A DNA stretch of 64,000 nucleotides from Nostoc sp. CENA543. Lineage in GTDB: Bacteria; Cyanobacteriota; Cyanobacteriia; Cyanobacteriales; Nostocaceae. The stretch covers positions 6,844,501 to 6,908,500 of the forward strand of contig NZ_CP023278.1 in NCBI RefSeq assembly GCF_002896875.1, read 5' to 3'. Position 1 is the stretch's first letter, and every line of letters begins with the position of its first letter. This document shows, piece by piece, positions 1 through 64,000 of this stretch. The notes below the pieces were generated by a model, which was given only the letters and a program-made list of their open reading frames with translations, was not told where the DNA came from and made no database searches. Both the position numbers and the translations under genes were made by a program.

Positions 1-7
1 ATGGAAA

Positions 8-427
8 TCAAGATGATTCACTTTCAATAATTGGACATATAGCGGAAGGATCATGATCAGACTTGATTTCCCAACCAGAGAGTAATCCTGATAATTCTTG
101 TCTCAAAATCAGCAATTGCTGAATTTGCTCATCAATAGCTTTTACCTTATCTTCTAATTTTACTTTTATATGGTCGCAAGGTAATTGCCCACTATCATAA
201 ACATCTAAGAATTCTTTAATTTCTGACAAACTTAACCCTAAGCTTTGAGCGCGTTTAATGAAGTGCAATCTCTCCAAAACGTCAGCGTTAAATAATCTAA
301 ATCCACCTTCCGTTCTGCCTGATGATTTGAGTAGACCCAGTTCTTCATAGTAGCGGATGGTTTTAATGGGTACACCGCTTTCCTTGGCAACTACACCAAT
401 TTGTTTGGCTTCTGCTTGGGCTAACAT
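8..427 (-). CDS. MerR-family metal-responsive transcriptional regulator
   Basis: Predicted 139-residue metal sensor that would twist the promoters of the adjoining copper genes into an active form. Residues 9-55 form the winged-helix DNA-binding domain (IRYYEELGLL typical of the family), followed by the dimerisation helix and a C-terminal metal loop. Metal-ligand candidates are Cys84 at the start of the dimerisation helix, His125 and Cys131 (ending CPII as in CueR). CueR-type Cu sensors normally have Ser at the first position and two loop cysteines; Zn/Pb/Cd sensors have Cys there. This protein mixes both patterns, so the metal is uncertain, though the neighbour copA argues for Cu(I). It is the last gene of the minus-strand copper cluster and has its own MerR-type promoter at 468-499. 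Confidence 0.9.
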   Translation of the reverse strand: MLAQAEAKQIGVVAKESGVPIKTIRYYEELGLLKSSGRTEGGFRLFNADVLERLHFIKRAQSLGLSLSEIKEFLDVYDSGQLPCDHIKVKLEDKVKAIDEQIQQLLILRQELSGLLSGWEIKSDHDPSAICPIIESESS

Positions 428-467
428 ACTGATCTAAACTCTCAGCAAGATGATGATTACTGACTTT

Positions 468-499
468 ATACTAGACTCTCCATTAAACTGGAGAGTCAA
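468..499 (-). promoter_or_regulatory. MerR-type promoter/operator for the regulator gene
   Basis: Read on the minus strand: -35 TTGACT (494-499), a 20-bp spacer, then -10 TAGTAT (468-473). The spacer carries a perfect 9-bp inverted repeat, GACTCTCCA and TGGAGAGTC around 6 nt (474-497). An over-long 19-20-bp spacer with a centred palindrome is the hallmark of MerR-activated promoters. The same CTCCA/TGGAG half-sites occur in front of copA. It points at the regulator gene, implying autoregulation. Confidence 0.85.
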
Positions 500-871
500 G
501 CATCAAAAGAATTGCGTTCAAATGTCAGTCTGACCGGTTTTCCTGCTTGTAATAAAATTTCGATTTGGTTCATATCCTTCATCACGGATGATGCTTACTT
601 CCTGAATCTTCCCATCTGTGGTAACTGGTTGGTGTGACTTGGGTTTACTCAGCAAAAACCACCAAATTTCTAAGCTTATTAATCCCAATCCGCCGAGGGT
701 AACGGCTAATTTGTTCCCTAATGGTTGTTCAAGACGTTGAAATTGATTGGTTTGGACTGTTGTAGATGAGTGTGTCGAATGTTGTGTTTGGGCGATCGCT
801 TCTTGTGATGTCATGCCCCATAAAATCCCCAAACTGGCTATACTACCGATGAGTGTTGTTTTGTTGACCAT
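496..871 (-). pseudogene. Cupredoxin-like membrane protein gene, frameshifted and truncated
   Basis: The intact frame (518-871) reads 117 residues: a signal peptide (about residues 1-27, ending AIAQ), a membrane segment about residues 55-75 (LGGLGLISLEIWWFLL) and the start of a cupredoxin-like domain, 'IIRDEGYEP', after which the reading becomes unrelated (NRNFITSRKTGQTDI). Skipping one base near 550 restores the family-like continuation ILLQAGKPVRLTFERN, which then stops at 496-498. Even so repaired, the protein lacks the Cys/His/Met copper-site region expected further on. A good ribosome site (AGGAGA) precedes the ATG at 871. It lies between copA and the MerR gene, and its repaired stop codon sits inside the -35 box of the regulator promoter. 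Probably a decayed copper-binding gene; a sequencing error could explain the shift but not the missing end. Confidence 0.65.
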
Positions 872-948
872 TGCGAAATCTCCTGTGCATTAGGGGTGTA
901 AGGGTTTAAGGGTGTAGGGGTGTAAGGGTATTGCTCAAAAGTGCTGAT

Positions 949-3285
949 TTAGCTGTGAATCCCTTTAGCTTGGAAGTTACGTAAACGCAGCGCATTCGTT
1001 ACTACAGAAACAGAACTAAAAGCCATTGCTGCACCGGCGATGATGGGATTGAGCAACCATCCCCAGATCGGGAAAAGAATACCGGCGGCGATGGGAATAC
1101 CGACAATGTTGTAGATAAAGGCAAAAAAGAGATTTTGGCGAATATTGCCAATGGTGGCGCGACTGAGTTGAATAGCTGTAACTATACCTTGTAAATCGCC
1201 CGAAATTAAAGTGATATCGCTTGCTGCGATCGCCACATCTGTACCAGTCCCAATGGCAATTCCTACATCAGCTTGAGCTAGTGCGGGTGCATCGTTAATC
1301 CCATCCCCCACCATCGCAACAATTTTGGATTTTGGATTTTGGATTTTGGATTGAAGAGAAAATCTACTCTTTTGTAGCTTTGCACCTCCACTTCCTTGCT
1401 TTTGGACTTGCAAAGATTGAATTACCACCGCCTTCTGATCAGGACGAACTTCTGCTAAAACTTTGGTAATACCAACTTCACGAGCAATACTTTCGGCGGT
1501 GCGGCGGTTATCACCTGTGAGCATGACAACCTCTAAACCGAGTTTTTGCAATGCTTTTACCGCTTGGCTGGAAGTAGGTTTAATGGCATCAGCAATCCCC
1601 ATCAAGGCTTTAATTTCACCGTCCACTGCTAACCACACGGCGGTTTTCCCCAGATACTCTAAGCGTTCTTTGTCTGATTGCAAAGTTTGAGTGTCAATAC
1701 CCAATTCTGACATCCAGCGTTGTGTACCAATCTGCACCAGACGGTTAGTAACAATACCTTGCACACCACTACCGGCGATCGCTTCAAAATCTTTCACATC
1801 TGCTAAAGTAACTTCTTGAGATTCGGCATATCTGACAACTGCATCTGCTAACGGGTGTTCTGAATTGCGTTCTACTGAGGCTGCTAGTTGTATCAGTGCG
1901 ATTTCGTTACTATTAGCCGTACCGTCAACAGTGAGGAAATCTGTAACTGTTGGTTTACCTTGAGTAATTGTGCCGGTTTTGTCTAAAACAATAGTTTGAA
2001 TTTGGTGCGCTAATTCCAGACTTTCAGCCCCTTTAATTAAAATACCGTTTTCTGCGCCTTTACCTGTTCCTACCATGACTGAGGTTGGTGTGGCTAAACC
2101 TAAAGCACAGGGACAAGCGATAATTAACACCCCGACTGTGGTAATCAATGCCAAGGAGACATTGCCCATCGTGTTGTACCAAATCATAAAGGTAAGAATA
2201 GCGATCGCCAAAACCACCGGCACAAACAAGCCCGTAACCTGGTCTGCTAATCTTTGAATGGGAGCTTTCGAGCCTTGAGCCTGCTGCACTAGTTGCACAA
2301 TCTGCGCTAGTAGGGTGTCTTTCCCAACTCTGGTGGCGCGAAACCTGAAACTTCCCGTTTTGTTGATGGTTGCACCGATGACTTCATCCCCTGGTTGCTT
2401 TTTCACAGGAATACTTTCCCCAGTCACCATCGCTTCATCTACTGTGGATGTTCCTTCCACTACTTCCCCATCAACGGGAATTTTCTCCCCAGGACGCACC
2501 AAAACTACATCCCCAATTTCTACTTCCTCAATCGGTACATCAATTTCTCGTCCGTTGCGAATTAATCTTGCGGTTTTCGCTTGTAACCCTATTAGCTTGC
2601 GAATCGCTTCTGAGGTTTGACCTTTGGCACGATTTTCCAATAGTCGTCCTAACAAAATCAAGGTTATGACAACTACAGCAGTTTCATAATATACATCTGG
2701 CATTAATCCTTGAGCGATGAAAAAGCCTGGAAACAAGGTAGCAAATAGGGAATAAAAATATGCTGCACTCGTACCTAATGCTATCAAAGTGTCCATTGTA
2801 GCAGTATGATTTTTGCCAGCTTTCCACGTATTGATGTAAAAGGAATAACCACACCAGAACTGTACAGGAGTGGTGAGGACTAATTGCAGCCACGGGTTAT
2901 GCAACCATGAGGGAATCAAGGGCAGATTTAAGCCTGTCATCATTGGTAGTGAGCCAATAACTAAAACCGCACTAATAATCCCCCCTACCGTCAACTTTCG
3001 CTGCAAATCACGGGATTCTTGCTGACGATATCTTTTTTCTTCATCATCCTCTCCTGTCATCAGATTTTGTTCTTGCAGGAGAGAGGCAGAATAACCTGCT
3101 GCATCCACTGCCTTGAGGATGGTGATTAAATCGGTTTTTCTAGAGTCATAATCCACTATTGCCTGTTCTGCCGCAAAATTCACACTACACTCATTTACAC
3201 CAGGGACAGAATTTATGGCAGCTTCAATATTGTTAGCACAGGCAGCGCAACCCATCCCACGCAGTTTTAGTCTGACCTTTTCCAT
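949..3285 (-). CDS. copA: Copper-exporting P1B-type ATPase
   Basis: ATP-driven Cu(I) efflux pump of the inner (or thylakoid) membrane, 778 residues. Visible in order: N-terminal heavy-metal-associated domain with GMGCAAC (Cys13, Cys16), membrane helices from about residue 97, TGE actuator motif (about 288-290), CPC ion-path motif (391-393), phosphorylation motif DKTGT (Asp435), HP motif (477-478), TGDN (about 590), GDGIND (660-665), and a final helix pair with YN and MAFSS residues typical of Cu(I) pumps. Residues about 627-655, between [13 protein letters not shown] and VAMVGDG, form an extra low-complexity stretch whose end (KIQNPKSKI) is encoded by a TTTTGGA heptamer repeat. Transcribed from the MerR-type promoter at 3327-3358. 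Could also be the thylakoid paralogue PacS, which sequence alone does not exclude. Confidence 0.93.
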
Positions 3286-3326
3286 ATGCAGACTCCAATT
3301 TTCTCATCAGATTCAAGACTGATTTC

Positions 3327-3358
3327 ATCTTGAATCCTCCAGTTCACTGGAGTGTCAA
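3327..3358 (-). promoter_or_regulatory. MerR-type promoter/operator for copA
   Basis: On the minus strand: -35 TTGACA (3353-3358), 20-bp spacer, -10 CAAGAT (3327-3332). The spacer holds the inverted repeat CTCCAGT / ACTGGAG separated by two bases (3337-3352). Same half-sites and same spacing as the promoter at 468-499, so both are presumably bound by the MerR protein encoded at 8-427. Confidence 0.85.
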
Positions 3359-3359
3359 G

Positions 3360-3430
3360 GGGGGAGAGAAAATTGGCAGGGGGCAGAGAGAGGGCAGGGG
3401 GCAGGGGTGCAGGGAGCAGGGGGAGCAGAA
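3360..3430. repeat. G-rich low-complexity repeat (GGGGGCAG-type)
   Basis: Irregular tandem copies of GGGGGCAG/GGGAGCAG. The complementary C-rich version (CCCCCTGCCCCCTGC) occurs at about 3690-3720, and similar runs at 18930-18960, 28255-28290 and 51055-51080. No gene lies between copA and the dehydrogenase gene; the rest of 3286-3757 holds the copA promoter and the inverted-repeat element below. Confidence 0.7.
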
Positions 3431-3557
3431 TCCAATGATGACATTTGCTCTGATTAAGGACTTCCAGAAAATAAACTATCCAAATTTACGCCTGATGTGA
3501 ATTAGAAAAACCTTAGATATCCAAAAAATAGCCGATGCTGGGAGCTAATGAGACTCG

Positions 3558-3620
3558 GTAGGGGCGGATTAATCAAATATCATGAACAATTAACGATGAT
3601 TTTGGTGAACCCGCCCCTAC
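3558..3620. repeat. 63-bp inverted-repeat element (MITE-like)
   Basis: Perfect 10-bp terminal inverted repeats GTAGGGGCGG (3558-3567) and CCGCCCCTAC (3611-3620) enclose a short AT-rich middle. There is no open reading frame and no obvious target duplication. Elements of this GTAGGGGCGG type are common in Nostocales genomes; that statement is background knowledge, not derived here. Confidence 0.6.
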
Positions 3621-3757
3621 AAATGTTTACGGAATTACCCGATTTTAATTCATATTAGACGTAATTTATCTTCTCCAAAACAACTGTCTTTCCCCCTGCC
3701 CCCTGCACCCTGCCCCCCTGCCTTAATATGCAAATTAAAAGTACAACAGCTTACTAC

Positions 3758-5125
3758 CTATTTCTCTTTATCTTCATCGCCCAACCTCTTTAATAATTTC
3801 CTTGCCACTAAAATTCCTACAACTCCTGCACCAGCTAATTCCACTGCTTGCACCACTTTTTTACCAACATCGCCAGGCGCAAGATGATGATGAAAAATTT
3901 CTTCATCTAGCCATTCAGTTGCAGCTTTAAAGTCATGAATGGGAGTTGGTAGTAGCGTTAAATATGTACCTTGACGGATTAAATGTGCGGGTTCGCCTGT
4001 GACTTCAAAAAGATTGAATAGATTGGCAGCAGCATCATTTACCCCTAATTTCAAGAGAGTCCCCCGAATATTTACTTTAGCTGGTTGGGGGTCATCTCCG
4101 AGAGCGATCGCTTTTAAGTTGCGTGCAATATTCGCCCCCTGTTGATAAGCAACTTGGGCTGTCGGTGGTAGGGAAGTATTCTGAACGGCTGCACAGTCAC
4201 CACCAGCAAATACTTCTGGAAAATCGAGCAACTGCATCGTGGGAGTTACTAGCAAACGACCATGATGATCCCGATGTTCTGGCGGAATCTGTAAATCTTG
4301 AATTAAGGGATGGGTAGAAGTGCCAGCAGTCCAAATTGTAGTGGCTGTTGGTACAGTTTTAACTACATCAGTGTGTTTATATTCAATAGCATGAGGGTAA
4401 ACAGCAGTGGCTTCTGCTCCCCTAAGTATTTCAATTTTTACAGCCCGTTTTTGTAATTCCTGTTCAGCAATTTGTCGCAGTAAATCATTGATATCACCCT
4501 CAAGAATTTCCTGCCCATGATTGAGGAGAATCACACGAATTTCTGTGGTGTTACCTCCTAAAGCCGCATACCAGTTGGGGAGAAAATCAGCTAAAGTTGC
4601 AGCCATTTCTATACCGCTAGGGCCGCCACCTACTACGACTACTGTTAATAGTTTTTGACGTTGTTCTCTATCTTCTGTTTGCAACGCTGTATGTAAACAG
4701 CGACGTAAATGCTTGTCAAGTGCGATCGCATCTGCTTGTGTCCAGAAAGGAAAAGCATTTTCCTTCGCACCTGTAACGTGATGATAACCAGTAACACTAC
4801 CTAAAGCTAATACTAAATTGCTGTATTGGTAGGAATTTTCCGAAACTAATTTTACTTGCCTTTGATGTAGGTCTATTGACTTTACTGTATCTTGAACAAA
4901 AATTACACCACTACCTTGAAGTAATTCCGCAAACTTCGGTACTACTTGAAAACTATCCATTTCACCATCAAAATATTCATAAAGTAATGGCTTAAAACAA
5001 AAACGCTCATTTTGATCAATTAAGATTACAGAACGGGGATAGGATTCATGAGCCAAATGTAATGCTGTGAATAATCCGGTAAAACCACCACCGACAATCA
5101 CAGTTTGATAAACTGGGCTGTTCAT
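3758..5125 (-). CDS. FAD/NAD-dependent oxidoreductase (type II NADH dehydrogenase-like)
   Basis: Predicted single-polypeptide NAD(P)H:quinone oxidoreductase that would feed electrons to the terminal oxidase encoded just upstream. Starting at the ATG at 5125 gives 455 residues. An FAD-binding Rossmann motif (TVIVGGGFTGL) stands at the N-terminus, a second NAD-binding motif (VVVVGGGPSGIE) near residue 180, and a GGDCAAV FAD motif near residue 310. An in-frame start 18 codons upstream (5179) exists, but that stretch is intergenic heptamer repeat and would overlap the preceding gene, so I reject it. The last about 30 residues (QAVELAGAGVVGILVARKLL) are hydrophobic and could be a membrane anchor. 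It is the last gene of the cox operon, 31 bp after the small membrane protein gene. Confidence 0.85.
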   Translation of the reverse strand: MNSPVYQTVIVGGGFTGLFTALHLAHESYPRSVILIDQNERFCFKPLLYEYFDGEMDSFQVVPKFAELLQGSGVIFVQDTVKSIDLHQRQVKLVSENSYQYSNLVLALGSVTGYHHVTGAKENAFPFWTQADAIALDKHLRRCLHTALQTEDREQRQKLLTVVVVGGGPSGIEMAATLADFLPNWYAALGGNTTEIRVILLNHGQEILEGDINDLLRQIAEQELQKRAVKIEILRGAEATAVYPHAIEYKHTDVVKTVPTATTIWTAGTSTHPLIQDLQIPPEHRDHHGRLLVTPTMQLLDFPEVFAGGDCAAVQNTSLPPTAQVAYQQGANIARNLKAIALGDDPQPAKVNIRGTLLKLGVNDAAANLFNLFEVTGEPAHLIRQGTYLTLLPTPIHDFKAATEWLDEEIFHHHLAPGDVGKKVVQAVELAGAGVVGILVARKLLKRLGDEDKEK

Positions 5126-5156
5126 AAAAATTATCTTGTTACTGTTGACTGTTGAT

Positions 5157-5399
5157 CTAAATAAATAAAAATAAAGCAATCAGAATAGCACTTAAAACAA
5201 AAGCAAAAACAATAGCATATTCAACTCTGCGGCTTAAAAAGCCTACAGCCGCAATTAAGGCGATCGCTAGCCCCAAAATACCGATGTACTGCTCTTTTTG
5301 TAACCCACGCGCAATCAATTTATCTTGATTTATGCCTGGTGCTGGGGTTTCTGTAATTGCCCGTCTATCTGGTAATTCCTGCACGAATAAATTCATCAT
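5157..5399 (-). CDS. Small membrane protein of the cox operon
   Basis: 80 residues with a hydrophilic N-terminal half and two hydrophobic segments (about residues 38-54 and 61-80), ending almost at the C-terminus. I do not recognise the family by name. Position between coxC and the NDH-2-like gene, same strand and tight spacing suggest an accessory subunit or assembly factor for the oxidase; this is inferred from context only. Confidence 0.7.
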   Translation of the reverse strand: MMNLFVQELPDRRAITETPAPGINQDKLIARGLQKEQYIGILGLAIALIAAVGFLSRRVEYAIVFAFVLSAILIALFLFI

Positions 5400-5432
5400 C
5401 TTACTCCTAAAATTATTTTTATTTGTAAAGAT

Positions 5433-6101
5433 TTAATCCCGCCATAGATAGAGAATTGAGAATAAAAAGACCCAAACTATATCCACAAAATGCCAAAATA
5501 AAGTTGCGGCACTGACACCAAAATAACCTTGATGATAATTACCAGGAAAAAAAGAACGAACCAGCATAGTAACCATGAAAATTACACCAGCCAGAACGTG
5601 CAGACTGTGGAAACCTGTTAGTAAATAGAATGTAGAACCTACTAATCCTGTGCTGAGTCCAAAATCTAGTTTGCTCCACTCAATACCTTGACCAATTAAG
5701 AAATAACTGCCCATGCCAATTGTCAGCAACCAAAGCCAACGGAATTGATTCAATCTGCTATGTTGGAGAGCATTTTCTGCTGATTGCACAATCAAACTAC
5801 TAGAAAGTAAAACCACTGTATTGATCAGCACTAGCGTAGATAATTGCGGCCCTGAGATTCCAGGTGGTAGCCAATGTTGTGAGTGGGTTAATCGCAAAGC
5901 AACATAAGTGAAAATAAAACTCAAAAAAATGATACTTTCTGACAGGAGAAATACAATAAATCCAAAAATAGCCTTACCATGATGGTCTTCAGCATTACCA
6001 CCACCACTAGGTAAAAACCGCTTCAGCCAAGAAGGTAAATATTTTCGCCACCGTTCAAAACGGATAGGACTTTCATCTATATAAATAGTGCGCCGATTCA
6101 T
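5433..6101 (-). CDS. coxC: Heme-copper oxidase subunit III
   Basis: 222-residue membrane protein of the CoxC/CyoC family. Five hydrophobic segments are apparent, with the family sequence GFHSLHVLAGVIF and the C-terminal YWHFVDIVW-like stretch (here FWHFVDIVWVFLF). It is about the short length typical of bacterial five-helix subunit III. It follows coxA by 42 bp, the gap being filled mostly by a heptamer repeat. It stabilises subunit I and carries no redox centre. Confidence 0.93.
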   Translation of the reverse strand: MNRRTIYIDESPIRFERWRKYLPSWLKRFLPSGGGNAEDHHGKAIFGFIVFLLSESIIFLSFIFTYVALRLTHSQHWLPPGISGPQLSTLVLINTVVLLSSSLIVQSAENALQHSRLNQFRWLWLLTIGMGSYFLIGQGIEWSKLDFGLSTGLVGSTFYLLTGFHSLHVLAGVIFMVTMLVRSFFPGNYHQGYFGVSAATLFWHFVDIVWVFLFSILYLWRD

Positions 6102-6110
6102 AATTTTAAT

Positions 6111-6138
6111 TGCGAACTGCGAACTGCGAACTGCGAAT
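6111..6138. repeat. Heptamer tandem repeat TGCGAAC x4
   Basis: Four head-to-tail copies of TGCGAAC (the last ending in T) fill the gap between coxA and coxC. Short tandemly repeated repetitive sequences of this kind are typical of Nostocales. Confidence 0.8.
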
Positions 6139-6143
6139 TGGAT

Positions 6144-7823
6144 TCATCTCTCCCATATTTCTCTGCGCCTTTGTTCGTCTGACTCAGTAGGTTCTATGAC
6201 GGAATATTTAGGATTACCGTAGTCGTAGGGTGGTCTTTTCACCACGGGAATTTCTGCAAAGTTATTTCTTGGTGGTGGTGAAGTGGTTGTCCATTCTAGT
6301 CCGGTGGCGTGCCAAGGATTATTCACTGCCCTTTGGCCATATAGCCACGAACCGACCATATTGGCAATAAAGGGTAGGGTGGATACTCCTAGCAAAAAAG
6401 CTCCTAAGCTAGATATGACATTCCCATCTTGATACTGTGGGTCATAGGAGGAAATTCGGCGCACCATCCCCTGTAAACCTAGTGGGAGCATGGGGAAGAA
6501 AGTCAGGTTAGCACCAATAAAGGTTAACCAGAAGTGCAATTTACCCCAGCCTTCGGCATACATTCGGCCGGTAATTTTGGGAAACCAAAAGTAAATGGCG
6601 GCAAAAATGGCCATTGTGATGGTGTTAAACACAATGTAATGAAAGTGTCCCACCACAAAGTAGGTATTGTGGACGTGAATATCAAATGGTACTGCTGCTA
6701 GCATCACACCAGTAACACCACCAAGTAAAAACATGGCTGCACCTCCCATTGCAAACAACATGGGTGTCTCTAAGTGCAGTTTGCTTTTCCAAATTGTGGC
6801 AGTCCAACCAAATGCTTTTACACCGGTGGGTACAGCCACCAGCATGGAAGTAAACATAAATAATATCCGCATCCAGCTTGGGGTGGCACTGGTAAACATA
6901 TGGTGTACCCAAACGAAAATACTAACTAAGGCAATGCCTAAAGAAGCAACAGCTAAGGAGCGATAGCCAAATAGGGGATTACGGGAAAAAGCAGGTAAAA
7001 CTTCTGCGAAAATCCCAAAGGCGGGCAGTGCCATGATGTAAACTGCGGGGTGGGAGTAAAACCAGAAGAGATGCTGGTAAATGATGGGGTCGCCATTCTC
7101 TAGGGGTTTAAAGAATTGCGTCCCAAAATTGAGATCAAGTAACAGCAATATCAATGCACCAGTAAGAGCAGGTAAATTAATCAGCTGTAACAATTGCGCG
7201 CTCAAAGCTGACCACACAAACACAGGCATTCGGAAAAAACTCATTCCTGGGGCGCGCATCCAAAAAATAGTAGTGACAAAGTTCACAGCCCCCATAATGG
7301 AAGAGATACCGATGATGACTAAACTGATAATCCACAGGCATTCACCGTTAATCGGCTGACCTGGCGGAATTTGCAGACTAATAGGCGGATAAGACCACCA
7401 GCCAGACTGCGCCGTACCATTGGGCAGTAAGAAGCTAGAGATTAATAAAATGCCCCCTGGGGGAATCATCCAAAAAGAAATGGCATTGAGGAGAGGAAAC
7501 GCCATATCCTGCGCGCCAATCATCAGTGGCACCAAGTAGTTAGAGATACCTGCATTAAAGGGGATAATCCAGAGAAAGATCATGATTGTGCCGTGCAAGG
7601 TGAATAGACCGTTATACAAGGGACGATCAACCACATTTAATGCAGGTGTAATCAGTTCAGCACGGATGAGCATTGCCAAAAGTCCGCCCACCAAGAAAAA
7701 AATGAAAGCCGTCACCATGTACTGCACAGCGATCGCTTTATGGTCGGTGTTGAACTTAAAATATTGTCGCCAGTTATTCTCAGGCTCGTTTGGCGGTGCG
7801 GTTTCTCTAATCTCATGTGTCAT
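6144..7823 (-). CDS. coxA: Heme-copper terminal oxidase subunit I
   Basis: 559-residue catalytic subunit with about 12 membrane helices; reduces O2 to water and pumps protons. Visible ligands: low-spin heme histidine in FTLHGTIM, the HPAVY motif with the His-Tyr pair, the CuB histidines in VWVHHMF, and heme histidines in HVHNTYFVVGHFHYIVF. The sequence YSHPAVY replaces the usual Glu of GHPEVY; the YSHP form is the mark of A2-type heme-copper oxidases. Its start overlaps the end of coxB by 11 bp. With the CuA-less CoxB, this belongs to the ARTO type (cox3 of Anabaena), probably a quinol oxidase acting in heterocyst or plasma membrane respiration. Confidence 0.95.
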   Translation of the reverse strand: MTHEIRETAPPNEPENNWRQYFKFNTDHKAIAVQYMVTAFIFFLVGGLLAMLIRAELITPALNVVDRPLYNGLFTLHGTIMIFLWIIPFNAGISNYLVPLMIGAQDMAFPLLNAISFWMIPPGGILLISSFLLPNGTAQSGWWSYPPISLQIPPGQPINGECLWIISLVIIGISSIMGAVNFVTTIFWMRAPGMSFFRMPVFVWSALSAQLLQLINLPALTGALILLLLDLNFGTQFFKPLENGDPIIYQHLFWFYSHPAVYIMALPAFGIFAEVLPAFSRNPLFGYRSLAVASLGIALVSIFVWVHHMFTSATPSWMRILFMFTSMLVAVPTGVKAFGWTATIWKSKLHLETPMLFAMGGAAMFLLGGVTGVMLAAVPFDIHVHNTYFVVGHFHYIVFNTITMAIFAAIYFWFPKITGRMYAEGWGKLHFWLTFIGANLTFFPMLPLGLQGMVRRISSYDPQYQDGNVISSLGAFLLGVSTLPFIANMVGSWLYGQRAVNNPWHATGLEWTTTSPPPRNNFAEIPVVKRPPYDYGNPKYSVIEPTESDEQRRREIWER

Positions 7824-8733
7824 TTTTGACGTAATTCTCCTGAGCTATCCCCTCTTGACTGGGTGCAACAGTATACCAGCCACTCTTCAACATGGTTGTT
7901 GGTGGTTGGGTATACTCAGCCACAGCTTGATTTTGATTTGTTGCTAGTTCTTGTTGGGCTTGAGTTAGCCACTGGTTATACTGTTCTGGAGATTCCACCA
8001 GAACATCAGCATCCATCAGTGAAAAATAAGTACCACTGAATAGAGCATCTTTGAGCTTATACTTGCCTGGGCGAATGGGTGTAACTACAAGGTCAATATT
8101 GCGTCCAGGGACAATATACTGCTGTAACCGAAAATCAGGAACGTAAAAGCTATGAAGTACGTCCTTAGCGTGCATATTTAGGCGAGTCCGAAGATTGACA
8201 GGCAGGTGTAATTCTTGACTAATAACATTATTGGGATAGCGAAAAGACCAATCCCACTGCTTGACAAATACCTCGATAGTTTCCGCCGCAGGTTTTGGTT
8301 TTTCCCCAGTGGTTATGGCATAAGCTGCTGCTGATTCCAATGGTGTCGGCAGTTGGACAATCTGCTGTAAACCCAGAATATGTAATTGCTGGTAAATATT
8401 GACACCTTGAAAAGCTAACCACAACACCAATACGGTTGGAGTTGCAGTCCATAGGATTTCTAATCTGATATCTCCCCTAGATGGATGTCCTTCACTGTAA
8501 TCATTCGTGGGTGCGCGAAAGAATATGATAGAAAACACCATCATGCCCAACAGCACAAAAATGATGAATGCACCTATGGAGACTAGGAAGCTAAATAAAT
8601 CATCTACTTTTTGTGCTTCTGCTGTCGCTTGAATTGGCATCCAGGTGTATGCCTGCTGACCAATCCAACGGCTCAAAGCAAGTAATATGGCAATCACAAC
8701 TGCTATTAGTAAATATTCTAAAAATTTAGGCAT
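7813..8733 (-). CDS. coxB: Oxidase subunit II lacking the CuA site (ARTO type)
   Basis: 306 residues: two N-terminal membrane helices (about 5-23 and 45-70) and a periplasmic/lumenal cupredoxin domain. The conserved WDW (KQWDWSFRYP) and LHSFYVPDF are present, but the place where CuA ligands should be reads LFSGTYFSLMDADV: there is not one cysteine in the whole protein. The subunit therefore cannot hold CuA and cannot take electrons from cytochrome c6 or plastocyanin in the usual way, which is the definition of the cyanobacterial alternative respiratory terminal oxidase. Gene order B-A-C is normal. It starts 19 bp after the DUF2231 gene. Confidence 0.93.
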   Translation of the reverse strand: MPKFLEYLLIAVVIAILLALSRWIGQQAYTWMPIQATAEAQKVDDLFSFLVSIGAFIIFVLLGMMVFSIIFFRAPTNDYSEGHPSRGDIRLEILWTATPTVLVLWLAFQGVNIYQQLHILGLQQIVQLPTPLESAAAYAITTGEKPKPAAETIEVFVKQWDWSFRYPNNVISQELHLPVNLRTRLNMHAKDVLHSFYVPDFRLQQYIVPGRNIDLVVTPIRPGKYKLKDALFSGTYFSLMDADVLVESPEQYNQWLTQAQQELATNQNQAVAEYTQPPTTMLKSGWYTVAPSQEGIAQENYVKNDT

Positions 8734-8752
8734 AAATTTTTTATATTTCCCT

Positions 8753-9343
8753 TTATTTAGGTAGCCAGTTCGGATTTATGCCCTCTTGAATTAACTTGGC
8801 AGCAGTTACATGAATGCCAAACTCCCCACCTAATTGCCCTCCCAGAGTGCCGTGGACATACAAAAGACCCAGCATGGCCATACCTACTAACAAGTAAGAC
8901 CACTGCACTTGTCTAGAGTGATAGCGTTGCCAACCCCTCCAGACAGTCATAGCGACAATAGCCCCCAACAACACCACACCACCCAAGCCATGTAAAAGCA
9001 TTGTCCAAGAGGCGTTTAACCCCCAATCACTTTTTTGATTTACTGGTGGGTTGGCTAGTAGTAACTCGAAAAAACCGAATCCCACGGTGAAAAAGGTCAC
9101 GACAGCCGCCCCTAGTAGGTTGTACCAGCCGACATCAAAGAAGCTAGAACGAATAGCTGTTAGACCTAAGAATTTGAATATGGGTCTTTCTATGGGGAAA
9201 ATAGCCCCTGCGATGTCAAACAAGATGGCAATGATAAATAAGCCTAGTGTCAGATGTACGAGTTTTGGGTGCATGGGAATTTCATAGGGTAATCCATTTG
9301 CACCCAACCGCAATCTCAATTGCTCGATGAGTTGTGAGTTCAT
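8753..9343 (-). CDS. DUF2231-family membrane protein, second copy
   Basis: 196 residues with about four hydrophobic helices; the motif MHPKLVHLTLGLFIIAILFD near the N-terminus is the DUF2231 (YtkA-like) membrane signature. It begins with ATGA, overlapping the stop of the upstream paralogue by 4 bp, so translation is coupled. Such paired proteins sit ahead of ARTO cox genes in Nostocales. Function unknown; conserved histidines (His26, His30) could bind heme or metal, which is speculation. Confidence 0.8.
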   Translation of the reverse strand: MNSQLIEQLRLRLGANGLPYEIPMHPKLVHLTLGLFIIAILFDIAGAIFPIERPIFKFLGLTAIRSSFFDVGWYNLLGAAVVTFFTVGFGFFELLLANPPVNQKSDWGLNASWTMLLHGLGGVVLLGAIVAMTVWRGWQRYHSRQVQWSYLLVGMAMLGLLYVHGTLGGQLGGEFGIHVTAAKLIQEGINPNWLPK

Positions 9344-9834
9344 GGTGATATTCCCGGCTGCATTGCTTCCACAACAGGCTTAACGTGCAATCCATAGACC
9401 CAAAATAGTTTGCTCCCCAGGTATACTTGCAAAAACACTAGACAAACTAAAACTGTAGCGACACCAAGATAAGCAGGAGGGAGTTTTTGCGGGTGTCGGT
9501 TACGGATTACAAATCGCCAAGCTGTCATTCCCGCCACAAATGCCCCTAGTGACCAACCCATCACAGTATGAAAATTCAGTGTGGGCTGGACTGCTGGGTA
9601 AACTTGCGCTAAACCGGCTTCCAACTGTCCAACAATGATGGCGACAAAAATCGCGATCGCCGCTACCAGCATATTCCAAAAACTGACCTCCAAAAACCGC
9701 ACATTGCGGCTGAAATAACCCACCACATCGCAAAAAAAAGAAAAGAACACCATTGCAATGACAAAGTGGACGATAATGGGGTGAATGGGGTCAGAATAGG
9801 GTAAACCCTTACTATTTAACATCAGAGCTAGCAT
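9340..9834 (-). CDS. DUF2231-family membrane protein, first copy
   Basis: 164 residues with four hydrophobic helices. DPIHPIIVHFVIAMVFFSFF near the N-terminus is the same HPxxVH motif as in the following gene, so the two are tandem paralogues. First gene of the respiratory operon; a GGAG ribosome site lies 6-8 nt ahead of the ATG. Role in the oxidase system is not established. Confidence 0.8.
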   Translation of the reverse strand: MLALMLNSKGLPYSDPIHPIIVHFVIAMVFFSFFCDVVGYFSRNVRFLEVSFWNMLVAAIAIFVAIIVGQLEAGLAQVYPAVQPTLNFHTVMGWSLGAFVAGMTAWRFVIRNRHPQKLPPAYLGVATVLVCLVFLQVYLGSKLFWVYGLHVKPVVEAMQPGISP

Positions 9835-9848
9835 TAAGCTCTCCTAAT

Positions 9849-9869
9849 ATAAATAGGCTATAAATAGGC
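9849..9869. repeat. Direct repeat ATAAATAGGC x2 upstream of the cox operon
   Basis: Two copies of ATAAATAGGC (9849-9858 and 9860-9869), spaced by one base, so their centres are 11 bp apart, about one helical turn. They lie 15-35 bp upstream of the operon's first start codon. Could be a paired regulator site or part of the leader. The remaining 9870-10338 holds the divergent promoter region and no gene. Confidence 0.5.
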
Positions 9870-10256
9870 CAAAATTTGCATAAATTATTCAGATTTTGGC
9901 TCAATGATTGGTTGAGAACCGCAAAAATACAAACTCAGTAATTAGTGCCTGCAATTAACAATTACAGGGCAAAGCAGCTAAAACTCATCTTTCTGCGGAT
10001 GGAGATGAGAGTTACTCAAGTAGTGAAATATTCCAGCTTGATTAAGGGCGATCGCCAGCACACTGTTCACAATACTTGATTGAGCAATGGCGATCGGCAA
10101 TATTGAGCAAAACTCTAGAGTAACAGACTACCAAAGCCTTTCACCCAGACGTAACGGGCTTTACAGTCGTCCCGGTCAAGTATAGGGCATCTTGATGAGT
10201 AACAGCGTAAACTTTTTCAACATAAACACCCCACACTAGTTATAATTTCCTATAAG

Positions 10257-10286
10257 TTGAAAAAACTCTTAAGATTAGCGTAAAGA
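10257..10286 (+). promoter_or_regulatory. Possible promoter of the aldolase gene, with hairpin at the -10
   Basis: TTGAAA (10257-10262), 18 bp, TAAAGA (10281-10286). The -10 lies inside a 7-bp inverted repeat AGCGTAA-AGA-TTACGCT (10277-10293), a possible operator or mRNA leader hairpin. The start codon at 10339 has a strong AGGAGG site. The promoter call is from consensus resemblance only. Confidence 0.35.
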
Positions 10287-10338
10287 TTACGCTTGTCTGA
10301 CACCGACTAGCTAAAAATCATTATTAGGAGGATTACCT

Positions 10339-11418
10339 ATGGCGCTGGTACCAATGCGGCTGTTGTTGGATCACGCGGCTGAGAACGGTTACGGCATCCC
10401 AGCTTTTAACGTTAACAACCTGGAGCAAATTCAGGCAATTATGAAGGCGGCTGAAGAGACAGATAGCCCCGTCATTTTACAAGCTTCCCGTGGCGCGCGT
10501 AACTATGCAGGTGAAAACTTCCTGCGCCACTTGATTTTGGCTGCGGTAGAAACCTATCCTCACATCCCCATTGTCATGCACCAAGATCATGGCAATGCTC
10601 CTTCTACTTGTTACTCAGCTATCAAGAACAACTTCACTAGCGTAATGATGGATGGTTCTTTGGAAGCTGACGCTAAAACCCCTGCTAGCTTCGAGTACAA
10701 CGTTAATGTTACCCGTGAAGTTGTCAACGTAGCTCATGCTTTGGGCGTAAGTGTAGAGGGTGAACTTGGTTGCTTGGGTTCTTTGGAAACCGGCGCAGGT
10801 GAAGCTGAAGACGGTCATGGTTTCGAGGGTACACTCGACCACTCCCAACTGTTAACCGACCCCGATGAAGCTGTTAGCTTCGTAGAAGCAACCCAAGTAG
10901 ACGCTTTGGCTGTAGCTATCGGTACAAGCCACGGTGCTTACAAATTTACCCGCAAACCCACCGGCGAAATTTTGGCTATCAGCCGTATTGAAGAAATTCA
11001 CCGTCGTCTACCTAACACCCACTTGGTAATGCACGGTTCTTCCTCCGTTCCCGAAGATTTAATCGCTTTGATTAACGAATTCGGCGGTGCGATTCCTGAA
11101 ACCTACGGTGTACCTGTAGAAGAAATCCAAAAAGGTATCAAGAGTGGTGTTCGTAAAGTTAACATCGACACCGACAACCGTTTGGCTATCACCGCAGCTG
11201 TCCGCGAAGCTTTAGCAAAAGCACCCAAGGAATTTGACCCCCGTCACTTCCTCAAGCCTTCTATCAAATATATGCAGAAGGTTTGTGCTGAACGTTATGT
11301 CCAATTCGGCACTGCTGGTAACGCTAGCAAGATTAAGCAAGTTACTCTCGAAGATTTTGCTGCTAAGTATGCTAAAGGCGAACTGAACGCTGTCACCAAG
11401 GCTGCTGCTAAAGTTTAA
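10339..11418 (+). CDS. fbaA: Class II fructose-bisphosphate aldolase
   Basis: 359-residue Zn-dependent enzyme that interconverts fructose-1,6-bisphosphate with glyceraldehyde-3-phosphate and dihydroxyacetone phosphate (and sedoheptulose bisphosphate in the Calvin cycle). Family marks: [12 protein letters not shown] near residue 20, the zinc motif MHQDHG (about residue 83), the second histidine in GTSHGAYKF, and [10 protein letters not shown] for substrate and zinc binding. The start at 10339 is fixed by AGGAGG 8 bp upstream. Codon use is strongly biased as in highly expressed genes. Single gene, followed by a clear terminator. Confidence 0.96.
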
Positions 11419-11486
11419 TTTTAGTCAAAGATCAATAGGGGCAATACTTTGCTCCTGCAAAATTTTTGATATTGATATTTAAGTCA

Positions 11487-11517
11487 ACCGAGTGACATTA
11501 GTGTTACTCGGTTTTTT
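11487..11517 (+). terminator. Intrinsic terminator of fbaA
   Basis: Stem ACCGAGT (11487-11493) with ACTCGGT (11506-11512), extended by near-pairing inside the loop, followed by six T (11512-11517). Confidence 0.85.
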
Positions 11518-11534
11518 GTGGCAGTTTATATTAG

Positions 11535-11759
11535 TTATCTAATCAGAGGCTGTTCAACTTCTCCTGAGATTTCGAGAACGTTGGAGTCAAACACAATCAC
11601 ATGAACGGCTGTAGGTAGCAGTCGCTGAAGAATTTGCCTATAAGCATCTGCATCATGACGACGGTGAAACCTTGCTATTACCATTCGCTGCATATCGGGT
11701 AGTTGGCGAATAATACACCAAGGTTGACTATTTGATTTTGGCTTTGAGGTTGATATCAT
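11535..11759 (-). CDS. Conserved small hypothetical protein
   Basis: 74 residues from the ATG at 11759; a GTG at 11777 would add six residues, and neither start has a clear ribosome site. The body (WCIIRQLPDMQRMVIARFHRRHDADAYRQILQRLLP, shown here only as its key features: RMVIARF strand, RRHDADAY helix start) looks like a compact alpha-beta domain with a two-strand/helix pattern. I do not recognise a family. It is divergent from the small XRE-type regulator gene. A CCCAC-TTT-GTGGG hairpin lies at 11773-11785. Confidence 0.5.
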   Translation of the reverse strand: MISTSKPKSNSQPWCIIRQLPDMQRMVIARFHRRHDADAYRQILQRLLPTAVHVIVFDSNVLEISGEVEQPLIR

Positions 11760-11863
11760 AGGTGAATACTTTCCCACTTTGTGGGATGTGTTAGAAATGG
11801 CGATCGCTCTGTATGTTTTCCAGGCAAGACGAGCGATCGCTTTTGATGTACACAGATATTATC

Positions 11864-11879
11864 GGGCGCATATGCACCC
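11864..11879. promoter_or_regulatory. Palindrome upstream of the XRE-type regulator
   Basis: GGGCGCATATGCACCC is a 16-bp near-perfect palindrome (7 of 8 pairs), 14 bp before the chosen start of the helix-turn-helix gene. It is a candidate autoregulatory operator; no promoter boxes were identified with confidence. Confidence 0.35.
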
Positions 11880-11893
11880 TTGTCAACCATAAA

Positions 11894-12106
11894 ATGGGTT
11901 ATGTTAGGCTGCGAATTCGAGAACTTGCTCAACAGAAGGGTTGGACGCTAAAAGAAGTTGCTGAACGTTCTGGAGTCAACTACAACACAGTCAAAAGTTA
12001 CGTTCAGCGTGATGTATTAAATACTGTTGATTTAAGCGCAGTCTATAAAATAGCTCGAACTTTTGAAGTGACAATTGAAGATTTGATGGAATTGGTGGAA
12101 GAATAA
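11894..12106 (+). CDS. Small XRE-family helix-turn-helix regulator
   Basis: 70 residues, nearly all one HTH_XRE domain: RELAQQKGWTLKEVAERSGV (helices 1-2), then VNYNTVKSYVQ as recognition helix, and a C-terminal helix ending DLMELVEE. Typical of small cyanobacterial Cro/C1-like repressors. I chose the ATG at 11894 because the domain starts there; upstream in-frame ATGs at 11813 and 11846 give a 27- or 16-residue extension with no recognisable content. Target genes unknown. Confidence 0.7.
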   Translation: MGYVRLRIRELAQQKGWTLKEVAERSGVNYNTVKSYVQRDVLNTVDLSAVYKIARTFEVTIEDLMELVEE

Positions 12107-12202
12107 ACCATTGTATTAAATTTAGAACTAAATGCAGTACCTTGGTATATGTTTGGGAACAATTATGAATAGTTATACTAATTACAGTAAAGCTGGATAT
12201 TT

Positions 12203-12580
12203 ATGACTATTTATGAACGTGCAGCACAAATTTGGTCATTATTAGCGTTATCTGCCCGAAATCGTCAAGTTCTAACTTATGATATTGTCGGCAAGTTAAT
12301 TGGAGTTCCTCGGCAAGGATTGGGTCGAATGCTAGAACCGATCCAATCTTACTGTTTACTAAATAAATTACCACCATTATCAATCTTGGTTGTAAGTGAG
12401 CAAACAGGAATGCCAGGTACAGGGTTTATAGCAGCACAAGACATTCCTCTTACTCAATTGCAAGTTTTTACATTTGATTGGTTAACCCACAAAACACCCT
12501 CATCAGAGGATTTGAAGAAAGCTGCTACAGAATTACCCTCCAATGGAAATCCAAAGGCAGCAGAGCAAGTAGCAAGTTAG
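12203..12580 (+). CDS. Hypothetical protein with weak resemblance to alkyltransferase DNA-binding domains
   Basis: 125 residues. The order 'LTYDIVGKLIGVPRQGLGRML' (a helix with a TY.IVG..IGVPR pattern) followed by GMPGTGF recalls the winged-helix part of MGMT/alkyltransferase-like proteins, but the catalytic PCHR motif is absent (the middle reads LPPLSILVV). It is therefore not a methyltransferase. The last 25 residues look disordered. It may be a DNA-binding or anti-restriction-type accessory protein; this is a weak structural guess. It stands 96 bp after the XRE-type gene and before a toxin-antitoxin pair. Confidence 0.5.
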   Translation: MTIYERAAQIWSLLALSARNRQVLTYDIVGKLIGVPRQGLGRMLEPIQSYCLLNKLPPLSILVVSEQTGMPGTGFIAAQDIPLTQLQVFTFDWLTHKTPSSEDLKKAATELPSNGNPKAAEQVAS

Positions 12581-12682
12581 TAATGAATATATTGGTAAAC
12601 TAGAAACAAATGCGATCGCCAATTTCAAAGGCAATAATCATGGTGTAAAGATTAGCCACAAAAAAAATTAATGAGGTATATC

Positions 12683-12883
12683 ATGCAACCGACAAAAACC
12701 AGGCAGGCATTACTCAAAGCTATTTATGAAGAATTAGAACAAGCTTATGACGACACTTTAGAAGATGTTTTAGAGTTACTAAAAATTCGTAAAAGTGAAG
12801 ATGAAGAAGATATTCAAGATATTTATGCGGCTAAAGATGATACTACTATCTCTTGGGAACAATATAAACAAGAGAGTGCATGA
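12683..12883 (+). CDS. Antitoxin of a RelE-type pair
   Basis: 66 residues from the ATG at 12683 (GAGG about 7 bp upstream); an ATG four codons earlier lacks a good site. Acidic and helical: TRQALLKAIYEELEQAYDD, then LEDVLELLKIRKSEDEED, ending in ISWEQYKQESA. Strong negative charge fits neutralising the basic toxin that follows. Its TGA overlaps the toxin's ATG (ATGA), the classic coupled toxin-antitoxin arrangement. Confidence 0.75.
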   Translation: MQPTKTRQALLKAIYEELEQAYDDTLEDVLELLKIRKSEDEEDIQDIYAAKDDTTISWEQYKQESA

Positions 12884-13143
12884 TTTATCAAATAGAAATT
12901 ACAACCAGTGCAGCTAAACAATTAAAAAAGCTATCTGAAGACATTAAAATTAAAATTGAAGAAAAAATTCAAGAGTTATCAAACAACCCTCGTCCTAATG
13001 GCGTAGTTAAGTTAGAGGGCGAAGAAGATACCTATCGTATTCGGGTGGGTAAGTATCGTATCTTATACGAGATTAAAGATAATTTATTAATAGTTAAAGT
13101 TGTTAAAATTAGTCATCGTAGAGATGTTTATCGCCGCAAATAA
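12880..13143 (+). CDS. RelE/ParE-family toxin
   Basis: 87 residues with the RelE fold pattern: ITTSAAKQLKKL at the start, NPRPNGVVKLEG, then the core YRIRVGKYRILYEI and the terminal ISHRRDVYRRK. These Arg/Tyr/His residues match ribosome-dependent mRNA interferases of the RelE group. Coupled to the antitoxin by a 4-bp overlap. Its 3' end overlaps by 35 bp, in convergent orientation, the DUF433 gene. Confidence 0.88.
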   Translation: MIYQIEITTSAAKQLKKLSEDIKIKIEEKIQELSNNPRPNGVVKLEGEEDTYRIRVGKYRILYEIKDNLLIVKVVKISHRRDVYRRK

Positions 13144-13339
13144 GTTTCCCTGTCTCTTCTAAAAATGCAATAACTTGCTCTCTAGTTACAGTTGGAAATC
13201 CATCTAAAAAATCGTCAATCGATTCTCCTGCTTTGAGATAGTCTAAAAGTGTTTGCACGGGAACTCTAGTATCGGTAAAGACAGGTGTTCCACCCATAAT
13301 TTCTGGTGATGTGCTAATGATTGAGGGATATTTAAGCAT
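13109..13339 (-). CDS. DUF433-family protein (antitoxin-like)
   Basis: 76 residues; DUF433 signature: ISTSPEIMGGTPVFTDTRVPV followed in the helix by LLDYLKAGESIDDFLDGFP and VTREQVIAFLE. DUF433 proteins usually act as antitoxins of PIN-like DUF5615 toxins encoded next to them. Here no such toxin follows; the gene instead runs into the 3' end of relE on the other strand. GGAGG 9 bp upstream fixes the ATG at 13339. Confidence 0.85.
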   Translation of the reverse strand: MLKYPSIISTSPEIMGGTPVFTDTRVPVQTLLDYLKAGESIDDFLDGFPTVTREQVIAFLEETGKLICGDKHLYDD

Positions 13340-13492
13340 AGTTCTTTTACCTCCGGTTTACAGACTGAATGATTTATTAAAAATTTAGCTTAGATCAAGA
13401 AAGTGGTTAATACCAAATTCGAGATTCTGGAATAGGTTATAAATCTAGGCTTTTAATCCCAAATCTTTCTTTGTCAAAGCGACTTTAGCTCA

Positions 13493-15829
13493 CTATATTT
13501 GATCAATCTGCCAAATTTTGATGGTTTGATCAGAACTTCCACTGGCGAGAATCTTACCATCGGGACTTAAGGCGATAGAATTAATTTTTTCTGAATGTCC
13601 CGTGAGAGTTTGTACAGGTTCACAAGTAGAAATACGCCAAATTTTAATAGTTGTATCTGCACTGCTACTAAAAAGAGTTTGTCCATCAGGACTTACGGCT
13701 AAAGATGTGATTTCTTCGGTGTGTTCAGTTAAGGTGTAGAGTAGTTTACCTGTAATTAAATGCCAAATTTTAATAGTGGTATCAGCACTACCACTAAATA
13801 GTAACTGTCCATCAGGACTCATGGCGATCGCTTTCACATCTCCAGCATGACCGATAAGAGTGCGTAAAGGATCACCTGTGCGGGGGTTCCATAGTCGGAT
13901 TTTGGTGTCAGCACTCCCACTGGCGAGGATTGTACCATCAGGACTGATGGCGATCGCATGAACGGCTGAAGAATGCCAAAGGGTGCAAATGCGATCGCCT
14001 TTTTGTAAGTTCCACAGTTTAATTTTGTTACTACCGCTTGCTAAAATCTCCCCATCGGGACTGATAACTACGACATTTACAGGTTTTTGATGTCCTAGCA
14101 GTGTATGTACGAGTTTACCTGTTTTAAAATCCCAAACTTTGACGTTACTTCTAGGGTGTTCACAACTCCCCACGGCTAAAAAATCACCATTGGGACTAAT
14201 CGCAACTGATGAAACTTCTCCTAGATTTCCGGCGATAGTTTTGATAAAGTGACCATCATGAATATCCCAAACGTTAATATTTTGGTCTGTACACCCACTG
14301 ACTAACACCTCACCATCAGGACTAATCGCTACAGATGTCACTTTGCCTGCATGACCTTTAAGGGTATAACCTACACTGGGGGCTTCTAAAGCTAGTTTAG
14401 TTTTTAGGTGGGCGATCGCGGCTAACAGTTTCTCCACCTCTAGAAAACTTTGTCTATCATTGACAACGAGAAAGTATTCCTTTAACTTGTGGACATATTC
14501 CTCATCCTGAATTTTGATGGCTGATAGCATCGCCTCTAGAGGGTTAGCGAATTCTTGCACTGAGACTTGATGCAAGTCTAACCAAGTGTGGATCGAGTAG
14601 TTTAACTGTTCCTGTGACCAAGTGCGATCGGGTAAATGTGCTAAACTTTGGGCTAATTGTAAAGCTAACTCCGGTATCCAATAGAGTCTTTCTTTTTCTA
14701 AAGCTTCGTAAATTTGCTGATAGCTAGTGACAATAGCTTGCACCGATTCTAAATCAAAACTCTCTTTTAATAAGCTAGATAATAACTCTGGTAGTAAAGG
14801 TGGTACATCATGATGCACCAAATGATAAATATCTGCTATCCATGCGGCTACTAAACTATGACAAGTGATTAATACTTGGCAAAGTTGCTCAAAGTCTTGC
14901 TGATTTACCTGATATTTTAAATCTAACTTACTAATATCAATGCCTTGAGCTTGCCATTTTTCTACTTTTTCTAAAATGGCTAGATTAACTACATTATCTT
15001 TACCTAACTTGTTAATATCCTCAATATCTTCACCTAAAGCTAATAAATCATCGCGGATTTTCTTCCATTCCCAGGCGCGATTTTTAGCAGATTGTTGAAT
15101 AATCTCTCTATAAGGTATACGCGAAATAGTTTTATAGTAATAGTTACTTTGACCTAAACCCCAGTAAGCAATCCGAAAATTTAAATAATCTCCATCATTT
15201 TCTGATTCTAAAATTAAAATTGGTTCTGTTTTTAACAGTCCAAAGAGAGCTTTGATGCTAGATTCACTATGAAAACGTTTACTATCCCAAGCACCTGCTA
15301 AAAATTCTGTGGGTCGAATGGGATTATGGAGTGAATAATACTTATTGACAAATTTCCTAACTCCCTCCGCCAACATAGTTTCTAATGCCAAATTTTCCTC
15401 CGTTTTCGGTTCAAATTCATCAAATTTGACTTGGGGAGGTGCTAAAAAAATTTTTAGTGGTGGACGTTCAGCATCAACATGAGACTCTAAGATTTGAGAA
15501 GGATAGAGTCTTAAAGGCCAGCTATCCAGAATTTTATTGACTTCTGGTAATTTTAGAGCTGTATCTCTTTCTTGTTTTGCTACTTCTAATTGGGTTTCGC
15601 GCTGATAAGCCGATAATTGCTTTTGTAACAGCTTCTCTTGTTCAAAACCTGGATTGACATTTTTTTTAGGTTTGGCAGTATCAGCAATTTCAATAAATGC
15701 TTGAATTGCTTGGGGAATTGGATATTTACTAATATCTAAACTTTCTTTTGTTCTCTTTTGTATGAGCGCGATCGCTACAGGGGCAAACTCTATCACTAAT
15801 TGAATGAGTAGCCTTAATCCTTGCTCCAT
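13493..15829 (-). CDS. WD40-repeat protein with a long novel N-terminal region
   Basis: 778 residues. About residues 490-778 form seven WD40 repeats (each ending INVWD, VKVWD, IKLWN, IRLWN, IKIWH, IKIWR, IKIWQ), enough for one closed beta-propeller, with SPDG turns as in cyanobacterial WD40 proteins. The first about 490 residues show no kinase, NACHT, caspase or TIR motif. They contain a hydrophobic first segment (residues 5-25), a Gln/Lys-rich helix (65-90), and a mixed alpha/beta region rich in Trp and Tyr (ILILESENDGDYLNFRIAYW about residue 225). Later helices (330-480) look like a helical solenoid. Single gene. Function unknown; could be a scaffold or a sensor. Confidence 0.85.
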   Translation of the reverse strand: MEQGLRLLIQLVIEFAPVAIALIQKRTKESLDISKYPIPQAIQAFIEIADTAKPKKNVNPGFEQEKLLQKQLSAYQRETQLEVAKQERDTALKLPEVNKILDSWPLRLYPSQILESHVDAERPPLKIFLAPPQVKFDEFEPKTEENLALETMLAEGVRKFVNKYYSLHNPIRPTEFLAGAWDSKRFHSESSIKALFGLLKTEPILILESENDGDYLNFRIAYWGLGQSNYYYKTISRIPYREIIQQSAKNRAWEWKKIRDDLLALGEDIEDINKLGKDNVVNLAILEKVEKWQAQGIDISKLDLKYQVNQQDFEQLCQVLITCHSLVAAWIADIYHLVHHDVPPLLPELLSSLLKESFDLESVQAIVTSYQQIYEALEKERLYWIPELALQLAQSLAHLPDRTWSQEQLNYSIHTWLDLHQVSVQEFANPLEAMLSAIKIQDEEYVHKLKEYFLVVNDRQSFLEVEKLLAAIAHLKTKLALEAPSVGYTLKGHAGKVTSVAISPDGEVLVSGCTDQNINVWDIHDGHFIKTIAGNLGEVSSVAISPNGDFLAVGSCEHPRSNVKVWDFKTGKLVHTLLGHQKPVNVVVISPDGEILASGSNKIKLWNLQKGDRICTLWHSSAVHAIAISPDGTILASGSADTKIRLWNPRTGDPLRTLIGHAGDVKAIAMSPDGQLLFSGSADTTIKIWHLITGKLLYTLTEHTEEITSLAVSPDGQTLFSSSADTTIKIWRISTCEPVQTLTGHSEKINSIALSPDGKILASGSSDQTIKIWQIDQI

Positions 15830-16030
15830 AAGGAGATTCCTGTTACATCAATAAATTTCATCATTTACCTTTAACCTCAGTATTAGTTGGTCAAGAGACT
15901 GAACTTATACTATCTACATCACTTACAGTATTTTTGCCATCTATCTAAAGTTATCCCTAGATATGGCCTATCCTACTACTTACAGGAGTCCTTTTGCCAC
16001 AAAAGTTAATAGCAAAAAAATCAGCACAAA

Positions 16031-16072
16031 AAAAGAGAAAGATAGAGCATTTGCTTTTTATCCTTCTCTTTT
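16031..16072 (-). terminator. Terminator of the beta-barrel-like protein gene
   Basis: AAAAGAGAAAGAT (16031-16043) pairs with ATCCTTCTCTTTT (16060-16072) in 12 of 13 positions; on the minus strand the hairpin runs into a T-rich stretch. It lies about 115 bp beyond the stop at 16188. The rest of 15830-16187 holds no gene. Confidence 0.6.
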
Positions 16073-16187
16073 CTTGAGTAAAAGCTAATTTTTTAGCTTA
16101 GGAATGATTGAGATTAAATTTAGATTAAGACGGATAGCTCACTACAGACGTAATTTTGTCAAGCACAAAGTCATATTTGAGAGTTAA

Positions 16188-16577
16188 CTAAAATCGAATT
16201 CCTAACTGTCCGTTAACTCCCCGTACAGAATTATAACCAGCACCAACGAAGAGGCGATCGCTAGCCTTTACTTGTACACCACCAGACAAGGCCACACCTT
16301 TATCTTCAGAGTAATATCCCACCCCCACATAAGGCGAAATCACAGGTAAACTCAAGAACTTCAGCACATCTACCCCTGTAGCACCATCTTCGCCTGTACC
16401 TAACTCTACACCCAAGTTTAATGCTCTAGCTCCCACAGCATAAGTGACATCCCCATCTTTCGCACCCACTGAAACCCAAGGTTGAGGAATAATTTGCGCC
16501 GCCGCCGGACGAGGAGCAAATAAAGCTAAACATCCTATTGATGCGATGAGCGATTTAACGATAATTGCTCTGTTCAT
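16188..16577 (-). CDS. Exported small beta-strand-rich protein
   Basis: 129 residues. The Sec signal peptide is clear: MNRAIIVKSLIASIGCLALF then PRPAAAQ as cleavage site (about residue 28). The mature part is short alternating strands with Gly and aromatic residues (ISPYVGVGYYSEDKG, RLFVGAGYNSV) and ends in QLGIRF, a terminal aromatic typical of outer-membrane beta-barrels. Only about 100 residues remain, enough for a small barrel or part of one. Ribosome site AGAGGA upstream. Confidence 0.7.
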   Translation of the reverse strand: MNRAIIVKSLIASIGCLALFAPRPAAAQIIPQPWVSVGAKDGDVTYAVGARALNLGVELGTGEDGATGVDVLKFLSLPVISPYVGVGYYSEDKGVALSGGVQVKASDRLFVGAGYNSVRGVNGQLGIRF

Positions 16578-16767
16578 GCTTTTTCCTCTCTACCTGTTAA
16601 TAAAAGTCAGTGATTTATGAGAATATCTCACAAACAAATATGAAAGATGGACTGTAACTTATACTCAACACTGTTAACCTCAAGACTAACCAATATTTAA
16701 AAAAGTTTCTCACTTTTGCAGCCGAGAATAGTGATCAAGTTACTTGATAATCTAATGTGAATCTCAC

Positions 16768-16958
16768 GCATACCGCTAAAGCGGAACCCACAGGGTAGAC
16801 GCAAAGGTAAAAAGAACGAAGCAAGGTTAAACTCTGCGTACCTCCGCGTGAACCTCCCTTTTCTACGAGAGGCTACGCCAACGGGTTCACCAGTCGTCTC
16901 CGGAGGGAAACCCTCCTACAACGCTGTTTCACCGCGCTCCCTCTGCGTTGAAAAAAAC
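16768..16958. repeat. Cluster of interspersed palindromic repeats
   Basis: Includes CCGCTAAAGCGG (16772-16783), the motif ACGAGAGGCTACGCCAACG (about 16865-16883) and GTCTCCGGAGGGAAACCCTCC. Such modular repeats are scattered through Nostoc genomes. They fill the gap between recR and the small exported protein gene; no reading frame. Confidence 0.6.
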
Positions 16959-16959
16959 T

Positions 16960-17556
16960 CTAATCTAACTCTCTTCTTCCTTCCAAAGCCCTAGCTAAAG
17001 TCACCTCATCAGCGTATTCTAAATCACCACCCACAGGTAAACCAAAAGCAATACGCGTCACCTTCGTAAACGGCTTCAGTAACTGTCCTAAATATAATGT
17101 CGTGGTTTCTCCCTCCACACTAGGACTAATTGCCATAATTACTTCTTGGGGTTTTTGTTGACTTACCCGTCTAATTAAAGCCTGCACATTCAACTGCTCA
17201 GGGCCAATACCATCTATGGGAGAAATCACCCCACCCAATACATGATATTTACCCTTATACTCACGAGTTTTTTCCAAAGCAATCACATCACGGGAATCAG
17301 CCACCACACAGATAGTCTGAGGATCACGGTTGGGATTACGACAAATTTCACAAACTGGTTCAGCCGAGAGATGAAAACAAACAGAACATAAACCCACTTG
17401 CTTTTTAGCATCAATCAAAGCTTGCGCTAAAGCCTCTACTTCCGCTTCAGGACGCTTCAAAATATGCAAAGCTAATCTTTGAGCAGATTTAGGGCCAACT
17501 CCAGGTAGGCGTTGCAACTGTTCAATTAATTTTGCTAAAGGACGTGCGTAAACCGT
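16960..17556 (-). CDS. recR: Recombination mediator RecR, probable ACG start
   Basis: Acts with RecF/RecO to load RecA at gaps. Helix-hairpin-helix [18 protein letters not shown]4 zinc finger (CSVC...CEIC), and a Toprim domain ([26 protein letters not shown]) are complete. The expected N-terminus [15 protein letters not shown] is encoded upstream, but no ATG, GTG or TTG precedes it before the in-frame stop. The codon at 17554-17556 is ACG, eight bases after GGAG (17565-17568 as CTCC on the plus strand), where an ATG is expected. The first standard start is TTG at 17517, which would remove 13 residues of the first helix. I annotate from the ACG. Confidence 0.85.
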
Positions 17557-17713
17557 AGTTTTATCTCCAAAACGTTTTTACCTTAACTATGATGACATTT
17601 TCCACAGGTTAGTAGTCAGGACTTGAGAGCTGATTCATCCAGAAAATCTCTCTAAAATCCCAAATTTAACATTGTTTAGACCAATTTTTCCTGGATGCTA
17701 CAAGCCCCTAGAT

Positions 17714-18271
17714 TCAATTATCTTGACAAATCACTTGTCGCATTTTACGCATATTTGCAGGTAATTCCAAGTTCATCGCCTGTTGAATAAAAATTGACGG
17801 GATGGGGATATCGGGGGTAGCTTGAACACTGTAGGTGAGTAAAGTTCCTTTACCGCAGTCTTGTAACTCTAAATTGGCAGAAAAGTCTAAAAAAGTACCT
17901 TTTTCCATTTGAAAATTTACTTGCTGCCCTGTGACTTCCACAACTTTCAGATAAATTTCTACTTGCGCGGTAAAAAAGAAAAAGGATTTTTGGGCTTTTT
18001 GGTACAGGCGTTTAACTTCGCCTTGTTGTAAAACTACACTTTTGGTAATGTCGGGAAAGTATTGTACCCAGAGGGGGTAGTCAGTAATTTTTTGCCATAC
18101 CTGCGATCGCGCTATTGGTAAGTACATACAAGCACTAACCGCACCACCGCAGACAGTATGCGATCGCGTCTGTACTAAAATCTCCCCCTGCATCATCAGG
18201 CGTTGCTGTTCCTGATTCCAAGTCATACCTGAACCTGTTATCATTAGCTCTGAAATATGGGTTACAGACAT
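17714..18271 (-). CDS. SRPBCC-family (START-like) protein
   Basis: 185 residues with the polyketide cyclase/dehydrase or coenzyme Q-binding domain: ARSQVWQKITDYPLWVQYFPDI, then SVVLQQGEVKRLYQKAQ and TLLTYSVQATPDIPIPSIFIQQAM. This lipid-binding helix-grip fold is common in cyanobacteria; ligand unknown. A GAGGAG site precedes the ATG at 18271. Single gene. Confidence 0.8.
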   Translation of the reverse strand: MSVTHISELMITGSGMTWNQEQQRLMMQGEILVQTRSHTVCGGAVSACMYLPIARSQVWQKITDYPLWVQYFPDITKSVVLQQGEVKRLYQKAQKSFFFFTAQVEIYLKVVEVTGQQVNFQMEKGTFLDFSANLELQDCGKGTLLTYSVQATPDIPIPSIFIQQAMNLELPANMRKMRQVICQDN

Positions 18272-18629
18272 CGTTACTCCTCAACTCCACCATCTGCATA
18301 GGTTGTGACTATAAACCAGATCAACGGCGAAGTACAACCTCATTGCTATTTAATTCCAGCGTTCCATAATAGTTTTCCGGAATTAGCTATATATAGTAAT
18401 TATGCGGAAATTATATGTAAAAATCAGTAGGTTTAATTACAAACACTAATCTACACCTAAACCACTCCAGCTATTGAAATCAATATACCAAAGAAAATTC
18501 TGGCTGAAATCCTGTTTACATCTCAGGTTGTTGCCCTGTAAAACCTTTTTGCCATTTCTCTGAAAAAAGAGATGAAAATTCTTGCTACCCTGTCAATGTA
18601 ATCCAATTTGCAATTAGGAGGAAAATACC

Positions 18630-18824
18630 GTGAGTCAATCTACTTTAAACCGCTTATTAACTCAGGCTGTGGGCGTTTTTTTGGGAATAGGCATAGCGGT
18701 TTGGTTACTGCGGGGGTTTGGTTTAATCACCTTTATTCCTGGGGGATTAATTTTAATCTTGTTTCTGGGTGCGATCGTGCTAGGTGTGATTGCTTATGCT
18801 CAAAAAACTTGGTGGCGTTTTTAA
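18630..18824 (+). CDS. Small two-helix membrane protein
   Basis: 64 residues from a GTG start backed by AGGAGG 8 bp upstream. Two hydrophobic helices (about 13-32 and 36-57), ending QKTWWRF, a basic-aromatic cytoplasmic tail. Family not recognised. The stretch before it (18272-18629) is AT-rich and I see no gene in it. Confidence 0.65.
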   Translation: MSQSTLNRLLTQAVGVFLGIGIAVWLLRGFGLITFIPGGLILILFLGAIVLGVIAYAQKTWWRF

Positions 18825-19017
18825 TATACAACGAGATAGATTTATTGTGATGATTTTCCCCTTAACTTGAAGGTATTTAACTAGGGGAAGGGAATTCCCA
18901 TTAAAAAATATACTATCACTTTAATGGCAAGGGGGCAGGGAGCAGGGAGCAGGGGGAAAGGCAGTTGTTTTGAAGCAGATAGATTAGATAGTTGATTTTT
19001 TGGAAGTTACGAAAACT

Positions 19018-19182
19018 ATGGGTATTTATGTATGTAGTGTGTGCGGTTACGAATATGATCCCGAAGTAGGTGATCCTGATGGCGATATTCCTCCAGGTAC
19101 GCCTTTTACAGATATCTCAGAAGATTGGGTATGCCCAGTTTGCGGTGCAGCCAAAGATTTATTTGAATCAATGGACGGATGA
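19018..19182 (+). CDS. Rubredoxin
   Basis: 54-residue iron-sulfur electron carrier. The four ligands are in CSVC and CPVC, with the conserved [18 protein letters not shown] and WVCPVCGA in the standard spacing. I chose the ATG at 19018; an upstream TTG (19000) would add six residues outside the fold. No membrane tail, so it is not the photosystem-linked RubA. Partner unknown. Confidence 0.9.
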
Positions 19183-19268
19183 ATTATCACAATTTAGGAT
19201 TTTAGATGTGGAATTGTGAATTGGGATGTTGATTCTGTACTAGCCTAGATGTAGATGATCATCTAGAA

Positions 19269-20516
19269 ATGTTGGAAAAATTGCTACCTGCAAAAATTGT
19301 AGTTATTGGCGGCGGGGCCGCAGGGTTTTTTGGGGCGATCGCCTGTGCTGAAGCTAATCCCCAAGCCCAAGTCACTTTATTAGAAGCCAGTCGTCAACCC
19401 TTGGCTAAAGTCCGTATTTCTGGGGGAGGACGCTGTAATGTGACTCATGCTTGTTTTGAACCGCAAGCCCTAGTACAGAATTATCCCAGAGGCGGTAAGG
19501 CGTTACGGGGTGCTTTTAGTCGTTTTCAAGCCCAAGATACCGTAGCTTGGTTTACAACCCACGGAGTCAAACTCAAAACGGAAACTGATGGCCGAATTTT
19601 TCCCATTACAGATAGTTCTGAAACTATTGTCAACTGTTTAATGGATACTGCTCAGGCTGAAGGTGTGGAAATTTGGACTGGTGCGGCTGTAGCGGGGGTG
19701 AAAAAAGCTGGCGATGAGTTTGAGGTACTTTTGAGATCAGGGGAAGTGATGAAATGCGATCGCTTGTTATTAGCGACCGGTAGCAGTCACATCGGTTATA
19801 AAATTGCTCAAGAGTTGGGACATCACATCGTTGCACCAGTCCCATCGTTATTTACATTTAATATTGCTGAAGCCAAACTCCAAGCCTTGGCGGGGATTAG
19901 TGTTAACCCCGTACGCTTGCGGTTATATGTGGAAGAACAGCCAGCACTGGAACAGACAGGAGCTTTACTGATTACTCATTGGGGTGTGAGTGGCCCGGCT
20001 GTGCTGAAGCTTTCCGCCTGGGGTGCAAGACTCCTGCACGAACACCAATATCAAGCCACTTTAATAGTAAATTGGTTGCCGGAACTCACACAAGAACAAG
20101 TCAAGCAAAAAATCCTGGCTATCAAGAACGAGTGGGGAAAAAAAGCGATCGCGTTGCACCGTGGTGTTGATTTACCCCATCGTCTCTGGCAATACATAAT
20201 TAACCGTGTAGGTATCACCACAAATGACCGTTGGGCAGAATTACCCAATAAAACTTTAAACTTGTTAGTGCAAGAACTAACTCAAGGCAAATACTTTATT
20301 AATGGTAAAGGTGTCTTTAAAGAGGAATTTGTCACCTGTGGCGGTATAAATCTGTCGGAAATTAACTTCAAAACTATGGAAAGTAAGTTAGTTTCTGGGC
20401 TGTATTTTGCTGGGGAAATTCTCGATATTGATGGTGTAACTGGAGGATTTAACTTTCAAAGTGCTTGGACAACAGCTTATTTAGCAGGTACAGCTATGGG
20501 TATTAGTGATGTTTAG
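19269..20516 (+). CDS. BaiN/HI0933-family FAD-dependent flavoprotein
   Basis: 415 residues. N-terminal dinucleotide motif IVVIGGGAAGFFGAIA, then RISGGGRCNVTH, which is diagnostic for the family, and near the C-terminus FVTCGGINLSEIN and GEILDIDGVTGGFNFQSAW. Members are NAD(P)/FAD oxidoreductases of mostly unknown substrate. Some may be tRNA or steroid-related reductases, but that cannot be read from the sequence. Lies 86 bp after rubredoxin; a redox link is possible but unproven. Confidence 0.9.
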   Translation: MLEKLLPAKIVVIGGGAAGFFGAIACAEANPQAQVTLLEASRQPLAKVRISGGGRCNVTHACFEPQALVQNYPRGGKALRGAFSRFQAQDTVAWFTTHGVKLKTETDGRIFPITDSSETIVNCLMDTAQAEGVEIWTGAAVAGVKKAGDEFEVLLRSGEVMKCDRLLLATGSSHIGYKIAQELGHHIVAPVPSLFTFNIAEAKLQALAGISVNPVRLRLYVEEQPALEQTGALLITHWGVSGPAVLKLSAWGARLLHEHQYQATLIVNWLPELTQEQVKQKILAIKNEWGKKAIALHRGVDLPHRLWQYIINRVGITTNDRWAELPNKTLNLLVQELTQGKYFINGKGVFKEEFVTCGGINLSEINFKTMESKLVSGLYFAGEILDIDGVTGGFNFQSAWTTAYLAGTAMGISDV

Positions 20517-20548
20517 TGATGTCGTATTATTTTAAGTTTGTATTAAGT

Positions 20549-20599
20549 TTGTAGTGAGGACTTCAGTCCTCAGAATAAGGGCTTAAGCCCTGACTACAA
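20549..20599. repeat. Composite palindromic repeat element
   Basis: Outer inverted repeat TTGTAGT (20549-20555) / ACTACAA (20593-20599). Inside are two palindromes: TGAGGAC-TTCA-GTCCTCA (20555-20572) and AGGGCTTAAGCCCT (20578-20591). The first palindrome recurs as TGAGGAC-TTTA-GTCCTCA at 35033-35050. It may also serve as a transcription stop after the flavoprotein gene. Confidence 0.65.
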
Positions 20600-20642
20600 G
20601 CCAAATGTTTCTATTCTTTGTGACACTTACATCAGTTCTGAT

Positions 20643-20975
20643 CTATTCATATCTATATTTTCTAGACTTAATCACTTCAATAACATCATCATGACGCTGA
20701 CCTTCGATGATGTCATTCAAATGAATTTTGCCATCAATATATTGTAAATGTATGCGCCATCCTGATAACTTATCGATATCAGCACGGTAAATTGCCTGTT
20801 TAATTCCCTTCACTTTACGCAGTCTAGTTTTAGGAAAAGTTCTAGTTCGATGACATTCATTATCTTCCAATTCAGCCAAAGCTTCTAGAAAATCTATTTT
20901 GAGATTATCCGGTAAAATATCCATAGCTTCATGAATGACACCATGCTCATCTAGAAGGGGTTTAATCCGTGACAT
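20643..20975 (-). CDS. RelE-like protein, possible toxin
   Basis: 110 residues. The C-terminal half has the RelE pattern: KTRLRKVKGIKQAIYRADI, SGWRIHLQYIDGKIHLNDI and a final HDDVIEVIKSRKYRYE. N-terminal DFLEALAELEDNE is helical and acidic. It is coupled (TAATG overlap) to the upstream gene, which also looks RelE-like. No recognisable antitoxin follows. Confidence 0.6.
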   Translation of the reverse strand: MSRIKPLLDEHGVIHEAMDILPDNLKIDFLEALAELEDNECHRTRTFPKTRLRKVKGIKQAIYRADIDKLSGWRIHLQYIDGKIHLNDIIEGQRHDDVIEVIKSRKYRYE

Positions 20976-21361
20976 TAGCTAGAACTAACCTCAATTTCTT
21001 GATGTTTGACGCTAAAGTCCTGGTAAAGAGACTCGGCTACAGAATTATAGGCTTTGGAAGCATCTTCAGTATTAACGACTCGGAATAATGTAACTACTGT
21101 AGTGTCAAAAATTGGATCATCATCAATAGTCACAATTAATCTGATGTCTTTATCAATGATTAAGGCATAAAGTGAAGAATCATAATCATCACTGAGCTTA
21201 ATTTCCTTCAATTTAAAAGCTTGTTTATCTAAAAAGGTTTTGTTTTTTGATAGTATTTCAACGTAGCGATTTAATTTCTTAACAATTTTAAACTTTTCTT
21301 TATTATTAAATTTCTCTAAATCTCGCTCAAAATCCTTAGTTGATTCGATAAGTGTTTCCAT
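20975..21361 (-). CDS. RelE-like protein, first of a coupled pair
   Basis: 128 residues from the ATG at 21361 (a TTG 13 codons upstream is in frame but unconvincing). STKDFERDLEKFNNKEKFKIVKKLNRYVEIL followed in outline by LKEIKLSDDYDSSLYALIIDKDIRLIVTIDDD and TVVTLFRVVN resembles the helix-strand order of the RelE superfamily. The tail (residues 100-128) is an extra acidic helix. The stop overlaps the next start. It might be an antitoxin-like partner rather than a toxin; uncertain. Confidence 0.55.
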   Translation of the reverse strand: METLIESTKDFERDLEKFNNKEKFKIVKKLNRYVEILSKNKTFLDKQAFKLKEIKLSDDYDSSLYALIIDKDIRLIVTIDDDPIFDTTVVTLFRVVNTEDASKAYNSVAESLYQDFSVKHQEIEVSSS

Positions 21362-21583
21362 GTAACTGATTCCAGAATTGAAATCTTTCACCAATCTCAA
21401 ATTTAACGTATAACTAGAGTTTTTAGAAGTATTTAAAGTATATTCATCGGCAGTATCAATGACATTTATAGATTTGCGACTATAGTTAAGTTTGGTAAGT
21501 AAATTATATATGGCGATCGCTTTCAGAAATGAGCTTAAATACCCTTGTATTTAGGATAGTTTATCTGTAGCACTCACTTTCTT

Positions 21584-22993
21584 ATGCCAACTAAATTAGC
21601 ACCACCTTTATTCATCATTCTATTAGGGCTAGGTCTAACTACAATTACTGGATGTTCTAAGGGGATAAATTCAGCCGTTGCCCAAAATTCACCCAAACCA
21701 GAACCCCAAATCATCGTCCAACCTGGAGAAGTGCGACCTTTACCTGGGAAATTAGACAACATTCCTGTATTTAATAGCAATAGTCCAGAATGGATTAAAA
21801 CCGAGGGCATTTTACTTTCTACCTTCCCCACAACTAATAAAAAAACCCCAGCCGCACACCTCAATTTTCCTTTTCAGGGGCGGTTTGATGTCTTTGCTCA
21901 CCACTATACTCACACCCCCAAAGATTTACAAACTTTATATATAGGAATTATTATTCAGAACCCTGGAAAACAACCTGTAACGGTTGATACCCTACAAGCA
22001 GCCAGCTACTTAATGCAGGATGCACCCTTTGTCACCTTACCCCCTTACCGCGAAAACAATGATGGGAAAGTCTACTCCGGGCCAGGGGCGAGGGCTGTGG
22101 CTGATGTGCTGCGGGGTGTGCGCCAAGCTGACTTTCCTTCTAAGATAGTCATTCCACCAGGACAAAGCCGGATGTTGTTGAATCATCCCATTCCCGTGCG
22201 AAATCTGGAAAGACCTGTCAATGGTCGGTCTAGCTTTATGCGCTTACGAAGTAATGGCAAAGTGTATGCAGCAAGTTTAGCCATGTTCGCTAAGAAAAAC
22301 GCTGATGGTTCTGACCGCGCCCCAACACTGGCGGAATGGCAAGCTTTACTTAATAACGGTAACTTTGCCGGGCCAAGGGATAAAACTCCTACACCTCCCG
22401 ACGCTACTAGTGGGGCATTAATTTATGGACGGGTGGCTGGTGTTTCTCAAGGTTCGCAATGGAAAGCAAACTTAGTAGATAACCCCCAAGCCACTACTCT
22501 TTCCATTCCGCAACCAGGAAAAGGGATTTCTTACCCCCTAGTTACTTTGCGGGGTGGTCGGTTGGGTACTGGACAAAACCAAACCGCCAAATTGCTGGTA
22601 CGGTATCCTGATACAGCCTATGAAGCGCATGGTAATTATGGCGTGGAATATAATCTCAGTTTGCCTTTAAAGAACAATACCAATCAAACTCAAAAAGTAA
22701 CAGTTACTTTAGAAACACCTTTAAAAGAAGACAAATTATCTCAAAGTGGCGTGCGTTTTCGCAAACCATCCCAAGATTTTCCCTTTTTTAGAGGTACGGT
22801 GAAGCTGAGTTATTTTGATGACCAAGGAAAGCAACAAACGCGCTATGTTCATCTCTGGCACAGAACAGGTCAAGTTTTAGACCCATTAGTACAGTTTGTC
22901 ATGCCACCTGCTACTAGAAGGAATGTGCAGATAGACGTGATTTATCCGCCTGATTCTACACCCCCCCATGTGTTAACAGTACGAACATTATAA
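21584..22993 (+). CDS. DUF3370-family exported protein
   Basis: 469 residues. Hydrophobic N-terminus LFIILLGLGLTTITGC with a lipobox-like ITGC suggests a lipoprotein. The mature part matches the cyanobacterial DUF3370 family (PGEVRPLPGKLDNIPVFNSN, LPVRNLERP-like stretch at about 205-215, and a long beta-rich C-terminus ending in PPDSTPPHVLTVRTL). Probably a periplasmic or cell-surface protein. Single gene; function unknown. Confidence 0.8.
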   Translation: MPTKLAPPLFIILLGLGLTTITGCSKGINSAVAQNSPKPEPQIIVQPGEVRPLPGKLDNIPVFNSNSPEWIKTEGILLSTFPTTNKKTPAAHLNFPFQGRFDVFAHHYTHTPKDLQTLYIGIIIQNPGKQPVTVDTLQAASYLMQDAPFVTLPPYRENNDGKVYSGPGARAVADVLRGVRQADFPSKIVIPPGQSRMLLNHPIPVRNLERPVNGRSSFMRLRSNGKVYAASLAMFAKKNADGSDRAPTLAEWQALLNNGNFAGPRDKTPTPPDATSGALIYGRVAGVSQGSQWKANLVDNPQATTLSIPQPGKGISYPLVTLRGGRLGTGQNQTAKLLVRYPDTAYEAHGNYGVEYNLSLPLKNNTNQTQKVTVTLETPLKEDKLSQSGVRFRKPSQDFPFFRGTVKLSYFDDQGKQQTRYVHLWHRTGQVLDPLVQFVMPPATRRNVQIDVIYPPDSTPPHVLTVRTL

Positions 22994-23088
22994 GTAAAAT
23001 TCTTGATTAAGATGCACTCGATTCTGAACTACAGAGACGTTGCATACAAATAAATTTTTCAGCTAGGCGCGATCACTCTCGGTAAAAT

Positions 23089-23154
23089 ATTACAGGCGAT
23101 GCCTAGGGCTGGCTGCGCCTACGCCTACTCTCATCATTACAGGCGATGTCTAGG
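23089..23154. repeat. Direct repeat ATTACAGGCGATG(C/T)CTAGG x2
   Basis: Two 19-bp copies (23089-23107 and 23136-23154) differing at one base, 47 bp apart, with GGCTGCGCCTACGCC between. Interspersed Nostoc-type repeat, directly downstream of the DUF2887 gene. Confidence 0.6.
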
Positions 23155-23160
23155 TTCAAT

Positions 23161-24012
23161 TTAATTAATTCTCGCCTGCAACCAAGCCTGCAAATCATCG
23201 ACACTACTGAAATCTAGCAACGCTTCCCCCAACTCTTCTAGCATCGGTAATTGCAAACTTACTACCACAGAAAGCACATCTTGGGAAATTTCTCCCAATC
23301 GCTTCGTTAACTGTCGGCTAATCATGTTAGCCATTGCTTCTCGTCCTTCTTCTAGTCCTTCCTCTTTGATTTCTCGATAAACTCGTGTTTGTTTTAATGT
23401 AATGTCTAACATTGACTCCACCTCCCTTCGACTTAGTTGCTCAAACCGATAAGCGATAATCGTGGTAATTATTTCAATTATCGCATTGGTGACTGGTGCA
23501 GCAGTTTCTTGACGAGTTCTTGTCAATAAATACCGCGCTTGTGATGGGGCTTGTTCTGGGTCTAATGTAGTTAATACCATCACCGCTACCCACAAAGGTA
23601 AAGAACGGATATCTCCCAGCTCATCTAAATATATGCGATGTACTTGGTCGCCGTTGAGTAATGTACGATGGGGACGAGTATCACTTTGTTCAATACTACG
23701 GGAAGGATAGATAATTACGGCTTGCCAATCGCTAAATCGGTCACGGTTGCGGTAGAAATAAAGTGAAGATTCGGCAAATACCCTTTCATAAAGCTTTTCG
23801 TCTTTTTGAAACTGTACCTCACAAAAATACACAGTCCCAAGAGTTGCATTTTCTGGCGGTAAAAATACACCGTCGATTTCAAACTTGGGTTCTTTGACAG
23901 CTACTGAGTCAAATTTATATTTATCCGCATTTTCTGGTGGATTTGTCAATAATTCAAATAATAAACTAGGCGATTGTTGGAATATTTTGTAAAAAATCGA
24001 ATCTCGACGCAT
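23161..24012 (-). CDS. DUF2887/Rpn-type PD-(D/E)XK nuclease-like protein
   Basis: 283 residues. MRRDSIFYKIFQQSPSLLFELL opening and the core FEIDGVFLPP...YFCEVQFQKDEKLYERVF with the D...ExQ residues of the PD-(D/E)XK nuclease superfamily. These proteins are multi-copy in filamentous cyanobacteria and related to Rpn/transposase_31 proteins that promote recombination. The C-terminal part is helical, ending in a DLQAWL helix. Single gene, may be mobile. Intergenic 24013-24304 holds no gene. Confidence 0.85.
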   Translation of the reverse strand: MRRDSIFYKIFQQSPSLLFELLTNPPENADKYKFDSVAVKEPKFEIDGVFLPPENATLGTVYFCEVQFQKDEKLYERVFAESSLYFYRNRDRFSDWQAVIIYPSRSIEQSDTRPHRTLLNGDQVHRIYLDELGDIRSLPLWVAVMVLTTLDPEQAPSQARYLLTRTRQETAAPVTNAIIEIITTIIAYRFEQLSRREVESMLDITLKQTRVYREIKEEGLEEGREAMANMISRQLTKRLGEISQDVLSVVVSLQLPMLEELGEALLDFSSVDDLQAWLQARIN

Positions 24013-24277
24013 GATGCCAATTCAAAATTCAAAATACCCTGACGGGAAGGCTTGCGCCTACAAAATTCAAAATTAAGACAATAAGATTTGCTATAGCTTT
24101 TACAGTTTGTAAATGTATGAGGTTTTATAGCCTTTCTTACCCTAATGAAGTACAAACGACAATAATTAAACGCAGATAAACACAGATAAACGCAGATAAG
24201 TTTGTACCTCAGCAGACTAGGAAACGCTATATGTGAATTGGTATGAAAAAATGAGAGTGGAATATTTTGTAAAGGTG

Positions 24278-24300
24278 ATGCGTAGGCCTAGCCTACGCAT
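24278..24300. terminator. Perfect 10-bp hairpin
   Basis: ATGCGTAGGC (24278-24287), three-base loop CTA, GCCTACGCAT (24291-24300). It lies 4 bp past the stop of the small gene at 24305-24610 but lacks a T-run on the minus strand, so its terminator role is uncertain. Confidence 0.4.
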
Positions 24301-24304
24301 AAAC

Positions 24305-24610
24305 TTACTTACCGCCGTAGAAAAAGGCGATTTCTTTTTCTTTTAAGGGGGCGAAACCTGCGTCTGTAAGTAATTGATCTAGTTCTGCTTGGGGAATGTG
24401 TTTTGCGCCAATGCGGACAATGCGCGATCGCATAGTATTAGATACACCACTACGTTGTCTATTGGCTTCTAGTGCCATAACTTTGGTGTAAAGTTCTAGC
24501 TTGGCAGTGGGAATGGGTGTACCATCAAAATCGATGCCTTTAGCGATCGCTTCATCGATAGCATCAGCACCTTTGGTAGTAGCGTTAACTCCTGTAGTGT
24601 CAGCAGTCAT
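24305..24610 (-). CDS. Conserved small cyanobacterial protein
   Basis: 101 residues. Sequence features: GIDFDGTPIPTAKLELY, KVMALEANRQRSGVSNTMRS, RIVRIGAKHIPQAELDQLL, AFFYGGK at the end. The central MRSRIVRIGAKHIPQ segment looks like a compact helix-strand-helix fold. I cannot name the family with confidence (cyanobacteria-restricted in my judgement). It lies on the same strand downstream of ppc, separated by a heptamer-rich gap. Confidence 0.65.
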   Translation of the reverse strand: MTADTTGVNATTKGADAIDEAIAKGIDFDGTPIPTAKLELYTKVMALEANRQRSGVSNTMRSRIVRIGAKHIPQAELDQLLTDAGFAPLKEKEIAFFYGGK

Positions 24611-24674
24611 GGTAATTTTTCCTGAAATTTATAGGTATATATTACCAGTGATGCTGACTTAGGGATTGGGGAGA

Positions 24675-24765
24675 GTTAATAGTCAATAGTCAACAGTCAA
24701 CAGTCAACAGTAATTGCTTTTGACTATGAACTATTGACTATGAACTAATGACTATTGACTATACA
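24675..24765. repeat. Heptamer repeats (GTCAACA/TATTGAC type)
   Basis: GTCAATA-GTCAACA-GTCAACA-GTCAACA followed by the complementary TGACTAT/GAACTAT units, so the block can fold into a hairpin. It separates ppc from the downstream small gene. Confidence 0.75.
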
Positions 24766-27700
24766 TCAACCCGTATTTCTCATTCCCGCCGCAATACCGT
24801 TGATGGTTAAGAGTGCGCCTCTGAGTAATTCGCCTTTGCTGTAACGTGAATGAATTACACCAGGGGTAGCAATATTTTTCGACTGGCGCAGGCGTTTGAG
24901 GAGAGAAACTTGGATAAATCCCAGGGGGACGATTGTACCGTTACGTAATTGTACGGAACGTTGCAGTACAGGATCACCGTCTAATAATCGACCATGTTCG
25001 GTGATTTTCAAGACTAAATCTCTAGTGAGATAAAATTCACTGGCGATTTGCTCAAATACTATCTCAAATCTGGCTTTATCTTCTGGGTTAGCTAACTCCT
25101 GGACGTAGTGACGCGCCATTTGCATATCTACTTTTGCCAAAGTCATTTCGGCTTTGGAAATGACCATTTTGAAGAATGGCCATTTCACGTAAAAGTAGCG
25201 GAGGAGTTTGAGGTGTTCTTCTGGTTCTTCACTCAAAAACTCTTGTAAAGCTGTCCCGACACCATACCAAGAAGGTAGCAAAAAGCGCGTTTGTGTCCAG
25301 CTAAATACCCAGGGGATAGCGCGGAGACTGCTTAAGTCTTTTTTCCCGGAGGGACGACGGGCGGGACGGGAACTGATTTGGAGTTGGCTGATTTCTTCGA
25401 TGGGGGTGACTTGGTGGAAGAAATCAATAAAATCCGGTTGTTCGTAGATTAAAGCACGATAATGCTGTCTGGAGCGTGCTGCTAATTCTTCCATAATTTC
25501 GTTCCAAGGTTCGATATCATCAAACCCTGTCCGTAATAAGCTGGCTTGAATTACCGCCGTGGTGATGGTTTCTAGGTTGTATAAAGCCAAGTCCAGCAAG
25601 GAGTATTTGGAAGCTAAAACTTCCCCTTGTTCAGTAATTTTGATGCGCCCGTTAATGCTGTGGCCTGGTTGTGCCAAAATCGCTTCGTGGGCTGGGCCGC
25701 CACCTCTCCCGACAGAACCGCCGCGTCCGTGGAAAATCCGCAGGTTTACGCCGTATTCTTCAGCAATTTTCTGGAGGGATTTTTGGGCTTTGTGAATTTC
25801 CCAGTTACTACTTAAAAAGCCTGAGTCTTTGTTGCTGTCAGAATAACCCAGCATCACTTCCTGTAAGTCGGGAGTGAGGGAAAACGCTTCAGTGGGGAGA
25901 GGAAGATGGGGAGAGGGGGGAAGGGCTTCTTGGCTACCGTTGAGGGCGGCGTAACCACCTGCTAATAAAGCGCGATACAAAGGTAGTTCAAATAATTGCC
26001 GCATAATGCTGCGGGAACGTTGCAAGTCTTCCACTGTTTCAAATAATGGTACAACTTGAATTGTCCCCACGGCGATCGCTGGGTCAAATAATCTGGCTTC
26101 TTTGGCTAACAGCAAAACTTCTAGTACGTCGCTGACTTGGCGACACATACTAATAATGTAGGTTTTGCAGATGTTCACCCCAAATTCCTGCTGTAGCGAT
26201 CGCACTATGCGGAAGGTTTTAACGACATCATTAGTTTTGTCGGAAAATGGCAATTCGGCGGAAATTAGAGGGCGACGAGTTTGTAGTTCACTGGTTAACC
26301 ACTGTACACGCTGTTCTTCTGTCAGGTCGTTGTAAGATTGGGGCAGAATTTGCAGGTATTCCAGAATCTCATTTAATGCGTCTGAGTGTCGGGACGATTC
26401 TTGGCGGATATCTAATTGGGTAAGATTAAAGTCAAAAATTTCGACTTGGCAGATGAGATTATCTAATTCCCGACAACTTAATCCCGTTTCCGTCAAGTTA
26501 CGCTGAATTAACCGCAGTTCCGCCAAAAACTCGGCCCCAGAACGATACATAGGGCTATCTTCATTAGTGGGAGTTTCGCCCTTGTATAAAGCTAAATTGC
26601 GATCGCAGGTATTTTCCAACCGCTTCAACACATAAGATAGTTTCAAGCGATAGGGTTCTTGGCGATATCTTAAAGCCAATGCGTCGTAAACTTCGCTTAA
26701 CTGGGACTGATCTAACTCTAAAGATTCCAGCAAATCTGGTAACACATCACTCCAGTGCATGGAAATACTCAGTAACTCAATCAATTGCTTGACTGACTTG
26801 ATATATCTCTCTAGCACCATTTTGCGCTGATAACAGGCTGTTTGCCAGGTAACTTCCGGTGTCACCGAGGGATTTCCATCCCTATCTGAACCCACCCAAG
26901 AACCAAAGGAACAAAAATCTGTGCTGGGTGGTTCTAACCAAGGAAATGTTTTCCCCAAAGCATACTTGAAGCGTTTATATAGTTGGGGAATTCCATCAAA
27001 TAAAACCTCTTGGAAGTAGTGCAGGGCATAATCTACTTCATCTAATACCGTGGGTTTAAACTGGTGCAATTCATCAGTCCGCCACCAGAGGCGAATTTCT
27101 TCGAGGAGTTTTTCCCGAATTTCTCCAGCTTCCCAAGGATAGCCACCGCCATTATTATTACGTGTTTCTACTGAGTCAAGTTGCTGTAATAGCTTCACTA
27201 CTTGGCGTTGTTTATCGCGGATAGTGTGGCGGACAATTTCCGTGGGGTGGGCTGTGAAGACTAGACGGACATCTAGCTGGGAAATTAAGCGTTGAATTTG
27301 TTGGGGAGGAACATTCAACTTTTGCAGTAAAGGAAACAGGGCGGCAAAAGTCCCTCTTTGTCTGTTCTGTTCTCTAGAAGAACCATTTTTCGCTAGCCAG
27401 TCCATGCTACCGCCACCATTGAAGATGACATCATCTTCATTTTGGTTAGAGGAGTAGTTGATATTGTGAGAATTTTCTTGCTGGGGTAGTTCTTGTTCGG
27501 CTTCAGAATAGCGAGTTAACTGCTGCCGTTGTTCATATTCCTGCTCTATGATGTTGATCAACTGAAAATACAAAGCAAAACCCCGTGCTGCGCGGATTGC
27601 TTCATTAATATTTAACTGTTCAATCAACTTGACAGCAGAAACAGCTTGGTCTTTTGTAGCTTGTCCCTCTGGTGAACACAAATCGCGTAACTGACGCAAC

Positions 27701-27843
27701 AAATCCACCATATTTTGCCCACATTCTTGTCGGAGTACGGACTCCCACAATTCTTCTACAATTTGCAGACGGTGACGCAAAAATAATTCTGAGGTAGGGT
27801 ACAAATTGGCAGATTCAGATAAAGAGTATAAAACAGAACTCAT
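24766..27843 (-). CDS. ppc: Phosphoenolpyruvate carboxylase
   Basis: 1025-residue enzyme that fixes bicarbonate onto PEP to give oxaloacetate. Catalytic marks: [18 protein letters not shown] (His and Arg), [53 protein letters not shown], and the C-terminal AAGMRNTG. Cyanobacterial insertion near residues 118-170. An extra proline-rich stretch [17 protein letters not shown] sits just before QEVMLGYSD (nt about 25880-25930) and is encoded by GGGGAGAGG-type repeats. Single gene, start ATG at 27843. Confidence 0.95.
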
Positions 27844-27882
27844 ATTGTTTCTCTTGTGAAGCCGATCGCTTGCGTTTCATTA

Positions 27883-27919
27883 GGGGTGTAGGGGTGTAAG
27901 GGTGTAAGGGTGTAAGGGT
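27883..27919. repeat. Tandem heptamer GGGTGTA(A/G)
   Basis: About five copies of GGGTGTAG/GGGTGTAA upstream of ppc; a C-rich complement (CACCCC-type) is at 28012-28050. The same unit also occurs at 892-930 and 48858-48873. The rest of 27844-28297 holds no convincing gene, only repeats such as GAGTGCT (28186-28225). Confidence 0.7.
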
Positions 27920-28297
27920 TGAAGGTGTTGGGACGGGGATTGAAAAAAAACCCAACATAGTCGCCCCAAGGAGTAGGGCTTTTAACCCAAGGGTTAGTTT
28001 GGGGCTACTTCCCCCTACACCCCCACACCCCTGCACCCCTATACCCGCCCCAACTGGGCTTGGTAATTCAAAATTCAAAAATCAAAAATCTTAATTTAGG
28101 AAGGATTTTTGGGTATCTTGAATCATGATTTTGTGGATATCGCGTTGAGCAATGTTTGGTAAGTATATTTTTTAATGTTGGAGTAGTGAGTGAGTGCTGA
28201 GTGCTGAGTGGCAAGTGCTGAGTGATGAGTAAATGTATTTTCTCCTTTTCTCAATGCCCCATGCCCCCTGCCCCCTGCCCCCTGCCCTCCACCTCTT

Positions 28298-28525
28298 TCA
28301 TTCTGTGTCATCAGGAAAAGGAAGAATTGGCAAGCGATCGCCGCGAAATAATTCTTCACTGGCTTGCCCTATAGATTCTAGGGCGTTTACTGAAACTTTC
28401 CCTGCACTCAGGAGCATTAGTATAGACGCTGAACCCATTTGGACAAGGAGAGATTGAGGAATGGTAAACAGAACCAAATTCAATCCGGTATTAGCTACGG
28501 TGGACTGTTGAGTAGTAGGAGGCAT
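28298..28525 (-). CDS. Small hypothetical protein
   Basis: 75 residues from the ATG at 28525 (a TTG eight codons earlier is possible). A hydrophobic stretch LNLVLFTIPQSLLVQMGSAS then ILMLLSAGKVSVNALESIG, ending LFRGDRLPILPFPDDTE. It looks like a real small protein because of the composition and the Pro-rich tail; function unknown. No clear ribosome site. Confidence 0.5.
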   Translation of the reverse strand: MPPTTQQSTVANTGLNLVLFTIPQSLLVQMGSASILMLLSAGKVSVNALESIGQASEELFRGDRLPILPFPDDTE

Positions 28526-28697
28526 GGTTTGTTGTGAATGATTGTTCAAAGAGTAGAATAAAACGCAAAACTCAAAATCTGTATGACTGACAACCTTATA
28601 AGACTATTTTGTCCCACTTAGCAAGCCAAGAAGGTAACAAATGTGTTAACAAGAAACTCCAAAATGTGATAGACCTATGGTTTTAGTTTACAGGTGG

Positions 28698-28818
28698 AGT
28701 CAATAGTCAATAGTCATTAGTCATTAGTCATTAGTCATTAGTTATTAGCTATTAGTTATTAGTCAATGTTTTTTCCCAATCCCCAGTCCCCAGTCCCCAA
28801 TCCCCAATCCCCAGTCCC
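28698..28818. repeat. Heptamer repeats (GTCATTA) then CCCCAGT/CCCCAAT repeats
   Basis: GTCAATA and GTCATTA units in tandem (28698-28763), followed by CCCCAGT/CCCCAAT units (28777-28818). Both are the heptamer class seen elsewhere in the window. They end 25 bp before the start of the DUF1574 gene. Confidence 0.8.
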
Positions 28819-28843
28819 TGTGTTCCTTTATAGTTAACTGCCC

Positions 28844-31822
28844 ATGAAAACATTACTATCAGATAGTCAGCAATCCTTATTGCAATGGGTCAGCCAAGCA
28901 ACGGGGATTAATACTTTAGGGGTAAAAGTCCGATTACGGGGAAATGACCTCCATATTTTATGTGAAGGTTCTGAGTGTCCCCGACGCTGGCGGACTCTAT
29001 ATGATTTGCTGCACGCACTCCAGCAGACAGATTTAGATGCTCTCACCAGTTACGAACAACCCTCAATATACCAAGTATTTGTCTACGGACGAAAGAAAGG
29101 GGAATATCGTCCCGAATGGTGTCATAAAGTTTACCTGAATCAACTAGACCGTCATCTAGAACAGGTCGAAAAGGCCATGTTAGAAGATGCGGCGAAAGCC
29201 CCTGGTGGGGCGTTGATTCTCTCTAATGAAAGTTTGGCACGTCGGGGAGATCCCAATGCGATCGCCCGTTATCTCAGTGAAACTCTGAGTGCAATGGGTG
29301 TGGCGGTACAGGTAAAGGTCAAACAGTCTGAAACCAGTGATGATCATCAAGCGGCTTCAGAACGCTTATGGATTTTATGTCAGTCGAGTTACAGTCCCGA
29401 TCCTTCCTTGTTGGCTGAACCCATAGCCCACAAGTTACGTCAGCTAAAGCTATCTGGCTACAAGGACGCGGTAATTGTTTCCCAAATTAGCGGCGAAAAC
29501 AAGCACGAATGGCGGTTACGCATCGATTTAACACCGCCAGAGGTGATGCTGAAGGAATGGGCGCGTTGGGGTGATGTGCAGGCGATCGCGCGGCTATTGA
29601 TGGCGGTATTATCAGAGTTTGCAGTGACTGTGCAGGTTTCGCTACAAGAATCAACCCTACACATCTTTTGTTTACCTAATGCTGATGCCACAGTCCCAAA
29701 TAAAGCTTTTTGTCTAGAAAAAATATCACAGCAATTAGAGGCGATCGCACCCCAAGGTATTCTTGCGGCTACGGTTTACGGACAAAAAACCCATGATGAT
29801 ACACAACCAGACTGGATTGATTGGCTAACTCTACCCGCCAAGGAATATCCAGCTTTGGCGACTCCCGCTTTAGAATTGGCGGCTGAAGGTGATGAACCAG
29901 CAATTATTTTCCTTCTCGAACGCTTACTAAATCCCAATTTAGATCGCAAGTTAAAAACCGGCGGCTTGCGGGTGCTACTGCTAAGAAAAGATGATTTATT
30001 TCACATCATGTGTGATGCACCCATCTGTCCCAGCCGTAAACAAGTCGCCCCGAAAGTTACCCAATTGATTCGCCAACTCAAAATTTCCGGGATTGCGGGA
30101 GTGCGGGTTTATGGTAGACGTTCAGGGAATAAAGAACCTTTTTGGCATCATGGTGTAGATTTAGCCCAACGTCAAAGATTAGTCCCAGAAGCTACCCCAG
30201 AATTCGCTGCCACGGCTGAATATGTGGGCGAATTAATCAACCAAGACAACGACGAACCGATTTTACGTCCTGACTTAACTACAGAAGAAGTTCAAAGTTT
30301 CGTTAGTGAAGTAGCACGCGATTGGGTAACGACTACAACTAACACTGTTAGAAAATGGTTTTTAGGTAGTCAGTTATTCACAGAAAGCGACCAATCAACT
30401 AACCCCATTCCTGATGCTCAAGGTGTGAAAGTCGCCTTAGTATGGGGGACTTTAGGATTGTTACTCACCTTGCAAACCGATTGGGTGCTAGGTTACATAG
30501 TTTCTCGCACCACACCCAGTTCATCCCAGGTGAAAAATATTCCATCACCTGAACCAAAGTCACCTGTTAGTACCAGAGAAACATCCAACTCCAGAACCGC
30601 ATTTTTCACCACCAATTCCCAAAAGTCAAATCAAGCTTTTAACTCCTCTGGGTTTACTCAAGCAGAAGATGATGTCACCGCCACCCCTGCAAATAATAAA
30701 GCCAACGCCACAGCAATTTTATTGGCGGCGCGGTCTTCCATGCCCAGTTTTAATGTCCGACAATTAGATGAACAATTAGCCCTCTACAGACAACGCATCG
30801 CCAAAAATGGTAAACCCGCCGATGTGTTAATTATTGGTTCTTCCCGTGCATTAAGGGGAGTTGATCCAGCCGCATTATCTAAAGCCTTAGCCCGTCAAGG
30901 TTATCCCAATGTGGATGTATTTAACTTTGGCATTAACGGGGCAACTTCCCAAGTCGTCGATTTTGTCCTTCGTCAAGTTTTGCAACCTTCCGAACTACCC
31001 AAATTAATTTTGTGGGCGGATGGTTCTCGCGCCTTTAATGGTGGTCGTGATGACCTCACATTTAAAGCGATCGCCAATTCTCCAGGTTATGAATATGTGT
31101 TAAAACAAGCAAAAACATCTGAAAACAATGATGAATCTTCAACTAATCAGGAAAAATCCCCACCAGTTGCCAAAAAAACACCCCAAAAAGAGATTAATAA
31201 TTATCAAGTCATTAATAAATGGTTAAACCAAAACCTAGCCAAACTTTCCGTCAGCTATCAACACCGTGAGCAAATTCAAGGTTTATTCCACAAACAACTA
31301 GAATCTCTACCCATATTGAAAACATCTCCAAAAACATCCTTATCATCCGATATCACAACCAATAATGCTGAAGATGATAGCACCTTGACACAAGCCGTAG
31401 ACTTTGATGGGTTTCTCCCGTTATCTATCCGGTTTCACCCAGCAAGGTACTATCAAAAACATTCCAGAGTTACAGGTAATTACGACAACGACTATAAAAA
31501 TTTCCAATTAGGAGGAGAACAAGACGCAGCCTTTCAGGATGTTTTGCAATTTACCCAATCGCAAAATATCCCCCTAGTCTTCATTAACTTACCCTTAACC
31601 GATGAATATTTAGACGCATTTCGTCGCCAAAACGAACAAGAATTTCAAACATATATGTTGCGATTAGCAACTAACCCCAACTTTATTTATAGAGATTTAA
31701 GTCAACTTTTCCCCCAAAACAACGACAACTTTTCCGACCCCAGCCACCTCAATCGTTTTGGTGCTTACGAAGTCTCACAAAAACTAGCCAATGATCCGAT
31801 GATTCCCTGGCCTGTGAAGTAA
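28844..31822 (+). CDS. DUF1574-type protein with C-terminal SGNH-like domain
   Basis: 992 residues. The first about 450 residues contain four copies of a domain of roughly 100 residues: a strand (VKVRLRGNDLHILCEG), a cysteine-bearing turn, a helix, then VFVYGRKKGEYRPEW or VRVYGRRSGNKEPFW. A membrane helix follows at about 525-545 (GVKVALVWGTLGLLLTL). The C-terminal part begins DVLIIGSSRALRGVDP, a GSS motif of SGNH-type O-acyl hydrolase/transferases, and ends FSDPSHLNRFGAYEVS with the catalytic-type DxxH. An MBOAT acyltransferase gene follows 137 bp downstream. The pair likely O-acylates an extracellular polysaccharide, as AlgI/AlgJ pairs do. Substrate unknown. Confidence 0.8.
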   Translation: MKTLLSDSQQSLLQWVSQATGINTLGVKVRLRGNDLHILCEGSECPRRWRTLYDLLHALQQTDLDALTSYEQPSIYQVFVYGRKKGEYRPEWCHKVYLNQLDRHLEQVEKAMLEDAAKAPGGALILSNESLARRGDPNAIARYLSETLSAMGVAVQVKVKQSETSDDHQAASERLWILCQSSYSPDPSLLAEPIAHKLRQLKLSGYKDAVIVSQISGENKHEWRLRIDLTPPEVMLKEWARWGDVQAIARLLMAVLSEFAVTVQVSLQESTLHIFCLPNADATVPNKAFCLEKISQQLEAIAPQGILAATVYGQKTHDDTQPDWIDWLTLPAKEYPALATPALELAAEGDEPAIIFLLERLLNPNLDRKLKTGGLRVLLLRKDDLFHIMCDAPICPSRKQVAPKVTQLIRQLKISGIAGVRVYGRRSGNKEPFWHHGVDLAQRQRLVPEATPEFAATAEYVGELINQDNDEPILRPDLTTEEVQSFVSEVARDWVTTTTNTVRKWFLGSQLFTESDQSTNPIPDAQGVKVALVWGTLGLLLTLQTDWVLGYIVSRTTPSSSQVKNIPSPEPKSPVSTRETSNSRTAFFTTNSQKSNQAFNSSGFTQAEDDVTATPANNKANATAILLAARSSMPSFNVRQLDEQLALYRQRIAKNGKPADVLIIGSSRALRGVDPAALSKALARQGYPNVDVFNFGINGATSQVVDFVLRQVLQPSELPKLILWADGSRAFNGGRDDLTFKAIANSPGYEYVLKQAKTSENNDESSTNQEKSPPVAKKTPQKEINNYQVINKWLNQNLAKLSVSYQHREQIQGLFHKQLESLPILKTSPKTSLSSDITTNNAEDDSTLTQAVDFDGFLPLSIRFHPARYYQKHSRVTGNYDNDYKNFQLGGEQDAAFQDVLQFTQSQNIPLVFINLPLTDEYLDAFRRQNEQEFQTYMLRLATNPNFIYRDLSQLFPQNNDNFSDPSHLNRFGAYEVSQKLANDPMIPWPVK

Positions 31823-31955
31823 ATGAAATTGGTCATGGGGCATCGGGAATAGGTCATGGGGCATCGGGAATAGAGCATCGGGCATCAGACATAGCACAGG
31901 AATTTGATAACTAATGGCTAATGACTATTGACTATTGACTATTGACTATTAACTA
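31823..31955. repeat. Short repeats GGTCATGGGGCATCGGGAATA and heptamers
   Basis: Tandem GGTCATGGGGCATCGGGAAT (about 31832-31871), then TAATGAC-TATTGAC-type heptamers (31919-31952). They fill the gap before the MBOAT gene. Confidence 0.7.
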
Positions 31956-31959
31956 AAAT

Positions 31960-33459
31960 ATGGAATTAATATCTATCGTTTATGGGCTTTTTACCCTGAG
32001 TTTATTGGGTATTTATTGGGCTTTAGAAAAACCTCAAATGCGCCTAATGGCTATATTAATCGGTAGCATTTTTGCCTACTCGTCTTTAAATACTCAATAC
32101 ATACCTCTTTTATTAGCTCTAACCTTTATTAACTTTCAGTTTGGGCGAGAAATAGGGAAAAATACTTCGCCAGGAAAACATAACTTAGATTGGCAAATCT
32201 CTAATGAGGAATGGCAATTTGCCAATGTAGACTGGAATCAAAGACGATTAAAACTTTTGTGGCTAGGAGTTAGTTTAAACGTCTTAATCCTCTTAGGCTT
32301 TAAATATATAAATAGTGCGGTGGCAATGATTTTTGATAGTCCAGTTAGCACATCAGGTAATCTGTTTAAAGTCGTTGCACCTTTGGGAATATCTTTTTTT
32401 ACATTTGAATGTATCGCTTATTTGGTTGATGTCTATCGTGGTGCGCCTGCAAGTAATCAACTGCTGAAATTTGCCGCCTATAAATTATTTTTCCCCAAGC
32501 TAATATCAGGGCCAATTACGCGCTATCACAATTTTATTACGCAATTTAATTCACTAGAATTTCCTGCTACTAATAGAATTGCAGAAGCTCTATGGTTAAT
32601 TGCTAGAGGTGCTGTGAAAAAAGGCATTTTAGCAGACCGTCTCAGCATTTTTGTTGATTTGTGTTTTGGGAATCTGCAAAGGGCTGGAAGTAATGATTTG
32701 TGGCTGGCGACTTTGGCCTATGGTTTGCATTTGTATTTAGATTTTAGTGGCTACGTAGATATCGCCCGTGGTAGTGCTTTATTGTTTGGGTTGGTGCTAC
32801 CAGAAAATTTTGATTTCCCCTATTTCAGTACCAGTATTGCGGAATTTTGGCGACGTTGGCACATGACATTAGGTGATTGGTTACGGAATTATGTTTACTT
32901 TCCTTTGGGTGGTTCTCGTCAAGGTTTAACTCGCACCTGCTGGAATTTATTTATTGTCATGCTGATTGCCGGGATCTGGCATGGTTCTATCTGGACTTTT
33001 GTGGTTTGGGGTGCTTATCACGGTTTAGCTTTGGTGATACATCGACTCATGGATGCAATGAGCGATCGCTATGAGAAATTAGAGCAATTCTGGCAAAATC
33101 CTCTAGGCGTAGTTTTAGCTTGGTTCATTACCCAAATAATGGTATTTACTTCATGGATTTGGTTCCGTCTACCTAATCTGCAAGATTCTGTTTGGGTCTT
33201 TCAGCATTTGTGGAATCATCCTGCGGATTCGCAATTCTATCAAAAGGTTTATGTTGAAGCCCTCAACACTAGTCCTCATCAAATAGCCTGGATTATGGGT
33301 ATGTTAGCGGCTTTCATGGGTTTTACTTATATCTTCAAACGTCACCTCAAACTAGACATTAGTTGGCCGTTGAAGTTGGTGTTTGTACCTCTGTGTTTCT
33401 ATGCTGTGTGGTTGTTCGCGCCTGAAGGTAGCGTTCCCTTTGTTTACTTCAATTTCTAA
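31960..33459 (+). CDS. MBOAT-family O-acyltransferase
   Basis: 499 residues, about 11 membrane helices. Family marks: FFPKLISGPITRYHNF (the catalytic-region GPITRY), WRRWHMTLGDWLRNYVYFPLGGSR, and GIWHGSIWTFVVWGAYHG containing the conserved histidines. AlgI-like proteins transfer an acyl group across the membrane to a periplasmic partner. The DUF1574/SGNH protein encoded just upstream is the probable partner. It ends 106 bp before a clear terminator. Confidence 0.92.
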   Translation: MELISIVYGLFTLSLLGIYWALEKPQMRLMAILIGSIFAYSSLNTQYIPLLLALTFINFQFGREIGKNTSPGKHNLDWQISNEEWQFANVDWNQRRLKLLWLGVSLNVLILLGFKYINSAVAMIFDSPVSTSGNLFKVVAPLGISFFTFECIAYLVDVYRGAPASNQLLKFAAYKLFFPKLISGPITRYHNFITQFNSLEFPATNRIAEALWLIARGAVKKGILADRLSIFVDLCFGNLQRAGSNDLWLATLAYGLHLYLDFSGYVDIARGSALLFGLVLPENFDFPYFSTSIAEFWRRWHMTLGDWLRNYVYFPLGGSRQGLTRTCWNLFIVMLIAGIWHGSIWTFVVWGAYHGLALVIHRLMDAMSDRYEKLEQFWQNPLGVVLAWFITQIMVFTSWIWFRLPNLQDSVWVFQHLWNHPADSQFYQKVYVEALNTSPHQIAWIMGMLAAFMGFTYIFKRHLKLDISWPLKLVFVPLCFYAVWLFAPEGSVPFVYFNF

Positions 33460-33565
33460 CTACAATACCGCTAAAAGTTAATCACAGTCAGCACTGACAG
33501 GCATTGTGTATTTTTATAAAGTAATGAACTGTTTCTAAGCCTCTGATGTCAACGTACTGATCCTG

Positions 33566-33594
33566 AAAAACCCTGATTTCATCAGGGTTTTCGT
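33566..33594 (+). terminator. Terminator downstream of the MBOAT gene
   Basis: AAAAACCCTGAT (33566-33577) pairs with ATCAGGGTTTT (33581-33591). The T-run in the descending arm makes it usable on the plus strand. The rest of 33460-33874 is AT-rich, presumably the psbA promoter region; I cannot fix -35/-10 boxes. Confidence 0.75.
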
Positions 33595-33811
33595 TTTGAG
33601 AATTGTTGAGAAATATTACAGAAATGTATTTGCTTTTTGTCTTAATAAAAGTACATTATTCTTATTTATTAGTATTAAAGTCTGGAAGTTAGCCATTTCA
33701 AAGATAAATTGACTTTTAACAGTGTGAAGCGATCGCAATAAGCTTATTATTTGTTAATAACAATACAATAAACTTAATCAACAAAATAACGTAAATTCAT
33801 GTAGACTTTAA

Positions 33812-34957
<1,146 letters not shown>

Positions 34958-34979
34958 TTCTTCAAGCTTTTAGCTAAAC

Positions 34980-35012
34980 AAAAAGCGTTCCTCTCAGTGA
35001 GGGACGCTTTTT
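34980..35012 (+). terminator. Terminator of psbA
   Basis: AAAAAGCGTTCCTC (34980-34993) pairs with GAGGGACGCTTTTT (34999-35012); one G-T pair; T-run on the plus strand. A palindrome of the TGAGGAC type follows at 35033-35050. Confidence 0.9.
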
Positions 35013-35085
35013 GCTTTTGATTAAGTTAGTAGTGAGGACTTTAGTCCTCAAATACCTCTATACCCTGGTTAAAATCCCATCAAAC

Positions 35086-35355
35086 CTAAACTGTAGCTAA
35101 TTGCTTGAGTTGACTTTGTGGTGGTTCACTCAAAGTATTATGAGTAGAAATAGGCTCACTTTCAAACCATACGTAAGTTAATTCATACTCTGTAAATTTA
35201 TAACCAAAAGTAGCCGCAAAATTCACTATTTTGTTTGTGTCCCAATGCCAACTACCTAACAGACCTCTGTTAGAACAATTATTAAAGTATGCTTCATAAA
35301 TGGATGAATCTAACATCAAAACTTCATAAAAAGCATGAACTTGCTGTAACGACAT
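35086..35355 (-). CDS. Nif11-family protein
   Basis: 89 residues. MSLQQVHAFYEVLMLDSSIYEAYF is the Nif11 domain start, and FGYKFTEYELTYVW its end. Nif11 domains serve as leader regions for RiPP precursors (nitrile hydratase-like leader/Nif11) or as stand-alone proteins of unknown role. Here the tail (residues 65-89) ends PPQSQLKQLATV; there is no double-glycine cleavage site nor Cys/Ser/Thr-rich core, so a RiPP precursor is unlikely. No modification enzyme lies nearby. Confidence 0.8.
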   Translation of the reverse strand: MSLQQVHAFYEVLMLDSSIYEAYFNNCSNRGLLGSWHWDTNKIVNFAATFGYKFTEYELTYVWFESEPISTHNTLSEPPQSQLKQLATV

Positions 35356-35505
35356 AAAATTTTATCCCCGAAAGCTTTTATTTTTGTATTTAATAAGACC
35401 TACATTTAGTTGCTGAAATATTCCGGTTTGAATATTAGAGCCTTAACGAGTCTTTATTTATTTGAGAAAATAAAATTCTGGGGAAAACAATCGATTGATC
35501 TAACC

Positions 35506-36653
35506 TTAGTAGTAAATTTGACCACTAACTAAAAAATCAAGAATTGTTTGAGCTAATGCTTTTGATGCTAGATATGGCACACCATTACCTATAGTTTTAA
35601 ACATATTAGTAAGTGACATATTTTCTGGTAACACGAAATTTTCGGGTAAAGATTGTATCGCTAAAGCTTCCGCTACAGAAATACGTCGTGCTTTGTATGG
35701 GTGCAGATGAACTTCATTATTACCGTAACAAGCTGTGGGTGAATAACGCCATCGATGTAGGCGTTTAAAAGATTTTTTAGAATCATCTCCTTCTGCAATA
35801 CTAGTGAATTTTTTTATACCTGCTCTTGGCTGAAAATAATGATGAGCATGAGGATGCTCTAAAACATGATTTTTTCTAAACCAATATTCAACTGTTAATT
35901 CTGGAATAATTCCATCAGGACAAGGAATGATAGAATCTTCTTGAAATGGCTCACATTGACTCCAAGGGTAAGAAAAAACGTCTTCTCTAGGATAGAGAAT
36001 GTGACGCAACCAAGGAAAACGCACTTCATTAAACAGAGAATTCTGATGATTTCTGATACCTATATCTGTTAATATTTTTTTTTAAACCCTAATAAAATAA
36101 TTCTTTCCCTATCTTGAGGGACACCATACTCAATAGCATTAATTAGCCTTTCTGTTAATACATAATCAGCCTGTTTTAATTGTTGTTTGATAGACTCAAA
36201 AAAGAGCCGATGTTTTTTAGTTCGCCACAAACCTTTGACATTTTCAAATAAAAAGAAATCTGGTAAATTACGACAGATCAATTCTATATAGGCGGCTGTT
36301 AGTTTCCCCTGATCTCCGACATATCCTCTATTTTTGCCCCCAACTGAAAAATCAGGACAGGGTGGCCCACCAATAAACCCGACAAGATGATTTGATTGGC
36401 GACAACTTTGAACTAGTTCACACAGTTGCTGTGCTTGTATTCCCTCAAACAGTTGAGTTACATCACTGCTTTCTCCATAATGAGATCCATATTCTGGCAA
36501 TGACAGTTTCATCATCTCTCGTGAATAACGGTATGCTGCCATAAATGGTGGGAAGATTTCATTGACATAAACAATATTAAAACCGCTTGTGGCAAAACCT
36601 AAGTCTAAAAATCCTGCTCCTGAGAAAAAGGAGAAGATACTAGGAATAAACAT
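35506..36653 (-). pseudogene. DNA (cytosine-5) methyltransferase, interrupted by a frameshift at a run of nine A
   Basis: Two adjoining reading frames make one m5C methyltransferase. The first (36069-36653) has FFSGAGFLDLGFATSGF (motif I, SAM), GGPPCPDFSVGG (motif IV, catalytic Cys), FLFENVKGL (VI) and EYGVPQDRERIILLGF (VIII), ending after FKKKY. The second (35506-36024, opening with a GTG in this frame) carries RRISVAEALAIQSLPENF (IX-like) and MFKTIGNGVPYLASKALAQTI (motif X). The junction is nine A (36064-36072 on the minus strand). One extra A would make a continuous chain FKKKILTDIG... of about 381 residues, so the shift is precise. A pseudogene, a phase-variable gene, transcriptional slippage or a sequencing error are all possible. 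No restriction gene is adjacent; Nif11 gene is downstream. Confidence 0.85.
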
Positions 36654-37088
36654 AACTTTTATATTTTCTCAAAAAATAAAATTTATTTACTAGCTAGTGG
36701 CTATTGAGAAAGAGCCTGCAAATATTCTGTAAATTTATAAAATGTTACATTGCCGGATTCATCAAAGTCGAACAATTTGCTGATTTATGGTAATATTCAA
36801 TGATTTTCATAAGCTATTTTGATGATAGTAGAGATACTCATTGATAGTAAAATTGGTTAAAGTTTAGATTCTCTTAACATTTTTACAATAGCCCAAACCT
36901 TTGAATTTAGATAACTCATGCAACTTATAAGTGTGAGTAATTTGTCAATTCATAAGATTTACCAATGTCTAAAGCCCAGAATATTTACTGAGAAAATATC
37001 TATTAAGCTAACTCCAATAAATCTGAAATAAGCAACTATCTTTCCTCCCAAGATTCTACAGCCTACCCTTACCCAAGCGATAATTCCT

Positions 37089-37424
37089 GTGTTAGAAGCC
37101 TGTATATTCGCAACGATATTGTGCGGCTTTTTCGGCATAATTCTGAAAAAGAACCTGTTGATGAAAATTGTCTCTATGGATGTGATGAGTGCGGGGGTGA
37201 TCGCCTATTACGTGCTGATTGCATCACGGGATGGTTTATTTTCACCGATTGTGGGCAAAGTGGAAAATCCAGACTACTCCGATCCCGTTCCCCAGGCGGT
37301 AATTTTGACAGCAATTGTGATTGGTTTTTCGATTCAAGCATTGATGTTAGTCGGTGTGATGAAACTGTCACGAGATAATCCCACCTTGGAAACCAGTGAG
37401 ATTGAGAAGAACAACACGCCATGA
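37089..37424 (+). CDS. mrpC: Mrp antiporter subunit C
   Basis: 111 residues, three membrane helices, NuoK/MnhC family. GTG start; sequence opening LEACIFATILCGFFGIILKKN, and SDPVPQAVILTAIVIGFSIQAL typical of MrpC. First gene of a seven-gene plus-strand operon for a multi-subunit cation/proton antiporter. Overlaps mrpD by 4 bp. The upstream gap 36654-37088 shows no gene. Confidence 0.88.
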   Translation: MLEACIFATILCGFFGIILKKNLLMKIVSMDVMSAGVIAYYVLIASRDGLFSPIVGKVENPDYSDPVPQAVILTAIVIGFSIQALMLVGVMKLSRDNPTLETSEIEKNNTP

Positions 37425-38857
37425 TTCACACCATAACGATCGCCTGGATTGCACTACCATTTTTTTTGGGGTTCTTGATTTTTTTAGTTCCCAAACTCAA
37501 TCGCCATCTCACATTGTGGGGTGCGATCGCTTCCTTTGCTTTCGGCTTACAGTTATTTTTCGAGCCGTCGCCCATTCAACTCAACTTACTCGATCATTTC
37601 GGTGTAACGTTACAAGCTGATCAATTAAGCGGCTACTTTATCTTAACCAACGCCTTAGTAACAGCTGCGGTCATTATCTACTGTTGGTACAGCGATAAAA
37701 ACGCTTTTTTCTACGCCCAGACAATTATTGTACATGGCAGCTTAAACGCGGCTTTTGTCTGTGCAGATTTTATGAGTTTGTACGTCGGCTTAGAAGTAAG
37801 CGGAATTGCGGCTTTTTTATTAATCGCCTATCCCCGTAGCGATCGCTCAATTTGGGTGGGTTTGCGTTATCTGTTTTTCAGCAATACAGCGATGCTGTTT
37901 TATCTAGTAGGCGCGGTACTAGTTTATCAAACCCATCATTCATTTGCTTATGCTGGTTTAAAAGGCTCTCCACCAGAAGCGATCGCTCTGATTTTCTTGG
38001 GACTATTAGGAAAAGCGGGAATTTTTGTTTCTGGCTTGTGGCTACCCTTAACCCACTCCGAATCAGAAACCCCTGTCTCGGCTTTACTTTCTGGAGTTGT
38101 TGTCAAAGCCAGTGTCTTACCTCTGTTGCGTTGCGCGTCGCTTTCCCCAGAACTGGATTTTATCGTCAGAGTTTTCGGTGTGGGGACAGCTTTGATGGGT
38201 GTATCTTGCGCTGTATTAGAAAGAGATAGCAAGCGGACACTAGCCATGAGTACGATTTCACAGTTGGGCTGGATAATTGCTGCACCAGAAGTAGGGGGCT
38301 TTTATGCCCTAGCACATGGACTAGTAAAGTCAGCACTTTTTTTGGTAGCAGGATCATTACCCAGCCGCAAATTCGCAGAACTTCAACAAAAGCAAATTGA
38401 TACAACCGTTTGGATCGGCTTAGTCATAGCGAGTCTATCGATTTCCGGCTTGCCCTTATTGTGCGGTTTTGGGGCGAAGATATCGACCATGAAACACCTG
38501 CTACCTTGGCAAGCGATCGCCATGAATGTCGCCGCCGTCGGTACAGCCATTACCTTTGCCAAATTCATCTTTCTTCCCCATAAACTCCAGGGCGAACAGC
38601 TAGTTAAACCAGGTTTTTGGCCAGCCGTCACCCTGTTAATTGGGGGACTATTTGCCACCAATGTCATCTATCTTCAGGCGTATAACCCTAACGACATCAT
38701 CAAAGCGATCGCCATTATTGGGGTAGGTTGGTTAGCTTACACCTTCATTTTTAAACGAGTTGCTGTTTATCTTCCCCGTGTGTTGGAAGAATTTGACCAT
38801 TTAATTGGGATGATGAGTCTGATTTTAATCCTACTGTTTTGGATGGCAATGACATGA
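37421..38857 (+). CDS. mrpD: Mrp antiporter subunit D (proton-translocating)
   Basis: 478 residues, NuoL/M/N-like channel subunit with about 13 helices. YVGLEVSGIAAFLLIAYP (Glu), LGLLGKAGIFVSGLWLPLTHSESETPVSALLSGVVVKASV (Lys and the TPVSALLSG motif) and LAHGLVKSALFLVAGSL (Lys) are visible. Some Mrp operons of cyanobacteria have two D copies; only one here. ATGA overlap with the next gene. Confidence 0.9.
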   Translation: MIHTITIAWIALPFFLGFLIFLVPKLNRHLTLWGAIASFAFGLQLFFEPSPIQLNLLDHFGVTLQADQLSGYFILTNALVTAAVIIYCWYSDKNAFFYAQTIIVHGSLNAAFVCADFMSLYVGLEVSGIAAFLLIAYPRSDRSIWVGLRYLFFSNTAMLFYLVGAVLVYQTHHSFAYAGLKGSPPEAIALIFLGLLGKAGIFVSGLWLPLTHSESETPVSALLSGVVVKASVLPLLRCASLSPELDFIVRVFGVGTALMGVSCAVLERDSKRTLAMSTISQLGWIIAAPEVGGFYALAHGLVKSALFLVAGSLPSRKFAELQQKQIDTTVWIGLVIASLSISGLPLLCGFGAKISTMKHLLPWQAIAMNVAAVGTAITFAKFIFLPHKLQGEQLVKPGFWPAVTLLIGGLFATNVIYLQAYNPNDIIKAIAIIGVGWLAYTFIFKRVAVYLPRVLEEFDHLIGMMSLILILLFWMAMT

Positions 38858-39237
38858 TTGGGTATTTCATATTACGACTGGTAATTTGGCTACTACTCAC
38901 AGCTAATGTGAGTTTGACAAATATTCTGATCGGTGTAGCCATTGCTCTGCTATTGCCACGCGTTTACACATCACCAGATAAAATCAAGGATTGGCTACAA
39001 GTAATCGTCAAGATCATCGTAGCTATTCCCGTGGCTTATTTGGAAGCCTTTGAAATTATTTTCCGTCCCCATCAACACGAAGAAATCATTCTCGAACACG
39101 TCAAACCCAAGCGATCGCCTAATCTCGTCTTTTTAGATATTTTCATCATTACCTTTACACCCAAAACCATAGTCACCAAGTACCGCGAAGAAGGTTGGTA
39201 CGAAGTTCACCAGATTCAACCGAGGAAAAAAGCATGA
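38854..39237 (+). CDS. mrpE: Mrp antiporter subunit E
   Basis: 127 residues from the ATG at 38854, whose ATGA overlaps the mrpD stop; an in-frame start 15 bp upstream is less likely. N-terminal helices (LRLVIWLLLTANVSLTNILIGVAIALL), then the MrpE domain with PVAYLEAFEIIFRP and ITFTPKTIVTKYREEGWYEVHQI. It is needed for assembly of the antiporter complex in other bacteria. Confidence 0.88.
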   Translation: MIGYFILRLVIWLLLTANVSLTNILIGVAIALLLPRVYTSPDKIKDWLQVIVKIIVAIPVAYLEAFEIIFRPHQHEEIILEHVKPKRSPNLVFLDIFIITFTPKTIVTKYREEGWYEVHQIQPRKKA

Positions 39238-39491
39238 ATTTGGAAATCGCCATCATAGCTATGCTTGTGGCTTTGCTCATCCCCATTTATGAAGCCTGGA
39301 AGACTGATGATGTCTGGCAAAAAATGTTGGCTTTAGCCAGCATTTCCAGCAAAGTCGCCATCATGATTTTGTTCGTTTCCGTCCTCCGCGAAGATTGGAT
39401 GATTGGCGTGGTAGCGGTAATTATTTTGAGTGTGGGTAATGCGGGGTTAATGTTACTAGCACAAGTATTGAAGCGACTGAACGAAGTATGA
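39234..39491 (+). CDS. mrpF: Mrp antiporter subunit F
   Basis: 85 residues from the ATG at 39234 (ATGA overlap with mrpE). Three hydrophobic helices; sequence IAMLVALLIPIYEAWKTDD, VLREDWMIGVVAVIILSVG. Small subunit of the MnhF family. Coupled to the next gene by another ATGA overlap. Confidence 0.85.
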   Translation: MNLEIAIIAMLVALLIPIYEAWKTDDVWQKMLALASISSKVAIMILFVSVLREDWMIGVVAVIILSVGNAGLMLLAQVLKRLNEV

Positions 39492-39766
39492 TCAACTTTT
39501 TGAGTTATACCTGTATCTTTATCGGCCTCATTTTCTGGTTTTGGGGTACAGCGCATCTAGTTAGCGATCGCTCAGTCCTCTTTAAACTACATGGTCTTTC
39601 CGTCTCCGACACCCTCGGCTCAATGCTGATGATTGTGGGTTTGCTGCTCAAAATCCCCAGGGAATGGCCACTACTCCTGCTCGGATTCATCTGTCTAGCT
39701 ATGTGGAATACCATGCTGGGTTACGTATTAGCTTACTGCTCTACTCCAGAGGATCAAAATGACTGA
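39488..39766 (+). CDS. mrpG: Mrp antiporter subunit G
   Basis: 92 residues, three helices, MnhG family: FIGLIFWFWGTAHLVSDRS, FKLHGLSVSDTLGSMLMIVGLLL. ATGA overlap with mrpF and an 8-bp overlap with the next gene. Confidence 0.87.
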   Translation: MINFLSYTCIFIGLIFWFWGTAHLVSDRSVLFKLHGLSVSDTLGSMLMIVGLLLKIPREWPLLLLGFICLAMWNTMLGYVLAYCSTPEDQND

Positions 39767-40304
39767 TAGCTATCTATATATAATTATTGCCCTCCTACCA
39801 TTAGCAGCTGGTATGGTTGTCACTCAAGCCAACCCCTACCATGCTTTAATCATTCGGGGTGTATTAGGTGCTATAGCCGCAATGGTAGACGCAGTTTTAG
39901 GTGCGGTCGATGTCGCTTTAACCGAAGCCTTGATGGGTACAATGTTGGCGATTACCCTCTACGCCGTGGCAGTACGTTCCTCAATGGTGATGCGTCTAGG
40001 GATAATTCAAGATGAGTCAACTGAGACACAAGACGAAGATTCAGGGAAAGTTATTGAGGCTTTACGCAATGTCGTCAAAAAACACTATCTCCGTCTAGAA
40101 ATCGTTCCCTACACCAATACCCAAGCTTTGCAAAGAGCGTTGATAGACAAAGAAATTCACGCCACCTGTGTCCCTGGGGATAGAGAATATCACACCACAA
40201 TTAGAATCCAACGCCTTTACGACATCATCAAAACTGAACTCCCCACACCAGCAACTAGCCTATCTTACGTAAACGTTTCCGACTTACAGGAGCAACATTC
40301 ATGA
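39759..40304 (+). CDS. mrpA: Mrp subunit A-like protein (DUF4040 domain)
   Basis: 181 residues. Only the first about 85 (LAAGMVVTQANPYHALIIRGVLGAIAAMVDAVLGAVDVALTEALMG) match the DUF4040/MbhD part of the large MrpA protein; residues 90-181 are a soluble domain ending in helices. So this is not a full MrpA. In Anabaena the gene called mrpA in this operon is likewise short. ATGA-type overlap with the next gene. Confidence 0.8.
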   Translation: MTDSYLYIIIALLPLAAGMVVTQANPYHALIIRGVLGAIAAMVDAVLGAVDVALTEALMGTMLAITLYAVAVRSSMVMRLGIIQDESTETQDEDSGKVIEALRNVVKKHYLRLEIVPYTNTQALQRALIDKEIHATCVPGDREYHTTIRIQRLYDIIKTELPTPATSLSYVNVSDLQEQHS

Positions 40305-40963
40305 AATGGATCTACATCATTGCGGGAATAGCACTGTACGTCAAAATGCTAGTTCTACCAAATCCCGCACTCAGTTCAACCCAAGCTGCAATTGTAGACA
40401 TGGTAGTTCAAGATAGTGGTGTTCCCAATGCCGTGTCGGGGATTATCTTTCGCAACCGCTTATACGACACCATCTTTGAGGTAATCGTTTTTACTATCGC
40501 CATTTTAGGCTCAAATTATCTTCTATCTAACGAAAATCCATCTTGTCCCATCTATCAATTCAAAGACCAACCTTCAATTGTTTTAGCCCGTTTAGGTGCA
40601 ACAATTACCGCCATAGTTGGAATTGAACTAGCGATTCGCGGACATCTCAGCCCTGGTGGTGGTTTTGCGGCTGGCGTAGCCGGAGGAACTGCGATCGGAC
40701 TTGTAGCAATCACTTCATCCTACCCCTGGATGCAGGAAATTTACCAACGTTGGCACGCTGCCACCTGGGAGAAAGTTTCAGTCTTAATTTTTATAGTCCT
40801 CTCAGTCATTACTCTAGCAGGCTACGAGTTACCACACGGACAATTAGGAGAGTTGTTTAGTGGTGGTGTTCTCCCCATATTAAATATCATCGTCGCCATC
40901 AAAGTCGCCTTGGGTTCTTGGGCTGTGGTGTTAATTTTTATTCGCTATCGGGGGTTATTGTAG
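40301..40963 (+). CDS. mrpB: Mrp antiporter subunit B
   Basis: 220 residues, six or so helices, MnhB family: AIRGHLSPGGGFAAGVAGGTAIGL is diagnostic, and GYELPHGQLGELFSGGVLPILNI follows. N-terminal region (MKWIYIIAGIALYVKMLVLP) resembles MrpB's first helices. Last gene of the operon, followed by a long inverted repeat at 41011-41056 that may terminate it. Confidence 0.87.
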   Translation: MKWIYIIAGIALYVKMLVLPNPALSSTQAAIVDMVVQDSGVPNAVSGIIFRNRLYDTIFEVIVFTIAILGSNYLLSNENPSCPIYQFKDQPSIVLARLGATITAIVGIELAIRGHLSPGGGFAAGVAGGTAIGLVAITSSYPWMQEIYQRWHAATWEKVSVLIFIVLSVITLAGYELPHGQLGELFSGGVLPILNIIVAIKVALGSWAVVLIFIRYRGLL

Positions 40964-41010
40964 AGCGATCGCATCATCTGCTTGTACACACAAAACTTTA
41001 TATTACATAT

Positions 41011-41056
41011 TGGGCGTTGTTGAAATAAATGTTTAACCTGAATTCAACAACACCCA
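41011..41056. terminator. Long inverted repeat between convergent genes
   Basis: TGGGCGTTGTTGAA (41011-41024) pairs with TTCAACAACACCCA (41043-41056), 13 of 14 pairs. Sits between mrpB (plus) and the GTPase gene (minus). It may be a bidirectional transcription stop or the relic of an insertion-sequence end. Confidence 0.45.
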
Positions 41057-41121
41057 TAAAATATCTCATTATCCTTGAGTCTCAAGTTATTAAGCAAAGG
41101 CGTAAAGTTTCACTTTGTGTC

Positions 41122-41164
41122 TTTGCGCCTACCGCAAGCGGAACGCCAAGGGCGAATGCGCGAA
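41122..41164. repeat. Interspersed repeat, copy 1
   Basis: CTTTGCGCCTACCGCAAGCG...GGCGAATGCGCGAA. A near-identical copy is at 60180-60223 with a small change in the middle (AAGG here, TGGCGG there). Contains CCGCAAGCGG palindrome. It ends 2 bp before the stop codon of the following gene. Confidence 0.75.
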
Positions 41165-41165
41165 A

Positions 41166-42593
41166 TTAACCCACAACTTCTGGTACTAAACGCTTCACAC
41201 CTTGCTTGACAAAACCTTGCAGAAAAGCTAACTGCTGATTTTGTTGGAAGACATTTTGTAAGGTTTGACGCAATTTATCTAAATTCAAATTATTACCAGA
41301 ATCTAAAGCAATTTCTTGTTGTTCAAAATATGCAATGAGACTCAAGCCAGCAACTCTAGTCAGATAAGCTGCACTCACACCTTGCACTAAACCACCAGCG
41401 ACAAAGGTGACAGCGTTACTTTTAAGAACAGTGCTAATAGCTTTAGTAGAAAGTTCCACTAAACCCAATTTCAGCATCAAACTTCCCATAGTTCCTGCTA
41501 CGGTTTGCGCTTGTTCTAGGGAGAATTTTTGCTGATAGATATTACCCAAATCCATTACCATTTGAGCATTAATTGCCGCCGTTGCTAAAATATCCAGTGC
41601 TGGAACTGGGTTAGCAAAAGCAGCAGCCGCAGCTATCCACTGATATTGTTCAATAATTGGGGTAGCGCGATCGCATCTCACCCCATTCAAATAATTTTTC
41701 GCCTCAGCTTTTAACAGCAGAGCCTGTCTAGTGGTAGTTGTCCACACCAATTGTTGACTTTGCTGTACTAAAATCTCGTTTAACTGCTGCGTCAATTGCT
41801 GAATATCTGACGCTGGCTGTTCCATCCACTCTTGTAGAGTTCCATCAGCTTGATGTTTCCGCACTTTCACAGCTACAGGGGAAGCTGAAACAGCAACTAC
41901 ATGATCTTGCTGACGTTGTTTTAATGACTGCAAAATACTAGCACGTTCATCTGGCAAATATTGGTCTTGTTTGTTGAAAACTAAGACTTGTGGCTGATTC
42001 GTGGCTGTTAATTGTTTTAAGGCTTGAAATTCCGAATCAGTCAAATCACCATTAGTTAAGAACAAAACTAAGTCTGATTTTGCTGTTTCTGTGAGAATAG
42101 CCGCATCAGAGGTTTCTACTTCTCGAAACAAGGGTGCTGTTTCGTAAAAGCTGACTTTTTGCTGTGTTTCTCGCCAATTACTAGACTCTAGCACCTGAAT
42201 TAAGGTACTTTTACCAACGGATTTACCGCCAGTCACAGCTAATCTCAAATCTTGTCTGTCTAACTCTACAGGTAATGCAGCTAGCTGTGTTGTGAGTGTC
42301 TCTAAAGCTGGATGGTTGACAGCTTCTTGCGCTAACTGATTAATAACGACTTGAGTTTTAGCGATCGCATTCACTGCTGTTTCCCGATCAGTAATGATAC
42401 CACTCGGTTGTTCTGCATGGTCATGGGGGAAGTTACGCTTCCACAGCCACAAACCACCACCAAAAGCTAAGAGACTGACTAAACTTAGCTCACCTACCTG
42501 CATAATTGAATGATGCCAACTTTGCACCATCCACAAGGAAAAGGATAATCCTAATCCCCCTATTAAAATTGGTCGCTGTAACTTCACAACCAT
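41166..42593 (-). CDS. Membrane-bound GTPase of the DUF697/YcjF-like group
   Basis: 475 residues. Two N-terminal membrane helices (residues 8-25 and 35-52), a G-domain with P-loop TGGKSVGKST, DxxG-like DLVLFLTNGD and NKQD, and a C-terminal hydrophobic half (AAAFANPVPALDILATAAINAQMVMDLG) typical of DUF697. Such proteins are found in many cyanobacteria; the role is not known, perhaps membrane or division-related. Single gene. Confidence 0.8.
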   Translation of the reverse strand: MVVKLQRPILIGGLGLSFSLWMVQSWHHSIMQVGELSLVSLLAFGGGLWLWKRNFPHDHAEQPSGIITDRETAVNAIAKTQVVINQLAQEAVNHPALETLTTQLAALPVELDRQDLRLAVTGGKSVGKSTLIQVLESSNWRETQQKVSFYETAPLFREVETSDAAILTETAKSDLVLFLTNGDLTDSEFQALKQLTATNQPQVLVFNKQDQYLPDERASILQSLKQRQQDHVVAVSASPVAVKVRKHQADGTLQEWMEQPASDIQQLTQQLNEILVQQSQQLVWTTTTRQALLLKAEAKNYLNGVRCDRATPIIEQYQWIAAAAAFANPVPALDILATAAINAQMVMDLGNIYQQKFSLEQAQTVAGTMGSLMLKLGLVELSTKAISTVLKSNAVTFVAGGLVQGVSAAYLTRVAGLSLIAYFEQQEIALDSGNNLNLDKLRQTLQNVFQQNQQLAFLQGFVKQGVKRLVPEVVG

Positions 42594-42923
42594 GACTCTC
42601 CGAACTTTGTGGAATATTCCAATTCAACAATAAATCAAAACCCTGCTGCACCGAATTGTAAAGGTAAGATTAACTCCCCAGCCTCACGATATTTTGCCGA
42701 ACGGGGTTTACGCTGGCGTTTGTCGGTTTCGACAAGGTGTATTTCGCTACCATAGCCGATAAACACAAAAAAAGGTAAAAGGTAAAATGTAAAAGGCAAA
42801 AGAAGGAATTGTTCTTTTATTCGTGGGGCGATGAATTGAAAACATAGCTACGCTGTGAGCTATGTAAGCAATGTAAAAGAACATTCTTTTGAACTGTCAC
42901 CCATACTTCTTAAAGCATAAAAC

Positions 42924-42957
42924 AAAACCCCGTAATCTTTAACGAATACAGGGTTTT
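42924..42957 (-). terminator. Terminator of the tRNA-Met gene
   Basis: AAAACCCCGTA (42924-42934) pairs with TACAGGGTTTT (42947-42957); on the minus strand it ends in a T-run right after the tRNA. Confidence 0.8.
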
Positions 42958-42967
42958 ATTTTTAATT

Positions 42968-43044
<77 letters not shown>

Positions 43045-43061
43045 TCGCTCTTGACTTTTCA

Positions 43062-43090
43062 AGTATAACCCGAAATCTCAAGTTTGACAA
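43062..43090 (-). promoter_or_regulatory. Promoter of the initiator tRNA
   Basis: Minus strand: TTGTCA (43085-43090), exactly 17 bp, TATACT (43062-43067), 17 bp upstream of the tRNA 5' end. It directly abuts the end of the asparaginase gene. Confidence 0.75.
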
Positions 43091-44044
43091 CTATAAAAAC
43101 GATAATTCTCCGACAACCTCTAGACGCGTGTATTTGCCTGGGTTCATGAACTTTTCTGCCAAGCTTTCGGCCACACTAGGAGTAATCCAGCCCATTTGTT
43201 GCAGTAGGTGAATGGCGACGGCATATTTAGCGCGTTTAGAACCATCCATTACTTTAATCGCCAACCCCATGCCTTCACCCAACCTACCAATACACTGTAC
43301 TCCTTCCGCGCCAGATTTGCTAACTAGTTCCCCTGGAGTAAGACGCATTAATTCCGTGTCAAATTCCCCATCGCCAGCTACCATTGCGGGGTGATGAGTC
43401 ATGGCGCGGACAATACGCTCCATATCTAAGTTATTACTAGCGGCTAATAGCGCATATAGGGAAGCAATTTGACCCAATTGCATCAGATATGTAGGTGCGC
43501 CGCAGTCATCATGCGCGCTGATAAATTCTTCAGCAGGCATTCGCAGTAATTCTGCGATCTTACCGACAATTAATTGCTGTACAGGGTGTTTACGGTCTAA
43601 ATAATTATTCAACGGCCAGTGACGCTGCTGACACACAGCTAACATCCCCGCATGCTTACCAGAACAGTTGTATTCCAGAGGACTGCGCTTGTCCTGGGGA
43701 ATGGGACACTGGAGGACTGAGGGATCTAAGTCAGCGCGCCACAGGATATTAAACACCTGTCGGACTTGTTCTATACGTCCTTTATGAGAACTGGTGATAA
43801 TTGCTAAGTCGCGATCGCTTAGATCATAACGTTCCAGTGTGCCTGTTGTGGTGACAGCCAATGCTTGGAATGGCTTGAGTGCTGAACGGACAAATGTAGC
43901 GGTTTCCGCATTACCTGCAACAGTTAGCACCCGCCCTCGTTCGTCGCATACAACCGCCTGGACTATATGCCTCGATTCAATAATACCTTCTCGCAACAAC
44001 CGGACTTCCAGTGCTGCCGCTTGAGTTCGTTTTCCCATTGTCAT
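43091..44044 (-). CDS. Asparaginase, type II (PF06089-like)
   Basis: 317 residues; splits L-asparagine into aspartate and ammonia. Family marks of the bacterial/plant-type thermolabile asparaginase: TVAGNAETATFVRSALKPFQAL, TSSHKGRIEQVRQV, YNCSGKHAGMLAVC, HDDCGAPTYLM and a C-terminal GMGLAIKVMDGSKRAKYA. ATG at 44044 or 44038. Single gene. Confidence 0.88.
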   Translation of the reverse strand: MTMGKRTQAAALEVRLLREGIIESRHIVQAVVCDERGRVLTVAGNAETATFVRSALKPFQALAVTTTGTLERYDLSDRDLAIITSSHKGRIEQVRQVFNILWRADLDPSVLQCPIPQDKRSPLEYNCSGKHAGMLAVCQQRHWPLNNYLDRKHPVQQLIVGKIAELLRMPAEEFISAHDDCGAPTYLMQLGQIASLYALLAASNNLDMERIVRAMTHHPAMVAGDGEFDTELMRLTPGELVSKSGAEGVQCIGRLGEGMGLAIKVMDGSKRAKYAVAIHLLQQMGWITPSVAESLAEKFMNPGKYTRLEVVGELSFL

Positions 44045-44135
44045 GGGTTACATCTATCACTTTTTAGTTATTAGTCATTAGTCAACAGTCCACAGTCAAT
44101 AGCTATTGACTTTTTGACTATGGACTTTTGACTAT

Positions 44136-44636
44136 TTAAAACAAATGCCAAACTATAGTACCAGTAACAAACATTCCCGCCAAGGCAGCAAGGGTAAATT
44201 TTAACCGTTGGAGGATGGGTTTAATTTCGTAGGTGACAATCAAGCGATCGCGATTTAACACTTCTTCTGGTTTGAGCCAAGTTTGGCCATCATACCAGCC
44301 TGATTCTTCATAAAACACATTTGTACTGTAGAGGCGATCGCGTACATATAACCAGCCTAGATACAAATGCACTAATCCTAAAACTACCCCGATACTGGCC
44401 CCAGCTGCACCACAGAGGAGGAAATGCGCTAGTTGTTTGTTTGGTGGAAAACTAGCTGCGGCGACTGGCCCTGCAACTAGCCACGATAAAGCCCAAATCC
44501 ACGCTAATTTTTGAATATACTGTGGCCAATGTAAGGTGCAGTCACGAAATAGCCAAGCAGTTTTTAGCTCTTCATACTCATTAAGCGGCTGTTGTTCTGT
44601 GGGTACTGGGCAATTTACCAGTGAGGAATTCATCAT
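44136..44636 (-). CDS. CGLD27/DUF1230-family membrane protein
   Basis: 166 residues. [23 protein letters not shown]-type N-terminus (here [17 protein letters not shown]), two membrane helices ([38 protein letters not shown]), [23 protein letters not shown] and a final helix. This family is conserved in cyanobacteria and green chloroplasts (linked to light stress/iron in algae). Four-bp overlap with rsfS, so co-translated. Confidence 0.87.
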
Positions 44637-45091
44637 ATTGGACTACCACCACCTTCTTGAGAGTTGGGAAGGGAAATGCGTTCTGCATGAATCCAGAATG
44701 CTTCTAAATTATAAAATTCCCTTTCCTTTGGCATCATAATATGTACAATTACGTCGCCGTAGTCTTGTAATACCCAGCTACCTTCCGCTTTGCCTTCTGT
44801 CCGTAAAGGACGGCGTTGCAACTCAGTTTCTACTTGATCTTCAATTGATTGTGCGATCGCCCTGACTTGTACTCTAGAATAGCCAGTTGTCATGACAAAA
44901 TAATCTGCTAGGTAAGAGACATCTGCTACCTTCAAAACTATGATGTCCCCAGCTTTGCGATCCGATGCAGCTTCGGCAATTATGAGAGCCAAATTGCGAC
45001 TTGCATAATTTTCACCCTCTGAAGTTCTGAGCGCGCTTTTGGTGACAGAGACGGATTGTAATGGTAAATTTCCTTGGAAATAATCAGACAT
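44633..45091 (-). CDS. rsfS: Ribosomal silencing factor RsfS
   Basis: 152 residues. RsfS/Iojap domain: [30 protein letters not shown], then [13 protein letters not shown] and [20 protein letters not shown]. Binds ribosomal protein L14 and prevents subunit joining in starvation. First gene of a two-gene unit with CGLD27. The N-terminal 30 residues ([16 protein letters not shown]) are an extension. Confidence 0.9.
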
Positions 45092-45150
45092 TCAACCTCA
45101 GGTGCTTTATCCCTTTTGTGATGTTTTTGAGAATTGCTGACAAACTCCAA

Positions 45151-45351
45151 CTAAGCGATAAGTGCGTGTTGGTTTTTTTGAATACTAACAAAAAAACAGA
45201 TGTTTATGGGACTGCCTAATATATTGCAATACTCATGAGAGCCAATCGCAGGGCTAATGACTGTAGCGTTTACATCATTAAATCGCCGGCATAGTTGGTA
45301 AATAATCTCTGGAGTCAGGTGTTTTTTGGTGCGGTTAACAGACTCATCAAC
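45151..45351 (-). pseudogene. 66-codon reading frame without a start codon
   Basis: An open frame of 66 codons, not fitting the usual start rules (it begins at GTT after an in-frame TAA, with no ATG, GTG or TTG upstream). The translation has a protein-like look: LTPEIIYQLCRRFNDVNATVISP, GSHEYCNILGSPINICFF, QKNQHALIA. It could be a gene fragment or a relic. I do not recognise it. Confidence 0.35.
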
Positions 45352-45420
45352 TTAATAGTGCATGGCGATCGCTACTGCTGGACTCTATGACTCTATTAAA
45401 CAGTATATAGCATAACTAGT

Positions 45421-45495
45421 TTGAGAGTGCTGAGTTGAGAGTGCTGAGTTGTGTTAGCGGTAGCGGGGCGTTGAGCAGCGTGCTGTTAGCGGTAG
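45421..45495. repeat. Tandem repeats in the rsfS-glycosyltransferase gap
   Basis: TTGAGAGTGCTGAG twice in tandem (45421-45448), then TGTTAGCGGTAG twice (45452-45463 and 45484-45495). No gene. Confidence 0.7.
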
Positions 45496-45547
45496 GGCGG
45501 TGTTTAGCATGTGCTGGGTAGAAATTTTAGTACCTAGTCACGAGTTT

Positions 45548-45609
45548 CACAAATAACAAAACAGGACTTGGGGAATCTAGAATTTATAACCCAATGTCCT
45601 GAATTTGTG
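45548..45609. terminator. Hairpin downstream of the glycosyltransferase gene
   Basis: Outer arms CACAAAT (45548-45554) / ATTTGTG (45603-45609), inner arms CAGGACTTGGG (45562-45572) / CCCAATGTCCTG (45590-45601). T-run follows on the plus strand only, so as a stop for the minus-strand gene it is unproven. Confidence 0.4.
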
Positions 45610-45657
45610 TTTTTAGCTATTTGATTAACTGAGTCGGGATTTAAGCGTAGAAAGGAA

Positions 45658-46929
45658 CTAGACTTCTTGCTTAGAGACTACTTCTGATCCCACTTTTTCA
45701 GCATCCGCAGTCACAGCATAAAATAGATTTTCATACTGGTTTAAAGCTTGCTCAAAAGCGTACTGCTCTACAGCATATTTTCGGCTGTTGTAACCTAAAG
45801 TTTTCGCTTTTTCTGGATGTTGATATAGGTCTAAAGTTGCCTTAGCTAAAGCTTCAGGGTCTTCAGGCTCAACCACTATACCGCCCCCACTTTGTCTAAT
45901 GGCTTTAGCCGCCGTGCCGCTTTGGGGTACGGAAGCAATGATGGCTCTACCACTAGCCAGTAAAACTTGAATTTTTGATGGCATATTGAAGGAAATTACA
46001 TTCTTCTTCTGCACAACTAAACCAATATCTGCGGCTGCTAACATTTGTGGCAAATGTTCACGGGGTTGAAACGGTAGTAACAAAACGTTATCAGCACCAC
46101 AGTCTAAGCAATATTGTTGTAGTCTCTGCAAGCCTTTAGCTTCCCCAACAATCACAAAGGCAATTTCTGGAATATGACGTAACATCGCCGCCGCTTTAAT
46201 TACGGTCTCTAAACCTTGTGTCAAGGCAATGTTACCAGAATACAACACTACAAATTTGTCATTGAGGTTGTGTGCAGCCCGAAAAGAGCTGTTTTCCTTT
46301 GATAAGGGACGAATAAAATTGACATCTACCCAATTGGGGATTTGATCAATTTTTTGTTCTGGTACACCCTTAGAGAGTAAGTTGTCTACAAACCCATCGG
46401 CAATAACGCTAACTTTAGTAGCACTTTTATAAGCAAATTTCTCCAATAGAGAAAAGACTTTAATTAACCATTTATTTTTGAGTAAACCAACATGAATGGC
46501 TGCTTCCGGTAAAATATCCTGCAAATTCAAAACTACAGGACAAGCACGCAACCATCCTAACAAAGCCGCAGGTACACAAACTGGTAATGATGGTGATGTG
46601 GATAAAATCACATCAGGCCGCCAGCCAAAAAGGGCAGGCCAAAAGCTGGTAGCCACAAAACTCGCATCCAGTAAAACTCGGTCTATCAGTTTGGGTTGTG
46701 GACGAATCCAAACAAAACTACGTTGAATCTGGACACCATTTTTGTACTCATTAACGTACCATTTACCCCGATATCCTTCGTAAATTTGCCTTTCTGGGTA
46801 GTTTGGCATGGCTGTAACTACCCGCACTTGGTGTCCTCTTTTGACCAGTCCCTCTGCTAATTCCGTCATCAGTGGGGCAATCCCAATCGGTTCTGGATAG
46901 TAATTGTAAGAGTAGATTAAAATCCGCAT
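45658..46929 (-). CDS. Glycosyltransferase family 4 (WcaI-like)
   Basis: 423 residues. N-terminal MRILIYSYNYYPEPIGIAPLMTELAEGL is WcaI-like; the Rossmann-B half has VVLYSGNIALTQGLETVIKAAAML and the catalytic-type ADIGLVVQKK...SFNMPSKIQVLLASGRAIIASV. Likely adds a sugar to an extracellular polysaccharide; acceptor unknown. Single gene. Confidence 0.88.
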   Translation of the reverse strand: MRILIYSYNYYPEPIGIAPLMTELAEGLVKRGHQVRVVTAMPNYPERQIYEGYRGKWYVNEYKNGVQIQRSFVWIRPQPKLIDRVLLDASFVATSFWPALFGWRPDVILSTSPSLPVCVPAALLGWLRACPVVLNLQDILPEAAIHVGLLKNKWLIKVFSLLEKFAYKSATKVSVIADGFVDNLLSKGVPEQKIDQIPNWVDVNFIRPLSKENSSFRAAHNLNDKFVVLYSGNIALTQGLETVIKAAAMLRHIPEIAFVIVGEAKGLQRLQQYCLDCGADNVLLLPFQPREHLPQMLAAADIGLVVQKKNVISFNMPSKIQVLLASGRAIIASVPQSGTAAKAIRQSGGGIVVEPEDPEALAKATLDLYQHPEKAKTLGYNSRKYAVEQYAFEQALNQYENLFYAVTADAEKVGSEVVSKQEV

Positions 46930-48095
46930 AACAAATTAGTCAGAATTCCCTGGCGATTTTGGAACATGAAAGTTTTTGTCCTAATTGAATACTGCCCTTT
47001 TTTGAAAGCATCTATTCAAACTGAACATATCTAAATTTTGACTTTAGATAGCCGATTTGTCAGTGTTTTCTAGTTAAAGATTGAGTAAATATCTTAGTGG
47101 ATTTCTTAGGTAGGTAATGACCTATGATCAGTTCATTCCTGTAAGAATCACTGATACTTACTTTATCTAAATCTAAGCATAATTTCTATGAGGATTAATT
47201 AAACTTTCTACTAATAAACAGTACATCTTTGTAAAGTGTAGGTAAAAACTAGTGTTTAAGCAAGTGTAATCGTTTTTATTTAATTAGAAATACAGTGCTT
47301 ATCAACTTAAAAAAGTCTATATCCCATGAGGATGAATTTCAGTGATAATGGGGATATCAAATTTTCCTGATTTCAACTAGGTTGATTTTTGAATCGTGAT
47401 TCAATTCACCAGTGCAATATCCTAACACAAAAAAGCAACATTTAACTTAAATATCCCTCATATTAGCTAATTTACGCCCAAAATTTTCAGGACATAAATC
47501 TAATTCTCTACATATTAATCATGGCGTGATACCTTGATAATCAGGGATTTTGGCGGCTTGTCGTCAGCTTTAAAACGTCAATACCATAATGTTTAGCTAT
47601 TAAATTATAGATATTTCGATGACGATTATTTTTTTATGCTAGAAAAATAATCATCATTAAAACCTGAAATATTTAGATAGAGACAATGGTTTGATTTTAT
47701 TTCTGATATTTGCTGAGACTTTTACAATGAACTTGAGCATTTGCATAGTGACTTGAGTCATATTAGGGACAAAATTCTGATAGTGATCCAGGCTGATAAT
47801 CTCATCAAAGATTTCTGGGAATCATATAGTGCTAGGAGTGAAAATAGCAACACCATCCAGACGAAAAAGTTACAGATAATGTTTCTCCGTGAATCCACTC
47901 CTAAGACAGATTGACAAAAAAGACATAGAGTTGGAAATTCAGTGATTACCGGTAATGGTATTTAACTAACTTCATTGAAAATCACGGAAGTTTCGGAAAT
48001 TTTTGGCACAAAGTGATACTCCCAAATAAAAAATATCCCATTGCTTAGGTAGGTAAGCAGGGGAGTGAAGCTTTAGCGTATATGAATGAGGATTT
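46930..48095. other. Long gene-free intergenic region
   Basis: 1.17 kb of AT-rich DNA between the glycosyltransferase and transporter genes. No reading frame of 60 codons, no tRNA, no recognisable riboswitch, repeat or insertion-sequence end. It may hold promoters or a non-coding RNA, which I cannot demonstrate. Confidence 0.6.
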
Positions 48096-48836
48096 TTAGA
48101 GGATTTGCGAGAGGAATTTGCGGGTTCGTTCTTCTTGGGGTTGGGTGAAAAATTGATCGGGTGTGGCTGATTCGACTAAATTTCCACCATCCATTAAAAC
48201 TACACGGTCAGCGACTTCACGGGCAAATCCCACTTCATGGGTAACTACTACCATTGTCATACCTTCAGAGGCAAGCTGTCGCATGACATCTAATACTTCT
48301 CTAACCATTTCTGGGTCTAGTGCAGATGTAGGTTCGTCGAATAGCATAATTTTAGGCTGCATAGCTAAAGCACGGGCGATCGCCACCCGTTGTTGTTGTC
48401 CTCCAGATAGCTGTCCTGGATATTTATTAGCTTGAGCTAAAATTCCTACTCGTTCTAATAGTTGCATAGCCAATTCTTCGGCCTTGGCTTTCTGCCAACG
48501 ACGTACCCAAATAGGAGCTAGAGTGATATTTTGCAGCACTGTCAAATGGGGAAATAAATTAAACTGTTGAAATACCATCCCCACTTCTCGCCGAATTGCG
48601 TCTATGTTTCGCAAGTCATGACTGAGAGTTATACCATCAATGTTAATTTTGCCTTTTTGGTATTCTTCTAAGGCATTAAATGTGCGGATAAAAGTTGATT
48701 TTCCTGAACCAGAAGGCCCCATTAAAACTACAACCTCTCCACGGTAGACTGTTAAACTCACACCTTGGAGGACATGAAATTTGCCATACCATTTATGAAC
48801 ATCTTCAGCAATAATGATGGGTATTTGTTCGCTCAT
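48096..48836 (-). CDS. bgtA: Amino-acid ABC transporter ATPase
   Basis: 246 residues. Walker [11 protein letters not shown]-loop [12 protein letters not shown], signature [16 protein letters not shown], Walker [14 protein letters not shown]-loop VVTHEVGFA: a complete GlnQ-type ATPase of polar amino-acid uptake. Last gene of the SBP-permease-permease-ATPase order natF-natG-natH-bgtA known in Anabaena as the N-II neutral/acidic amino-acid system. The symbol is by gene order and family. Confidence 0.88.
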
Positions 48837-48873
48837 GAGTGTTTACCGGAAAAATAAGGGTGTAGGGGTGTAG

Positions 48874-48936
48874 GGAAGACAAGGGAGACAAGGAAGACAA
48901 GGAAGACAAGGGAGACAAGGGAGACAAGGAAGACAA
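48874..48936. repeat. Seven tandem copies of GGAAGACAA/GGGAGACAA
   Basis: Seven 9-bp units (four GGAAGACAA, three GGGAGACAA) in a row, 63 bp. The repeats show no ORF and lie between natH and bgtA. Confidence 0.95.
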
Positions 48937-48969
48937 GGTAGGAGATGAGAAAAACTATTCCCTGTTCTC

Positions 48970-49032
48970 TAATGACTAATGACTATTGACTAATGACTAT
49001 TGACTAATGACTATTGACTAATGACTATTGAC
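48970..49032. repeat. Nine tandem heptamers TAATGAC/TATTGAC, running into the natH stop codon
   Basis: Nine 7-bp units (five TAATGAC, four TATTGAC), mostly alternating. The last units encode the final residues and the stop codon of natH (TAG at 49025-49027). So the repeat expands exactly up to the coding end. Confidence 0.95.
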
Positions 49033-50041
49033 TCAACTGTTTCTCCAATCTTCGGGAAGCTAGAGACATAGAGTAACAAAATAGCCAGTAAATTAAACCG
49101 ATAAATAAATATACTTCTGCGTAACGACCGATAAATTGAGGCTGTGCCAATATAGAACGGGCAATGCCTGTAAGTTCTACTAAGCCTACAAGGGATAATA
49201 GGGAAGTATCTTTAAATAAGCCGATAAATTGCCCGACAATGGCGGGAATTACTGCTCGTAACGCTTGCGGTAAAACGATAAATATTACTGTTAGAGGTGT
49301 GTTTAATCCTAATGCTTTGGCTGCTTCTATTTGTCCGCGAGAAATAGCCTGTAGTCCACCACGCACATTTTCTGCCATATAAGCAGCACTGAACAATACT
49401 AAACCGGCGATCGCTCTCACTACTCTGTCTAAACGTACATCGGTGGCAAAAAATAGGGGTAACATGACTTGGGCGAGAAATAAAATCCCAATTAGGGGAA
49501 CTCCGCGCACAATTTCAATATAAAGAATACAAAACCAACGCACTACAGGCAAATTGCTAGTTCTTCCTAAAGCTAGTAAAACCCCTACAGGAAAGGACAA
49601 CACAATACTAACTGCGGCCATTAGTAAGGTTAGTAACAAACCATTCCACAAATTGCTGGGTACGGGCGATAAACCAAATCCACCACCAATTAACCACAAA
49701 ATCACAGGGAAAGATAACAACCATATTAAGGAAAGCCAAGGGGCGATAAGTTTAGCAATGGTAAACTTTTGCTTACCCAAGAATGCCCCGACTGTGATTG
49801 TGCTTAAAGTTGTAATGATGGCTAACACTAACCAAATTCGCCAGTATTGACTTTGAGGATATCTACCAAATAAAAATAAATGGAAGTTGACTTGAATTAC
49901 TGCCCATTGTGCTTGAGTAGTAGCCCAAATGATGATTCCCCGCAACACCCAAAGCAAGAACACTAAGCAAATCACAGTTAATAAACTGTTGTACCAGTTG
50001 CTAAAAAGGTTTTTACGTAGCCAAGTTAGTTGTTTAGTCAT
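49025..50041 (-). CDS. natH: Amino-acid ABC transporter permease (second)
   Basis: 338 residues. N-terminal helices then the HisM/GlnP-type domain from about residue 135: WNGLLLTLLMAAVSIVLSFPVGVLLALGR and the EAA loop GQIEAAKALGLN. Pairs with the natG permease as a heterodimer (AapQM-like). The stop and last two codons lie in the heptamer repeat; the start (ATGACTAA) also lies in a heptamer. Confidence 0.87.
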   Translation of the reverse strand: MTKQLTWLRKNLFSNWYNSLLTVICLVFLLWVLRGIIIWATTQAQWAVIQVNFHLFLFGRYPQSQYWRIWLVLAIITTLSTITVGAFLGKQKFTIAKLIAPWLSLIWLLSFPVILWLIGGGFGLSPVPSNLWNGLLLTLLMAAVSIVLSFPVGVLLALGRTSNLPVVRWFCILYIEIVRGVPLIGILFLAQVMLPLFFATDVRLDRVVRAIAGLVLFSAAYMAENVRGGLQAISRGQIEAAKALGLNTPLTVIFIVLPQALRAVIPAIVGQFIGLFKDTSLLSLVGLVELTGIARSILAQPQFIGRYAEVYLFIGLIYWLFCYSMSLASRRLEKQLSQ

Positions 50042-50086
50042 TAGTTATTAGTCAATAGTCATTAGTCAATAGTCAATGGTTCTTAA

Positions 50087-51013
50087 TTACCTTTCTCTAA
50101 TTTGAACTCTGCGATTGAATAGGTTCATGATTAGAGAGATGGTTAAACTGAGGGTGAGGTAGGTGAGGGTGAGGATTAACATGACTTCTACGGCTTTACC
50201 TGTTTGATTAAAGGTAGTAGAAGCAACAAAATAGAGGTCAGGATAGCCGATCGCGATCGCTAAACTGGAATTTTTGGTGAGATTGAGATATTGGCTAGTC
50301 AGAGGGGGAATAATGACGCGCAAGGCTTGGGGCAGAATAACTAAACGCATAATAATACTAGGTTTTAATCCTAGCGATCGCGCGGCTTCCCATTGTCCTT
50401 TGGGGACTGAACTAATCCCACCACGAACAATTTCTGCAATGAATGCACCTGTATAGAATGTCAATCCCAAAAGCAAAGCCGCAAACTCTGGAGAGAGGTT
50501 AAACCAAGGTGTTGTTATGCCATTTTGACTGAAACTCAAAAATCCCCACAGACTGATTTGATTTTCAATTTTGGGAAAACTTAAAAAAACAGCGAAGTAC
50601 CAAAACAACAATTGCAACAGTAGGGGTGTATTGCGGAAAACTTCGACATAAACCAGCATGATGTTCCTGACTAGCCAGTTGTCAGACAGTCTGCCAATTC
50701 CAGCCATAACACCGATAATCGTTGTAAAGACAATTCCTAACACTGCTATTCGCAATGAGTTAATCAGTCCCACCCACAAGGCGCGACTATAGGAATCGGT
50801 TGGTTGATAAGCAATTGGTGTTTCGCCAATATCAAAGGATGCTTGTTGGTTCAAAAAGCCGAAACCAAACTGAATTCCCAATTGCTGTAAGTTGCGATTG
50901 AGATTTATCCACAGTATCGCCACAATAGCGAGTGCTAAAACTACAGCAATCAGTTGTCCAGCAATTCGCCAAAAGCGATCATCTCGCCAAAAAGGGGGTT
51001 TAGTGTTGGTCAT
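50087..51013 (-). CDS. natG: Amino-acid ABC transporter permease (first)
   Basis: 308 residues. First helix LIAVVLALAIVAILW, then the permease domain SRALWVGLINSLRIAVLGIVFTT, and EAA loop GQWEAARSLGLKPS. The long periplasmic segment between the first two helices is typical of AapQ/NatG. Heptamers of the GTCATTA kind separate it from both neighbours. Confidence 0.87.
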   Translation of the reverse strand: MTNTKPPFWRDDRFWRIAGQLIAVVLALAIVAILWINLNRNLQQLGIQFGFGFLNQQASFDIGETPIAYQPTDSYSRALWVGLINSLRIAVLGIVFTTIIGVMAGIGRLSDNWLVRNIMLVYVEVFRNTPLLLQLLFWYFAVFLSFPKIENQISLWGFLSFSQNGITTPWFNLSPEFAALLLGLTFYTGAFIAEIVRGGISSVPKGQWEAARSLGLKPSIIMRLVILPQALRVIIPPLTSQYLNLTKNSSLAIAIGYPDLYFVASTTFNQTGKAVEVMLILTLTYLTLSLTISLIMNLFNRRVQIRER

Positions 51014-51101
51014 TAGTTATTAGTCATTAGTCATTAGTCATTAGTTTTTCTCCCCCTGCTCCCTGCCCCCTGCCCCCCTGCTTTCCCAGTCCCCAATCCC
51101 T

Positions 51102-52151
51102 TTACCTAAATGGTGGTGAATACAACAGTCCGCCTTTTGTCCACTGCTGATTTTGACCGCGAGGGAGGTTGAGTTTGGTTTTGGGGCCGAGGTTGCGATC
51201 GTAAATTTCGCCATAGTTCCCAACGTGTTTGATGGCTTTCGCAGCAAAGTCGTTAGTTAAACCTAGTCCTTCGCCTAAATTGCCTTCAGTTCCCAATAAA
51301 CGCTTGACATCTGGATCGTTACTGGTGGCTAATTGTCCGACATTCTGGGAGTTGATCCCTAGTTCTTCCGCTTTGATCAGGGCATACACTACCCAAGTTA
51401 GAGTGTCACGCCATTTAGTATTACCTTTGGCTACTGCTGGTGCTAAAGGTTCGGAGGAGATGACTTCATCTAAAATGACGTTATCTTCAGGTTTGGGGAG
51501 GGTTGTACGTCGAGAGACTAAAGCAGAGCGATCGGCGGTGACGGCTTCACAACGTCCTTCGGCATAAGTAGCAAAGGTGACGTTAACATCTTCAAAAACT
51601 ACTGGTTTGTAAGTAATACCGCGTTTTCGCATCTGGTCGGCTAAATTCTGCTCGGTAGTTGTACCTGTTTGTACGCAAATAGCTTTATCTTTCAAGTCTG
51701 CTAGAGACTTAATGTTGCTATTTTTCCGCACCATAATGGCTTGTCCATCATAAAAAACCACGGGTGCAAACTCTAAACCCACTGAGGTAGCACGGCTCAA
51801 TGTCCAGGTTGTGTTCCGGCTGAGAATGTCTACTTCCCCTGTTTGTAAAGCTGTAAACCGTTCTTTGGCATTGAGGTTACGGTATTCTACGGCATCTGGA
51901 TTGTCAAACAAAGCAGCAGCTACGGCACGACAAATATCTACATCTATTCCGCTATATTTGCCGTCTGTGCCAACAAAACTAAATCCTGGTACTTCGCCAC
52001 TGACACCACAAATTACCTGTCCACGGTTTTTGACAGTATCCCAGCGATCTGCTGATGTGTTACTGGGATTTGTGGTTTGTGCTGTGTTACCACCGCAGGC
52101 TGTAGTCGCAAATATTAAGGATGTCCCTAGAATTAAAGTTAATTTCCTCAT
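51102..52151 (-). CDS. natF: Amino-acid ABC transporter substrate-binding lipoprotein
   Basis: 349 residues. Lipoprotein signal ending LIFATTAC with Cys19, then the solute-binding domain: VICGVSGEVPGFSFVGTDGKYSGIDVDICRAVAAALF and FTALQTGEVDILSRNTTWT. AapJ-like family for general amino acids. First gene of natFGH-bgtA. An inverted repeat ATACAA-TAT-TTGTAT at 52189-52203, 38 bp upstream, may be regulatory. Confidence 0.88.
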   Translation of the reverse strand: MRKLTLILGTSLIFATTACGGNTAQTTNPSNTSADRWDTVKNRGQVICGVSGEVPGFSFVGTDGKYSGIDVDICRAVAAALFDNPDAVEYRNLNAKERFTALQTGEVDILSRNTTWTLSRATSVGLEFAPVVFYDGQAIMVRKNSNIKSLADLKDKAICVQTGTTTEQNLADQMRKRGITYKPVVFEDVNVTFATYAEGRCEAVTADRSALVSRRTTLPKPEDNVILDEVISSEPLAPAVAKGNTKWRDTLTWVVYALIKAEELGINSQNVGQLATSNDPDVKRLLGTEGNLGEGLGLTNDFAAKAIKHVGNYGEIYDRNLGPKTKLNLPRGQNQQWTKGGLLYSPPFR

Positions 52152-52188
52152 ACTTCAAAGATGATTGTTGCTAAAGATGTGTTTGTAA

Positions 52189-52203
52189 ATACAATATTTG
52201 TAT
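52189..52203. promoter_or_regulatory. Inverted repeat upstream of natF
   Basis: ATACAA-TAT-TTGTAT, a 6-bp palindrome with a 3-bp spacer, 38 bp before the natF start. Could be an operator; it does not match the NtcA consensus (GTA-N8-TAC). The rest of 52152-52803 is AT-rich and gene-free. Confidence 0.3.
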
Positions 52204-52803
52204 GAAATCAGATTTACTCCTGTAATATAAAGCTTTTTTAGCCCCTATTGTTGCACTTTTATGCACAGCCGAAATATTAATGATTTTCTTGATTTGTTGA
52301 TTTTGTATTTATAGAAAATCAATCCTCATCTTTACAGCTTTAATAAACCATAGAAAATAATTGCTGTTGTATTTTTTTTGGTTAAACAATCTTGTTCTGA
52401 AAATATGTTAGTTTTTGATTTTTTACTATAATGTTTTATCTAAAATTTAAAAGAAAAATATTTCATAATTTGTAATCGATTAAAATATAAACCTGTTCAT
52501 GGTTGGCAAATTTATTGATTCTGCCTTTTTAATGAAGATATTGTGTCTAGAGTTTTGTGGAAAAGCAACTTTAATTTTTCTCTGTAATGATGTCACTACT
52601 AAAGGAGAGATATTTGATTAATGTATCTGATTTATTTGGTTAATAGTAAGATCCCAATATTTTTGGGTGGTAAAGTCAGAGAATCTAGACTTTGTAATGA
52701 AAATAGGGATGTTTTTTTCAACTAATTCAATCTAAGCGATCGCCACTAAGGGGTTAAACTAGTCTTCGTGACAGCTGCTCCACCGTTACTTAAAGAGGGT
52801 TTT

Positions 52804-53361
52804 ATGGGAGCTAACCTCAAGCAAATTGCCAATTACTTAGACAAACTAGGCTGGGACTACCGTCTTGATGAGGAAGAAGACAGGATTATCACAGGTGTAG
52901 AAGCTGATAATTTAGAAGATTTTTTAATAGTTGTCCAACTAGATGAAGAGGGCAAATTTTTTCGCCTATTCGCGCCTCATGTTCTTCCAGGAGTGGAGAA
53001 TCATCCCTACAAGGCGGCTATCTTACAGACGATGTTGGCTATTTCTTGGGAAACAAAAATGCTCCAGTGGGAATATGATCCCTCAGATGGTGAAATTCGG
53101 GCCATTATTGAATTCCCCCTAGAAGATGCACTGCTAACAGAAAGACAATTTCATCGTTGTCTGAGTGGATTAATTCAAATTGTTGACAATATAGCTATCC
53201 CGCGCTTGCATGAGGTGATGGCTACAGGTAACGATCCTGGGAATATAGAACTTGGGGAAAGAATCTTGCTGAGTATCCAGGAAGAAGCACCAGGATTGCT
53301 GGATTTACTGGCAAAAGCCATTGAAGCCAGAAAGCGAAGAGGAAGTTTTCCTACAGAGTGA
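52804..53361 (+). CDS. YbjN-like peptide-binding domain protein
   Basis: 185 residues from the ATG at 52804 (AGAGGG just upstream); a GTG 12 codons earlier is possible. Opens LKQIANYLDKLGWDYRLDEEEDRI, followed by a VQLDEEGKFFRLFAP strand and helices LHEVMATG, typical of the YbjN/CesT-like chaperone fold of cyanobacteria. Function unknown. Likely in one unit with the DUF3318 gene 77 bp downstream. Confidence 0.7.
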   Translation: MGANLKQIANYLDKLGWDYRLDEEEDRIITGVEADNLEDFLIVVQLDEEGKFFRLFAPHVLPGVENHPYKAAILQTMLAISWETKMLQWEYDPSDGEIRAIIEFPLEDALLTERQFHRCLSGLIQIVDNIAIPRLHEVMATGNDPGNIELGERILLSIQEEAPGLLDLLAKAIEARKRRGSFPTE

Positions 53362-53438
53362 GACGAAACACCACTTAAATAGCTATACTCCAAAGTGATA
53401 CCCTCACTATATACTAAAATTTTCTAGGGCTGGATTTT

Positions 53439-54083
53439 ATGACATCCTATGCAACCTCCTCTGCCAAAGCGGAAATGAGTGAACTCCGGCGGTTAAAAGG
53501 CTTACTACCGCCAGAATTGCAGAGTTGGGTCACGGTTGAAGGCACAACTGAGGTCAATCCACCCCTGATCCGCAGCGAAGAAATAGGTAAAGACCAAGTA
53601 GAGATTCAAATTGACTTGGTGAAATGGGATACTCTAGCAATGGATCAGCGTAATCTGCTGTTCTGGCATGAAGTAGCCCGTATTCAAAATGACACAATTC
53701 CCAAAGATGGTTGGGAAATGGCAGCTTTAGCCATCGGTTTAGGTGGTGCTGTCGGCGAGTTGTGGGTACAGGATGGATTATTGTTAGTGTTAGCTTTGGC
53801 ACTGTGTGGTGTTTCAGGCTGGCGACTATATCAAAAGAATAATGGCGAGAAGCAAATGCGAGAATTAATTGATGCAGACGAGAAAGCGATCGCACTAGCA
53901 ACTCGTTTCGGTTATAGTCTCCCTAATGCTTACAAGAGTCTAGGTAGTGCTTTAAAAACCATGATCGATAATACTCCTAGCAAACGCCAGCGTTCTCGCT
54001 ATGAAGCCAGGCTTTCCGCTCTCAAGCGTAGTGCGAATAAAGCCAAGGCTAAATCTAGAAGCACAGAAGACGGCGGAATTTAA
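53439..54083 (+). CDS. DUF3318-family protein
   Basis: 214 residues. ELRRLKGLLPPELQSWV at the N-terminus, VKWDTLAMDQRNLLFWHEVARIQND in the middle (matches DUF3318), then two hydrophobic helices (GWEMAALAIGLGGAVGEL, LLLVLALALCGVSGW) and a long basic C-terminal tail. Cyanobacterial family of unknown role. A convergent hairpin follows. Confidence 0.83.
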   Translation: MTSYATSSAKAEMSELRRLKGLLPPELQSWVTVEGTTEVNPPLIRSEEIGKDQVEIQIDLVKWDTLAMDQRNLLFWHEVARIQNDTIPKDGWEMAALAIGLGGAVGELWVQDGLLLVLALALCGVSGWRLYQKNNGEKQMRELIDADEKAIALATRFGYSLPNAYKSLGSALKTMIDNTPSKRQRSRYEARLSALKRSANKAKAKSRSTEDGGI

Positions 54084-54100
54084 TCTACAAAAATTAATTA

Positions 54101-54119
54101 GGGTGGGTATTGCCCACCC
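54101..54119. terminator. Hairpin between convergent genes
   Basis: GGGTGGG-TATTG-CCCACCC (54101-54107 / 54113-54119). Lies between the DUF3318 gene (plus) and phytase-like gene (minus). No T-run, but the position suggests a shared stop. Confidence 0.5.
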
Positions 54120-54148
54120 CATGATTTAATTATTGATTTTTCAAAAGC

Positions 54149-55627
54149 TTAAGATTGCCGCTTTAGCCAAAAGGCACTCCAGCCAAATAACAAGAGTCCC
54201 AAACCCATCGTTGGTTCGGGAACTTTCGTAGGTGGTACAAACCCTGCTAACTCTTCACTACTAGCTTTAAAGGCGTAAAGATAAGTAGGAATTAAACTTG
54301 TTCCTGGAGGACAAGTGCCGTCAATGGGAATTTGTGTACCATCTGTACAAACATCAAACTGTGTCCCACTACCAGTCTGAGTAACACTGTAGTCATTATC
54401 TGTCCCTAAAATGACAGCATAAGATCCATCCTTGAGTTTAGGCCCGATTGTTATACCTTCAAATTTTTCTGGGACAACTAATCCCGCAACTTTTAAAAGC
54501 TCCGCCACATCAATAAACGGTGAGTTAGACTTGCTCACAGGCACTACACCAGCAGGTAAATCATTGCTTCCTGCTAGGCTAATACCGCTCACATCCGTAG
54601 CTCCTGACAAGCTGATTTTGTACACTCGTTTACTGGCAACAGGATTTAACCCCGCAGGATCTTCTACACCCACTCCACGATTATCTCGCTCTAAGATGAG
54701 AAATTCATCATCATTCAACGCGATAATCGCGCTCACACCTATATTCCGTCCTTGGGAATTTGCCCCGAAATCATTATCTGTACCAGGAATACGGTCATTA
54801 ATTTCAGCGAGGCTTTCTAGCTGATAGATATATTGTGCTGTACTGCTGCCAGTTACTGTATCAAATTCTACTATTCGCACATTATTACTGCGTCTGCCAT
54901 CAGGTGAACCTTCGTTGACTAAAGGATCTTGGAGGATAGCATAGAGTTTCTTTCCATCCGGGGAAAGTGTTAAGCCTTCAAAACCTCTGTTATCTTGGCG
55001 GCCAGTGGTAATAGTTGGACGACCATCTACGTAATTCAATGTGCTATCACTCTGTTTAGCAATAATGTTACTTGGACTATTGAAAGCCCGAATAAAATTT
55101 CCATTAGGGCTAAATTCATAAACAGAGGGGCCGTATTCATCAGAGACGTAGAAATTCCCATTAGGCGCAACAGCAAATCCCTCTGGATCAAAACTTAAAC
55201 CCAGAACAGAAGCATCACCATTAAGCAAGCGAGGATTTAAGCCATTGAAGTTTTCACCGTTTTTGGTGAATAAAATCGTGTCTAATAGCTGGAAGTTACT
55301 AATTGCTCCACTGTTGGGATCAACATCTAGAGAAAATTTTTGGACTCGTGTGTTGTAAGAGATGACACCACCACCAGGCCCACGATCTGGCAGACCATAG
55401 TAAACATTATTGTGGCGGTCATAGTAGAGGTCAGAAATAAACCCAGCCAAGCGGTTAACGTTGGCACTGTTAACACCGGGTGACACCAAATCTACGCTAT
55501 CACCAGGTATTGTGAGGCTATTGACCAAAGAAACAGCACTAGCAGGGGTTGGATCTCCCGTAATACTAACTAAGGCTGTCATTAGTGAAATGCTTAAACC
55601 AGAAATCCAATGCCTGACGGAAATCAT
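54149..55627 (-). CDS. Phytase-like esterase protein with PEP-CTERM anchor
   Basis: 492 residues. Signal peptide (GLSISLMTALVSITG...ASAVS), a beta-propeller-like body with repeated GNFYVSDEYGPSVYEFSPNG and LSPDGKKLYAI turns (esterase-like activity of phytase family), and a C-terminal tail VPEPTMGLGLLLFGWSAFWLKRQS, which is the PEP-CTERM sorting signal (VPEP, helix, basic end). It is exported and then processed or anchored by exosortase. Substrate unknown. Confidence 0.88.
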   Translation of the reverse strand: MISVRHWISGLSISLMTALVSITGDPTPASAVSLVNSLTIPGDSVDLVSPGVNSANVNRLAGFISDLYYDRHNNVYYGLPDRGPGGGVISYNTRVQKFSLDVDPNSGAISNFQLLDTILFTKNGENFNGLNPRLLNGDASVLGLSFDPEGFAVAPNGNFYVSDEYGPSVYEFSPNGNFIRAFNSPSNIIAKQSDSTLNYVDGRPTITTGRQDNRGFEGLTLSPDGKKLYAILQDPLVNEGSPDGRRSNNVRIVEFDTVTGSSTAQYIYQLESLAEINDRIPGTDNDFGANSQGRNIGVSAIIALNDDEFLILERDNRGVGVEDPAGLNPVASKRVYKISLSGATDVSGISLAGSNDLPAGVVPVSKSNSPFIDVAELLKVAGLVVPEKFEGITIGPKLKDGSYAVILGTDNDYSVTQTGSGTQFDVCTDGTQIPIDGTCPPGTSLIPTYLYAFKASSEELAGFVPPTKVPEPTMGLGLLLFGWSAFWLKRQS

Positions 55628-56029
55628 CTGAATTTTCCTAAATGTCCAATTTCCCTAGCTTTGGACTTCCTGATTAACAAAAGATTAACGAAAAATTAAG
55701 GTAATTATTGAGACATAGACTTTTCATAGAATGCCGAAGGATAGGAATACATCTTCATCAAAACTTTAATAATTAGGTATGGTGCAGTAAAATGCGTCTT
55801 TTTCTGCCATTGGTTTTAGAAGGGTGCAGGGGTATAGGGGGTAGAGGTTGAGTTTTGATTCCTCAATAGTCTTCCTCCCTTACACCAATTCACTAAAATC
55901 ATGAAACATATACAAGGACAGAAATCCTTGTAAAATCTGAATTTCTTAATTTTGAATTTTGTTAGCACCGCGTTAGCGAGTCCGCGAGCGTCATTTTGAA
56001 TTTTGAATTGGTATTACCTCCTACCTCCT
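55628..56029. other. Intergenic region with interspersed repeats
   Basis: No gene. Contains repeats of the AATTTTGAATTTTGTTAG and GTTAGCGAGTCCGCGAGCG type (about 55955-56000) and part of the queE downstream region. Confidence 0.5.
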
Positions 56030-56824
56030 TCAAAGTTGATTTAACATTTTGTGAGTCTGAGGAATAACACGCACTTGTTTTAAAATCTTTTTCATCAAAG
56101 TTTGCCAAGCTAAAACCTGTGCTGGTGTGGGGGCAAGGATAGGGGTTTGATTTGATGATTCAGATTCCATTAAAGGCGTAACAGGTTGTAAAAATACAGG
56201 AATTTCAGGGCTAACATCTGCCACTAACAAGGCAGCCTGCTCTAATTCATGGGTATCTGTGTGTTGGGAAATAATTATTTTAATGAAGGTTTCTGAATTT
56301 GGATAACAAATTTGTAGAAACTTCATATGTTCTGACCAATAGGATTCACCACTGACGCTGGGAAGTTTTAAATCCATACCGACAGAATCTAGATATGGTA
56401 ATATCATGGCCAACTGTTCTGGGCGATGTCCGCCGGTTTCCAAGTATATAGGCAAACTAGTGAGCGATCGCACTTGGGGCAGAAATTCCTTTAAGAAACC
56501 TGCATGAAGAAGTGGTTCTCCTCCTGTTAAGCTAATGCTATCGTGTAAACAAGGTAAATTCTGCCGTGCAATCCATTCTAATAAGACTGCGATTGAGACA
56601 GGGTTGGAGTGAATTTCAAAATCTCGGAATCCGGGCGTTCGCTCGATCCTACAGTCAGCAGGAGCATTCCAAGTATGGACACTATCGCAAAAGTGGCAAC
56701 GTAAGTCACAAAAAGCAAAGCGAATAAAAATTTGACGTGTCCCGACATTCAATCCTTCTCCTTGAATAGCAGAAAAGACCTCAATCAGGCGTGCTGTAGG
56801 TGCGGCTGTAGTGTTAGCAGTCAT
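56030..56824 (-). CDS. queE: 7-carboxy-7-deazaguanine synthase (radical SAM)
   Basis: 264 residues. Radical-SAM iron-sulfur motif CDLRCHFC (CX3CX2C), SLTGGEPLLH binding site, and VGMDLKLPSVSGE. The enzyme makes CDG in the queuosine pathway from CPH4. The N-terminal IEVFSAIQGEGLNVGTRQIFIRF confirms the start. The partner queC/D/F are not in the window. Confidence 0.92.
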   Translation of the reverse strand: MTANTTAAPTARLIEVFSAIQGEGLNVGTRQIFIRFAFCDLRCHFCDSVHTWNAPADCRIERTPGFRDFEIHSNPVSIAVLLEWIARQNLPCLHDSISLTGGEPLLHAGFLKEFLPQVRSLTSLPIYLETGGHRPEQLAMILPYLDSVGMDLKLPSVSGESYWSEHMKFLQICYPNSETFIKIIISQHTDTHELEQAALLVADVSPEIPVFLQPVTPLMESESSNQTPILAPTPAQVLAWQTLMKKILKQVRVIPQTHKMLNQL

Positions 56825-57020
56825 AGGATAGTAAAAGAGCGATCGCCCTGTATCAATTCAACAACAAGTAAGTTTTCAACTTCTTCTTGTTCTATTGTGA
56901 ATCGTGCAGGCAATCTCTTACTAAACCTATAAAACTAACTATGAGCCATTATTCCTACTTATTTAACATGAGGTTAGGTGATTTTCTAGGACAAAATAAT
57001 GTTTGGCTGATTAAATTTAT

Positions 57021-58070
57021 ATGGCAACGAAAGTGCAGAGCTTCATGACTAGCCAACCCACTGAGGTAAATTTTCCAGTTACTACCTTAAATGAAACGGT
57101 AATAGTGCAGGTATCTGCGCGTCTAAGCGTGCTTGAAGCGGTGAGCTTTAAGCAAACCTGCCAAAATTTAGCCCAAGGAAATAACCATCCCAAGCAAATC
57201 ATTATTGATTTTCAGCAAACCACTTTTATGGATAGTAGTGGTTTAGGTGCTTTGGTGAGTAGTTTTAAAACCACCCAAGAAAAAGAAATTGCGATGATCT
57301 TGCGGAATGTCACCCCCCAAGTCATGGCAGTATTGAATCTCACAGGACTAGATAAGGTTTTTGCTATTGAGTCTAGTAGCGAAACATCACCCGTAACATC
57401 TGATAGTGTTACAGATACTCAAAAGACTTCATCTCGTAAAATAGAACCTCTTCCCACTACTCATCCCTCCGTAGCGTCTTGGATGAAACGATTTATAGAT
57501 ATCGTCGGTGCGTTGGTGGGTTTGGTAATCACGGGAATTTTGTTAATTCCTATTTTCATTGCGATTCAAATTGATGATCCCGGCCCGATTTTCTTCGGTC
57601 AAACTCGCTGCGGTTGGATGGGGAAACGCTTTAAAATTTGGAAATTTCGCTCAATGTGTGTAGACGCAGAGGCGAAAAAAGCCCAAGTGAAGAACCAAGT
57701 CCAGGGTGCTTTTTTCAAAAACGAAAATGATCCCCGCGTGACGCGCGTTGGCAAGTTTTTGCGCCGGACTAGTTTAGATGAGTTTCCGCAATTTTGGAAC
57801 GTCTTAAAAGGCGACATGAGTTTAGTAGGGACTAGACCGCCTACACCCGATGAAGTGGAACGCTATGAAGTTCCAGAATGGCAACGTCTTGATGTTAAAC
57901 CCGGTATGACTGGGGAATGGCAAGTTAACGGTAGGTCTAAAGTTCGCAGTTTTGAAGATGTGATTAGGTTAGATTTGCAATATCAGAAAAACTGGAATTT
58001 GATATACGACTTGAAGTTAATTTTCAAGACTATTGCTGTTATTTTTAATAAAAATAGTGGTGCTTATTAA
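57021..58070 (+). CDS. STAS domain fused to a polyprenyl-phosphate sugar transferase
   Basis: 349 residues. Residues about 15-115 form a STAS domain with the phosphorylation-loop motif FMDSSGLGALVSS. A linker (about 118-152) is Ser/Thr-rich. Then WMKRFIDIVGALVGLVITG, a membrane helix, and the WcaJ/PglC-type catalytic domain: IFFGQTRCGWMGKRFKIWKFRSM, RVTRVGKFLRRTSLDEFPQFWNVLKGDMSLVGTRP, KPGMTGEWQVNGRS. Such enzymes start polysaccharide repeat units by placing a hexose-1-P on the lipid carrier. The STAS fusion is unusual and suggests control by a phosphorylation switch. Related fusions may occur in heterocyst-envelope genes, which I cannot confirm here. Confidence 0.88.
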   Translation: MATKVQSFMTSQPTEVNFPVTTLNETVIVQVSARLSVLEAVSFKQTCQNLAQGNNHPKQIIIDFQQTTFMDSSGLGALVSSFKTTQEKEIAMILRNVTPQVMAVLNLTGLDKVFAIESSSETSPVTSDSVTDTQKTSSRKIEPLPTTHPSVASWMKRFIDIVGALVGLVITGILLIPIFIAIQIDDPGPIFFGQTRCGWMGKRFKIWKFRSMCVDAEAKKAQVKNQVQGAFFKNENDPRVTRVGKFLRRTSLDEFPQFWNVLKGDMSLVGTRPPTPDEVERYEVPEWQRLDVKPGMTGEWQVNGRSKVRSFEDVIRLDLQYQKNWNLIYDLKLIFKTIAVIFNKNSGAY

Positions 58071-58168
58071 CAAGTTGATTAGTTTTTTAACTTGTTAATG
58101 ACCTGTAACTACCAAATAAAAATTTATCTGCAATCATGCCCAAACTTATTTCAGTTTTGGGCATTTTT

Positions 58169-58438
58169 TTATTCATCATAATGATATTTACATGACAAAA
58201 TAATTATTAAATCTTCTTCTATTTGGTAAACTAATCTATGCTCATCTGTAATTCGCCTTGACCAATAACCTTGCAACTCATATTTCAGGGGTTCAGGTTT
58301 ACCGATTCCTGAAAATGGTTCTCTTTGGATATCTTTAATTAGATCCAATATCTTTTTCAAAACTTTCTTATCTTCTATTGTCCACTGACCTAGTTGCTCA
58401 AAGGCTTCTGGCTCAAATGCTATCTTTTTCATATTCAT
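58169..58438 (-). CDS. YoeB/Txe-type toxin
   Basis: 89 residues. KIAFEPEAFEQLGQWTIEDKKVLKKILDLIKDI, YWSRRITDEHRLVYQIEED and the terminal ILSCKYHYDE are the hallmark of ribosome-dependent mRNA interferases of the YoeB group. It overlaps its antitoxin by 26 bp. ATG at 58438 or 58432. Confidence 0.92.
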   Translation of the reverse strand: MNMKKIAFEPEAFEQLGQWTIEDKKVLKKILDLIKDIQREPFSGIGKPEPLKYELQGYWSRRITDEHRLVYQIEEDLIIILSCKYHYDE

Positions 58439-58664
58439 CTAAATCAACATAGATTAGATTTCCTTTCTCTACATTTTCTAAAGCTTTAAATAGATGTTTT
58501 TTATTAGCTTCTGATTTAAGAAGATAAGTAGTTTCATCTTCTTCTGTTGGCTGTTCAACTAGAACTATCACTTCTACAATCGTCCCTTCTGGTAATTCGG
58601 TTGTAGAAAGTTCAATTTTACCATCTTTACCGACAATAGCCTTTTGCTTAATTCCACTCAGCAT
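58413..58664 (-). CDS. Antitoxin of the YoeB pair, AbrB-like N-terminus and YefM-like C-terminus
   Basis: 83 residues. The N-terminal half KAIVGKDGKIELSTTELPEGTIVEVIVLVE looks like a swapped-hairpin AbrB/MazE DNA-binding domain, whereas the C-terminal half DETTYLLKSEANKKHLFKALENVEKGNLIYV matches the toxin-neutralising tail of YefM/Axe antitoxins. Usual partners of YoeB have a Phd/YefM N-terminus. So this looks like a recombined antitoxin. The 26-bp overlap with the toxin is large. Confidence 0.8.
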   Translation of the reverse strand: MLSGIKQKAIVGKDGKIELSTTELPEGTIVEVIVLVEQPTEEDETTYLLKSEANKKHLFKALENVEKGNLIYVDLDEYEKDSI

Positions 58665-58897
58665 AATTTTTAGTAGATAATATTTCTTACTTTATTTTAA
58701 CTCTATCGAACTAATGACATTTTTTGGCGATCGCTCCCTATATTCCATTATCTATATTTCGTGAAAAGAGAGCGATCGCTATTTCATGAGATATTCTCTA
58801 ACCAAAATTGGGAATAATAGCTAAAAGGCAGCTAGCTGCTGCATATGGACAATATCACTTATTGTGCTACTGAGGCTTTAGTAATTAGGAGAATATT

Positions 58898-60157
58898 ATG
58901 AGTTTACCTGTCACAGTAACTTTTATGCTTACTGATTGGATTGCTAAAGGATTAGCGGATGGAACATTTGAAAGGGTTGGGGGTGTAATCAGAGAAGTTG
59001 CTAGTAAGCGAGTTATTACTTGGTTAAGGGAATTCAGTCCTTCTGCTTCTAGAGGACTACCCATCACTTTAGATCCTATCAATGGAGTAATCAATCTAAT
59101 TGTTTCAGGTGCAAATGTAGCAATTTCTGCTAAGGGATTTTCTGATGTTAATAACCGTTTAGGTGGTATTGAAAATCAGTTAGGTAATATTCAGCAAACG
59201 TTACAACTAACTCAAGGAATGTTGCAGATAACTACTGCTGCTAGTGTTCTAAGCCTTGGTGTTTCAGTGATGGGTTTTGCCGTGATCGCACAGCGTCTCA
59301 AGGAGGTGGAACAACGTTTACAAAACGTAGAAACACTATTAAATAAAGTCAATCACAAAATTGATCGGAGTTTTTATGCTAATTTTCGTGCTGCTATAGA
59401 ATTAGCTGTTAATGCTTTCACAATGACTAAATTAGAAAATCGTAGAAGTAGTGCTTTACAAGCAATCAATCGCTTTTTAGAAGCAGAACATATTTATGCT
59501 GACTATACCGATGCTGAAATTGAGCAAAAAAGTCAAATTGCTAGTGAATATTTATTTACGTTATCTTTAGCATATATTTCAGAAGCACGTTGCTATCTCG
59601 AATTAGAAGAACATGAGACAGCACTTCGACGTTTCCAAGAGGGAGCTAGAGTTATCCGTTCTCGGATTCAGAAATATGTTGATATTTTACTCACTTCTAA
59701 TCCAGCAGCCTATTTACAACCTCAACTAAAAGGTCATATTGATTTGCGGAGATTAACAAATATTTACCAATGGATTGATCCCACTTTAGACGAAAACTCA
59801 GTATTTGAGATGCAACGAGAGAATCTTTTTCAAGTATTACAAGATCCAAATAAATGGGTAGAGTCGCTACCTACAGCAGTTTGGGATGTAAGAATAGATT
59901 GGGTTGGCAAAGCTTTCTGGGATGATCCCAAGCCAGAAATTTATTCACGTCTCCCTAAAATTTTGGCAACATTAGAAGCCATCATTGAAACTAATCGCCG
60001 ATTTGAATCTTATCAAACAGAAATACAGGCAATATCTCAACTAGGCATCAGCTTTCATGAATGGCTTAAATTAACGCCTACAGAGAATCAACCAAACGGC
60101 GCAGAATTAATGTATATCATTCCATCCACGTCCTTACAAATCTCACTATCCTCTTAA
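58898..60157 (+). CDS. Unrecognised protein with a membrane segment between coiled coils
   Basis: 419 residues; not assigned to a family. Residues 1-75 are helical with a hydrophobic 'INGVINLIVSGANVAI' part. Residues 80-108 (FSDVNNRLGGIENQLGNIQQ) look like a coiled coil, 111-130 (TTAASVLSLGVSVMGFAVI) is a hydrophobic segment, and 131-158 (QRLKEVEQRLQNVETLLNKVN) is a second coiled coil. The C-terminal two-thirds is helical, rich in Glu/Arg, with a TPR-like AYISEARCYLELEEHETALRRFQEGARVI. A good ribosome site (AGGAG) precedes the ATG. The layout resembles alpha-helical pore-forming proteins; that is inference only. It lies next to the toxin-antitoxin pair. Confidence 0.75.
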   Translation: MSLPVTVTFMLTDWIAKGLADGTFERVGGVIREVASKRVITWLREFSPSASRGLPITLDPINGVINLIVSGANVAISAKGFSDVNNRLGGIENQLGNIQQTLQLTQGMLQITTAASVLSLGVSVMGFAVIAQRLKEVEQRLQNVETLLNKVNHKIDRSFYANFRAAIELAVNAFTMTKLENRRSSALQAINRFLEAEHIYADYTDAEIEQKSQIASEYLFTLSLAYISEARCYLELEEHETALRRFQEGARVIRSRIQKYVDILLTSNPAAYLQPQLKGHIDLRRLTNIYQWIDPTLDENSVFEMQRENLFQVLQDPNKWVESLPTAVWDVRIDWVGKAFWDDPKPEIYSRLPKILATLEAIIETNRRFESYQTEIQAISQLGISFHEWLKLTPTENQPNGAELMYIIPSTSLQISLSS

Positions 60158-60171
60158 ACATACTTTTTTCG

Positions 60172-60223
60172 TTCGCGCCTTTGCGCCTACCGCAAGCGGA
60201 ACGCCTGGCGGCGAATGCGCGAA
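60172..60223. repeat. Interspersed repeat, copy 2
   Basis: Same element as 41122-41164 (TTTGCGCCTACCGCAAGCGG...GCGAATGCGCGAA), with TTCGCGC (60172-60178) and GCGCGAA (60217-60223) inverted at its ends. Confidence 0.75.
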
Positions 60224-60227
60224 ACAT

Positions 60228-60253
60228 AAAAAAAGGCGAACACAGGTTCGCCT
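60228..60253 (-). terminator. Terminator of the chl operon
   Basis: AGGCGAA (60234-60240) / TTCGCCT (60247-60253); on the minus strand it runs into seven T. Thirty-two bp past the chlN stop. Confidence 0.85.
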
Positions 60254-60284
60254 CTAAAATAATTAATTATCTCAAAACCGAAAT

Positions 60285-61763
<1,479 letters not shown>

Positions 61764-61815
61764 TTACACCCTACTCCCGATTCCCGATTTCTGATTCCCT
61801 ACTCCCTAGCCATAT

Positions 61816-62505
61816 TTAGGCGTTGGGGAAGAGACGGGCAATTTCTGATTCATCAAAAACCCCACTTGGTAATTCTTCCCCCATGAAATCATTGCTTTCT
61901 TCACCCTTTTGTAAGGATGTTTCATCACCCCAAACATCGGATAACACGTCACTGAAAGCACTCTCATCTGGCGAATTCAAATCCGCAAGCATTTGCTCTT
62001 CTAATCTTTCGGCTGATGAAGTTGTTAGATCAAAGGAAACTTCCTCAAAGCCATCTTCCTCTTGACTACCGGCGATTTCATTGAAGTTGTCTTCCATATC
62101 GCCCACGATCAGCGTATGGGAGTCAGTATCTTCACTGTATGTATTGGTATGAGGAACAGCAAAGTCATCATCTTGCGTATTTTCCCTGATACTGATGGGA
62201 GATGATTCCGTGTCAGTAATTGCACTGTTACCGAGAGCGATGTCTGGGTCAAAGTTTAATTCCAGTACCTCAATTAAAGTATCCGCATCGGGATTTAATT
62301 TAGCGAAAGGAAACATTAACTGCGCTAATTTTGGATCTAGCGCGTTGATCACTCCCAGGATGAGGTAAGAAGGCGGTCGCTTACCACCGTCGGGTGTATA
62401 TACTGACTCCACTTCCATGTGGAGTTTAATCCAATCACGGTTGGCTTGGAAAAATTGCAACCACTTTTGTCTAATCGAATCCGTAAAGCTATGAAAGAAA
62501 GCCAT
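61816..62505 (-). CDS. DUF5331-family protein between chlL and chlN
   Basis: 229 residues. MAFFHSFTDSIRQKWLQFFQANRDWIKLHM then VYTPDGGKRPPSYLILGVINALDPKLAQLMFPF is the conserved part (about 1-105). The rest is acidic and low complexity (many Asp/Glu/Ser: EEDGFEEVSFDL, DEESNDF-like), ending DESEIARLFPNA. No catalytic motif. Its place in the operon suggests a role with dark chlorophyll synthesis, unproven. 30 bp after chlL. Confidence 0.82.
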   Translation of the reverse strand: MAFFHSFTDSIRQKWLQFFQANRDWIKLHMEVESVYTPDGGKRPPSYLILGVINALDPKLAQLMFPFAKLNPDADTLIEVLELNFDPDIALGNSAITDTESSPISIRENTQDDDFAVPHTNTYSEDTDSHTLIVGDMEDNFNEIAGSQEEDGFEEVSFDLTTSSAERLEEQMLADLNSPDESAFSDVLSDVWGDETSLQKGEESNDFMGEELPSGVFDESEIARLFPNA

Positions 62506-62535
62506 TGATTGACCCCCATCCTGAAACTAGATGAT

Positions 62536-63402
62536 TTATACAATCATCAAGTCTAATTCCTCTTCAGGATTAGCAACCTGTGGTTTACGCGGATTTAAAT
62601 AAAAATCAGATAACAAAGTAAATAATTCCCGATCTGGAGCATCGTTAGGAACGACTCCTTCGGGACGGGCGAGAATTTGATCAGCGATGTTGAGGTAGTA
62701 GTCGCACACGTAGTTGAGTGATGGGTCTGACTCTGCCATTTCAAACAAAGTTTTACCCTTGACGCGAGACACCCTAATATCTTCTATTAATGGCAAGACT
62801 TCCAGCACAGGCATTGGAACTGATTCCACATACTTCTCAATCAAGTCGCGCTTAGAGGTACGATTGCCAATTAATCCGGCTAGACGCAGGGGGTGAGTTC
62901 GTGCTTTTTCCCGCACCGAAGCTGCTATGCGATTGGCAGCAAATAAAGCATCAAAGCCATTATCAGTCACAATCATGCAGTAATCAGCATAATTGAGTGG
63001 TGCCGCAAAACCGCCGCAAACAACGTCACCCAAGACATCAAACAAGATCACATCATACTCGTCAAAGGCGTTGAGTTCCTTGAGTAATTTCACTGTTTCA
63101 CCGACGACGTAACCACCACAGCCAGCACCCGCAGGTGGCCCACCAGCTTCAACGCAGTCTACACCACCATAGCCTTTGTAAATGACATCTTCTGGCCAGA
63201 CATCTTCGTAGTGATAATCTTTTTCTTGCAGGGTATCAATAATAGTGGGAATTAAAAATCCGGTTAGGGTAAAGGTGCTGTCGTGCTTGGGATCACAGCC
63301 AATTTGCAGCACTTTTTTGCCGCGTTTAGCTAGGGCGACGGAAATATTACAGCTAGTTGTAGATTTACCAATCCCACCTTTTCCGTAAACTGCTAATTTC
63401 AC
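62536..63402 (-). CDS. chlL: Light-independent protochlorophyllide reductase ATP-binding subunit L
   Basis: 288 residues from the GTG at 63402 (AGAGG site upstream; family start [10 protein letters not shown]). An in-frame ATG at 63438 would add twelve residues not in the family. Iron-sulfur ATPase like nitrogenase NifH: P-loop [11 protein letters not shown], cluster cysteines in AGAGCGGYV and [11 protein letters not shown], switch VLGDVVCGG. It passes electrons to ChlN-ChlB. First gene of the operon. Confidence 0.96.
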
Positions 63403-63952
63403 TTTTGTTTGCCTCTTATGGTTTTTTGTTAAACGCACTACTAGCCGCAGATGGCAATGTGTGAGGTACGTGAGTGTGATTATTGTCGAAATTTCACGGG
63501 AAATAAAGGGGGTGTAAATTTGAAAAACCGCTAAATAAGAAATTAAACAGTTAAATTAAAACAAATTAGAACTTAAATTTTTTAAAATGCTATTTTTTAT
63601 GTTTAAAAACTAATATAAAAGTCTTTGTTTAACTTTATATATAAAAATAGTTACAAAAAACAAAAATCCGAAATTACGAATTATCAATATTTTCCATTGA
63701 TTTAGTAGGCTTGAATCAGCACTGTGATATGGCTAGACTGGATTTGACTAATGACGATGGCGTTCCGCCCAGCGTAGCCGATCGCAAATTACATATTGAT
63801 GTCATCAGTTGATAGACCAAAAGCCATGATCAGTAAAGAATTCTACCCTTGATGCCTATATGTAAACTGCGCTTGTCTGAAGTAGATTAGTTAAACAAAA
63901 TGGGCTTGTAAAAAATTATTAATTTTCCCAATATTATCTAGATTTGACTAAG
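63403..63952. other. Intergenic region upstream of chlL
   Basis: AT-rich and gene-free; presumably holds the chl operon promoter (minus strand). Contains a repeat-like CGTTCCGCCCAGCGTAGCCGATCG around 63762-63785. I cannot assign promoter boxes. Confidence 0.45.
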
Positions 63953-64000
63953 ATGTCGCTTCGGTATCTAGTGCAGCGATTTCTTGGAGTGATTGCCATC
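63953..64000 (+). CDS. Start of a probable ABC-transporter permease (cut by window end)
   Basis: Sixteen codons, MSLRYLVQRFLGVIAI, in the first reading from the ATG at 63953. This recalls the N-terminus of DppB/OppB-type peptide permeases (basic residues then a hydrophobic helix). The rest is beyond the window, and no strong ribosome site is visible, so this is a low-confidence call. Confidence 0.4.
   Translation, partial: MSLRYLVQRFLGVIAI

Follow-up and report, generated by a model that had tools for sequence, protein, structure and literature searches.

A conserved ACG at the probable start of recR in Nostocaceae and proposed non-AUG recR starts across cyanobacteria

Introduction

The recR gene of Nostoc sp. 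CENA543 lies on the minus strand of the window analysed here, a stretch of 64,000 nucleotides (contig NZ_CP023278.1, positions 6,844,501 to 6,908,500), and raises the question of where translation begins in a reading frame that offers no conventional start codon ahead of the conserved N-terminus of its protein. The original prediction, made from the letters of this DNA, placed the start at an ACG, noted that a single T-to-C change of an ATG would produce it, and called for a check of the sequencing reads. In E. coli, where infC and pcnB have AUU starts, initiation at ACG should be very poor, and at GUU poorer still; in plants, plastid genes carry ACG starts that are corrected by RNA editing. 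To our knowledge, selection is known to maintain a non-AUG start in few genes of bacteria, and among the literature matches listed for our queries, judged by titles and abstract openings, none dealt with non-canonical initiation of recR or recF in cyanobacteria.

The recR frame and its product

The frame extends on the minus strand from an in-frame TAA (17578-17580) to a stop at 16960. The codons that follow the TAA are AAA CGT TTT GGA GAT AAA ACT ACG GTT TAC..., and from the TAA onward ATG, GTG and TTG are absent until a TTG at 17515-17517. The lack of a standard start codon downstream of the in-frame stop and ahead of the conserved N-terminus was therefore borne out, as were the position of the GGAG, exactly 8 nt before the ACG, and the rank of the TTG as the first conventional start, whose use would shorten RecR by 13 residues. 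The relevant features are as follows:

16960..17556, minus strand: recR coding sequence read from the ACG, 198 amino acids plus stop; matches TIGR00615, with RecR_HhH, RecR_ZnF, Toprim_4 and RecR_C domains
17554..17556, minus strand: ACG, the probable recR start codon; ACG at 76/76 Nostocaceae loci, Shine-Dalgarno (SD) gap 8 nt
17565..17568, minus strand: GGAG, SD core 8 nt 5' of the ACG; columns -12 to -9 conserved at 0.99-1.0 (n=76)
17545..17556, minus strand: ACG GTT TAC GCA, codons 1-4, in which synonymous change is absent (76 sequences)
17551..17553, minus strand: GTT, codon 2; rival start here and the probable start in several other cyanobacterial families
17578..17580, minus strand: TAA, in frame and upstream of recR (frame reading)
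17515..17517, minus strand: TTG, first conventional start codon, rejected; TTG in only 51/76 Nostocaceae sequences
17586..17591, minus strand: CATAGT, possible -10 element inside a conserved CATCATAGTTAAGG stretch

Against TIGR00615, the RecR of the RecFOR pathway, the product scores 273.6 bits (cut-off 162.55) and covers profile positions 2-196 of 196, with the HhH, Cys4 zinc finger, Toprim and C-terminal domains (PF21176, PF02132, PF13662 and PF21175) in place; it is the single RecR match in its genome. The gene is intact, its protein is a full-length, ordinary RecR, and the start signal is the only unusual part. The suggestion that repair may be altered finds no support.

Conservation of the ACG in the genus and in Nostocaceae

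Within the genus, 13 genomes were searched, that of Nostoc sp. CENA543 included, and all 11 with a RecR match have the ACG, the GGAG 8 nt upstream and no conventional start from the in-frame stop to the ACG. The same holds across the family: at the 76 Nostocaceae loci read, which comprise the best-scoring matches and others selected from those listed (lower-scoring genera being covered by the strict pattern only), the codon is ACG in all 76 and ATG in none, with an SD gap of 8 in 75 and 9 in one. ATG, GTG and TTG are missing from codons -2 to +3 in every locus (canonical codon in 0/76), and from 15 codons upstream to codon 3 in 72 of them. A strict pattern, GGNG-N8-ACGGTTTACNCNCG, was found in 203 of 217 Nostocaceae genomes, 209 of which have a RecR match; its reversed form, used as a control, occurred in 2 of the 217. 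Six genomes have a RecR match and were missed by the pattern (G055, G079, G080, G154, G189, G190), and the one read among them, G080, has ACG with a gap of 9. A six-frame search gave no RecR match in 8 of the 217 (G004, G009, G033, G043, G096, G103, G204, G213), among them a three-contig genome of the genus itself, and one genome, G023 (contigs C15 and C92), carries the recR start motif twice along with two RecR matches. Among the named genomes with ACG are those of Nostoc, Sphaerospermopsis, Scytonema, Plectonema, Richelia, Symploca and Phormidesmis priestleyi ULC007; a second genome labelled P. priestleyi (L056) has ATT, not ACG.

This distribution rules out a sequencing error or a recent mutation at the recR ACG and gives no support to the idea that an ATG of this genome lost its T to a C. 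Close relatives had been expected to start with ATG at this codon if the prediction was right; they do not, because they share the ACG. The ACG of recR has been conserved for a long time and belongs to a pattern that extends more widely through the phylum.

In the 76 Nostocaceae sequences the start region is under constraint at the nucleotide level. Codons 1-4 have zero synonymous entropy and make up 4 of only 6 such codons among 197, the other degenerate codons showing zero synonymous variation in 2 of 193; the one exception at codon 4 is an ACA (Thr) in a single sequence. From codon 5 onward synonymous changes abound and the protein is kept, which indicates that this part of the frame is translated. 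At codon 14, the position of the first conventional start in this genome, 51 sequences have TTG and the remaining 25 have CTG, CTA, CTC, TTA or, in one, a codon for another residue.

Start codons in other cyanobacteria and beyond the class

A further 72 genomes of the order and class were searched, and the RecR match found in 69 of them was read in every case. The assigned starts are ATT in 20, CTG in 14, ACG in 12, ATG in 10, GTT in 6, TTG in 5 and GTG in 2, so that 52 of 69 are non-AUG; where several near-cognate codons were possible, the assignment preferred the one with an SD, a rule that favours the non-AUG side. Some loci required a decision: in L196 the assigned ACG lies two codons upstream, both codons being ACG, and the locus is counted as ACG; two neighbouring codons of L246 are CTG; L240, whose assigned ATG lies nine codons upstream, is counted as canonical; and L195, L199 and L222, which have TTG or GTG 8-9 codons upstream without an SD, are counted as non-AUG. 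Independently of assignment, ATG, GTG and TTG are missing from codons -2 to +3 in 53 of the 69 loci (a canonical codon is present in 16), and from 15 codons upstream on in 48. Some loci leave little choice of start, since just one codon separates the candidate from a stop, as in L198 (TAA-ACC-ATT) and L197 (TAG-CTT-ATT). The picocyanobacterial family f25 has CTG in 13 of 14 recR genes and TTG in one, and in the six loci assigned GTT no ACG is present and the GTT itself stands 7-8 nt from the SD core.

Outside the class Cyanobacteriia the picture is uniform. A canonical codon lies within -2 to +3 in 26/26 non-oxygenic relatives in the phylum and in 53/53 loci outside the class (52 of other phyla and one Gastranaerophilales), giving an ordinary recR start at this place in 79/79.

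Shine-Dalgarno spacing and its association with the start codon

The SD follows the proposed start codon. Among 99 distinct ACG loci with an SD, the gap is 8 in 95, 7 in three and 9 in one, and among 28 distinct AUU, GUU or AUC loci the median gap is again 8 to their own start, codon 2, which lies one codon further down. The resulting shift in spacing between the two groups has p = 3.6e-10, and in a subset of loci from outside Nostocaceae (11 versus 19) p = 1.2e-5; duplicates L150, L218 and L237 were removed, and L201 was scored by its GGAG at gap 8. Since the SD tracks the proposed start lineage by lineage, ACG is favoured over the neighbouring GTT in the present genome, and 17554-17556 is the most likely recR start, with both the ACG and the GGAG spacing recurring in relatives.

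The presence of an SD is also tied to the kind of start. Outside f25, an SD at 4-11 nt precedes 35 of 39 non-AUG recR genes versus 2 of 16 with AUG, GUG or UUG (Fisher p = 7e-8, a value uncorrected for kinship); with a stricter anchor, in which the gap is measured from codon 1 or 2, the counts are 33/40 non-AUG versus 0/15 canonical. The two canonical genes with an SD are L228 (AUG) and L202 (UUG), and four non-AUG genes outside picocyanobacteria have none, as is also true of the picocyanobacterial CTG starts (0/13). Families f6, f7, f8 and f10 each contain both start states, with the SD on the non-AUG side only. Kinship was addressed with a tree built on InfC, RecA and RecF of 30 genomes, used because a tree of the RecR protein itself had too little resolution (9 of its 75 inner branches starred, L255 left out). 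This tree requires at least 13 changes of the recR start codon and at least 5 of its AUG/non-AUG state. Across well-supported branches the SD goes along with the start state in 3.8 of 4 independent pairs on average and opposes it in none; the phylogeny-aware pair test gives p = 0.125 and cannot reach 0.05 because there are only 4-5 independent pairs.

Two readings of this association may hold together. We prefer constant weak output, because lineages with AUG mostly lack the SD; an SD may also be needed merely to use a non-AUG codon, and AUG without an SD may be the default in cyanobacteria, since absence of the SD is common in their ordinary genes.

Control genes

Four genes were compared in 30 control genomes (28 of the 69 and two Nostocaceae), picked so that every recR start class was represented (25 non-AUG, 5 AUG) and hence yielding no rate for recR itself. 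An ordinary start was found for recO in 30/30 and for infC, within 16 codons, in 30/30, one of them by a distant TTG only: GTG or ATG lies near the infC start in 29, and L269 has just a TTG, 13 codons upstream. For recF the count is 28/30, both exceptions being picocyanobacterial, and for recA 27/29, L315 having been dropped as cut by a contig edge; the two recA exceptions (L297, L300), in which a stretch of 16 codons contained no canonical one, were treated as cases of a longer N-terminus. An SD precedes infC in 0/30, recF in 0/28, recO in 0/30 and recA in 17/26. Reading recF in 14 picocyanobacterial genomes gave ATT in 8 and ATC in 5 (together L350, L351 and L359-L369) and ATG in one at the start position, with a GTG or ATG also present 2-6 codons further upstream in L359 and L366; in five non-picocyanobacterial genomes the same comparison gave ATG or GTG. 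Judged on these four genes, non-AUG starts are not habitual in the genomes compared and mark recR, together with recF in picocyanobacteria.

Cyanobacterial infC (L256-L285) mostly has GTG in a CCT-GTG context, with the SD absent. A second, weaker infC-like gene was seen in 5 of the 30 genomes, namely that of Nostoc sp. CENA543 (G000:C1:5740232-5740690), G269, G364, G240 and G333.

Alternative explanations of the missing start codon

Gene callers tend to annotate this recR from the TTG at 17517, the first conventional start codon in frame, and homologues starting there would have overturned the ACG. A protein shorter by 13 residues is nevertheless very unlikely: the corresponding codon is not ATG, GTG or TTG in 25 of 76 Nostocaceae sequences, codons 5-13 vary synonymously with the protein kept, the RecR profile matches from residue 2, and positions -2 to +2, counted from the ACG, include a canonical codon in each of the 53 loci from outside the class. 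We therefore consider the TTG ruled out by its variation within Nostocaceae and by the canonical position in outside loci. The GTT of codon 2 (17551-17553), with the ACG as merely the preceding codon, is a better candidate. It follows the ACG in 76/76 Nostocaceae loci without any nucleotide change, it is the probable start in families f2, f17, f19 and f20, and in six loci that have no ACG it is the assigned start, at 7-8 nt from the SD core. In Nostoc sp. CENA543, however, the SD stands 11 nt before the GTT, a shift of one codon; the third base of the ACG is invariant at all 76 loci, where a plain Thr codon would be free to vary; and L055 and L215 have the ACG without the GTT. A GTT start is thus unlikely here.

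Other alternatives accept the ACG and differ in how it is read. Plastids descend from cyanobacteria and edit ACG starts, so C-to-U editing of the recR ACG into AUG could be imagined, although we know of no cyanobacterial editing of ACG starts. Relatives are not confined to ACG or ATG: their ATT, GTT and CTG codons, and the AUC among their starts, stand at or next to the same place, and C-to-U editing of AUU, GUU, AUC or CUG cannot yield AUG, which rules this explanation out as extremely improbable. An initiator tRNA specialised for ACG is equally improbable; no support for it was found, the initiator anticodon-stem pattern has 16 matches in this genome with the anticodon CGT in none of them, and its only CAT match is the tRNA-Met at 42968-43044 of the window. 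Start codons also differ between relatives, and this explanation, too, is rejected. A different objection grants real initiation at ACG and assigns it a regulatory role, through IF3 or the state of translation as in infC, in place of a fixed low dose. According to PMC13009471, decoding at starts of this kind is modulated by IF3, and the AUA start of ccpN responds to medium; the second infC-like gene in five of the 30 genomes could also be counted in its favour. Lineages with AUG and no SD should, however, lose IF3 sensitivity, and the tree requires at least 5 such switches, so that we regard this role as doubtful.

A weak start probably kept by selection

The explanation we favour, and consider fairly likely from the comparative evidence, is that initiation at recR is genuinely non-AUG and that its weakness is kept by selection, limiting the dosage of RecR and perhaps of RecFOR. 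The observed basis is the absence of ordinary starts, the conservation, the spacing, the codon turnover and the SD/start association; initiation by the ribosome at ACG, its low yield and low dosage as the selected trait are what we infer from it. Translation of RecR would begin with the ACG of 17554-17556, where the usual initiator tRNA, with its CAU anticodon, would mispair at the middle base, helped by the GGAG at a good distance, 8 nt upstream. Selection would act on the weakness of the start and not on the exact codon, so that a lineage could have ACG, AUU or GUU, or in rare cases AUC, usually accompanied by a good SD, or CUG without an SD in picocyanobacteria, or alternatively AUG, GUG or UUG mostly without an SD. 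Either combination of start and SD would lead to slow initiation and hold RecR low.

A broader reading, which we offer tentatively, places RecFOR under a dosage ceiling at translation initiation, with recR and picocyanobacterial recF at weak, drifting starts (ACG, AUU, AUC, GUU, CUG) and total strength conserved by a trade between start and SD. An excess of RecF is harmful in E. coli, which would fit such a ceiling; if it exists, ACG and GUU would count among the natural starts that a core gene can have at the scale of a phylum.

Two further mechanisms were considered. RNA structure over the start was sought by folding 26 ACG loci singly and comparing them by eye, and nothing recurrent appeared. 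Translational coupling to an upstream gene is not general, judged on 62 non-AUG loci (the 52 and ten from Nostocaceae): 37 have no same-strand open stretch of 70 codons ending at most 250 nt upstream, a count in which short flanks at many loci may hide some stretches, and in 3 such a stretch ends within 10 nt or overlaps.

Relation to known systems

The proposed recR starts resemble the weak ones known from infC, pcnB and ccpN, although the gene and the codons are different. Like these, they combine an N-terminus without ATG, GTG or TTG (0/76 Nostocaceae, codons -2 to +3), a conserved non-canonical codon (76/76 loci, 203/217 genomes) and a strong, well-spaced SD (gap 8 in 75/76), the last being absent from the picocyanobacterial CTG loci (0/13). 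E. coli pcnB is reportedly limited in translation by its start, according to Binns and Masters in 2002. The likeness to E. coli infC and pcnB lies in the weak non-AUG start; the gene and phylum differ, and in recR the codon turns over (ACG, AUU, GUU, CUG) as the weakness persists. Nor does cyanobacterial infC share the AUU of its E. coli counterpart, having GTG or ATG near the start in 29/30 genomes. Plastid ACG starts are alike in the codon at the start position and differ in that recR relatives use codons that C-to-U editing could not mend.

Another parallel comes from S. aureus, where, as described in PMC13009471, ccpN (AUA), cvfC1 (AUU) and infC (AUA) have conserved non-canonical starts coupled to a strong SD, the same coupling as in recR. 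In poor medium, reporters of ccpN, cvfC1 and citZ yield about 10% of what AUG gives. Those starts were shown by ribosome profiling and reporters, whereas the cyanobacterial recR starts are proposed from comparison; ACG does not occur in the main text of that paper. A CUG start in E. coli is given as 0.86% of AUG in PMC11497404.

If our explanation is right, a single core gene of DNA repair retains non-AUG starts, of several different codons, through much of a phylum, and weak initiation as a selected trait becomes directly testable through swaps of start and SD. Gene callers restricted to ATG, GTG and TTG would likely truncate or miss recR and picocyanobacterial recF. ACG initiation in these relatives of plastids would also be relevant to how the ACG starts of plastids arose. 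A 2016 survey lists recR as absent from three cyanobacteria (PMC5101192), an absence that deserves a re-check given the start-codon problem.

Sequences flanking recR

A search for Rfam families in 16500-18300 returned none. A sigma-70 consensus scan of 17400-17800 gave a single match, level with the shuffled mean and away from CATAGT. Upstream of recR, a CATCATAGTTAA-like stretch at 17586-17594 recurs in most loci of the genus and in many Nostocaceae loci, and may be a -10 element, in which case the leader would be very short. Directly 3' of the gene, the segment 16820-16945 resembles, by eye, a repeat type common in Nostocales.
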